A stretch of DNA of 33,737 nucleotides from the NCBI GenBank assembly GCA_036491125.1, contig DASXCO010000034.1, positions 1 to 33,737 of the forward strand. The letters are read 5' to 3'. Each line of letters begins with the position of its first letter. The stretch's first letter is position 1. The DNA comes from Acidimicrobiales bacterium. GTDB taxonomy: Bacteria > Actinomycetota > Acidimicrobiia > Acidimicrobiales > AC-9. This document shows positions 1 through 33,737 of this stretch, piece by piece. Under the pieces are notes generated by a model that was not told where the DNA came from, searched no databases, and saw nothing but the letters and a program-made list of their open reading frames with translations. The position numbers and the translations under genes were made by a program.

Positions 1-189
1 CGGACACACCTCGTCGAGGTGCTCGCCCGACGCGCCGGCCAGCACCTCGGCGTCGGTCTGCTCACCTTGCCCGAACGACTGCACGGGCTTGCGGACCCCG
101 ACCCGCCGGCCGTCTCGGCGCAGCCGCTCGATCAGGCGCGCCGTCACCCAGGTCTTGCCCACCTCGGTCCCCGTCCCGAGCACGAGCAC
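1..189 (-). CDS. bioD: Dethiobiotin synthetase, N-terminal part (cut by window edge)
   Basis: ATP-dependent closure of the ureido ring of 7,8-diaminopelargonate to dethiobiotin, the step before biotin synthase. Only the first 63 codons are in the window. The start is taken as GTG at 189-187; a second GTG lies two codons later. Residues 5-13 read GTGTEVGKT, the P-loop typical of BioD, followed by a helix rich in Arg (TARLIERLRR) and the substrate-side segment VRKPVQSFGQG. The gene begins 7 nt after the bioF stop codon, so it is the third gene of the bioA-bioF-bioD operon. The reading frame is open to the edge. Identification rests on the P-loop and operon context. Confidence 0.9.
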   Translation of the reverse strand, partial: MLVLGTGTEVGKTWVTARLIERLRRDGRRVGVRKPVQSFGQGEQTDAEVLAGASGEHLDEVCP

Positions 190-196
190 GAGCCGG

Positions 197-1327
197 TCAG
201 GTCGGGGCAACGCCGAGCAGTCCCAGCTCGCGCAGGGCGTCGAGCAGCACCTCCACCTGGCGGGTGGTGTGGGCGGCAGACATCGTCACCCGCAGGCGCG
301 AGGAGCCGGCGGGCACGGTGGGCGGTCGGATGGCGGGTACCAGCAGCCCCCGCACGAGCAGGGCGCGGGCGGCCTCCTCGGCGTCTGCCTCCTCGCCGAG
401 GATGACCGGCACGATCGGTGAGGGGTGGCCCGGTCGGATCGCCTGCACGTGGGCGTCGAGGCGACGACGCAGCTCGTCGCCCTCCGGTGAGCGCACCACG
501 CCGAGAGCCGCCAGCGCGGCGGCGGCGTCGGCCGGGCTCGGGGCGGTGGTGAAGATGAACGGTCGGGCCCGGTTGACCAGCAGCTCGATCCACCGACGCG
601 AACCGGCCACGAATCCCCCGAGCGAGCCCAGCGTCTTGGACAGCGTTCCCACCCGGAGCAGCTCGACCTCCTCGTCGAGCCCCCTGGTGTCGGGTCCGAG
701 GACGGCGTGGGCCTCGTCCAGGACGAGGAGCGCCTGGCGTCGGGCGCAGAGACGAGCGAGGCCCTCGAGGTCCGCCGTGTCGCCGTCCATGGAAAAGACC
801 GAGTCGGACACCACGACGACCCGGCCCTCGATCGCAGACATGAGGGCGGCCAGGTGGTCGAGGTCCCCGTGGCCGAAGACGCGCGCGTCCGCCCGCGCCA
901 GTCGGCAGCCGTCGACGATGGAAGCGTGGTTGAGGCTGTCCGAGCAGATCGTGACCCCCTGGCCACCGAGGGTGGTCAGCAGGCCGAGGTTGGCGGCGTA
1001 CCCGGTTGGGAAAGCGAGCGCCGCCTCGGTCCATTTCCACTCGGCGAGGGCGGACTCGAGGTCGCGGTGGATGGGGCGAGAGCCCACGACAAGCCGGGAG
1101 GCTCCCGTCCCCGCGCCCCAGCGATCGAGGGCGTCGTGGGCGGCGGCGACAACCGTCGGGTGGTTGGCCAGCCCGAGATAGTCGTTGGAGGCGAAGGACA
1201 CGACCGGACGCCCCTCGTCGACCAGGCGCCCGCAGGGGCCCGCCGCATCGAGGGTTCGCGGCTGTCGCCACTGCCCGGCACCGCCGATCTCGGCGAGGGC
1301 GCCGTCACGCCACTGCAGCCAGGTCAC
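197..1327 (-). CDS. bioF: 8-amino-7-oxononanoate synthase
   Basis: PLP-dependent condensation of pimeloyl-thioester with L-alanine to give 8-amino-7-oxononanoate (KAPA). The product is 376 aa, the usual family length. Visible hallmarks are SFASNDYLGLANHP near residues 44-57, the cofactor-binding LDEAHAVLG (Asp204, His207) and the Schiff-base lysine in TLSKTLGS (Lys231). In many homologues the DEAH motif is followed by Gly; here it is Ala. The GTG start overlaps the bioA stop as GTGA (1324-1327), which implies translational coupling, and bioD follows 7 nt downstream. A related alpha-oxoamine synthase such as Kbl is possible by fold alone, but the bio neighbours decide it. Confidence 0.95.
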   Translation of the reverse strand: MTWLQWRDGALAEIGGAGQWRQPRTLDAAGPCGRLVDEGRPVVSFASNDYLGLANHPTVVAAAHDALDRWGAGTGASRLVVGSRPIHRDLESALAEWKWTEAALAFPTGYAANLGLLTTLGGQGVTICSDSLNHASIVDGCRLARADARVFGHGDLDHLAALMSAIEGRVVVVSDSVFSMDGDTADLEGLARLCARRQALLVLDEAHAVLGPDTRGLDEEVELLRVGTLSKTLGSLGGFVAGSRRWIELLVNRARPFIFTTAPSPADAAAALAALGVVRSPEGDELRRRLDAHVQAIRPGHPSPIVPVILGEEADAEEAARALLVRGLLVPAIRPPTVPAGSSRLRVTMSAAHTTRQVEVLLDALRELGLLGVAPT

Positions 1328-2619
1328 CCTTTCGTGCAGACTTCCTCGACGGCGGCGGTCACGGTCGCAACGATGCGCTCGATCTCGTCTGCGGTGACGG
1401 TGAGCGGGGGCATGATCACGACCACGTCACCGAGAGGCCGGATGAGGACGGCCCGGCGGACGCAGGCCGCCGATACCAATCGACCCCATCGCAGCCCTGC
1501 GGTCGGGGGGTTGAGCTCCACGCCGCCCATGAGACCGCGCAGGCGGATCTCGGCGACGGCGGCGTGACGACCGAGGGCAGCTTCGAGAGCGGCGGACAGC
1601 TGCGCCGACCGGCTGCGCACGTTGGCGAGGACGTCCGCCTCCATGAGCAGCTGGAGATGGCGGTGGGCCACGGCGGCCGCCAGCGCGTTCCCGCTGTAGG
1701 AGTGGCCGTGGTAGAAGGTGCGGGCGGAGAGGTCGGGCCCGAGGAACGCCTCGTAGACACGATCGTTGGCCACGGTGGCCGCCATCGGCAGGTAGCCACC
1801 GGTGATCCCCTTCCCCAGGCAGAGCAGATCGGGTGAGATCCCGCACTGCTCGCTGGCGAACAGCGACCCTGTGCGACCGAACCCGGTCGCCACCTCGTCA
1901 CAGATAAGGAGCACGTCGTTCGCCGCGCAGGTCTCGCCCAGGCGGGCGAACGAGGCGGGCGGGGCGACGAGCATGCCCGCCGCCCCCTGCACCAGGGGCT
2001 CCACGACGACGGCGGCCAGGTTGTCCCGGTGCTCGCGCACCATCCGGCACGCAGCGTCGAGGGACGGGTCCTCGGCGAAGGACGGCGCTCGCAGCACGGG
2101 GAACCGCAGCGGATCGAACACCTCGGTGCCGAACCCGCCCCCGCCGAGCGACAACGATCCGACCGTGTCGCCGTGGTACGCCTCGCCGAACGCCAGATAC
2201 CCCGTCCTCGGTCGTCCCTCGTTGGCCCAGAACTGAAATGCGATCTTGAGCGCCTGCTCCACGGCGCTGGCGCCATCGGACGCGAACAGGAAGTGCGGGC
2301 GCCTGACCGGAACGAGGGGAGCGAGGGCCTCGGCCAGCTCGATGACCACCTGGTTGCCGTTTCCGAGCATGGTCGAGTGGGCGACACGCCCGAGCTGATC
2401 GACCACCGCCTGGTCGAGCTCCGGGACGCCGTGGCCGAGGGTCGTCACCCACAGCGACGACACCGCGTCAAGGTAACGGCGCCCGTCGGCGTCGATCAGC
2501 TCGCGGCCCTCGGCGCGATCGACGATCACCGGCTCGTTGTCGGCGTAGGAGGACATCTGGGTGAAGCCGTGCCAGATGACCTCGGCGTCCCGCTTGATCC
2601 AGGCCTCGGCTGAGTCCAT
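1324..2619 (-). CDS. bioA: Adenosylmethionine-8-amino-7-oxononanoate aminotransferase
   Basis: Class III PLP aminotransferase that converts KAPA to 7,8-diaminopelargonate, classically with S-adenosylmethionine as amino donor. The product is 431 aa, as expected. Seen in the sequence: SSLWVTTLGHG (residues 54-64), a segment characteristic of BioA; SDGASAVEQALKIA (114-127) at the phosphate pocket; LICDEVATGFGRTG with Asp241 contacting the PLP ring; and the Schiff-base lysine in LGKGITGG (Lys270). ATG start at 2619-2617. First gene of the bioA-bioF-bioD operon and divergent from the NodB-type deacetylase at 2649, leaving only about 29 bp between the two starts. Confidence 0.95.
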   Translation of the reverse strand: MDSAEAWIKRDAEVIWHGFTQMSSYADNEPVIVDRAEGRELIDADGRRYLDAVSSLWVTTLGHGVPELDQAVVDQLGRVAHSTMLGNGNQVVIELAEALAPLVPVRRPHFLFASDGASAVEQALKIAFQFWANEGRPRTGYLAFGEAYHGDTVGSLSLGGGGFGTEVFDPLRFPVLRAPSFAEDPSLDAACRMVREHRDNLAAVVVEPLVQGAAGMLVAPPASFARLGETCAANDVLLICDEVATGFGRTGSLFASEQCGISPDLLCLGKGITGGYLPMAATVANDRVYEAFLGPDLSARTFYHGHSYSGNALAAAVAHRHLQLLMEADVLANVRSRSAQLSAALEAALGRHAAVAEIRLRGLMGGVELNPPTAGLRWGRLVSAACVRRAVLIRPLGDVVVIMPPLTVTADEIERIVATVTAAVEEVCTKG

Positions 2620-2627
2620 GCCGGGGC

Positions 2628-2637
2628 ACGCTAGTGT
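2628..2637. promoter_or_regulatory. Overlapping divergent -10 elements for bioA and the deacetylase (putative)
   Basis: The gap between the divergent starts of bioA (2619) and the deacetylase (2649) is only 29 bp. On the plus strand TAGTGT lies at 2632-2637; on the minus strand TAGCGT is the complement of 2628-2633. The two hexamers share bases 2632-2633 inside a central CTAG. Each lies 8-11 nt before its gene's ATG, so both messages would have almost no leader. No convincing -35 boxes were seen. The assignment is inferred from position and weak consensus. Confidence 0.35.
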
Positions 2638-2648
2638 CCGTGGCCCGT

Positions 2649-3314
2649 ATGCCTCGTCTGACCCTCACGTTCGACAACGGGCCTCACCCGGAGACGACAG
2701 AAGGGGTCCTCCGGGTGCTCGACGAGCGGCAGTTGCGGGCCACCTTCTTCGTCGTGGGTGACGAGCTGGCCCGGTCCGGCGGCCGAGCCACCGCCGAAAG
2801 GGCCCGGGCGGCGGGCCACTGGATCGGCAACCATTCGATGACCCACCAGGTGCCGCTCGGTGACGGCGGCGACGACGGCGACCAGGCCGAGGAGGAGATC
2901 GGCGCCGCCCAGGAGCTCCTGGGCGATCTGGCCCACCCTGACCGGCTGTTCCGGCCGTTCGGCGGGGGTGGCCATCTCGGGCCCCACCTGCTCAGCCCGG
3001 CCGCCCTGGCCTACCTGGTGAAGCACCGCTACAGCGTCGTGCTTTGGAACAGCGTGCCCCGCGACTGGGAGGACCCGACCGGGTGGGTCGAACGGGCCCG
3101 CCAGGACGTCGCCAACCAGGAGTGGACGGTGCTCGTCCTCCACGACCTCCCGACCGGGGCCATGGACCACCTGGCCGCGTTCATCGACGGGGAGCTGGCC
3201 GCCGGCGTCGAGATCGTCCAGGAGCTGCCCGAAGGATGCGTGCCGATCCGGCGGGGCGTGACCCGGGGGCCCGTCGAGCATCTCGTCGCATCAGGCGTGG
3301 CTCCGGACGGCTAG
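2649..3314 (+). CDS. NodB-type polysaccharide deacetylase family protein
   Basis: Carbohydrate esterase family 4-like protein of 221 aa, probably acting on an N-acetylated or other acyl-carrying polymer. Motif 1 is TFDNGP at residues 7-12: Asp9 sits at the catalytic-base position, but the second Asp of the usual TFDDGP, a metal ligand, is Asn10. Motif 2 is intact as HSMTH (His62 and His66). A Trp-containing segment (VLWNSVPRDWED) and VLVLHDLP stand for motifs 4 and 5, while the usual RPPYG motif is replaced by RPFGGGG. No signal peptide or membrane segment is seen. GTG at 2634 is an alternative start giving 5 more residues. The gene ends overlapping its convergent neighbour by 3 bases in a CTAG. 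Substrate unknown. Confidence 0.75.
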   Translation: MPRLTLTFDNGPHPETTEGVLRVLDERQLRATFFVVGDELARSGGRATAERARAAGHWIGNHSMTHQVPLGDGGDDGDQAEEEIGAAQELLGDLAHPDRLFRPFGGGGHLGPHLLSPAALAYLVKHRYSVVLWNSVPRDWEDPTGWVERARQDVANQEWTVLVLHDLPTGAMDHLAAFIDGELAAGVEIVQELPEGCVPIRRGVTRGPVEHLVASGVAPDG

Positions 3315-3973
3315 GACGGCGGCTCGAGGCGATCGACCAGCCCGGGAGTCAGCTCGTCCAGCGAGTCGATCTGACCAGCAGCGAGGGCGAGCACGTCGGG
3401 ATCGGGCGGGAACTCCCGGTTCGGTATGGCAACCACGACCATCCCGGCGCTCGCCGCCGCCCGGACGCCGTTGGCCGAGTCCTCGATCGCCGCGCAGCTG
3501 GCCGGGGGGACGCCGAGGGCGGCCGCCACGGCCAGGTAGACGTCGGGGGCCGGCTTTCCCCTGGCGACCTCTTCCGACGACACCGTCGCCGCGAAGCAGC
3601 CCGCCAGGCCCGATGCGGCGAGCGCGGCGTCGATGACCGGCCGGTTGGAGGACGACGCCACGCCGAGCGGCCACCGCGACGCCAGTCGTCGAACGGCGCC
3701 CTCGGCTCCGGGGAGCAGCGGGAGCTGCTCGCGGTAGATGGCCAGCACCCGCCCGACCACGTCGTCGACGATCGCCGCTGGCTCGAGCTGGACGCCGAGC
3801 TCGTCGTGGAGGTAGGCCGCCCACTCGGGTGAGCTCATGCCCATCATCGCCCGCTCGATGCCCGATGGCCACTGCCCACCGTGGGCGAGCGCGACCGCGC
3901 GACGGGCATCGGCCCACGTGCGCTCGGAGTCGAGGAGCACGCCGTCAAGGTCGAAGGCCACGGCGCCGGTCAC
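3311..3973 (-). CDS. HAD-superfamily hydrolase (beta-phosphoglucomutase/phosphatase-like)
   Basis: 220 aa, a typical length for subfamily I HAD phosphatases with a helical cap. Motif I is FDLDGVLLDSE, with nucleophile Asp8 and acid/base Asp10. Motif II is GVASSSNRP, the lysine of motif III lies in GKPAPDVYL, and motif IV is AIEDSANGVRAA. The cap after motif I begins with a segment like those of sugar-phosphate phosphatases or phosphomutases, so either activity is possible; the substrate cannot be read from the sequence. The GTG start overlaps the stop of the upstream membrane protein gene (3970-3973, GTGA), so the two are probably co-translated. Confidence 0.85.
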   Translation of the reverse strand: MTGAVAFDLDGVLLDSERTWADARRAVALAHGGQWPSGIERAMMGMSSPEWAAYLHDELGVQLEPAAIVDDVVGRVLAIYREQLPLLPGAEGAVRRLASRWPLGVASSSNRPVIDAALAASGLAGCFAATVSSEEVARGKPAPDVYLAVAAALGVPPASCAAIEDSANGVRAAASAGMVVVAIPNREFPPDPDVLALAAGQIDSLDELTPGLVDRLEPPS

Positions 3974-5187
3974 GCGTCGTCGGCGCTCGTGAGCGGCTCG
4001 GGCCGGGGGTAGAGGTGATCCTCCTGAACGAGCGACCCGTCAGGTGAGCGATGCGGCGGCCGGCGGGGCGGCACGGCGGCCCCCGGGAGGTGCTTACGCC
4101 CACCGGACCAGGGCGCAGGAGGAGCGACGACGCGGTCGGCCAACCGGTAGGCGAGGCTCTCGTAGTTGACCCGCCAGCCCCGGAAGTGCGGCCACGCCTC
4201 CTCGGCCCCGCGCTCGATCGGAAAGCTCTTCGCCACGAGGAGCTCGACGGCGTCCGAGAACTCCTCGAAGGTGAGGTCGAGGGGCGCGTCAGGGAGAGGA
4301 TCGAGATCGAACTTCCAGTGGAGCGAGCTGGCGATCCGCCGGAACGCGCTGAACCCCATACGGAGGCACAGCCGGGCCTGGGACGGCGCCGAGGTCGGGC
4401 ACAGGGCGAGGTGCATGGCGGCCGCGTCCAGGACGGCCAGCAGGGAGAGGACCCAGGAATACCAGGCCTGCGGCGAGCGAAAGAGCAGGAGGACGGGATA
4501 GGTCGTATGGCTCTCGCTGACTTCCGCTGCCCACTGCTCCCAGTCGTCGTAGAGTTCGGGCAGGGCGTCGATGATGCCCACCAGCTGATGTCGTATGAGG
4601 ACCTCAGGACCCCATGCCGGAGTCCCCGCCCGGCTCTCCATCAGGGCGACCAGGGCCTCGCGGCGGTTGAAGGCGCTGTAGATGGCGGGCAGGTAGGCGA
4701 TCTGCAGCGCGATGGTGATGGCTGCGGTGCCGGCGACGAGTCCGATCAGCGTGTCGTTGGTCGGACCGGCCACGTGGGCGGTCCCGATCGAGAAGAGCGA
4801 GAGCCCCGCTTCGCGAAGCCCGAGCGTCAGGCTCCCTGTCCAGTGCCACAGCATGAAGCCGTACCCGATGACGAACAGCCCGAGGAAGGTCAGCAGTTGA
4901 GCGAGAAGGGCGACTGGCCCGGTCGGGGCGAGGATGCCGTCCTTCGTCTCGTAGCGGCTCGTCAGTCGGGACAGCGAGACGAAGCCGAGCCGTACCGTTC
5001 GGTTGACGGCGAGCGACAGCGTTTGGCCCGCGGAGCGGGGGAGCACGAGGGCGATGACCGCGCTCGCGGCTGTCGCTGCCACGATGAGGATGCCGACGGC
5101 GAAGCCGATCCACTGCAGGATCAAGATCGGCTCGATGCGCTCATTAGCTCGCCCTCCGCGTGGTCCGGACCTCGGTCGGAGACTCAC
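3970..5187 (-). CDS. Ion-channel-like membrane protein with a soluble C-terminal domain
   Basis: About 405 aa from GTG 5187; the start is uncertain and a later TTG at 5124 is possible. One long N-terminal helix (residues about 21-50, IGFAVGILIVAATAASAVIAL) is followed by a unit with the layout of a two-helix K+ channel: helix LLTFLGLFVIGYGFMLW, a short re-entrant-looking stretch LSLFSIGTAHVAGPTN, and helix IGLVAGTAAITIALQIAYLPAIYSAF. The expected filter (TVGYGD-like) is absent; SIGTAHV occupies its place. The remaining ~230 residues are mostly soluble with one more hydrophobic stretch (WVLSLLAVLDAAAMHLAL) and a basic, Pro-rich tail. It is first in a two-gene unit with the HAD hydrolase. Function unknown; the channel relation is inferred from layout. 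Confidence 0.6.
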   Translation of the reverse strand: MSLRPRSGPRGGRANERIEPILILQWIGFAVGILIVAATAASAVIALVLPRSAGQTLSLAVNRTVRLGFVSLSRLTSRYETKDGILAPTGPVALLAQLLTFLGLFVIGYGFMLWHWTGSLTLGLREAGLSLFSIGTAHVAGPTNDTLIGLVAGTAAITIALQIAYLPAIYSAFNRREALVALMESRAGTPAWGPEVLIRHQLVGIIDALPELYDDWEQWAAEVSESHTTYPVLLLFRSPQAWYSWVLSLLAVLDAAAMHLALCPTSAPSQARLCLRMGFSAFRRIASSLHWKFDLDPLPDAPLDLTFEEFSDAVELLVAKSFPIERGAEEAWPHFRGWRVNYESLAYRLADRVVAPPAPWSGGRKHLPGAAVPPRRPPHRSPDGSLVQEDHLYPRPEPLTSADDA

Positions 5188-5274
5188 CGGACCACGTAGT
5201 CTGACCGATCCCGCCCGGCCGCGCCGCGGTTGGGGCGGTTCTGGGACCAGGGTCCCGGAGGTGGGAGGTGCGAG

Positions 5275-6195
5275 ATGAAAGCGCTGGTGGCGGTCCCAGA
5301 GGCGCCCGGTGGAATCGAGCTGCGGGAGGTGGCGCCGCCGGAGCTGGCCCCCGGACACGTCCTCGTTCGGGTGAAGGCGGTGTCGCTCAACCGGGGCGAG
5401 GTTCGGGCCCTGGCGACCGCCGCCGAAGGATGGCGTCCCGGGTGGGATCTCGCCGGAGTCGTGGAACGATCCGGCGGTGAGCCGACGGCGCCGCGAGAGG
5501 GAGCCCGCGTGGTGGGCGTCGTGGGCGGCGGCGCCTGGGCCGAGCTGGTCGCCGTTCCTCTCCACCAGGTCGCCACCATCCCCGACGAGGTGACCGACGC
5601 GGCCGCCTCCACACTCCCCATTGCCGGGCTGACCGCCTGCTGGACGCTGCGCATCGGCGGCGCCAGTCCCGAGTACCCGGTCCTCGTGACCGGGGCGGCG
5701 GGCGGGGTCGGGCGTTTCGCCGTCCAGCTGGCGGCCCACGGGGGGGCGGACGTGACGGCGGTGGTGGGAGCTCCGCAGCGTGGACAGGGACTGCGCGAGC
5801 TCGGTGCCGGGTCTGTCTCGGTGGGGATGCCGGCGTCGGGGGAGTACCACACCATCCTCGAGTCAGTCGGAGGGCGGTCCCTAGCGTCCGCTCTGGGCCT
5901 GGTCGGGCCGCGCGGTGTCGTGGTCAGCTATGGCAACTCGTCGGGCGAGGCGACCACGTTCGACGTCAGCGCCTTCTATCGGCGTTCGGCGCAGCTCCTG
6001 GGCTTCTCCATCTTCGCCGAGCTCGAGCGGTCGGGCGACGTCACCGCCGACCTCATGCTGCTCGCCGAGATGCTGGCCGACGGTCACCTCGAGGCCGAGA
6101 TATCGCTCGAGGATGACTGGCGGGAGGCGCCCGCCGCCTTCACGGCGCTGATGGATCGTCGAGTACCCGGAAAGGCAGTGCTCCACGTCAGCTGA
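5275..6195 (+). CDS. Zinc-free MDR-family NAD(P)H oxidoreductase (quinone oxidoreductase-like)
   Basis: 306-aa medium-chain dehydrogenase/reductase. The N-terminal GroES-like domain reads ELAPGHVLVRVKAVSLNRGE and then PGWDLAGVVERSG. The Rossmann fold carries VTGAAGGVGRFAVQLAAHGGA, the NADP-type AAGGVG motif of quinone oxidoreductases. The cysteine and histidine ligands of the catalytic zinc in alcohol dehydrogenases are not present, so a zinc-independent QOR/enoyl reductase type is likely; substrate unknown. ATG 5275 follows a good ribosome binding site (GGGAGGTG at 5263-5270). The gene stands alone, divergent from the channel-like gene at 5187. Confidence 0.88.
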   Translation: MKALVAVPEAPGGIELREVAPPELAPGHVLVRVKAVSLNRGEVRALATAAEGWRPGWDLAGVVERSGGEPTAPREGARVVGVVGGGAWAELVAVPLHQVATIPDEVTDAAASTLPIAGLTACWTLRIGGASPEYPVLVTGAAGGVGRFAVQLAAHGGADVTAVVGAPQRGQGLRELGAGSVSVGMPASGEYHTILESVGGRSLASALGLVGPRGVVVSYGNSSGEATTFDVSAFYRRSAQLLGFSIFAELERSGDVTADLMLLAEMLADGHLEAEISLEDDWREAPAAFTALMDRRVPGKAVLHVS

Positions 6196-6511
6196 CCGCT
6201 GGTGTTGCGCGCCCTCTCGCGACGAGAATGGATCGCTCGGCCGTCAATGAGCGAACCTGTCGTGACCAGGGCGGATTTGTGCCGTCTGATCGCTGCAGGG
6301 TCGCCGAGATCGGCTGCGAGGAGCCGAACTTGTCACGATGAGCGCGATCAGCGGGATCTGGTCGATCGGTGCGGCTATGGTGACCGGCTCGGGAGGGCTC
6401 GGGCGCCCAGGAGGCCGGCCCCGGACGGAGCGGGGCGGCCCCGGAGGCCGGCCCCGGACGGAGCGGGGCGGCCCGGGAGGCCGGCCCCGGACGGAGCGGA
6501 AGGGAGCGACG
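6196..6511. other. Leader region of the encapsulin genes (no gene seen)
   Basis: This 316-bp stretch lies between the oxidoreductase stop and the ferritin start. The 5' part (6196-6400) holds no protein with family-like features and no clear -35/-10 pair. The 3' part (6411-6499) is a 33-bp tandem repeat, and a Shine-Dalgarno AAGGGAG (6500-6506) follows it directly. An open frame does run through from ATG 6338 into the ferritin, but ferritin homologues begin near 6512 and the extra residues are repeat-derived GGPGGRPRTER units, so I treat it as untranslated. Confidence 0.6.
6411..6499. repeat. 33-bp tandem repeat, 2.7 copies
   Basis: Copies begin at 6411, 6444 and 6477; the third is truncated after 23 bp. 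Copies 1 and 2 differ at one position only (unit position 32). Each unit is almost pure G/C and contains GAGGCCGGCC, CGGACGGAGCGG and the palindrome GGCCGGCC or GGGGCGGCCCC-like stretches, so it can fold strongly in RNA. The array ends one base before the ribosome binding site of the encapsulated ferritin gene. A period of 33 also preserves reading frame, which explains the open frames seen across it on both strands. Confidence 0.9.
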
Positions 6512-6904
6512 ATGGCGAGCGAGGGTCTTCACGAGCCCGAGGAGAAGCTCCGACCGGACACGATCGAGCGACATCGGGCGAACGTGTCGCTCAAGGAAGA
6601 GCTGGAGGCCATCGACTGGTATGACCAGCGGGCGGACGCCAGCGGCGACGAAGACCTGCGAGAGGTGCTCCGTCACAATCGCGACGACGAGAAGGAGCAC
6701 GCGGCGATGAACCTCGAGTGGCTTCGGCGTCACGATCCCGAGCTCGATCAGCAACTGCGGCTCTACCTGTTCACCGACGGCTCCATCACCGAGAGCCCGG
6801 TCGCCGGTGCGCCGAGCGAGGCGGATCCGGGCGGCCGGGGCGGCGCCTCGACCGCGGGTTCGTCGCTCGGGCTTGGCGGCCTCCGAGACAAGGACGGCCT
6901 TTGA
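6512..6904 (+). CDS. Encapsulated ferritin (EncFtn-type encapsulin cargo)
   Basis: 130-aa iron-oxidising cargo protein that is packed inside an encapsulin shell. The helical core VSLKEELEAIDWYDQRAD followed by RDDEKEHAAMNLEWLRR matches the EncFtn family: Glu30, Trp36, Glu60 and His63 align with the ferroxidase-site residues described in Rhodospirillum rubrum EncFtn (offset by two). After residue ~95 comes a Gly/Ser/Ala-rich linker and a C-terminal tail ending SLGLGGLRDKDGL, which fits encapsulin targeting peptides of the SLGIGSL type. ATG 6512 has the ribosome site AAGGGAG five bases upstream. The stop overlaps the ATG of the encapsulin gene by one base (TGATG), so cargo and shell are coupled. 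Confidence 0.92.
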   Translation: MASEGLHEPEEKLRPDTIERHRANVSLKEELEAIDWYDQRADASGDEDLREVLRHNRDDEKEHAAMNLEWLRRHDPELDQQLRLYLFTDGSITESPVAGAPSEADPGGRGGASTAGSSLGLGGLRDKDGL

Positions 6905-7710
6905 TGGACCACCTCCGCCGGCAGCAGGCTCCCATCACGGACGGCGGGTGGGGCGCAATCGACGCCGAGGCGACGCGGACGCTCCGCCACTTCCTCGCCG
7001 CTCGGCCCCTGGTCGACTTCCAGGGCCCGATGGGGTGGGACCACTCGGCGAGCAACCTGGGCCGCACCGAGCCCGTGGCCTCGGCCGCGGAGGGCGTCGA
7101 GCTCCGGCGTCGTCTGGTCCAGCCCCTCCTCGAGCTGCGGACGCCGTTCACCCTGTCGAGAGACGAGCTCGACGCCGTCGATCGGGGCGCGAACGATCCC
7201 GATCTCTCCAACCTCATCGAGGCCGGTCGGCGTGCCGCCGCGGCCGAGGACCGAGCCGTCTTCCACGGCCACCGCGAAGGGGGAATCGTGGGCATGACGG
7301 AGGCCAGCCCCCATTCCCCGCTCCCGATCGACGACAACTACAACGTGTACCCGCGCACCGTCGCCAAGGCGGTCGCGACCCTTCGCACGGTCGGGGTCGG
7401 CGGCCCGTACGGCATCGCCCTCGGACCTCGTTGCTACACCGGGGTCATCGAGACGACCGAGCACGGCGGCTACCCCGTGCTCGAGCACATCCGTCTCATC
7501 CTCGGGGGGCCGATCATGTGGGCGCCCGCCGTGGACGGCGCCGTCGTGGTCAGCCTGCGGGGCGGCGACTACGTGCTCGCGTGCGGTCAGGATCTCGCCG
7601 TCGGCTACCTCGACCACACCGAGTCGGCGGTGCACCTGTACTTCGAGGAGAGCCTGAGCTTCGCTGTGAACGAGCCTGCGGCCGCCGTCGCCCTGCAGTA
7701 CCCGAGCTGA
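6904..7710 (+). CDS. Encapsulin shell protein (Linocin-M18/family 1)
   Basis: 268-aa HK97-fold shell protein that self-assembles into a protein nanocompartment. Features matching the family are the N-terminal APITDGGWGAIDAEATRTL, the segment RPLVDFQGPMGWDHSASNLGR, FTLSRDELDAVDRGA, an E-loop-like REGGIVGM, PYGIALGPRCYTG, and the C-terminal FEESLSFAVNEPAAAVAL. Length is within the 260-270 aa usual for family 1. Translation from ATG 6904 overlaps the ferritin stop. With the ferritin cargo this is a complete two-gene iron-storage compartment; no flavin-binding shell domain or peroxidase cargo is present nearby. Confidence 0.96.
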   Translation: MDHLRRQQAPITDGGWGAIDAEATRTLRHFLAARPLVDFQGPMGWDHSASNLGRTEPVASAAEGVELRRRLVQPLLELRTPFTLSRDELDAVDRGANDPDLSNLIEAGRRAAAAEDRAVFHGHREGGIVGMTEASPHSPLPIDDNYNVYPRTVAKAVATLRTVGVGGPYGIALGPRCYTGVIETTEHGGYPVLEHIRLILGGPIMWAPAVDGAVVVSLRGGDYVLACGQDLAVGYLDHTESAVHLYFEESLSFAVNEPAAAVALQYPS

Positions 7711-7895
7711 GCGCCCTGGGCGACCACTGTCCAGAGGCCCGCCGGGGCGCTGGCGACTCGCCTTGACCAGGGCTGGTCGCCGAACGTTCAGCGAGGAATC
7801 GCCATGCCGTCACACCGTGGCAACGGCCCTGTTACCTGAAGGTGTCACAGTCCTTCGGGACTTTTGCGTTCGCTGCAGGGTCACCAGGGAGAGAC

Positions 7896-8165
7896 ATGCA
7901 CTCCAGGTCGGCTCACGCTCCATCCGTCCTCCCGGCGGGCACGTCCATCGAGGTGCGCTGTCACCTCAATTGCCCCTGGTCGCCCGGCTTCGAGATCGAG
8001 GAGGCGGTCCTCGTCGACGACGAGGTCGGCTACCGGATCCGGCGGGCCGCCTCCAGTCGGGCCCTACCGGCGGTGTTCGGCCCTGACTACATCCGTCGGC
8101 TCGGCCGACGCAGCTCGGATTTGGTCGTGTCGGGACGGCGAGAGTTGGAGCGGTCTTCAGCTTGA
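7896..8165 (+). CDS. Small conserved-looking protein of unknown function
   Basis: 89 aa from ATG 7896, chosen because AGGGAGAG at 7886-7893 is a good ribosome binding site; an upstream in-frame ATG at 7842 lacks one. The sequence SIEVRCHLNCPWSPGFEIEEAV, then GYRIRRAASSRALPAVFGPDYIR, has the feel of a compact beta-barrel protein with a W-x-x-GFEI motif that I associate with small hypothetical proteins of actinobacteria. No signal peptide or metal motif. It lies between the encapsulin and pstS genes, separated by 185 bp from the former and 52 bp from the latter. No function can be assigned. Confidence 0.6.
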   Translation: MHSRSAHAPSVLPAGTSIEVRCHLNCPWSPGFEIEEAVLVDDEVGYRIRRAASSRALPAVFGPDYIRRLGRRSSDLVVSGRRELERSSA

Positions 8166-8209
8166 GTTAACCCAGGATCCATCTTGGCGTCACCGGTCCG
8201 ATCTATGTT
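8142..8209 (+). promoter_or_regulatory. pstS promoter region with 22-bp spaced half-sites (putative)
   Basis: TATGTT at 8204-8209 resembles a -10 element and ends 8 nt before the GTG start of pstS, so the transcript may be nearly leaderless. Upstream, GAGTTGGAG (8142), GAGTTAACC (8164) and GGCGTCACC (8186) are spaced exactly 22 bp, two helical turns. The last two are reminiscent of GTTCACC-type actinobacterial PHO boxes, but the canonical 11-bp repeats between them are missing. Weak evidence. Confidence 0.3.
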
Positions 8210-8217
8210 GCTGTTTC

Positions 8218-9357
8218 GTGCCTCACAACCCGATCGCTCAGTCAAACCGACGCGCTCGCAACCGGATCGGTCGGCGCTCCGCCTTCGGTGCCGCCGCCTT
8301 GGCCGTGGCACTCACGGCCGCAGCCTGCGGTAGCTCCAGCACGACCTCGAGCAGCTCGACGACCACCTCGGGCAGCTCCGGCAACACGAAGGTGCAGTGC
8401 GCATCCGGGACCATCACCGGTGCCGGGTCGACCTTCGTGAACACGATTCTCCTGCAGTGGATCAAGAACTACCAGGCCGCCTGCTCTGGTGCCACGATCA
8501 ACTACCAGAGCGTCGGATCGGGTGCCGGCGTGCAGCAGTTCACCGCTGGCACGGTGAACTTCGGGGCTAGTGACGTCCCGTTCGCGGCGAGCGAACAGGC
8601 CGCCGCCAACGCCAAGTATCCCCCCAGCGCCGTGCAGATCCCCTGGGCCGCCGGACCGGTTTCCATCGAGTACAACCTCCCGGGGGTGAACAACCTCAAG
8701 TTGTCGCCCACCACGCTGGGCGGCATCTTCGCCGGCAAGATCAAGACTTGGAACGATCCGGCCATCGCAGCCGACAACGCGGGAACGAACCTGCCCTCTA
8801 CAGGCATCCAGGTCGTGCACCGCTCGGACGCGTCGGGCACCACGGCCGCATTCACCGGCTACCTGACGGCGGTCGCCGCTCAGACCTGGACCTTCGGTGC
8901 GGCCAAGGACGTCCCGTGGCCCGCCGGCCAGGGCGCCAAGGGATCCGACGGCGTGACCGCGGTGGTGAAGCAGACCAGCGGATCGATCGGCTACGCCGAG
9001 CTGTCCTACGCCAAGGGCGGCCAGGTCTCCACGGCGAGCGTCAAGAACGCGTCGGGACAGTTCGTCCAGCCCTCGTCGGCGGGGGCGACTGCGGCCCTGG
9101 CCAACACCACGGTCAATCCCGACGGGACGGCCAAGATCAACTACCTGGCGACTGGTGCCACCGTCTATCCGATCTCCACGCTCACGTGGGTCCTCCTTCC
9201 GATGAAGTCGCCCAGCGCTGCCGTCGGCACCCTGCTCAAGGACTTCGTCCTGTACGCCCTCGGCCCGGGTCAGCAGTCGGCCAACCAGCTCTTCTACGCG
9301 CCGCTGCCCCCCAGCGTGGCCAGCACGAGCCAGACCTTGGCGGCCGGCCTCAGCTGA
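8218..9357 (+). CDS. pstS: Phosphate ABC transporter substrate-binding lipoprotein
   Basis: Binds phosphate outside the membrane and hands it to PstCA. 379 aa from GTG 8218. A basic n-region (RRARNRIGRR) and hydrophobic stretch lead to lipobox LTAAAC with Cys37, followed by a Ser/Thr linker (SSSTTSSSSTTTSGSSG). PstS signature segments are present: GTITGAGSTFVNTILLQW, VGSGAGVQQFTAGTVNFGASDVPF, HRSDASGTTAAFTGYL and QTSGSIGYAELSYAKGG. The Ser and Asp residues in these segments form the phosphate pocket in the family. First gene of pstS-pstC-pstA, separated from pstC by a 124-nt spacer with strong alternative hairpins. Confidence 0.95.
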   Translation: MPHNPIAQSNRRARNRIGRRSAFGAAALAVALTAAACGSSSTTSSSSTTTSGSSGNTKVQCASGTITGAGSTFVNTILLQWIKNYQAACSGATINYQSVGSGAGVQQFTAGTVNFGASDVPFAASEQAAANAKYPPSAVQIPWAAGPVSIEYNLPGVNNLKLSPTTLGGIFAGKIKTWNDPAIAADNAGTNLPSTGIQVVHRSDASGTTAAFTGYLTAVAAQTWTFGAAKDVPWPAGQGAKGSDGVTAVVKQTSGSIGYAELSYAKGGQVSTASVKNASGQFVQPSSAGATAALANTTVNPDGTAKINYLATGATVYPISTLTWVLLPMKSPSAAVGTLLKDFVLYALGPGQQSANQLFYAPLPPSVASTSQTLAAGLS

Positions 9358-9384
9358 GGGTTCGGTAGAGACCGGTGATCGATA

Positions 9385-9436
9385 CCGCGCCCCCGACTTG
9401 TGCGCCAGCCCAGCGGGGGCGCGGTGGCGCGCCCCC
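9385..9436 (+). promoter_or_regulatory. Mutually exclusive hairpins between pstS and pstC
   Basis: Three complementary segments lie in the pstS-pstC gap. A is CCGCGCCCCC (9385-9394), B is GGGGGCGCGG (9415-9424), C is CGCGCCCCC (9428-9436). A and B pair perfectly over 10 bp with a 20-nt loop; B and C pair perfectly over 9 bp with a GTGG loop. B cannot pair with both, so the arrangement resembles an attenuator. There is no U-run after either hairpin. It could protect the pstS message 3' end, partly terminate transcription, or switch; the pairing is seen, the role is inferred. Confidence 0.6.
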
Positions 9437-9481
9437 GAGCGAGCTTCTGGCGGCGGCTGCTGACAGTAGAGGACCGACCTT

Positions 9482-10456
9482 GTGAGCGTGCTGGATAGTC
9501 AGGTCCCGCTCGGCGACCGATTCCGAGACACCGGAGGTGGCCGGGGGGACCAGCGGGCCCGCATCGTGGTGGCCGGCGGCGGCATCTTCGTGCTGGTGCT
9601 CATCGTCGCCATCCTCATCTTCTTGTTCGTCGAGGCCAGACCGGCCTTCACGACCGCGGGGTGGAGCTTCTTCACCACCAAGACGTGGTTTCCGGACGCC
9701 ACGCCCCCCGTCTTCGGGGTCGCTGCCCTGGTCTTCGGAACCGTGATCTCGAGCCTGGTCGGGGTCGTGATCGCCACCGTCGTGGCCATCGGTGCGTCTC
9801 TGTTCATCACCGAGGTGGCCCCCCGGGCGATCGGACGGCCGCTCGGCTACGTGATCGACCTCCTGGCCGCGGTCCCGAGTGTGATCTTCGGGCTGTGGGG
9901 TCTGGTGTATGTGGTCCCGAAGCTGATCCCGGCGGAGAAATGGCTCAACAGCGTCTTCGGGTGGTTCCCGCTCTTCTCGAACCCGGGACAGCTGTACGGC
10001 CGGTCGATCTTTGCCGCCTCGGTGATCCTGGCCATCATGGTGCTACCCATCATCGCGGCCGTCTCCCGCGAGGTGTTCCGCCAGACGCCCACCGCCCACC
10101 GAGAGGCAGCCGTCGCTCTTGGAGCGACGCGGTGGGAGACGATCCGCCTGGCGGTGTTCCCGTATTCCCGGAGCGGGGTGGTCGGGGCGATCATCCTGGG
10201 GCTGGGACGCGCCCTCGGCGAGACGATCGCCGTGGCCCTGGTACTGGCGCCGAGCTTCGTCGTCAACATCCACATCCTCCAGCCCGGGAACAACACCATC
10301 GCCGCCAACATCGCCACCAAGTTCGGGGAGTCCGGGAGCCTCGGCCGCGAGGCGCTGATCGCCTCGGGCCTCGTGCTGTTCGCCATCACCCTTCTGGTCA
10401 ACATGGCGGCCCGGGTGTTCGTTCGGGCGCCGTCCTTCGGCCGGGGCGGCGGGTAG
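9482..10456 (+). CDS. pstC: Phosphate ABC transporter permease PstC
   Basis: 324-aa inner-membrane subunit of the high-affinity phosphate importer. A short cytoplasmic N-terminus precedes about six membrane helices (first at residues ~28-50). The ABC-permease coupling (EAA) motif is REAAVALGATRWETIRLAVFPYSRSG, and AAVPSVIFGLWGL and GRALGETIAVALVLA are segments typical of PstC. GTG 9482 is the start. The stop codon TAG (10454-10456) is directly followed by the ATG of pstA, so the two permeases are translated together. Confidence 0.95.
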   Translation: MSVLDSQVPLGDRFRDTGGGRGDQRARIVVAGGGIFVLVLIVAILIFLFVEARPAFTTAGWSFFTTKTWFPDATPPVFGVAALVFGTVISSLVGVVIATVVAIGASLFITEVAPRAIGRPLGYVIDLLAAVPSVIFGLWGLVYVVPKLIPAEKWLNSVFGWFPLFSNPGQLYGRSIFAASVILAIMVLPIIAAVSREVFRQTPTAHREAAVALGATRWETIRLAVFPYSRSGVVGAIILGLGRALGETIAVALVLAPSFVVNIHILQPGNNTIAANIATKFGESGSLGREALIASGLVLFAITLLVNMAARVFVRAPSFGRGGG

Positions 10457-11323
10457 ATGGATACCGCCCTGTCCAAGCCCCGGCCCCGCCGGATGTGGGT
10501 GGACCGACTGGCCACCCTCGTCATGGTCGTCGGCGCGATCCTCGCTCTCATCCCGCTGGTCGGGGTCATGGTGTACACGGTGGGCAAGGGTTTGAGCGCG
10601 ATCGACTGGAGCTTCCTCTCGACGACCATGCGCGGCGTCGGGCCCCTCGACACCACCGGCGGCATCTACCACGCGATCGTGGGCACGATCGAGCAGGTCC
10701 TGATCGCCAGCCTGATCGCCGTACCGCTGGGGATCCTGGCCGCGATCTACACCGTCGAGTACGGCCGCGGCCTGCTGGCGGCCGCCGTGCGGTTCTTCAT
10801 CGACGTCATGACCGGCATCCCGTCGATCGTGGCCGGTTTGTTCATCTTCTCGTTCTGGGTCCTCGCCCTTCACCAGGGATTCTCGGGATTTGCCGCGGGC
10901 ATGTCGTTGGCCGTGCTCATGCTGCCGGTCGTGGCCCGAGCCTCCGAGGAGATGCTCAAGCTCGTCCCCGATGAGCTTCGGGAGGCCAGCTACGCGCTCG
11001 GCGTTCCCAAGTGGCGAACGATGCTGTCGGTTGTGCTGCCGGTGGCCACGGCCGGCATCACCACCGGGGTCATGCTCGCCGTCGCCCGCGTGACCGGTGA
11101 GACGGCGCCCCTCCTTCTCACCTCCTTCGGCTTCGACTCGGTGAACTACAACCCGTTCCACGGACCGCAGTCGGCCTTGCCTCTGTTCGTGTTCCAGCAG
11201 GCGACGTCTCCCTTCCAGGTCGCCGTGAACCGCGCCTGGGGGGCAGCCCTCGTGCTCATCCTGTTCGTCGTGCTTCTCTCGGTGATCGCTCGCCTGGTGA
11301 CACGGCGGAACCGGCTGACGTAG
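10457..11323 (+). CDS. pstA: Phosphate ABC transporter permease PstA
   Basis: 288-aa partner permease of PstC with about six membrane helices. Family segments include TTGGIYHAIVGTIEQVLIASLIAVPLGI, IDVMTGIPSIVAGLFIFSFWVL and the EAA-type coupling motif REASYALGVPKWRTMLSVVLP, followed by RVTGETAPLLLTSFG. ATG 10457 abuts the pstC stop. Normally pstB (ATPase) and phoU follow; here the next gene is a convergent sigma factor, so the ATPase that powers this transporter must be encoded elsewhere. Confidence 0.95.
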   Translation: MDTALSKPRPRRMWVDRLATLVMVVGAILALIPLVGVMVYTVGKGLSAIDWSFLSTTMRGVGPLDTTGGIYHAIVGTIEQVLIASLIAVPLGILAAIYTVEYGRGLLAAAVRFFIDVMTGIPSIVAGLFIFSFWVLALHQGFSGFAAGMSLAVLMLPVVARASEEMLKLVPDELREASYALGVPKWRTMLSVVLPVATAGITTGVMLAVARVTGETAPLLLTSFGFDSVNYNPFHGPQSALPLFVFQQATSPFQVAVNRAWGAALVLILFVVLLSVIARLVTRRNRLT

Positions 11324-11343
11324 CGGGCCGTCGCTCAAGGATC

Positions 11344-11367
11344 GGCTGGAGCGAGAGCGTCTCAGCC
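11344..11367. terminator. Probable bidirectional terminator hairpin, pstA / sigma factor
   Basis: GGCTGGAGCG (11344-11353) can pair with CGTCTCAGCC (11358-11367) around an AGAG loop, with two wobble pairs and one mismatch. It sits between the convergent pstA and sigma factor genes and includes the sigma factor stop codon. There is no U-tract, as is common in high-GC actinobacteria. Confidence 0.4.
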
Positions 11368-12315
11368 GGCGAGCAGGTCGGCGACGCCCATCTCGGCCGC
11401 AGGACGGCGCAGCTTGGACAGGGCGGCCTTCTCGATTTGGCGCACCCGCTCCCGGGTGAGGCCGAGGTGGTCGCCGAGCTCGCCCAGGGTGTGGGGCGAC
11501 GATCCGTCCAGCCCGAAGCGGAGCCGCAGGACCTCCTGCTCCCGCGCGTCCAGGAGGGTCATGAGCCGGGTCACCACGCCGGGAAGGAGTGAGGCGGCCA
11601 GCAGGTCCAGGGCAGAAGGAACCGAACCGTCGGCCAGCACCTCGCCCAGCTCCACCTCGCTGTCCTGATGGAGGGCCACCGACAGCAGCACGGGCGTGGC
11701 CCTGAACTCGAGCAGCCGGACCGCCCGGGCCTCGTCCAGCCCGGCCTCGGCGCCGAGCGTCGTAGCCGTGATCGGCGTCTCCGCGGATGCCTCCAAGCGG
11801 GCCCGAGCCCACTCGAGAAGGGCCAGGTCGTGTTCGACGTGGGTCGGGATCCTGAGGGGTCGTCCGGCGCTGGCCGTGGCTCGCGACATGCTGTCGCGGA
11901 TCCACCAGCCCGCGTAGGTCGAGAAGCGGAAGCCCTTCCGCCAGTCGAACTTCTTCACGGCGTGGATCAGGCCCAGGTTGCCCTCCTGGATGAGGTCGAG
12001 AAGGGCGAGGCCAGGAGCGCGGCGGCGCTTTGCCATCGAGACGACCAGGCGCAGGTTCGACCGCACAAAGGCGGCCTCGGCCTCGTCACCCGCGTCCACC
12101 GCCGCCCGGAGGTCCTGTCGGCGGGCCCGGCTCCGTTCCTCGCGTTCGAGGGCGGCCGCCGCACTGGCGCCTGCCTCGATGGTCTGGGCCAGCCGCACCT
12201 CGTCGTCCTTGGTCAGCAACGGGTGACGACCGACCTCGTCGAGGTACGTGCTCACGAGATCTTCCGCTCGTCCGAACCCTCGCTCGAGGCGCTCGCTCGT
12301 CGTCGACGCTCGCAC
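11362..12315 (-). CDS. RNA polymerase sigma-70 family factor (RpoD/SigB-like, group 2)
   Basis: 317-aa sigma factor with regions 1.2, 2, 3 and 4 and no long region 1.1, so an alternative group 2-type factor is more likely than the housekeeping one. Seen: DLVSTYLDEVGRHPLL (region 1.2), FVRSNLRLVVSMAKRR and LLDLIQEGNLGLIHAVKKFDWRKGFRFSTYAGWWIRDSMSRA (shown by its ends; regions 2.1-2.4), a region 3 helix pair, and region 4.2 TLGELGDHLGLTRERVRQIE. The usual TYATWWIRQAI is TYAGWWIRDSM, which may affect -10 recognition. GTG 12315 is preceded by a strong GAGGAGGT ribosome site. Convergent with pstA. Confidence 0.92.
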   Translation of the reverse strand: MRASTTSERLERGFGRAEDLVSTYLDEVGRHPLLTKDDEVRLAQTIEAGASAAAALEREERSRARRQDLRAAVDAGDEAEAAFVRSNLRLVVSMAKRRRAPGLALLDLIQEGNLGLIHAVKKFDWRKGFRFSTYAGWWIRDSMSRATASAGRPLRIPTHVEHDLALLEWARARLEASAETPITATTLGAEAGLDEARAVRLLEFRATPVLLSVALHQDSEVELGEVLADGSVPSALDLLAASLLPGVVTRLMTLLDAREQEVLRLRFGLDGSSPHTLGELGDHLGLTRERVRQIEKAALSKLRRPAAEMGVADLLAG

Positions 12316-12446
12316 CTCACCTCCTCGTCACCCTCACCCAAGGCCGCCGTCGACAATAGGAGGCTGAGGTGAACCCGACTCGACGAGCGGGTGACACGGG
12401 GGGCACGGCAGGACGAATCCTCGCGGTCGGGCTTCCCTTCCGGGCC

Positions 12447-12469
12447 GCCGGCGGGCAGTGCCCGCCGGC
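12447..12469 (-). terminator. Terminator hairpin after the acyl-CoA dehydrogenase gene
   Basis: GCCGGCGGGC (12447-12456) and GCCCGCCGGC (12460-12469) form a perfect 10-bp stem with a 3-nt loop, beginning 15 bases beyond the dehydrogenase stop codon on the minus strand. No U-run follows. It separates the dehydrogenase from the sigma factor gene, which is on the same strand 130 bp further. Confidence 0.65.
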
Positions 12470-12483
12470 TGGTGGTCAGCGGG

Positions 12484-14259
12484 TCAGGCCGCGGCCTTGG
12501 TGGCTGACGCCTCGTCCACCGTCGCGAAGGACAGGATCTCGCGTCCCGCCTCGGCCGCGATCCGGTCGCCCCAGACGTCCTCCGGCGCCAGGTGGCGTCG
12601 GGCGAAGCGCAGGGCGACGAGAGCCTTGCGGGTGTCGTAGCCGGCCGTCTCCTGGGTCGGGCCTCCCGGGCCGGCCGTCACCGCCTGCTCGAGGAGCAGG
12701 GCAGCCGCCGCCGTGCGGGCCAGGAGCCACGAGAGGCGACCAGACCGGGCTTCAGCCCGATCGGGATCCAACGTGCCCACCTCGTCGGCCCGAGCGGCCA
12801 GCCGCCGGTTCGCCCCGCCCACCAGCTCGCCAACCTCGCCGAGGAGGGCCGGCCCGCCCCGTACCCGGTCGACCACCGCGTCGACCCGGGTCAGGACGGC
12901 CTCGTGGGCCGCGTCCTGGCGCATGGCTCGCAGCACATCCAGGCTGCAGATGTGCTCGGTGCCTTCCCAGATCGGGTGGCACTGGGCGTCACGAAGTTGT
13001 CGCGTCAGGCCCCAGTCCTCGCAGTAGCCGTTGCCGCCGTGCAGCTCGACGGCGGTGCTGGCTGCCTCCACCCCGAGCCGACACACGGCGACCTTGGTCG
13101 CGGGGATGAGGATCCGACGCAAGCGGGCGGCATCCTGCTGGCGCGGGGCAGCGGCGCACTCCATCGCCAGGGCCACCCCCGCCTCGACCTCGGCGGCCAG
13201 GTCGACCAGCTGCTCGCGCACGAGCGGCAGGTCCACCAGCAGCCGTCCTTTGGCCGAGCGACGGTGGCACCAGATGGCCGACTCGAGAAACGAGCGTCGA
13301 GCGATCCCGAGACCCATGAGAGCCACACCGAAGCGCGATCCGTTAACCATCTCCATCATGCGGTTGAGGCCCCCGGTGTCGGAGTCCCCCGCCTCACCGG
13401 CGCCGCGCCTCGGTCGCAGCGCGTAGGCGAGGGCGTCCCGAAACTCGACCTCACCGGTCGGAACGCTCCGCGTGCCCAGCTTGGGCTTGAGCCGCCGCAT
13501 CACGATGCGGTTGCGCGTGCCGTCCTCGAGCTCCCTCGGCACCAGGTACAGGCCCAGGCCCCGGGAGCCGTCCGGAGCACCCTCGGGCCGGGCCAGCATC
13601 ACGATGGCCGCGCCATCGATGTTGGAGCAGAACCACTTCTCCCCGTTGATGAGCACCCTGCCGTCGCCCACCTCGCGAGCCGTGCAGTGGACGGTGTGGC
13701 CGAGGTCGGATCCACCGTCGCGCTCGGTGAGAAACATCGAGCCGTCGGCACCCTCGTCAATGTCTCCCGCCCGGAGGCGGGGGAGGAGGGCATCGACGAC
13801 CTCGGGCGGGGCGTAGGCCTCGACGAGGCCGGCGACGCCGCTGGTCATGCCGATGCTGCAGACCAGGCCCGTGTCGGCCTGCGACACCAGGTAACCGGCC
13901 GCCATGCGGACCGCCCCCGGCACGGGCCGACCACGAGCCGCCTCGTCGGCGGCGAAGCCCCCCGCGTAGCCCACGTTCCACAGGGCCCGCTTCGACTCCA
14001 GCATGGCCGGGTGATGGACGACCCGGTCGATCTCGTTAGCCCACCGGTCGTAGCGGACCAGCTCAGGAGGGTGGGCGTCGATCGTCTCGGCGTTGGGCCC
14101 GATCACGGTGCCGACGAGCCGGCCCAGCTCACCGAGCTTGGACTCCGACCACGTCAGGTCCTCCGGCGGGCAGTGGCGTCGCACCTGCGCCTGCAGCTCG
14201 GGGTCCAGGGCATACCAGTCCTGGCCTTGGGTGGATTCCAGGGACGAGTAGTCGATCAC
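12484..14259 (-). CDS. Acyl-CoA dehydrogenase family protein (AidB-like)
   Basis: 591-aa flavoprotein, longer than the ~380 aa short/medium-chain enzymes and nearer to the AidB-like group. An N-terminal helical domain is followed by FLTERDGGSDLGHTVH (flavin/substrate side of the beta domain), LINGEKWFCSNIDGAAIVMLARP, RRLKPKLGTRSVPTGEVEF and, in the C-terminal helical domain, LHGGNGYCEDWGLTRQLRDA then IWEGTEHICSLDVLRAM. In this family the WEGT segment lies next to the FAD; the base and the acyl-CoA substrate cannot be fixed here. A Leu/Ala-rich extension of ~130 residues closes the protein. ATG 14259. Divergent from the MFS exporter with 70 bp between starts. Confidence 0.88.
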   Translation of the reverse strand: MIDYSSLESTQGQDWYALDPELQAQVRRHCPPEDLTWSESKLGELGRLVGTVIGPNAETIDAHPPELVRYDRWANEIDRVVHHPAMLESKRALWNVGYAGGFAADEAARGRPVPGAVRMAAGYLVSQADTGLVCSIGMTSGVAGLVEAYAPPEVVDALLPRLRAGDIDEGADGSMFLTERDGGSDLGHTVHCTAREVGDGRVLINGEKWFCSNIDGAAIVMLARPEGAPDGSRGLGLYLVPRELEDGTRNRIVMRRLKPKLGTRSVPTGEVEFRDALAYALRPRRGAGEAGDSDTGGLNRMMEMVNGSRFGVALMGLGIARRSFLESAIWCHRRSAKGRLLVDLPLVREQLVDLAAEVEAGVALAMECAAAPRQQDAARLRRILIPATKVAVCRLGVEAASTAVELHGGNGYCEDWGLTRQLRDAQCHPIWEGTEHICSLDVLRAMRQDAAHEAVLTRVDAVVDRVRGGPALLGEVGELVGGANRRLAARADEVGTLDPDRAEARSGRLSWLLARTAAAALLLEQAVTAGPGGPTQETAGYDTRKALVALRFARRHLAPEDVWGDRIAAEAGREILSFATVDEASATKAAA

Positions 14260-14329
14260 GACTGCTCAGTATGGCAATCGCCAGGCCGGACCGCTGCGCG
14301 GTGACAGGAGCGGGAAGGGGAGCGGACCT

Positions 14330-15895
14330 GTGGCCGAGCGCAGCCGCCAGGAGCAACGCCGTGTCGCCTCCGGAATAAGTTGGCCCGGTGCACGATTGGT
14401 ACGTCCTATGAACGGGTCCTCCCGGCCGAAGGACGGCCAGGGGCGCGAGTGGGTCATCCTCTCCCTCGCCTGCCTGGCCCAGTTCATGGTCCTCCTGGAC
14501 GTCTCCATCGTGAACGTGGCACTCCCGTCGATGCGGTCCAGCCTGGGTTTCAGCCAGACAGGCCTCCAGTGGGTGGTGAACGCCTACACCCTCACGTTCG
14601 CCGGGTTCCTGCTCCTCGGCGGACGGGCCGCCGACCTGTACGGGCGCCGCAGGATCTTCATCCTCGGGTTGGCACTTTTCTCGCTGGCCAGCCTGGCCGG
14701 TGGGCTGGCGCAGGACCAGGGCACGCTCGTCGCGGCGCGGGCCGTGCAGGGCCTCGGTGGCGCCGTCCTCTCGCCCGCAACGCTGACCATCCTGACCACC
14801 ACCTTCCGAGAAGGCCAGGCTCGCTCGCGTGCCCTCGGCATCTGGAGTGCCGTGGCGGCCGCCGGGGGCGCGACCGGCGCCCTGCTGGGCGGCGTCCTCA
14901 CCGACTTCCTGTCATGGCGGTGGATCTTCTTCGTCAACGTGCCCATCGGCATCCTCGCCATCGTGGCGGCGCGGGCCGTGCTGGTCGAGACGCGGGTCGA
15001 GACCGAACATCGAAGCCTCGACGTGGCCGGCGCCCTCACCGTGACCGGCGGGCTGGTCGCCCTCGTCTACGGCATCGTGCGCACCGACGTGTACGCCTGG
15101 ACGTCTGTGCAGACACTCGCCACGCTGGCCGTGGCGGTGGCGCTGCTCGGCCTGTTCGTGCTCATCGAAGCCCGCCTGGCGACCGCCCCGCTGATGCCGC
15201 TCGGAGTGTTCCGATCGCGATCGGTGTCGGGCGCGAACGTCGTCATGCTCTGCCTGGGTGGAGCCATGTTCGCCATGTGGTTCTTCCTGACCCTGTACAT
15301 GCAGAACGTGCTCGGCTACAGCCCCCTCGCGGCCGGGTTGGCCTTCGTGCCTCAGACCGTGGCCATCGCCATAGGTGCCGGGATCAGCTCGCGGGTGTTG
15401 CCTCGCCTGGGCGCGCGGTCGCTGCTCATCGTCGGCCCGCTCGTCTCGGCGGCAGGCCTGGCGTGGCTCTCACGGCTGTCCCCAAATGGCACCTACCTCG
15501 TGGACATACTGGGCCCTGGCGTCCTCATCGCGTTCGGCCTCGGCCTGTCGTTCATGCCGGTCACCTTCGCTGCGACCTCCGGCGTAGCGCGCAGCGACGC
15601 CGGACTCGCATCCGGCCTCGTCAACACGACCCGGCAGGTCGGCGGGTCCATCGGTCTCGCCGCGCTGGCCACGGTCGCCGCGAGCCACACTCGCACGCTC
15701 CTGGCGGGCACGGCGCACGGCCGATCGGCGGTCGCTTCGGCGACGACTGCCGGCTTCGGCCGGGCGTTCGTCGTGGCGTCGGTGATCGCCATCGCCGCCG
15801 CTGCGGCCGCGCTGATCCTTCCGTCCATCCGCGAGCCGGAGCCGGAGCCGGCCGCACCGGAGGGACTCCCGCAAGCGAGCCCCGCCACCGGCTAG
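14330..15895 (+). CDS. MFS transporter, DHA2 (EmrB/QacA) drug-exporter type
   Basis: 521 aa with about 14 membrane helices, proton-coupled export of small molecules in the family. Seen: FMVLLDVSIVNVALPSM in helix 1, WVVNAYTLTFAGFLLLGGRAADLYGRRR (shown by its ends; motif A), and WRWIFFVNVPIGI, the helix 6 signature of DHA2 proteins. GTG 14330 is favoured by AAGGGGAG at 14315-14322; ATG 14408 is an in-frame alternative 26 codons later, without a clear ribosome site, that starts nearer the first helix. No regulator lies beside it; the divergent gene is an acyl-CoA dehydrogenase. Substrate unknown. Confidence 0.92.
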   Translation: MAERSRQEQRRVASGISWPGARLVRPMNGSSRPKDGQGREWVILSLACLAQFMVLLDVSIVNVALPSMRSSLGFSQTGLQWVVNAYTLTFAGFLLLGGRAADLYGRRRIFILGLALFSLASLAGGLAQDQGTLVAARAVQGLGGAVLSPATLTILTTTFREGQARSRALGIWSAVAAAGGATGALLGGVLTDFLSWRWIFFVNVPIGILAIVAARAVLVETRVETEHRSLDVAGALTVTGGLVALVYGIVRTDVYAWTSVQTLATLAVAVALLGLFVLIEARLATAPLMPLGVFRSRSVSGANVVMLCLGGAMFAMWFFLTLYMQNVLGYSPLAAGLAFVPQTVAIAIGAGISSRVLPRLGARSLLIVGPLVSAAGLAWLSRLSPNGTYLVDILGPGVLIAFGLGLSFMPVTFAATSGVARSDAGLASGLVNTTRQVGGSIGLAALATVAASHTRTLLAGTAHGRSAVASATTAGFGRAFVVASVIAIAAAAAALILPSIREPEPEPAAPEGLPQASPATG

Positions 15896-16236
15896 CGGGC
15901 TGACAGTCGTCCCACGGGCGACCAAGGCCCGGCTGCTGCGATTGTTCGGCTGCTTCGTGCTCGAGCGCGGCATTAGCCCGGTTGGTAGCGATGACGTCGC
16001 CGGTGGCAAAGGTGGGAAGACACCGGAGATGTCGCCGTTGTGGCTGGTTGCACCGGCATTGCGACTGAAGGAACGGCCGGCAAACTACTTGCACGATTCA
16101 GCGAGGATCAGCCGTAGTAAGGTCCGTGAAGAAGCGCAGGTAGTTTCCCCGCCGTATTCCTCAACAAATACGCGGTAAACTCAGCGCAAACCCGACCTGC
16201 ATTCAGCGGTCCTTGAAGCTGATCACGAGAGCGCAG
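15896..16236. other. Gene-free gap with lower GC content
   Basis: A 341-bp stretch between the MFS exporter and the basic-tailed protein. 16081-16200 is about 53% G+C by my count, far below the flanks. It holds a likely terminator hairpin near its start (15906-15922) and an AT-containing hairpin at 16149-16175 (CGTATT/AATACG with a further three pairs and a bulged C). A 78-codon frame from TTG 15942 has ordinary codon use and no family-like features, and I do not call it. A promoter for the downstream gene is expected but not clearly seen. Confidence 0.6.
15906..15922 (+). terminator. Probable terminator after the MFS gene
   Basis: GTCGTCC pairs with GGGCGAC (one T-G wobble) around a 3-nt loop, 10 bases past the MFS stop codon. 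Short, GC-rich and without a U-run. Confidence 0.4.
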
Positions 16237-16890
16237 ATGACACCACGATCTAACTCAAATCGCTCGGCGACGAAGGCGCGCGACACTCGGCGCCAGATGA
16301 GCAACCAACACAAGAAGGCACTGGCCCAGGGTCGCGAGCAGGGTCGCGCTATTCGACGCTATCTCGACGCCTTGGCGAAGCAGAGGCCCCGGCGTGGCCG
16401 CCGGCGCACAGCGGAGAGCGCCGACCGGCAGCTGCGGGAGACCGTCGACCAACTCGCCAACGCCAGGTCACTGGCCCGGGTCGAGCTGTTGCAGCGGAGG
16501 ATCGACCTCGAAGCGGAGATCGCCTCGTTGGGACAGGACGGTGGCGGAGATCTGTCGGAGCTCGAGGCGGGCTTCGTTGCCGCGGCCAAGTCCTACAGCG
16601 AGCGCAAGGGGATCACCCCCCAGGCGTGGATCCAGGGTGGCGTGCCGCGTTCAGTTCTGCGACAGGCGGGTCTGACGCCCGCGCGCAGAGGCGCGGCGAA
16701 GCGCCCGGCCCAGACCAGGGCGCGCGCCACCTCGACGGCGCGAGGCCGGGCGGGACCCGCGTCCAAGGCTCGTCGTCCGGCCGCGGCCGGCAAGGCGAGC
16801 GTCGGCCGGCGGCGCACGACGGCCAAGGTCAGTCGGACGACTGCATCTCGTGCAGGCCGCTCGACAGTTGCCAAACGATCCAGCCGCTGA
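16237..16890 (+). CDS. Unknown protein with a highly basic histone H1-like tail
   Basis: 217 aa from ATG 16237; TTG 16213 and ATG 16297 are other in-frame starts, the last giving MSNQHKKALAQG, the point where I recall similar actinobacterial proteins beginning. The core (residues ~20-150) is a charged coiled-coil-like helix, RVELLQRRIDLEAEIASL, then LSELEAGFVAAAKSYSERKGIT and QAWIQGGVPRSVLRQAGL. From about residue 150 the protein is Ala/Arg/Lys/Thr-rich (RRGAAKRPAQTRAR and similar), resembling H1-type DNA-binding tails of actinobacterial nucleoid proteins. A DNA- or RNA-binding role is inferred from charge only. The gene is convergent with the EthD gene. Confidence 0.7.
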   Translation: MTPRSNSNRSATKARDTRRQMSNQHKKALAQGREQGRAIRRYLDALAKQRPRRGRRRTAESADRQLRETVDQLANARSLARVELLQRRIDLEAEIASLGQDGGGDLSELEAGFVAAAKSYSERKGITPQAWIQGGVPRSVLRQAGLTPARRGAAKRPAQTRARATSTARGRAGPASKARRPAAAGKASVGRRRTTAKVSRTTASRAGRSTVAKRSSR

Positions 16891-16894
16891 TCGG

Positions 16895-16923
16895 GCGGGC
16901 TCGTTCGGCTGAGCTCAGCCCGC
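16895..16923. terminator. Bidirectional terminator hairpin
   Basis: GCGGGCT (16895-16901) pairs perfectly with AGCCCGC (16917-16923), and the 15-nt loop contains the palindrome GAGCTC. It lies between the convergent basic-tail and EthD genes and overlaps the last codons of the latter. Confidence 0.5.
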
Positions 16924-17331
16924 GGGCCATCCGCTACCCGGCAGCGCCTCGCCTCCGAGCGCCGCGACGGGAGTGCCCGGTCGGTACACATCGGGCGAGC
17001 CGGTCTCGTCCTTGAAGACGATCTCCTCGGTGATGTAGTGCCGGCCGCCGCGTCCGCAAAACCGAGCGACGTCCTGCATGATCACGCGGCGCCCGTCCTC
17101 GGAGTCGTACAGCCCCGATTGGAAGTCGTCCAGCGTGTCGAAATAGAGCTCCGCCACGGCGTCGAAGTCGCCGGGATTCCCGGTGCCGGGCATGATCGGC
17201 GCGCTCGAGTACTTGCGCAGCCTGGGGTGGTGACGAAGAGCCAGCGGTACGTGATGCTCCAGCAGGTGGCGCACGAAATCGTCGTGAGTGATCCCCTCCG
17301 CCCGCTTGACGAGGAAGACGACCTTGATCAC
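16915..17331 (-). CDS. EthD-domain protein (dimeric alpha-beta barrel)
   Basis: 138 aa. The opening MIKVVFLVKRAEGITHDDFVRH followed by HHVPLALRHHPRLRKYSSAP is the EthD pattern: a beta strand, then the x-F-x-x-H helix with a conserved His near a small active-site cavity. FDAVAELYFDTLDDFQSGLYD matches the second half of the ferredoxin-like fold. Family members include small-ring lyases or isomerases and proteins needed for ether degradation, but most have no proven reaction. GTG start. The gene lies 8 nt after the lipoprotein gene on the same strand, so the two are probably cotranscribed. Confidence 0.8.
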   Translation of the reverse strand: MIKVVFLVKRAEGITHDDFVRHLLEHHVPLALRHHPRLRKYSSAPIMPGTGNPGDFDAVAELYFDTLDDFQSGLYDSEDGRRVIMQDVARFCGRGGRHYITEEIVFKDETGSPDVYRPGTPVAALGGEALPGSGWPAG

Positions 17332-17339
17332 GACGACCC

Positions 17340-17798
17340 TCAGGGCTTAGTGGTGGTCGTCGATCCCGAGCCGCCGAGATCGATCCCGCAGGTCTTCTTC
17401 GTGTAGTCGATGAATTTCTGCCCGGCTGCTTGGACCTGGTTTTGCTGACCGTTGAGTGCAGTGTTCACCGCGTTTGTAAAAGCGGTCTGGTTGGTCGGGC
17501 TGTTGGACCCCAAGGCCGCGAGGAGCCGGTTGTAGAACGCGCTGACCGTGTGTACCGACGGGGCTACCTGACTGGGCGAAACGGCGGCCAGCTTGTCGAA
17601 GGTGGCGAAGAGGTTCTTCAATCCGTCCGGACTGGCTGCGACCCCCGCCTCTGCCTGCTGGACCTGGCGGACCTGGTTGCAGTAGGCGGTCGTGTTGGCG
17701 GTGGCGCCGGCGCCCGACGTGCCGCTGCTTCCGCCTCCACAGGCGGCGAGCGTCACGCCCGCCGTCGCGACGCAGCCCAATGCCGCTGCAGGTCTCAT
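17340..17798 (-). CDS. Small putative lipoprotein of unknown function
   Basis: 152 aa. A short signal peptide ends at lipobox TLAAC with Cys20, followed by a Gly/Ser linker. The mature part is mostly helical (CNQVRQVQQAEAGVAASPDGLKNLFATFDKLAAVSP) with two cysteines (in AYCNQV and KKTCGIDL) that could form a disulphide outside the membrane, and ends in a Ser/Thr tail. ATG 17798 has a GGAAGGA ribosome site. It precedes the EthD gene. A four-helix bundle like small secreted actinobacterial lipoproteins is plausible; no function is assigned. Confidence 0.8.
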   Translation of the reverse strand: MRPAAALGCVATAGVTLAACGGGSSGTSGAGATANTTAYCNQVRQVQQAEAGVAASPDGLKNLFATFDKLAAVSPSQVAPSVHTVSAFYNRLLAALGSNSPTNQTAFTNAVNTALNGQQNQVQAAGQKFIDYTKKTCGIDLGGSGSTTTTKP

Positions 17799-17901
17799 GG
17801 GGATCCTTCCCGGGCGACCACCGCGTGGCGGTTCCAGCCCAGGCGGGCATCGTACTGGCGCCGTCGACGACCGGGGAACCGGCGGTGCGTGCCACCCCGG
17901 C

Positions 17902-17950
17902 TATGATCTGTGTAATCTCGTAATCAAAGTCAATCGAGAAAAAGCGAGGA
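17902..17950 (+). promoter_or_regulatory. Putative promoter and ribosome site for the gene at 17955
   Basis: An AT-richer patch in the divergent gap holds TATGAT (17902-17907), the direct repeat TAATC-TCG-TAATC (17913-17925) and, at 17944-17950, the ribosome site GCGAGGA. No clear -35 is seen. The repeat could be a regulator site, but only two half-sites are visible. Confidence 0.35.
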
Positions 17951-17954
17951 CCAC

Positions 17955-18605
17955 ATGAGAGAAGAGGACACGCGAGAAGCCCGCCGCGGCGGGCGTCGGG
18001 GCCGGTGGGAATCCGGCCATCCCCACGACCACGGACCGCCTTGGCGGGGTCGCAGGGGGCGCAGGGGGCGTAGGGAGAGCGTCACCCCGCTGTCGGTGGA
18101 AGAGGCGCGGGGCTGGCTCTCCGGGCGCCTGCCCGCGGACTGGTTCACGGGTGCACCCGAGGTGACCGTCGACCGCGACGAGATCGTCGTCGTCGGCACC
18201 CTCGATTCCCCGCCCGTGGCCGAGGGCGCTGGAGAAGCGGAGCGCCAGGCCGCCGAGGCCGGCCGCCTCGAGCGCTTCCGGGAGGACACCCGGGAGGCCC
18301 GGATGGCGATCCACAACGAGGCCGAGGCCCGTTTCGACCGGGCCGTGGCGTGGGGTGCGGTGAGCGGGGACACGAGGCGGGTGTTCACCAACCTCGCCGT
18401 TCCCGTCCTGACCCGGCTGCGGCAGCCCGAGCGGCTTGTCCTCGACACCCTGGTCGACGCCGGTGTCGCCGGCTCGAGGAGCGAAGCGCTGGCCTGGTGC
18501 GTCCGACTGGTGGGTGACAACCAGGAGGAGTGGCTGGGGCGCCTTCGCCAGGCGCTCAGCGCAGTCGAGGAGGCCCGGGAGACGGGTCCCGGCAGCGGGG
18601 CGTAA
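17955..18605 (+). CDS. Conserved-looking unknown with ribbon-helix-helix-like C-terminus
   Basis: 216 aa from ATG 17955. The N-terminus is Arg/Gly-rich and contains GRRGRRGRR from a 9-bp DNA repeat. A middle segment LSVEEARGWLSGRLPADWFTG followed by VTVDRDEIVVVGTL looks like a small alpha/beta fold. The C-terminal part, RLVLDTLVDAGVAGSRSEALAWCVRLVG, resembles the helix-turn-helix half of ribbon-helix-helix proteins (a hydrophobic helix, a short turn, then SRSEAL), so nucleic-acid binding is possible. The acidic/basic helix region RERFREDTREARMAIHNEAEAR-like in between could be a coiled coil. Function unknown. Confidence 0.65.
   Translation: MREEDTREARRGGRRGRWESGHPHDHGPPWRGRRGRRGRRESVTPLSVEEARGWLSGRLPADWFTGAPEVTVDRDEIVVVGTLDSPPVAEGAGEAERQAAEAGRLERFREDTREARMAIHNEAEARFDRAVAWGAVSGDTRRVFTNLAVPVLTRLRQPERLVLDTLVDAGVAGSRSEALAWCVRLVGDNQEEWLGRLRQALSAVEEARETGPGSGA
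18051..18077 (+). repeat. 9-bp coding tandem repeat, three copies
   Basis: CGCAGGGGG at 18051 and 18060 and the variant CGTAGGGAG at 18069. In frame it yields the Arg/Gly tract GRRGRRGRR near the N-terminus of the protein at 17955, so copy number could vary without breaking the frame. Confidence 0.8.
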
Positions 18606-18621
18606 GCAAGGCCGCCTCTTT

Positions 18622-18681
18622 CCGAGACGAACCTGCAGTGATCGGGGCCATCTATTGCCCCGGTCACTGCGAGTTCGTCGG
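18622..18681 (+). terminator. Long hairpin, probable terminator or structured RNA
   Basis: A 21-nt arm at 18628-18648 pairs with 18657-18677 with one wobble and a 2-nt mismatch around an 8-nt loop, and CCGA/TCGG (18622-18625 and 18678-18681) extends it past a 2-nt bulge to about 25 bp. It starts 16 bases after the stop of the gene at 17955. There is no U-tract. It is much longer than the other hairpins in the window. Confidence 0.6.
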
Positions 18682-18765
18682 TAACCGCGCCAACGAGACG
18701 AGCGGCCGGGCCGGCCACTCGCCGCGTTTGCCAGATCCGGGTGCTCGGGGCAGAATGGCCGGAGA

Positions 18766-19470
18766 ATGACATTCTCCCAATCGGCCTATGGCAGTCCCCA
18801 CGGCGCATCGGGCCCCGGCAGCAGCTCCGGTGACGCCGGGGGGAGCGAGTGGCAGGCCCGAGCCCTCCATCGGTCGCTGGAGCGGGCCCGGACCCGGTCG
18901 GTCGAGCGCATGGAGCGGCTGGTGACCGCGGCTCGGGAGCTGGCCGACGAGACGGGCACGGCTGCATTCACCGTCACCCAGGTCACCGAGCGGGCCGGCC
19001 TGTCGCTCAAGAGCTTCTACCGCTGCTTCCCCGGCAAGGACGAGCTGCTCATCGCCCTGCTCGAGGAGGACACCCGGCTCGGCGCCTCCATGCTGGCGGA
19101 GGCCATCGCACCCCGGAGCCAGCCGGTCGAGCGGCTTCGGGCCTACGTGGACGGCCTCTTCGAGTTCCTGACGCTCCCGGGTGCCCTCGGCTACGCGGGC
19201 CTCCTCGTGCGCGAGCACCGGCGGCTGGCCGAGGGTCACCCCGCTGAGCTGCGGGCGGCGCTGGCACCGCTCATCGACATGCTCGCCGCCGAGCTCGCCG
19301 CCGTTGGCCCGTCCGAGCGGGTCGGCCGGGATCCATCGCGGGCGGCCGAGACCATCTTCGGGGTCCTGCTCTCGGGCATCAACGACGTGACCCTGGGCCG
19401 AGCGGAGCCCCGGGAAGTCGCGGTCTACCTCTGGCAGTTCTGCTGGGCCGGCGTGCGAGGCGACAGCTGA
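18766..19470 (+). CDS. TetR-family transcriptional regulator
   Basis: 234 aa. After a low-complexity Ser/Gly N-terminus (residues 1-30), the DNA-binding domain is MERLVTAARELADETG then FTVTQVTERAGLSLKSFYRCFPGKDELLIALL, with the TetR helix-turn-helix at VTQVTERAGLSLKSFYRCF. The ligand domain LRAYVDGLFEFLTLP and following helices are typical in size. It lies 62 bp before a cytochrome P450 on the same strand and probably controls it; no obvious palindromic operator was found in the gap. Effector unknown. Confidence 0.9.
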   Translation: MTFSQSAYGSPHGASGPGSSSGDAGGSEWQARALHRSLERARTRSVERMERLVTAARELADETGTAAFTVTQVTERAGLSLKSFYRCFPGKDELLIALLEEDTRLGASMLAEAIAPRSQPVERLRAYVDGLFEFLTLPGALGYAGLLVREHRRLAEGHPAELRAALAPLIDMLAAELAAVGPSERVGRDPSRAAETIFGVLLSGINDVTLGRAEPREVAVYLWQFCWAGVRGDS

Positions 19471-19532
19471 GCGAGCCGGAAGTTCGACATCGCCCGGCCC
19501 GGGATCCGGTCCGGCGACACCGAGGAGACGAC

Positions 19533-20774
19533 ATGGAGACCGAGCCCATTATCGAGACCGAGCCCGCCCCGCACTCAGACCCGATGCTGGCGGTGTTCTC
19601 ACAAGAGTCGGCCGATGATCCGAACGAGGGCTACCGGTGGCTGCGCGAGCAGTGTCCGGTCGGTCGCTCGGATATGGACGCGGCCCCGGCCGTCTACATC
19701 TCCCGCTACGAAGACGTCCTCTGGGCGCTGCGCCACCCCGAGATCTTCTCGTCGGCGGACGACGCCGTGTCGATCGGCCAGGAGCAGCCGCTCATCCCGC
19801 TGCAGATCGACCCGCCCGACCACACGGGCTACCGGCGGCTCTTGAACCCCGAGTTCACCCCGAAGAAGATCGCGGCGCTGGAGAGCGACGTGCGCGTCCT
19901 CGTCAACCGGCTCATCGACGGGTTCGTCGATCACGGCAGCTGCAATTTCCACGAGGAGTTCGCCACGCCGCTGCCGTCCACCATCTTCCTGCGCCTCATG
20001 GGGCTGCCCCAGGCGGACCTCCCCATGTTCCTGCAGTGGCGGGACAACACCGTCCGCCCCGATGTGCCTCACGACGACTTCGAGGGCGCGGCCCGGATCA
20101 GGGAGGCCACGGGCCGGGAGATCAGCGCCTATTTCGAGCGGGCCATCGACGAGTCCCGCCTGGATCCGGGCGAGGGCCTTCTCGGACAGCTGGTGCGCGC
20201 CGACATGAACGGTCGAGAGCTCACCCGCGCGGAGCTGCTCGGCATCCTCCACCTCCTGCTCCTCGGCGGCCTCGACACGGTCACCGCCACCTTGGACTGC
20301 ATGATCGCCTACCTCGCCCGTCACCCGGACCGCCGACGCCAGCTGGTCGAGGACCCGTCGCTGATCGAGCCCGCGGTCGACGAGATGTTGCGGCGCGAGA
20401 CGCCGGTCCAGGTCGTGCTCCGCACCGCTGCCCAGGACGTCGAGGTCCGGGGTGTCCAGGTGCGCAAGGGCGACACCGTCACGCTGGTGATCGGCGCTGC
20501 CAACGGCGACGAGGCGCAATTCCTCGCCTCTGACGCGTTCGAGCTCGCCGACGGGCACAACCATCACGTGGCCTTCGGGGGTGGGCCCCACCTGTGTCTG
20601 GGCGCCCACCTGGCCCGACTCGAGCTGCGGGTCGCGATCGAGGAGTTCCACCGCCGGGTACCTGACTACCGGATCGCCGATGGAGCCGAGGTCCACTACT
20701 CGCCCGGCATCCGCCAGGCCGACCAGCTGCCCTTGGTGTTCGCCGCCCAGGCTGCCGTCAGCACCACCTCCTGA
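19533..20774 (+). CDS. Cytochrome P450
   Basis: 413-aa soluble bacterial P450. The heme-thiolate loop FGGGPHLCLG carries the axial Cys355. The I-helix oxygen-activation motif is GGLDT, the ExxR motif is EMLRRETP, and PPDHTGYRRLLNPEF is the C-helix region that follows the substrate pocket. Features are those of class I enzymes that need separate ferredoxin and reductase; neither gene is in the window. Start ATG 19533 is preceded by GAGGAGA. Downstream of the TetR gene, which may repress it. Substrate (fatty acid, steroid or terpenoid) cannot be told from the sequence. Confidence 0.95.
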   Translation: METEPIIETEPAPHSDPMLAVFSQESADDPNEGYRWLREQCPVGRSDMDAAPAVYISRYEDVLWALRHPEIFSSADDAVSIGQEQPLIPLQIDPPDHTGYRRLLNPEFTPKKIAALESDVRVLVNRLIDGFVDHGSCNFHEEFATPLPSTIFLRLMGLPQADLPMFLQWRDNTVRPDVPHDDFEGAARIREATGREISAYFERAIDESRLDPGEGLLGQLVRADMNGRELTRAELLGILHLLLLGGLDTVTATLDCMIAYLARHPDRRRQLVEDPSLIEPAVDEMLRRETPVQVVLRTAAQDVEVRGVQVRKGDTVTLVIGAANGDEAQFLASDAFELADGHNHHVAFGGGPHLCLGAHLARLELRVAIEEFHRRVPDYRIADGAEVHYSPGIRQADQLPLVFAAQAAVSTTS

Positions 20775-20906
20775 TCGCCCCGGGCGGGGCCGACCGCCAG
20801 GGCGTCGGACCTCCGGATGATGCGGGTTGCAGGTGAAACTGCCGCGGGTCTAGAAATCGTTTGCGAATCTGCTGGGATCGTTTCACGCCTGACTGGGGAG
20901 GCCACG

Positions 20907-22388
20907 GTGACTCGTTCGCTGTCGTTGGTGCGCAGGGGCGCGCTCGCCGGGGCCGCGCTGAGCCTGGTCGGGGGAGCGCTGGGGATGACGGCGTTGGCCG
21001 CCGGCGCCCAGGACGCGAGCTCTCCCCGGCCGCCGAAGCCTGTGCCCGGGCCGCGCGCGCCAAAGGCGGCCGTGGCCGCGAACACCTTCACCACCGGCCA
21101 GCTCCAGGGCACGGCGGTCGGCAACACCGCAAGCGGCTCGGGCTGCGGCACCAATGTCGCCGGGGAGCCGGCCATCCACGTGTCGCCCACGAACAACGTC
21201 TTCCTGTCGTCCGAGCGCGGCATTGGCAGCGGCACCGATGTGTGGCGGGGACTCGGCCAGCCCGGCGGGGCGGGTGCCAGCGCCTGCGACCTCGAGTACC
21301 GCGGCCAGCCCAACGCGACCCAGGGGATCGGCCTCTCGGGCGGGGACACCGACCTGGCCATCGCCGGCGCAACCAACAAGAGCGGCGCCTACAACGTCTA
21401 CGTCGCCAGCCTCAATCTGGCGTCGGTTGCGGTGGCGACCTCGACCGACAACGGAGCCACCTTCAGCAACTTCCCCGTCCAGCTCGGCGTGCCGCTCGAC
21501 GACCGGCCGTGGATCGCCGCCTACGGGGCCGACACCTCCCTGCTCAGCTTCCACGACATCGCCACCAACAACATCGACATCCTGCGGAGCGACTCGGACG
21601 GCGCGCCCTACACCGAGATCAGCCAGGCCATTCCCGCCTCGGACTTCAAGACCTCGAACAACCAGCACGGCAACCTGGTGATCGATCACCGCAACACCGC
21701 AGGGACCGTGGCCAACTCGGCGGGCAAGACCCCGTTCTGGGCCTTTCAATCGTTCGACGCTCCTTCGACGTCGTCGGGCTCCGCCGAGAACGAGGCGTAC
21801 CTGGCCGTCTCGAACGACGGGGGCTACACGTGGGTCGACCGCCCCGTGTCCTGCAGCACCGGCTCCTCGCAGACCTCTGTCGCCCACAACTTCCCCGACG
21901 TCTCGGTCGACCCGTCCGGCAACCTGTGGATGGCCTGGTCGGACGACACGAACGTGGTCACGGCCGTCTCGAGCGACCACGGTGCCACGTGGAACTGCTC
22001 GAGCCCGGTCAGCACGAACACCGCCCAGGCCATCTTCCCCTGGCTGGTCGCCACGTCGAGCGGTGTGGACCTCGTGTACTACGCCAGCACGACGACGCCC
22101 GGGCCCAATCAGAGCTGGTCGGTGTACTTCGCTCAGGACACGGCGGGCACGGCGGCCGGTTGGGCGGCGCCGGTGCCGGTCGTGACCGTGCACAAGGGCA
22201 CCGTCTGCGAGGCCGGGGCCACCTGCACATCAGGACGGCAGCTGTTCGACGACTTCGGCGTGGACACCGACCAGTCGGGGCTCGCCCACATCGCCTACAG
22301 CCATGACGCGCCCGATGTCGGGGGCGGCGCCACCTATACCGGCTATGCCGTCCAGACTGGAGGCACGGCTGTGGGTCCGCCCAACTGA
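20907..22388 (+). CDS. Secreted Asp-box (BNR/sialidase-like) protein
   Basis: 493 aa from GTG 20907, chosen because GGGGAGG lies just upstream and a signal peptide begins at once: RSLSLVRRGALAGAALSL, then a hydrophobic stretch and an AAGAQDAS-type cleavage site. The mature chain has repeated Asp-box-like turns, STDNGATFSNF, SNDGGYTWVDR and SSDHGATWNCS, spaced as in a beta-propeller. The Arg triad and Tyr of true sialidases are not evident, so a non-catalytic or differently acting surface propeller is possible. Cysteine pairs suggest disulphides. It stands alone. Confidence 0.8.
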   Translation: MTRSLSLVRRGALAGAALSLVGGALGMTALAAGAQDASSPRPPKPVPGPRAPKAAVAANTFTTGQLQGTAVGNTASGSGCGTNVAGEPAIHVSPTNNVFLSSERGIGSGTDVWRGLGQPGGAGASACDLEYRGQPNATQGIGLSGGDTDLAIAGATNKSGAYNVYVASLNLASVAVATSTDNGATFSNFPVQLGVPLDDRPWIAAYGADTSLLSFHDIATNNIDILRSDSDGAPYTEISQAIPASDFKTSNNQHGNLVIDHRNTAGTVANSAGKTPFWAFQSFDAPSTSSGSAENEAYLAVSNDGGYTWVDRPVSCSTGSSQTSVAHNFPDVSVDPSGNLWMAWSDDTNVVTAVSSDHGATWNCSSPVSTNTAQAIFPWLVATSSGVDLVYYASTTTPGPNQSWSVYFAQDTAGTAAGWAAPVPVVTVHKGTVCEAGATCTSGRQLFDDFGVDTDQSGLAHIAYSHDAPDVGGGATYTGYAVQTGGTAVGPPN

Positions 22389-22498
22389 GCCCGCTCGTCG
22401 ACGCGCTGTCACTCAGGTCACGCGACCGGTGAGGTTGCCCGGGCTCCATCGCGGGTAGTTCACCAGGGTTCGATGATCTGTGTTGTGAAGGCGGTGCG

Positions 22499-22951
22499 AT
22501 GCGTATCACCAGATCCTCTGCGGATCCCGCAGCCGACGCGCTGGATCCCTTCCTCGCCCGACAGCGGGAGCTGCTGGCGCGAGCCCGCGTGAGCAGCGAG
22601 ACCCAGCGGGAGGAGGGTGAGGCGAGCCTGGCCACGCTCGCCGAGGGCATCGGGCCTGACGAGGTCCAGTTCGACGACGAGTCGGGCGAGGGTGACAGCA
22701 CGGGCGTGGCGAGAGACCGCGACCGCACGGTCGTCGAGCTGGCCCGGGCGACGATCGACGACGTCGACCGGGCCCTGGCCAGGATCGATGACGGCACGTA
22801 CGGCCGATGTGACCACTGTGGCGAGGCGATCGACCGGGCGCGACTCGAGGCGCTGCCGGCCGCCCACCTGTGCCTGGACTGCAAGGGCAACCCTCGCGGT
22901 GGCGGGCTCTCGGCCCTCATTCGTCACCGACCCCCGAACAGCCGGCGGTGA
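22499..22951 (+). CDS. TraR/DksA-family zinc-finger protein
   Basis: 150 aa. An N-terminal helical hairpin (FLARQRELLARARVSSETQREEG, then ELARATIDDVDRALARIDDGTYG) is followed by a four-cysteine zinc knuckle CDHCGEAI and CLDCKG. This is the DksA/TraR layout; DksA proteins reach into the RNA polymerase secondary channel and alter promoter use, and the DxxDxA tip can be variable. ATG 22499 with AAGGCGG upstream. It begins a tight run of five genes (gaps of 10 and 9 nt, then 4-nt overlaps) that ends with formate dehydrogenase, so it may tune that operon or simply share its message. Confidence 0.9.
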   Translation: MRITRSSADPAADALDPFLARQRELLARARVSSETQREEGEASLATLAEGIGPDEVQFDDESGEGDSTGVARDRDRTVVELARATIDDVDRALARIDDGTYGRCDHCGEAIDRARLEALPAAHLCLDCKGNPRGGGLSALIRHRPPNSRR

Positions 22952-22961
22952 CCGGCTCGCC

Positions 22962-23837
22962 GTGGGGGACATCCTCGTCGGCACGGCGTCGTGGACGGAT
23001 CGGTCCCTCATCAAGTCCGGTTGGTACCCACCGGGTGTGAGCTCGGCCGAGGCCAGGCTCGAGCATTACGCGTCCCGGTTTCCGCTCGTAGAGGTGGACT
23101 CGACCTACTACTTCCCACCGGCCTTCGATGTGGCCCGGCGGTGGACCGAGCGGACCCCCGATCACTTCGTGTTCAACGTCAAGGCCTTCTCGCTGTTCAC
23201 CCAGCATCCGACGGTGGCGGAGGCGATCCCGCGCGATCTTCCGCGGCCGGCCGACAAGAAGCGCCTCTACCCCAAGGATCTCGAGCCGGGCGTCGTCGAC
23301 GAGATGTGGGAGCGCTTCCGCTCGGCGCTGGACCCCCTCCACCAGGCGGGCAAGCTCGGCGCTCTGCTGTTCCAGTTCCCTCCCTGGTTCACATTGAAAA
23401 GCGCGAACAAGCGCTACGTCCTCGATTGCGTCCAGCGGGCGCGACCCCTTCGGATCTGCGTCGAGTTCCGCAACCAGAGCTGGCTGCACGAGGACAACCG
23501 AGCCGAGACGATCGATCTCCTCGAGGGCTACGACATCGCCTACGTGTGCGTCGACATGCCCCAAGGCTTCCGGAGCTCGGTCCCGCCGGTGGTGATGGCC
23601 ACCTCGGATCTCGGTGTCGTCCGCTTCCACGGCCACAACGACGCCGAGTGGGAGAGCGGCTCGGTGCAACGCCGCTTCGCCTACCGTTACACCGAGGCGG
23701 AGCTCGAGGACTGGGTTCCCCGGCTGCGGGAGCTCTCGGACCGGACGAGCACCACCCACGTGCTCATGAACAACTGTCATGACGACTGGGCTCAACGCAA
23801 TGGCGAGGAGCTGTCCCGCTTGCTCGAGGAGTCATAG
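22962..23837 (+). CDS. DUF72 (YecE-like) protein
   Basis: 291 aa from GTG 22962. The opening ILVGTASWTDRSLIKSGWYPPG, then YASRFPLVEVDSTYY and FVFNVKAFSLFT are the standard DUF72 TIM-barrel signatures, and GALLFQFPPWF, VEFRNQSW and VRFHGHN follow in the right order. The family has no established reaction. The gene starts 10 nt after the zinc-finger gene and ends 9 nt before the formate dehydrogenase alpha gene, in the same operon. Confidence 0.93.
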   Translation: MGDILVGTASWTDRSLIKSGWYPPGVSSAEARLEHYASRFPLVEVDSTYYFPPAFDVARRWTERTPDHFVFNVKAFSLFTQHPTVAEAIPRDLPRPADKKRLYPKDLEPGVVDEMWERFRSALDPLHQAGKLGALLFQFPPWFTLKSANKRYVLDCVQRARPLRICVEFRNQSWLHEDNRAETIDLLEGYDIAYVCVDMPQGFRSSVPPVVMATSDLGVVRFHGHNDAEWESGSVQRRFAYRYTEAELEDWVPRLRELSDRTSTTHVLMNNCHDDWAQRNGEELSRLLEES

Positions 23838-23846
23838 GTTGGCGAC

Positions 23847-26800
23847 GTGGTGCTGAGGTCGTGGCCGGTCGCCCGACAGGTGCTGGGCCGGGACCGGTTC
23901 GGTCGGGGTCCGGCGGCCCGATCTCCCCGCTCGGCCAACCTGGCGCCGCGGACCGCCGCCGCCCGGGATGTTGTGGGGTCGATCTGCCCCTATTGCGCGG
24001 TTGGCTGTGCCCAGCGCGTGTACGTCCGCGACGGCGTGGTCACCCAGATCGAGGGAGATCCGGACAGCCCTGTGTCGCGCGGCCGCCTGTGCCCGAAGGG
24101 CGCAGCGAGCAAGCAGCTCGTGAGCGGGCCGCTCCGTGAGCGCAAGGTCCGGTACCGCCGCCCGCACAGCAGGACGTGGGAGGACCTCGATCTCGACTCG
24201 GCGATGGACATGATCGCCGACCGGGTCATCGATACGCGCCGACGGTCATGGGAGTGGGAGGAGGGAGGCAGGCGCACGCGCCGCACCATGGCCATCGCCA
24301 GCCTTGGCGGGGCGACGCTCGACAACGAGGAGAACTACCTCATCAAGAAGCTCTACACGGCGCTCGGGGCGCTGCAGATAGAGAACCAGGCCCGCATATG
24401 ACACTCCGCCACGGTCCCCGGTCTGGGGACCTCGTTCGGCCGCGGTGGGGCGACCACCTTCCAACAGGATCTCCAGCACTCGGACTGCATCGTGATCGAG
24501 GGCTCGAACATGGCCGAGTGCCACCCGGTCGGGTTCCAGTGGGTGATGGAGGCCAAGTCGCGAGGGGCCACGATCATCAGCGTGGATCCGCGCTACACCC
24601 GTACCAGCGCGCTGGCCGATGTCTACGTGCCTCTGCGGCCCGGCAGCGACATCGCCTTCCTCGGCGGGCTCATCAACTACGTGCTGAGCGAGGGCAAGGA
24701 GCTGCGCGATTACGTGGCGGCCTACACGAACGCAGCCACCATCGTTGGCGAGGACTTCCTTGACACCGAGGACCTGGACGGTGTCTTCTCCGGCCTCGAA
24801 CCGGAGCGGCGCTCCTACGACTCGTCGAGCTGGCAGTACGACGGCGCGATGGTTCTCGCCTCGGCGGGCCAGCGTGAGCAGTGGCGGCTGGCGAGTGACC
24901 AGCCGGGGACCCATCAGCACGGCAGCCACGGGGCGGCGCTGCCGGGGGGCCGAGGTGAGCGGGACGACACGCTCACCCATCCCCGATGCGTCTTCCAGCT
25001 CCTCAAGCGCCACTACGGCCGCTATACGCCCGAGATGGTCGAGCAGGTGTGCGGGATTCCGCCCGCCCAGTTCTTCGAGGTGGCCCGGGCGATCACGGAC
25101 AACTCCACCCGCGACCGCACCACGGCCTTCGCGTACTCGGTCGGGTGGACCCAGCACACAGTGGGTGTGCAGTACATCCGGGCCGCATCGGTGCTCCAGC
25201 TGCTCCTCGGCAACATCGGGCGGCCGGGGGGCGGGATCCTCGCCTTGCGGGGCCACGCCAGCATCCAGGGTTCGACCGATATCCCCACGCTCTACGACCT
25301 GCTTCCCGGCTACATCCCCATGCCCCACGCCCACGACGAGCAGGCGCTCGATCAATTCGTCGAGGCCAACGCGGCCCGGACCGGGTACTGGGGGAACATG
25401 CGCGCCTACCTCGTCAGCCTGCTCAAGGCGTACTGGGGTGGAGCAGCCACCCCAGAGAACGACTTCTGTTTCGACTACCTGCCCCGCGTCACGGGCGACC
25501 ACAGCACCTATCAGACCGTGCAGTCCCAGATCGACGGCCGCGTCAAGGGCTACTTCCTCGTCGGCGAGAACCCGGCCGTCGGATCGGCCAACGGCAAGAT
25601 GCAACGGCTCGGCCTAGCCAACCTGGACTGGCTGGTCGTGCGCGACCTCACCATGATCGAGAGCGCCACGTGGTGGCTGGACGGCCCCGAGATCGAGACC
25701 GGCGAGCTGCGCTCCGAGGACATCGCCACCGAGGTCTTCTTCCTCCCGGCGGCTGCCCACACCGAGAAGGACGGAAGCTTCACCAACACCCAACGCATGC
25801 TGCAATGGCACCACCAGGCGGTGGAGCCGCCCGACGATGCCCGCAGCGACCTGTGGTTCTACTACCACCTCGGGCGGATCATCAGGGAGAAGCTGGCCGG
25901 CTCCACCGACGAGGCTGATCGTCCTCTTCTCGACCTGGCGTGGGACTATCCGACCGAGGGCCGGCTGGCCGAGCCCAGCGCTGAGGCCGTCCTGGCCGAG
26001 ATCAACGGGCGGGACGCCGGGGGCCGGCCGCTGTCTGCGTTCACCCAGCTAGCCGACGACGGGTCGACGGCGTGCGGCTGCTGGATCTACTGCGGCTGCT
26101 ACGCCGACGGCGTGAACCAGACGGCTCGGCGCAAGTCGGGCGCCGAGCAGTCGTGGGTGGCCCCCGAGTGGGGCTGGGCGTGGCCCGCAAACCGGCGGCT
26201 GCTCTACAACCGGGCCTCGGCCGATCCTGCCGGGCGCCCGTGGAGTGATCGCAAGGCGTACGTCTGGTGGGACGCGCAACAGGGTGAGTGGACCGGACAC
26301 GACGTCGCCGACTTCCCCAGGACGACGCCGCCCGACCACGAGCCGGAGCCCGGTGCGGTGGCCGAGCACGCGCTCGGCGGGCGCGACCCGTTTGTCATGC
26401 AAGCCGACGGCAAAGGCTGGCTCTACGCGCCGGCGGGCCTGACCGATGGTCCGTTTCCCACCCACTACGAGCCGCAGGAGTCACCATTCGACAATCCCCT
26501 GTACGGCCATCAGTGCAACCCGGTCCGCCAGGTCTTCGCCCGGCGGCACAACCGCTATCACCCGAGCGGCTCCAGCCCCGGCGCCGAGGTGTTCCCCTAC
26601 GCGGTGACGACCTACCGGCTGACGGAGCATCACACCGCCGGCGGGATGAGCAGGGCGCTGCCTTATCTGTCCGAGCTGCAGCCGGAGATGTTCTGCGAGG
26701 TCAGCCCCGAGCTCGCCGCCGAGCGCGGCCTCGAGCACATGGGCTGGGCAACGATCATCAGCGCCCGTACGGCGATCGAGGCCCGGGTCATGGTCACGGA

Positions 26801-27089
26801 TCGAGTGGCGTCCCTGAACGTCGGCGGCCGCCGGCTCCAGCAGGTGGGCTTGCCATACCACTGGGGTGGCAACGGGCTCAGCAAGGGGGACTCGGCCAAC
26901 GATCTGCTTCCGGTCGTCCTCGACTCCAACGTGCACATCCAGGAGGCCAAGGCGGCCACGTGTGACATCCGGGCCGGCCGGCGCCCGCGCGGGCCGGCAC
27001 TGCTGGAGCTGGTCGAGTCCTACCGGGACCGCGCCGGCATTGGGCCGGAGACCGGCATCGAGCCGGGCGCGAGTGGGGAGGAGCCGTGA
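23847..27089 (+). CDS. fdhA: Formate dehydrogenase alpha subunit with selenocysteine (UGA read through)
   Basis: Molybdenum or tungsten bis-MGD enzyme that oxidises formate to CO2. 1,080 residues counting selenocysteine 185 at the TGA 24399-24401; both sides of the TGA are in the same frame and continue FDH homology: QARI-U-HSATVPGLGTSFGRGG. The usual U-H pair is intact. The N-terminal [4Fe-4S] motif is CPYCAVGC plus LCPKGA (Cys47, 50, 54, 82). A hairpin resembling a SECIS lies just after the TGA. GTG 23847 is forced because an in-frame stop of the preceding gene lies 9 nt upstream; no twin-arginine signal peptide is present, so this subunit probably stays in the cytoplasm. Followed by the beta gene with a GTGA overlap. 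Confidence 0.93.
24399..24431 (+). promoter_or_regulatory. SECIS-like hairpin with selenocysteine UGA
   Basis: UGA occupies 24399-24401. GGUCCCC (24413-24419) and GGGGACC (24425-24431) form a perfect 7-bp stem with loop GGUCU (24420-24424). The loop begins 18 nt after the UGA, the loop sequence and spacing I recall for E. coli fdhF, and it codes for the same Gly-Leu. Unlike E. coli there is no bulged U in the stem. It is read as the SelB binding site, inferred from structure and position. Confidence 0.8.
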
Positions 27090-27895
27090 GCACGCTCGAC
27101 CCTGCCGCGGGCGCCGGTTACGACGACCCGCCGGCGCGAGTCGGTTTCTTCACCGACACGAGCGTGTGCATCGGGTGCAAGGCGTGCGAGGTCGCGTGCA
27201 AGGAGTGGAACGGCGTGCCGGCCAGGGGCCGGGAGCTCCTCGGCAGCTCCTACGACAACACCGGCGGTCTCGGGGCGGACACCTGGCGACACGTGGCGTT
27301 CATCGAGCAGCGCCGACCCGGCACCGGTGACCTCAGGTGGCTCATGTCGTCGGACGTGTGCAAGCACTGCACCCGCGCCGCGTGCCTCGACGTATGTCCC
27401 ACCGGCGCGCTGTTCCGCACCGAGCTCGGCACCGTGGTGGTCCAGGAAGATGTCTGCAACGGCTGCGGGTACTGCATCCCCGCCTGTCCCTACGGGGTGA
27501 TCGACCAGCGCCGGGATGACGGTCGGGCCTGGAAGTGCACACTCTGCTACGACCGGCTCCGCGACCACGCCGAACCGGCGTGCTCCCAGGCCTGCCCGAC
27601 CAACTCGATCCAGTTCGGACCGCTCGATGAGCTGCGAGCGCGGGCTGCCGGGCGCTTGGAACAGCTCCACGAGCTCGGGGTCGACGACGCCCGCCTCTAC
27701 GGCCACGATCCCGACGACGGAGTTGGCGGGGCGGGGGCGTTCTTCCTTCTGCTCGATCGGCCCGAGGTCTACGGCCTGCCGCCGGACCCGGTCGTGACCA
27801 CCCGCGACCTTCCGAAGATGTGGGCCGCAGCGGCCGCTGCGGCGCTGACGCTCGTGGGGAGTGCCGTGGCCGCCTTCGCCGGGGGGCGCCGGTGA
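27086..27895 (+). CDS. fdhB: Formate dehydrogenase beta subunit, four [4Fe-4S] ferredoxin-type
   Basis: 269-aa electron-transfer subunit between the catalytic and membrane subunits. Four cluster motifs are seen: CIGCKACEVACKEW, CKHCTRAACLDVCPTG, CNGCGYCIPACPYG and CTLCYDRL with ACSQACPT. A C-terminal hydrophobic helix (residues ~243-263, WAAAAAAALTLVGSAVAAFAG) would anchor it, like FdnH of FDH-N. It lacks any export signal. GTG start overlaps the alpha-subunit stop (GTGA, 27086-27089), and its own stop overlaps the next start in the same way. Confidence 0.94.
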   Translation: MSTLDPAAGAGYDDPPARVGFFTDTSVCIGCKACEVACKEWNGVPARGRELLGSSYDNTGGLGADTWRHVAFIEQRRPGTGDLRWLMSSDVCKHCTRAACLDVCPTGALFRTELGTVVVQEDVCNGCGYCIPACPYGVIDQRRDDGRAWKCTLCYDRLRDHAEPACSQACPTNSIQFGPLDELRARAAGRLEQLHELGVDDARLYGHDPDDGVGGAGAFFLLLDRPEVYGLPPDPVVTTRDLPKMWAAAAAAALTLVGSAVAAFAGGRR

Positions 27896-28827
27896 GGGAG
27901 CCCGAGCTCGTCCCCGATCTCGAACCGACCTCCTACTACGGGCGGCCCGTCATCAAGGCGCCCGTGTGGAAGTGGGCCGTACCGGCGTACTTCTTCGCGG
28001 GCGGTCTGGCCGGCGCCTCGTCGCTGCTGGCTGCCGGCGCCGGCGTCACCGGCAATCGGGTCCTGGCCGGACGGGCCCGGTTGACGGCGCTCGGCGCCAT
28101 CTCCGCCGGAGCGGCCCTGCTGATAGAGGACCTGGGCCGGCCCGAGCGCTTCCGGAACATGTTGCGGGTGGCCAAACCGACCTCCCCGATGAGCGTCGGC
28201 AGCTGGCTGCTGACCCTGTACGGACCCGCGGCGGGGCTGGCCGCGTTGGGGGAGGCCCTCGGCTTCCCGCGCCCCGTGCGTCGCCTCGCCGCATCGCTGG
28301 CTGCCCTCACCGGACCCGCCGTGGCCACCTACACGGCGGTGCTCATCGCGGACACCGCGGTTCCGGTCTGGCACGAGGCCCGGAGGGAGCTGCCCTTCGT
28401 CTTCGGAGGCGCCGCCGCGTCCGCGGCAGGCGGCGCCGCCATGGTGACGACGCCGCCGGCGCACGCCGGTCCGGCGCGGGTGTTCGCCCTGCTCGGAGCG
28501 GCCACGGAGCTGGGAGCGTTCCAGCTCGCCCGCCGGCGCCTGGGTGAGGTTGGCGAGGTCTACGGCGAGGGCCGCGCCGGGGCTTTGACACGGCTGGCCG
28601 TCGGGCTCACCGGGGCGGGCGCTGCCGTGTCGGGCCTGGGTGGGAGGCGGCGGCTGGCCGCCGCCTTGGGCGGAGCAATGCTGATCGGCGGCTCGCTGGC
28701 CAGCCGGTTCGCCGTGCTCGATGCCGGGGTCCAGTCGGCCCAGCAGCCCGCGTCCACCATCGGGCCTCAGCGGCGCGGGCTGGAGCAAAATGGTGCCCGC
28801 GCCGTCGCCGATCCCACGACTCGGTAG
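27892..28827 (+). CDS. NrfD-type membrane subunit of formate dehydrogenase
   Basis: 311 aa, about eight hydrophobic helices, of the NrfD/PsrC type that exchanges electrons with quinones. It opens REPELVPDLEPTSYYGRPVIKAPVWKW and YFFAGGLAGASSLLAAGA, then has IEDLGRPERFRNMLRVAKPTSPMSVGSW (shown by its ends), the hallmark D-L-x-R-P-x-R segment, and VLIADTAVPVWHEAR. No heme-ligand pattern as in FdnI cytochrome b is seen. GTG 27892 overlaps the beta stop. It completes an alpha-beta-NrfD formate dehydrogenase. The tail beyond residue ~285 is Arg/Gln-rich. Confidence 0.93.
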   Translation: MREPELVPDLEPTSYYGRPVIKAPVWKWAVPAYFFAGGLAGASSLLAAGAGVTGNRVLAGRARLTALGAISAGAALLIEDLGRPERFRNMLRVAKPTSPMSVGSWLLTLYGPAAGLAALGEALGFPRPVRRLAASLAALTGPAVATYTAVLIADTAVPVWHEARRELPFVFGGAAASAAGGAAMVTTPPAHAGPARVFALLGAATELGAFQLARRRLGEVGEVYGEGRAGALTRLAVGLTGAGAAVSGLGGRRRLAAALGGAMLIGGSLASRFAVLDAGVQSAQQPASTIGPQRRGLEQNGARAVADPTTR

Positions 28828-28844
28828 AGGCTGCGGTCAGCGCA

Positions 28845-29318
28845 TCACTGGTTGGCGGCCGCCGTGAGGACGTTGTGGGTGGCCTCGAGCTCTGCCGTGG
28901 CTTGGTCGAGCTCGCTGGTGGCTTGCGCGATCAGGCGCCCGTCGTCGTGGGTGGAGCCTGCGATGCAGTCGCTCGTGCCTCGGCCGAACAGGTCGAGGGC
29001 GGACCGCAGATGGGCGGCTGCGATGGCCTCGGGGATCGGAGGGAGGGCGAGGTACCCCTGAACGTCGTTCCAGACCGCCTGGCAGGAACCTACGAGGGCA
29101 GTCGTGTTGTAGGTGCTGGCGTCGTCGGCCACCGTGCTCGTGTCGTACGAGAGGGTGGAGAACAGGTCGGCGTGCTGTCGTCCCCACGAGGCGAGCGCCA
29201 CGGTCGCTGGCGCGATCGGCGCCGCGTTCCGCACCGTCGCCGTGGCGCAGGATGTCACCACGGCGCCCACGCCCACCAGCGCGAGCGCCGCGCCGCCGAT
29301 CCTCCCCCTCCTGCGCAT
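28845..29318 (-). CDS. Putative lipoprotein of unknown function
   Basis: 157 aa. A basic start (MRRRGRIGG) and hydrophobic stretch lead to lipobox VVTSC with Cys24. The mature part is helical, with cysteines in GSCQAVW and TSDCIAGS that may form a disulphide, and ends with a Glu/Gln-rich coil (TSELDQATAELEATHNVL). ATG 29318. Divergent from the response regulator gene; the shared 122-bp gap contains the 11-bp CTGAC array, so it may be controlled by that regulator. Convergent with the NrfD gene with only 17 bp between. Confidence 0.75.
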   Translation of the reverse strand: MRRRGRIGGAALALVGVGAVVTSCATATVRNAAPIAPATVALASWGRQHADLFSTLSYDTSTVADDASTYNTTALVGSCQAVWNDVQGYLALPPIPEAIAAAHLRSALDLFGRGTSDCIAGSTHDDGRLIAQATSELDQATAELEATHNVLTAAANQ

Positions 29319-29376
29319 TCCCCCCGGTCCTGTTCGCTCGAGCGATTCGGAACGGTCGTCAGACTACGGTTCACTT

Positions 29377-29420
29377 CTGACGATCATCTGACGAACTACT
29401 GACCTTTCCCTGACGGAGCC
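29377..29420 (+). promoter_or_regulatory. Four 11-bp CTGAC direct repeats (probable response-regulator binding array)
   Basis: CTGAC begins at 29377, 29388, 29399 and 29410, an exact period of 11 bp, with AT-richer spacers in the first three units. The first two read CTGACGATCAT and CTGACGAACTA. TCGTCAG at 29356-29362 is the inverted form. A period of 11 bp is what OmpR/PhoB-class regulators bind (compare CTGTCAT-type PhoB boxes of E. coli). The last unit ends where a -35 element would stand for the -10 at 29429. Confidence 0.75.
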
Positions 29421-29428
29421 CGGCGGTA

Positions 29429-29441
29429 CACAATGAGGGCG
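29429..29441 (+). promoter_or_regulatory. Probable leaderless promoter of the response regulator gene
   Basis: CACAAT (29429-29434) resembles a -10 hexamer and ends 6 nt before the GTG at 29441, so transcription would start at or next to the start codon. The CTGAC array takes the place of a -35 box. No Shine-Dalgarno stands at a proper distance, which fits a leaderless message. Confidence 0.5.
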
Positions 29442-30133
29442 TGGGGACCGCGGCCCGGACCGGCGAGCCAGCGAAGGTGCTGGTCGTGGAGGACGAGCCG
29501 ATCGTCCGGGACCTGCTGGTAACGGTCATGCGGACCGAAGGCTACGAGGTCGTGGCGGCCGCCGATTCCAGCGCCGCCCTCAGGCACGCCAAGTCGTTCC
29601 AGCCCCATCTGGCTCTCATCGACGTCCGCCTCGGCAACGGGCCCGACGGCTTCACCGTCGCCCGCCGTCTGCGGGAGGAGGCCCACGTGTCGCTGCTGTT
29701 CCTGACCAGTGCGGACGAGGCGGACGACATCCGGGCCGGGTTCGCCGCCGGTGCCGACCTCTACATCACCAAGCCGTTCTCCGTCGACTCCCTCCTCGTC
29801 CAGATCGAGGCGGTGCTGGCGCGGGCGGGCAAGTCACGCGAGGCGCACTGGGAGGTGGGCGACGTCGTCGTCGACGAGGCTGCCCGGGCCGTCACCCGGT
29901 CGGGGCAGCCCATGGACCTCACCCCGGTCGAGTTCGAACTGCTGTGCCACCTCGTTCGGCGCCCGGGACGGGTCGTCACCAAGACCCAGCTGCTGTCCGC
30001 GCTCTGGGGGTATCGGGACTACAACCCGAACGTCGTCGAGCGCCACATGAGCGCCCTGCGCCGCAAGCTCGAGGCCAACGGACCGCGGCTCATCCATACC
30101 GTGCACAGCGCCGGCTACGTCTTCCGTCCCTGA
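29441..30133 (+). CDS. OmpR/PhoB-family response regulator (orphan)
   Basis: 230 aa. The receiver domain (residues ~12-130) has the acidic pair in VVEDE, the phospho-acceptor Asp61 in LIDVRLG, Thr in LFLTSAD and Lys in YITKPF. A winged-helix DNA-binding domain follows: LTPVEFELLCHLVRRPGRVVTKTQLL, RHMSALRRKLE and IHTVHSAGYVF, all standard OmpR-family landmarks. No histidine kinase is adjacent, so its sensor is elsewhere. The CTGAC 11-bp array directly upstream suggests autoregulation. Its targets cannot be read; the box type and the pst genes make phosphate control a possibility, no more. Confidence 0.94.
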   Translation: MGTAARTGEPAKVLVVEDEPIVRDLLVTVMRTEGYEVVAAADSSAALRHAKSFQPHLALIDVRLGNGPDGFTVARRLREEAHVSLLFLTSADEADDIRAGFAAGADLYITKPFSVDSLLVQIEAVLARAGKSREAHWEVGDVVVDEAARAVTRSGQPMDLTPVEFELLCHLVRRPGRVVTKTQLLSALWGYRDYNPNVVERHMSALRRKLEANGPRLIHTVHSAGYVFRP

Positions 30134-30142
30134 CCGTCCCGT

Positions 30143-31153
30143 TCAGGCGGGTGTGCCGGCAGCACCGGCCATCTCGGCCAGAGTCGCGAGATACGGCTGC
30201 CGGGCGATCCCGTGCTCTGTCACGATCGCGGTGATCAGCTGGGCCGGGGTCACGTCGAAGGCGGGGTTCTCCACCGCGATCTCAGCCGGGGCGAGGGGCC
30301 TGCCGGCGAGCTCGGCCACCTCGCTCCTGTCCCGCTGCTCGACAGGGATGGCCGAGCCATCGGGACACGACGGGTCGATGGTCGAAAGCGGCGCAGCCAC
30401 GTAGAAAGGCAACCCGTGGTGGGCGGCGAGCACGGCGAGCGGGTAGGTGCCGACCTTGTTGGCCACGTCGCCGTTGGCGGCGACGCGGTCGGCGCCCACC
30501 ACGACGCAGTCGACCCGATCTGCCGCCATCAGCGATCCCGCGGCCGAGTCGGCCACCAGCGTGGCCGGCACGCCCAGGCGGCCGAGCTCCCACGCCGTGA
30601 GGCGGCTGCCCTGGAGCATCGGCCGGGTCTCGCCGACCCAGACCCGAGGGGCGCGACCGCCCTCGTGGGCGGCCCGGACGATCCCGAGGGCGGTGCCGTA
30701 CCCGGCACAGGCGAGCGAGCCGGCGTTGCAGTGGGTGAGCACGCGGGCGCCGTCGGGCAGGAGCGGGGCGCCCATGGCGCCCAGGGCGCGGTTGCGGGCC
30801 ACGTCCTCGACGGCGACCCGCCGGGCCTCGGTCAGTGGATCGTCGGCGGCCAGGGCCCGCTTGACTCCCCAGGCAAGGTTGGCCGCCGTGGGACGGGTGG
30901 CGACGATCCGCTGGGCTGCCGGCTCGAGCGGCTCACCCCGCACCTCGGCGAGGGCAACGCCCATGGCGCCGGCGACGCCGAGGGCGGGCGCACCCCGGAC
31001 GGCCATGGTCCTGATGGCGTCACAGAGCTCGTCGACCGTGCGGGCCTCGACGTAGGCGAGCTCGCCCGGAAGCCGCCGTTGGTCGATCATGCGCACGGCG
31101 TCGTCCCGCCACTCGATCGTGGGCGGGATCGGATCCGGCCCGGCCTCACCCAT
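30143..31153 (-). CDS. mtnA: S-methyl-5-thioribose-1-phosphate isomerase
   Basis: 336-aa methionine-salvage enzyme converting methylthioribose-1-phosphate to methylthioribulose-1-phosphate, of the eIF2B-related fold. Seen: MAVRGAPALGVAGAMG near residue 50-65, VLTHCNAGSLACAGYGTALG with the catalytic-type Cys, and VVGADRVAANGDVANKVGTYPLAVLA with the catalytic Asp. ATG at 31153 begins MGEAGPDPIPPTIEWRDDAV. The frame stays open upstream, which is a shadow of the divergent gene. It is alone here; other methionine-salvage genes are not in the window. An aliphatic variant such as ribose-1,5-bisphosphate isomerase is less likely given the CNAG and GADR motifs. Confidence 0.92.
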   Translation of the reverse strand: MGEAGPDPIPPTIEWRDDAVRMIDQRRLPGELAYVEARTVDELCDAIRTMAVRGAPALGVAGAMGVALAEVRGEPLEPAAQRIVATRPTAANLAWGVKRALAADDPLTEARRVAVEDVARNRALGAMGAPLLPDGARVLTHCNAGSLACAGYGTALGIVRAAHEGGRAPRVWVGETRPMLQGSRLTAWELGRLGVPATLVADSAAGSLMAADRVDCVVVGADRVAANGDVANKVGTYPLAVLAAHHGLPFYVAAPLSTIDPSCPDGSAIPVEQRDRSEVAELAGRPLAPAEIAVENPAFDVTPAQLITAIVTEHGIARQPYLATLAEMAGAAGTPA

Positions 31154-31234
31154 GTCATCACCGTATCGACAGATCTCGCCCGGGAGGCGGGCCCCGGTGA
31201 TTCCATCCCGCGATGCTCGCCGTCCGGTCACCCC

Positions 31235-31248
31235 TAGCATGCCGAGCA
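31235..31248 (+). promoter_or_regulatory. Putative leaderless promoter of the thioesterase gene
   Basis: TAGCAT (31235-31240) is a fair -10 element ending 7 nt before ATG 31248. It supports 31248 over the in-frame ATG at 31239. There is no Shine-Dalgarno before 31248. Confidence 0.4.
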
Positions 31249-32030
31249 TGGCGTCGGCCCTGTTCTCGCCTGAGGGCGACACCTTTCTCCCGGCTCCGCT
31301 CGCCCGCAGCCCCTGGTCCTCGGAGACGCTGCACGGTGGCTCGGTGGCCGCCCTGCTCGCCGGCGCCATCGAGGCGTGCTCCCCGGGTGGGGACCGACAG
31401 GTCACCCGCCTCACAGTGGAGCTGATGAGGCCCGTCCCCGTGGCGCCCCTTCGGGTCCAGGCCGAGGTGGTCCGGCCCGGTCGAAAGGTCCAGTTGGTCG
31501 AGGCGTCCCTTTGGGACGGAGAGACCAATCTCGCCCAGGCCCGGGCGCTCTTGCTACGGACCACCGATGCTCCAGTGCCCGAGGGGGCAACCTCCTCGGG
31601 CTCCGTCGTGCCGGGGCCCGATCGGGGCCGGGAGACGCCGTTTCCGAGGGGTGACTACGAGGCCCTGCACAACGCGGGGACCGAGATCCGTTTCGTCAAG
31701 GGAGCCTTCGACCAGCCGGGTCCGGCGACGGTGTGGATCCGACTGCGCCACCCCGTGGTGGCGGGCGAACCCCCGTCCCCGCTCCAGCGGGTGGCGGCGG
31801 CAGCCGACTTCGGCAACGGGGTGAGCGCCGTGCTGGACTTCACGCGTTGGGTCTTCGTCAACCCCGACCTGACCATCTACCTGAACCGGCTTCCGGTAGG
31901 GGAATGGGTCTGCCTGGAAGCACATACGGACGTGGAGGGGCACGGCATCGGCATGGCTCACAGCCGCCTCCACGACCAGCTCGGGCCGATCGGCCGTTCG
32001 GCCCAGTCGCTGCTGCTCGAGCCGCTGTGA
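31248..32030 (+). CDS. Acyl-CoA thioesterase family protein (double hotdog, TesB-like)
   Basis: 260 aa, the size of a fused double-hotdog thioesterase. Seen: WSSETLHGGSVAALLAGAIE (with the HGG turn of the first hotdog), VTRLTVELMRPVPVAPLRVQAEVVRPGRKVQLVEASLW (ends given), and in the second half RVAAAADFGNGVSAVLD, FVNPDLTIYLNRLPVGEWV and GIGMAHSRLHDQLGPIGRSAQSLL. These are the D/E-N-Q type landmarks of TesB-like enzymes that cleave acyl-CoA. Specificity unknown. Start at 31248 supported by a leaderless promoter; 31239 is possible. Divergent from mtnA. Confidence 0.8.
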   Translation: MASALFSPEGDTFLPAPLARSPWSSETLHGGSVAALLAGAIEACSPGGDRQVTRLTVELMRPVPVAPLRVQAEVVRPGRKVQLVEASLWDGETNLAQARALLLRTTDAPVPEGATSSGSVVPGPDRGRETPFPRGDYEALHNAGTEIRFVKGAFDQPGPATVWIRLRHPVVAGEPPSPLQRVAAAADFGNGVSAVLDFTRWVFVNPDLTIYLNRLPVGEWVCLEAHTDVEGHGIGMAHSRLHDQLGPIGRSAQSLLLEPL

Positions 32031-32070
32031 CCGTTTTGCACGGTGCCCGTGGTGGCGCTGCCCGCTACGG

Positions 32071-32076
32071 TATGCT
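32071..32076 (+). promoter_or_regulatory. Putative -10 element of the ABC transporter operon
   Basis: TATGCT at 32071-32076 follows a short G-rich extension, as in extended -10 promoters. It lies about 113 nt before the start codon, giving a leader that holds the 14-bp repeats. No matching -35 at 16-18 bp was found. Confidence 0.35.
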
Positions 32077-32122
32077 GCCCTGACACAGAATCAGGTCTCC
32101 CGGGGGGGCGGCACGGACAGCG

Positions 32123-32162
32123 CGGTGCACACAACCCGGCGCACACAACGCGGCGCAGAGAG
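32123..32162 (+). repeat. 14-bp tandem repeat in the transporter leader
   Basis: CGGTGCACACAACC (32123), CGGCGCACACAACG (32137) and a decayed CGGCGCAGAGAGCA (32151). The first two differ at two positions. They are in the untranslated leader just before the ribosome site. Confidence 0.7.
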
Positions 32163-32188
32163 CAACGCATCACAGCAGGGAGGGTGAC

Positions 32189-33493
32189 GTGAGACTCAAG
32201 AGGGGGCTCGGGCTGCCGGCGGTCGTGATCGCGGTGGCCCTCGTAGGAGCGGCGTGCGGGAGTGGGAGCTCGAGCAGCAGCTCGTCCACCACGACGACCA
32301 GCAGCGGACCGACGACCAGCGCTCCCAGCGGGGGCACCGCTTCGGATGTGGGGATCACGCCGAACCAGGTCACGGTGGGCAACGTGTCGATCCTCTCCGG
32401 CCCCGTGCCCGGGCTGTTCCAGGGCGCGCCCAACGGCGCCGACGCCTTCTTCGCCTACCAGAACAGCCTCGGCGGCGTGAACGGTCGCAAGATCGTGCTC
32501 AAGTCCTCCGACGACGCCTTCTCGTGCAACCAGAACCAGAACGAGACCCAGACCCTCGCCGGGCAGGCCTTCGCCTTCGTCGGCGGGTTCTCGCTGTTCG
32601 ACAACTGCGGGGCCAAGGTCCTCCAGGCTCAGCCCACCATCCCGGACGTCGCCTTCTCGCTCGACCCTGTGGCCCAGGCCCTGCCGAACAACTTCAGCCC
32701 CTCACCCCTCGGCAACGGCTACCGCACGGGGCCGTTCATCTACTACAAGCAGCAGTTCCCGAATGCGGTGAAGTCGGTCGGCGCCCTCGTCGCCAACATC
32801 CCGTCATCGATCGCCTCGTGGAACAACGAGAAGGCGGCAATGCAGCAGGTCGGCGGCTACCACGTCGCCTACGAGCGGGACATCAACCCGCTCGACACCG
32901 ACTTCACCTCCGACGTCGTGCGCATGCGAAGCGCCGGGGTGCAGATGGTCGTGCTGTCCAACACCGACGTGAAGAGCACCGCCCGCTTCCTCAACAACGC
33001 CCAGCAGCAGGGCTACAAGCCTCAGCTGGTCGAGTCCGGTGGGACCGCCTACGACGCCAGCTTCTTCAAGCTGGTCAACCCGGGCGCCGGCCAGGGTCTG
33101 CTCAATGACCAGACCCAGGCCCTCTACCTGGGCGGTGACGCCAAGAGCGTCCCCGAGGTGCAGCTGTTCGACACCTGGATGGCCAAGGCCCACCCCGGGT
33201 TCGCACCGGACATCTTCAGCGTCTATGGCTGGACCTCGGCCCGGCTGTTCACCCAGGCCCTGCAGACCGCCGGGCTCAACCCCACCAGGGGCAGCGTCCT
33301 CGCCGCCCTGCAAGGCGTGCACAGCTTCAACTCCAACGGGCTGCTGGCGACCGGTGACCCGGCGGGCAAGAAGTCGCCCACCTGCTGGTTGCTGGTCAAG
33401 GTGAACAACAACCAGTACCAGCGCTTGCAGCCGCCCAGCCCGCCCACGGGCTTCACGTGCAATCCCGACGGCCAGTACACCCGCCCCGGCTGA
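32189..33493 (+). CDS. ABC transporter substrate-binding lipoprotein (LivK/branched-chain amino-acid type)
   Basis: 434 aa. A short signal peptide ends at lipobox LVGAAC (Cys23), followed by a Ser/Thr/Gly/Pro linker of about 30 residues. The body has the periplasmic-binding fold-1 pattern: TVGNVSILSGPVPGLFQGAPNGADAFFAY, NGRKIVLKSSDDAF, FAFVGGFSLFDNCGAKVL, SVGALVANIPSSIASW and GWTSARLFTQAL. Family ligands include amino acids, amides and urea. GTG 32189 has GGAGGG upstream. A LivH-type permease begins 14 nt after the stop, confirming the transporter; LivM, LivG and LivF genes would lie beyond the window. Confidence 0.93.
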   Translation: MRLKRGLGLPAVVIAVALVGAACGSGSSSSSSSTTTTSSGPTTSAPSGGTASDVGITPNQVTVGNVSILSGPVPGLFQGAPNGADAFFAYQNSLGGVNGRKIVLKSSDDAFSCNQNQNETQTLAGQAFAFVGGFSLFDNCGAKVLQAQPTIPDVAFSLDPVAQALPNNFSPSPLGNGYRTGPFIYYKQQFPNAVKSVGALVANIPSSIASWNNEKAAMQQVGGYHVAYERDINPLDTDFTSDVVRMRSAGVQMVVLSNTDVKSTARFLNNAQQQGYKPQLVESGGTAYDASFFKLVNPGAGQGLLNDQTQALYLGGDAKSVPEVQLFDTWMAKAHPGFAPDIFSVYGWTSARLFTQALQTAGLNPTRGSVLAALQGVHSFNSNGLLATGDPAGKKSPTCWLLVKVNNNQYQRLQPPSPPTGFTCNPDGQYTRPG

Positions 33494-33507
33494 GCTGAGC
33501 TCCGGCG

Positions 33508-33737
33508 ATGAGCGAGTTCCTCGCCCTCAGCGTCGTCGGGATCGTCGCCGGCTGCATCTACGCCCTGACGGCCATGGGCCTGGTGGTGACCTACACCACC
33601 TCGGGGATCTTCAACTTCGCCCACGGGGCCATCGGCATGGTGGCGGCCTTCTTGTTCTGGGAGTTGTCAGTGAACCAGGGCCTGCCCACGCCACTGGCCC
33701 TGGTCCTCGTGCTCTTCGTGTTCGCGCCGCTGATGGG
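33508..33737 (+). CDS. livH: Branched-chain amino-acid ABC permease, LivH type, N-terminal part (cut by window edge)
   Basis: The first 76 codons of a permease are present. MSEFLALSVVGIVAGCIYALTAMGLVVTYTTSGIFNFAHGAIGMVAAFLFW (given in part) is the LivH opening, with the IFNFAHG motif in the first coupling region after two membrane helices. ATG 33508 lies 14 nt after the binding-protein stop, in one operon. The frame remains open at the edge. Substrate follows that of the binding protein. Confidence 0.93.
   Translation, partial: MSEFLALSVVGIVAGCIYALTAMGLVVTYTTSGIFNFAHGAIGMVAAFLFWELSVNQGLPTPLALVLVLFVFAPLM

Follow-up and report, generated by a model that had tools for sequence, protein, structure and literature searches.

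Background

Formate dehydrogenase (FDH) alpha is one of the two selenoproteins found most widely in bacteria (PMC5029168). The way in which bacterial SelB and Sec-tRNA-Sec insert selenocysteine (Sec) at a UGA codon is established knowledge, summarised in PMC1794560. Among actinomycetes, Actinomycetospora chiangmaiensis DSM 45062 possesses three FDHs that contain Sec, whose alpha subunits are 1078, 1089 and 640 residues long; its removal of formate depends on added selenite, and SelA, SelB and SelD were detected in its proteome (PMC7176365). In Geodermatophilaceae a Sec-containing FDH is decoded from UAG by a tRNA-Sec with a CUA anticodon (PMC5330540 and its reference 56). Our literature search found no paper joining selenoprotein, formate dehydrogenase and Acidimicrobiia.

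Here we describe an FDH locus in a stretch of 33,737 nucleotides (the window) from an Acidimicrobiales bacterium. It resembles the A. chiangmaiensis system in that the host is an actinomycete, Sec is predicted at the metal ligand of the alpha subunit and the genes form an alpha-beta-gamma cluster (PMC7176365). In length, compared by description, the predicted protein of 1080 residues is near FDH1 (FdhA1, 1078 residues) and FDH2 (1089 residues). In A. chiangmaiensis, however, the listing of the FDH1 cluster includes selA and selB, whereas here they lie on a separate contig (C76). With the Geodermatophilaceae FDH the gene shares homology and the same hairpin; codon and anticodon differ, being TAG and CUA there but TGA and UCA here. 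With FdnG and FdhF of E. coli it shares the place of Sec and a gap of 11 nucleotides between the UGA and the stem. The features are collected in Table 1.

Table 1. Features of the formate dehydrogenase locus, in positions of the window
Feature	Position	Strand	Remarks
Formate dehydrogenase alpha subunit, FdnG-like	23847..27089	+	1080 residues with UGA as Sec; GTG start, TGA stop
In-frame UGA, predicted Sec185	24399..24401	+	Counterpart of Sec140 in E. coli fdhF and of Sec196 in fdnG
Predicted bacterial SECIS hairpin, conserved 7-pair core	24414..24430	+	Pairs 24414-24430 to 24420-24424; loop G-U-C 24421-24423
FDH beta subunit, ferredoxin-type [4Fe-4S] protein	27086..27895	+	TIGR01582 184.6 bits (below cut-off 334.7); Fer4_11
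NrfD-type membrane subunit	27892..28827	+	PF03916 45.7 bits on ORF 27820-28827

The gene and its in-frame UGA

The first-pass annotation, made from the letters alone, held that a TGA splits an otherwise continuous FDH alpha frame at the exact Sec position, followed by His. This is borne out by translation and alignment. Between the GTG at 23847 and the terminal TGA at 27087-27089 the sole internal stop is the TGA at 24399-24401. It falls at residue 185 in the context ARI-U-HS, and its counterpart in both fdhF and fdnG is ARV-U-HG, where the E. coli proteins carry selenocysteine.

The identity of the protein is clear from profile searches. The alpha subunit scores 1959.8 bits against the NCBIfam model NF041513 (formate_DH_Act; cut-off 1400), with residues 2-1061 matched to positions 2-1066 of the 1067 in the model. 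It also scores 923.2 bits against TIGR01553 (formate dehydrogenase-N alpha), above the cut-off, and matches Pfam PF00384, PF04879 and PF01568. Its best match among solved structures is E. coli FdnG (PDB 1kqf, 708 bits). FdnG is exported by the Tat pathway, whereas no twin-arginine motif was seen in the first 45 residues of the present alpha subunit.

The beta gene overlaps the stop codon of the alpha gene, and its product, judged by eye, probably bears a C-terminal membrane helix. The NrfD-type subunit encoded next is probably FDH gamma; its start at GTG 27892, one of three candidates, is a guess. On the other side, a gene for a DUF72 protein (22617-23837) ends 9 bases upstream of the FDH start.

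The hairpin downstream of the UGA

The arms GGTCCCC (24413-24419) and GGGGACC (24425-24431) enclose GGTCT (24420-24424) and form a perfect stem of 7 bp, exactly the stem and loop that had been noticed at first. The distance then given, a stem starting 18 nucleotides after the UGA, has to be corrected: the stem begins 11 nucleotides past the UGA, at 24413, and 18 nucleotides is where the loop begins. The likeness to E. coli fdhF in loop and spacing, also proposed at first, is right, as NC_000913.3 has the same 11-nucleotide gap and GGTCT at the same distance.

We number the hairpin from the U of UGA as 1. Counted in this way, G23, U24, C25 and U26 are as far from the UGA as they are in E. coli fdhF and fdnG (NC_000913.3). 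A pair between base 22 and U26 that closes a GUC loop is possible in fdnG and likewise in the present sequence. The outermost pair, 24413-24431, forms in this sequence and is not kept by most homologues; the innermost, 24420-24424, is always G.U or A-U among them. Thus a stem-loop lies directly 3' of the UGA with its apical G-U at the E. coli distance. The bulged U17 of the E. coli type is missing. In the fdhF element U17 is bulged, and in the E. coli elements it is left unpaired once the remaining stem has formed, whereas here A31 stands opposite. To our knowledge, not every bacterial SECIS needs such a bulge.

The folding energy of 24399-24436 is -15.0 kcal/mol. Since its z is about -1, which is unremarkable, and longer segments favoured other folds, we do not use energy as evidence. 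Searches with Rfam at gathering thresholds gave no match anywhere in the window. The placement of the element is more telling. We examined every TGA triplet of the window, 666 over the two strands. Complete pairing of the element in register with G23-U24, seven pairs out of seven, occurs only after the one at 24399-24401, and the TGA that ends the FDH gene has one of the seven. Across the 3.83-Mb genome the pattern of the element occurs twice, each time within an FDH gene, and a control search with the reversed pattern gave no matches there.

Comparison with homologues

An alignment to homologues had been proposed as a check on the first reading. We aligned eighty loci from named genomes at the site, together with matches from 99 genomes, nearly all of the same order. 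The orthologues mostly have TGA at the Sec position; four from Geodermatophilaceae have TAG, and seven have TGC or TGT. The site counts that follow are over the 68 distinct homologous Sec-type sites with TGA or TAG.

The seven pairs from 16-32 to 22-26 form at every one of these sites, and G23 and U24 never change. Pair 18-30 covaries (CG 37, UA 17, UG 10, GC 4), and its two bases are synonymous third positions of a Val codon and a Gly codon. The choice of codons there departs strongly from that in the rest of the same genes. GTT is used for Val at 27 of the 68 sites, compared with 3.2% in the same genes, and GGA for Gly at 17 compared with 6.2%; GGC, which makes up 63% of the Gly codons in these genes, is depleted to 4 sites. 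None of 500 shuffles, which ignore shared ancestry, reached either the observed pairing or the covariation score. Conservation across homologues settles that the hairpin is more than chance, and the site and its covarying hairpin together support Sec insertion.

The bulge deserves a separate comment. That no bulged U is to be seen, as the first-pass annotation remarked, holds throughout the actinomycete family: U17 faces A31 at 65 sites and G31 at the other 3, and so can pair. The invariance of U17 proves little, because a conserved Val codon has this base as its second position. We found no prior description in the literature of the absence of a bulged U17 across the actinomycete FDH family.

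The hairpin behaves differently in orthologues with a Cys codon (L072, L086, L090, L098, L099, L100 and L114). It is gone from all seven, and pair 19-29 forms in none. Residue 190 is a Pro encoded by CCC at all 68 Sec-type sites, whereas the Cys types have Ala, Val or Thr codons there. The four TAG variants, from Geodermatophilus and Blastococcus (L061, L076, L089 and L092), keep the hairpin. Being lost with Cys and kept with a Sec codon, the hairpin tracks the Sec codon and not the protein. In the tree all seven Cys types fall to the same side of one branch, and one change between Sec and Cys may account for all of them.

Could the TGA be an error of sequencing or assembly, or could the gene be a pseudogene that carries a nonsense mutation here? 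The genome is a draft of 251 contigs, in which single-base errors are possible. However, the same codon stands in independently sequenced homologues, complete genomes included, and in a second FDH gene of the host itself. Apart from this codon nothing interrupts the frame of 1080 codons, its product fits the family model from end to end, and the hairpin has been maintained alongside the UGA. We consider this explanation extremely improbable.

It could also be supposed that translation truly ends at the UGA and that 23847-24401 and 24492-27089 encode two separate proteins, which is just how a standard ORF call cuts the gene. The split would then fall at the catalytic residue, and the downstream part would start at a GTG about 30 codons on and lose conserved sequence. 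Moreover, homologues with TGC or TGT are unbroken at the site, and covariation of synonymous third positions also speaks against two proteins. There is next to no chance, in our judgement, that this is the case.

Decoding machinery in the host

If the UGA is read as Sec, the host should carry selA, selB, selC and selD, as was predicted at the outset. Family searches located all four in the same draft genome, each above its curated cut-off. SelA (406.8 bits) adjoins SelB (252.5 bits) on the contig already mentioned, and the C-terminus of SelB carries a SelB-wing_3 domain. SelD (332.7 bits, contig C64) was judged by eye to be the Cys form. The tRNA-Sec (66.3 bits, contig C153) has the anticodon UCA. 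The genome also encodes FdhD, the accessory sulfurtransferase.

Decoding of the UGA as Cys or Trp, through general reassignment of the code or near-cognate read-through in which a SECIS plays no part, has a point in its favour in the seven homologues with Cys at the site, but a dedicated UCA tRNA-Sec exists with SelA, SelB and SelD, the hairpin goes with UGA or TAG codons and disappears with Cys codons, and the FDH gene itself ends in TGA, so that UGA is not generally reassigned; this reading is scarcely credible.

Because the host has both a signalling hairpin and all of the decoding machinery, the apparent stop at 24399-24401 is almost certainly read as selenocysteine, and it would be decoded by means of the hairpin and the full set of sel products.

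Proposed mechanism and implications

What the sequences show is an in-frame UGA, a hairpin that is conserved and covaries, a full set of sel genes and the gene neighbourhood. The events themselves may be pictured as follows. SelA and SelD would produce Sec on serine-charged tRNA-Sec. SelB, with GTP and Sec-tRNA-Sec, would bind the hairpin just past the UGA, and the bound complex would deliver Sec there in place of termination. The product would be a molybdenum- or tungsten-dependent formate dehydrogenase with Sec as a ligand of the active-site metal. Its partners would be the products of the two genes that follow directly, the iron-sulfur beta subunit and the membrane subunit of NrfD type, and together they would oxidise formate and hand the electrons to the membrane. 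Incorporation of Sec is inferred, as are expression, the metal and the acceptor of the electrons.

The mechanism is well known, the enzyme family is known and the curated model NF041513 covers it, so the case is correct but ordinary. It nevertheless provides evidence that a little-studied or uncultured actinomycete uses selenocysteine. There is also a practical lesson for annotators, who should keep FDH alpha as one gene and not split it in two. Finally, the family-wide alignment gives a clear and testable picture of an actinomycete SECIS that lacks the bulged U.

A more speculative suggestion can be made about that element. The strict occurrence of Pro at residue 190 suggests that the RNA signal may dictate one residue of the protein. 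With no bulged U, a 22-26 pair that can always form around a three-base GU(C/U) loop and this apparently forced Pro, the actinomycete SelB may therefore read its element differently. It might recognise the GU loop and the fully paired stem, unlike the SelB of E. coli, though we hold this only tentatively and think it rather less probable than not.

Distribution in the order and related genes

Use of Sec had been described as patchy in Actinomycetota, and in this order it is: SelA or tRNA-Sec was found in 63 of 99 genomes sampled and neither in the other 36. The two further genomes of this genus each contain a UGA-type FDH along with SelA and tRNA-Sec. Among the 22 genomes with a UGA-type FDH, 21 have SelA or tRNA-Sec, compared with 42 of the 77 others (Fisher p 0.0003, with relatedness ignored). 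In the single exception (G080), neither SelA nor tRNA-Sec was detected; its UGA-type FDH (L120) lies on a contig of 3.9 kb (C107), and contamination or an incomplete assembly may be the reason. The sole genome with a match to a Cys-type FDH (G081) has neither SelA nor tRNA-Sec.

The second UGA-type FDH alpha gene of the host (L132:6728-9955; contig C181 of host genome G000, 48727-51957) is 69% identical to the first and has the same hairpin. A horizontal origin is a possibility here: the copy in the window groups with that of a genus mate, the second copy with metagenome-assembled genomes labelled Nocardiopsaceae.

Another FDH-like family, of about 650-720 residues (L135, L136 and L137, the frame of L136 being longer), is common in the order. 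Its members carry a single TGA in frame at the corresponding site, in the context NRT-U-HAPSV. They are roughly 30% identical and were set aside as other FDH-like proteins rather than orthologues. They may correspond to the 640-residue FdhA3, of the cytoplasmic FDH3 type, described in PMC7176365.

Follow-up and report, generated by a model that had tools for sequence, protein, structure and literature searches.

A GTCAG direct-repeat array with a phased −10 hexamer between a small lipoprotein gene and an orphan OmpR/PhoB-type regulator in Acidimicrobiales

The array and the genes on either side

The window analyzed here is the whole 33,737-nucleotide stretch of contig DASXCO010000034.1 (assembly GCA_036491125.1, positions 1 to 33,737) from an Acidimicrobiales bacterium of the AC-9 lineage. 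When inspecting the sequence between a small lipoprotein gene and a divergent gene for an OmpR/PhoB-type response regulator, we found that the word CTGAC begins on the plus strand at 29377, 29388, 29399, and 29410, in exact agreement with the initial annotation of this DNA. Read on the minus strand, the array has the form GTCAG-N6-GTCAG-N6-GTCAG-N6-GTCAG. The locus contains the following features.

28845–29318, minus strand: small lipoprotein gene, the main predicted target of the array (157 aa, lipobox-like VTSC)
29353–29355, minus strand: expected start of lipoprotein transcription, 6–8 nt past the −10 hexamer
29366–29361, minus strand: TAGTCT, predicted −10 hexamer of the lipoprotein promoter, separated from the last GTCAG by a 10-nt spacer (29367–29376)
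29358–29362, minus strand: single inverted copy (CTGAC on the minus strand), overlapping the −10 hexamer
29377–29414, functional strand minus: four-unit 11-bp array, conserved in the two congeners, with further copies across the genome
29429–29434, plus strand: CACAAT, possible −10 hexamer of the regulator gene if its message is leaderless, 6 nt ahead of the GTG
29441–30133, plus strand: OmpR/PhoB-type response regulator (230 aa, Response_reg and Trans_reg_C domains)

From the base composition of the window, the expected number of perfect four-unit CTGAC arrays is approximately 6e-8, and that of four-unit arrays of any 5-mer at period 11 is approximately 1e-3; a chance origin of the array is excluded. 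The spacers between the units differ, and the array is therefore not a simple tandem repeat.

The regulator matched Response_reg with 81.4 bits and Trans_reg_C with 81.7 bits, both above the cut-off. Inspection of the alignment showed that the receiver residues are present (VVEDEP, ALIDVRLG, FLTSAD, and TKPFS, providing the acidic pocket, the phospho-acceptor Asp, the Thr, and the Lys), and the protein belongs to the OmpR/PhoB family by both domains and receiver residues. Its orthologues within the genus are 86–87% identical, and the next best match, outside the genus, is 50% identical. The GTG at 29441 aligns with the ATG of both orthologues, which supports this start codon. No kinase gene was seen adjoining the regulator in the list of open reading frames of the window. 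The lipoprotein has orthologues of 65 and 75% identity in the two relatives and no match in Pfam or NCBIfam; it was predicted to be helical, with an anchor plus four helices, in a poor model (mean pLDDT 54).

The inverted copy had been placed at 29356 by the initial annotation, 2 nt from its true position, and had been taken to face the lipoprotein gene. It is missing from the orthologous loci of both congeneric genomes, and it is the array itself that faces the lipoprotein gene. Being unconserved and 2 nt from the position given for it, the inverted copy was rejected as a second site, and it is probably due to chance.

Elsewhere in the window, a formate dehydrogenase-like alpha subunit is encoded on the plus strand at 23847–27089. 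This gene contains one in-frame TGA at 24399–24401 in the context NQARI-U-HSATVPGL, and readthrough gives a single frame of 1080 residues. The TGA lies at the usual place of selenocysteine in formate dehydrogenase-like enzymes.

Recurrence and one-sidedness of the arrays

We scanned the genome of the window (G000) and both other genomes available for the genus (G001, which is 91% complete, and G002) with the three-unit pattern. With at most one mismatch, there were 12, 14, and 11 matches in G000, G001, and G002, respectively, and the reversed control gave 0, 1, and 1. The further three-unit matches in G000 lay on C26, C100, C178, C196, and C206. The total came to 21 arrays (six in G000, nine in G001, and six in G002), counted from all sites that had at most three mismatches or fitted the −10 coupled pattern described below, after removal of overlapping registers and of an isolated weak match, G002:C28. 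Most arrays consist of four units at 11 bp; one unit is displaced by one base in the G001:C193 and C168 arrays, and one inner unit is degenerate in those of C38 and C47. Thus, the motif did serve to find a set of recurrent sites, as had been proposed for it. The order lipoprotein–array–regulator is kept in both relatives, and the array, whose conservation the initial annotation had made a test of its proposal, is present upstream of the orthologous regulators in both of them.

Among 298 genomes of the order, a few four-unit arrays were found outside the genus, several of them simple repeats with identical spacers, and the scan of the class, 395 genomes overlapping in part with the 298, gave only scattered one- or two-off matches. 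No comparable set of arrays was seen in these nearly 700 other genome scans of order and class, in which sets of non-repetitive arrays are limited to this genus. The genes for the closest regulators outside the genus (approximately 40–50% identity) have no such array upstream, the nearest being one weak three-unit repeat of a different word at L038. In another family of the class, G534:C402 (L215) carries two arrays of three units (CTGAC/CTGAA/CTGAC), separated by 4 kb, at 3203–3229 and 7314–7340, both with the same −10 offset as in the genus; immediately downstream of one of them is the gene for an OmpR-type regulator that is 34% identical to that of the window.

When the 21 arrays were aligned, a hexamer of the form [C/T]AnnnT stood exactly 10 nt past the last GTCAG unit in 20 of them, the offset being derived from the same arrays and hence not blind, and the register of G001:C168 being set by hand to a CTTAC unit. 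The lone exception has the hexamer GATCAT, so that.AnnnT is found in 21/21. The background frequency of [C/T]AnnnT in the array flanks is 0.74%, no other offset among the first 50 on the GTCAG side was occupied in more than two arrays, and nothing of the kind recurred on the CTGAC side. If orthologous arrays are counted once, leaving 14 target families, and the number of offsets is corrected for, the chance of such a fixed offset is still below 1e-20. The coupled pattern ANNNTR-N10-CTGAC-N6-CTGAC matched 15 times in the three genomes, and its reversed control never; among the 15 are G001:C38 and G002:C47, which were absent from the arrays used to read the offset. Since the fixed −10 offset occurs on the GTCAG side only, the arrays are one-sided promoter elements. 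The predicted promoter served by the window array thus points to the lipoprotein gene and not to the regulator, the corresponding hexamers at the orthologous loci being TACCGT and TACTGT; the expected start at 29353–29355 was placed by the usual distance from a −10 to the start of transcription.

The genes found on the GTCAG side of the arrays, which constitute the predicted regulon, are as follows.

Lipoprotein: 3/3 genomes
Membrane-anchored helical protein: C178, C193, and C132, 3/3 genomes (with a Tim44-like protein next in G000)
Small membrane protein: C26 and C121
MprF-like LPG synthase domain: G001 C31 and G002 C34
Zinc-ribbon-like small protein: C38 and C47
HtrA/DegP-like protease with zinc ribbon: G000:C206 (Trypsin_2 9.3e-28; Do-family 112.5 bits, below the cut-off of 416)
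TPR and membrane protein: C100
Secreted or membrane proteins: C196, C59, C143, and C52
Short or unclear targets: C24, C152, and C168

A membrane or signal segment was found in 9/12 coding targets (eight passed the hydropathy cut, and C196 has a clear signal peptide) vs 44/114 background open reading frames. The targets at C24, C38, C168, and C152 are not obvious envelope proteins. This excess of membrane and signal segments makes it likely that the regulon has a role in the cell envelope. The C178 protein and the lipoprotein, which are the best-conserved targets, have the same predicted layout of an anchor and four helices; profile comparison gave no homology between the two, and a fold search with the C178 protein returned nothing at E <0.001, only generic helical bundles.

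At G001:C168 (L105) and G002:C152 (L111), no clear long open reading frame was seen on the GTCAG side of the arrays. Both loci instead share a leader followed by a hairpin of very high stability (GGCGCCTGAG..CTCGGGCGCC), and the box may here control a small RNA or a peptide.

Candidate binders and competing explanations

The analysis of the arrays supports the earlier reading of the 11-bp period as a head-to-tail site of the OmpR/PhoB type. The three genomes contain 17, 11, and 13 matches to the Trans_reg_C winged helix, and annotation of the array loci showed that, among the winged-helix regulators, only that of the window is seen beside an array, an adjacency that represents one conserved event and not three independent ones. 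The window regulator is lineage-restricted, as are the arrays; regulators such as those at C171 and C224 have counterparts outside the genus that are 70–82% identical. Provided that the direction deduced above is right, the window regulator is quite probably the binder.

The strongest alternative binder suggested by the sequences is a paralogue at G000:C238, 73% identical to the window regulator, which might act at the same site and in the same direction, either alone or together with it. The recognition helices are nearly identical (NVVERH(M/V)SALRRKLE), and the paralogue is found in all three genomes and is equally lineage-restricted. At L096, 2877–4912, the paralogue gene converges with a neighbour that matches the flippase half (flippase domain) of MprF, and in G001 and G002 it is the MprF-like synthase half that lies under the arrays. 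However, none of the three genomes has an array near the gene for this paralogue, and the conserved array adjoins the other regulator, so that we regard this alternative as unlikely.

It is much less probable that the binder is an AfsR-type SARP activator and not a response regulator at all. The afsS promoter of Streptomyces, to which AfsR binds, has two 11-bp repeats, with TTCAGC over the −35 and CACTGT as the −10 (PMC10936776). The arrays resemble it in having 11-bp direct repeats that overlap the −35, a similar word, and a −10 of the CACTGT type, but they have four repeats instead of two. An activator with a BTAD domain would also be needed; two such proteins were found in G000 and one in G002, whereas none was found in G001, the genome with the most arrays (91% complete), which weakens the case for a SARP. 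Moreover, no BTAD gene adjoins an array.

We consider it equally improbable that the array is autoregulatory, with its last unit serving as the −35 of a leaderless regulator promoter at 29429, as the initial annotation had proposed. The array is conserved upstream of the regulator, and the −10 hexamer postulated there does exist: CACAAT, CACAAT, and CACAGG stand 6 nt ahead of the aligned start codon in the three orthologues, so that a leaderless message is plausible. However, the distance from the array to the start codon is 26, 24, and 22 nt, and that from the last CTGAC to the hexamer 14, 12, and 10 nt, which is too short and too variable for a −35/−10 pair, and none of the 21 arrays has a phased −10 on the CTGAC side. 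The array was therefore rejected as the −35 of the regulator gene, and its role as an autoregulatory activator was likewise not borne out, the phased −10 lying on the opposite, GTCAG, side. Its effect on the regulator gene, if we infer correctly, is more likely to be occlusion (autorepression) or none than activation.

It is extremely unlikely that the array arose by chance or as a neutral tandem repeat and has no regulatory role: simple tandem repeats with identical spacers do occur among the 11-bp CTGAC arrays of other families, but in the genus the spacers vary between units and sites while the units and the −10 offset are constant, the array is conserved at orthologous loci, and the fixed −10 offset across arrays strongly disfavours this explanation.

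Relation to known systems and proposed role

The word of the Pho box is CTGTCA, which has the GTCA core in common with the word of the arrays. In Escherichia coli, Pho boxes consist of 8-bp repeats with 3-bp linkers, located 10 bp upstream of a TAN3T −10 (PMC1906773), and the structural model places PhoB next to sigma, over the −35 region (PMC3348028). The present arrays resemble this class II arrangement in having head-to-tail direct repeats with an 11-bp period that end 10 bp before a TAN3T-like −10, in one orientation (20/21 arrays), in lacking a proper −35, and in adjoining a regulator of the OmpR/PhoB type. They differ in the word, GTCAG vs CTGTCA, in consisting nearly always of four half-sites, and in their targets, which are not phosphate genes. 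The regulator scored 155.8 bits against the PhoB equivalog TIGR02154 (NCBIfam), below the cut-off of 296.2. A pstS-pstC-pstA-like phosphate transporter operon, recognized by eye on the plus strand at 7864–11323 of the window, has no CTGAC array, which argues against the regulator being PhoB.

The closest solved structures to the regulator by sequence are Mycobacterium tuberculosis PhoP (PDB 3r0j and 5ed4) and MtrA (2gwr). PhoP recognizes direct repeats of 7 bp separated by 4 bp, giving the same 11-bp period (PMC4832192); the site word differs, however, and the window regulator is restricted to the genus. Against the MtrA equivalog NF040689 (NCBIfam), the regulator scored 170.7 bits, with a cut-off of 300. 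A literature search for a known response-regulator site made of GTCAG direct repeats found nothing relevant. The predicted regulon is new, and its box is of an already known type.

In the Cpx system, cpxP and cpxRA are arranged divergently. Compared with this system (CpxR, CpxP, and DegP; PMC4160245), the present locus is alike in that an OmpR-type regulator lies beside a small exported helical protein under the predicted box of the regulator, and in that an HtrA/DegP-like protease is found among the array targets, in one genome only (G000:C206). It differs in that the lipoprotein has no family match, there is no adjacent sensor kinase, and the box is another one. The Cpx-like layout is attractive but unproven.

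Starting from the arrays, which were observed to recur with a fixed −10 offset and side beside a conserved gene pair, we think that the window array is probably a Pho-box-type class II activator site for the adjacent regulator, driving the lipoprotein gene and an envelope regulon. Two dimers of the regulator, most likely the product of 29441–30133, would bind the four head-to-tail 11-bp half-sites, a stoichiometry suggested by the number of half-sites. Once bound, the regulator would stand in for the absent −35 and bring RNA polymerase to TAGTCT (29366–29361, minus strand), by which the divergent lipoprotein gene would be switched on. The same site would serve a small genus-wide regulon of mostly exported or membrane proteins, plausibly as part of an envelope-stress response. 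More tentatively, it is possible that these uncultured soil actinobacteria have a lineage-restricted envelope-stress regulon, in which the orphan PhoB-type regulator, perhaps with its paralogue, would act on four-unit GTCAG boxes, with the divergent lipoprotein as a CpxP-like feedback or sensor protein and an HtrA-like protease and MprF-like lipid modification among the outputs.

Together, the motif and its fixed −10 spacing are selective enough for a regulon to be compiled from nothing but sequence in organisms that are probably uncultured. In divergent gene pairs, it is the phase of the −10, and not the proximity of a gene, that tells which gene a box serves. A regulator without an obvious partner thereby gains a testable list of targets and a likely role in the cell envelope.
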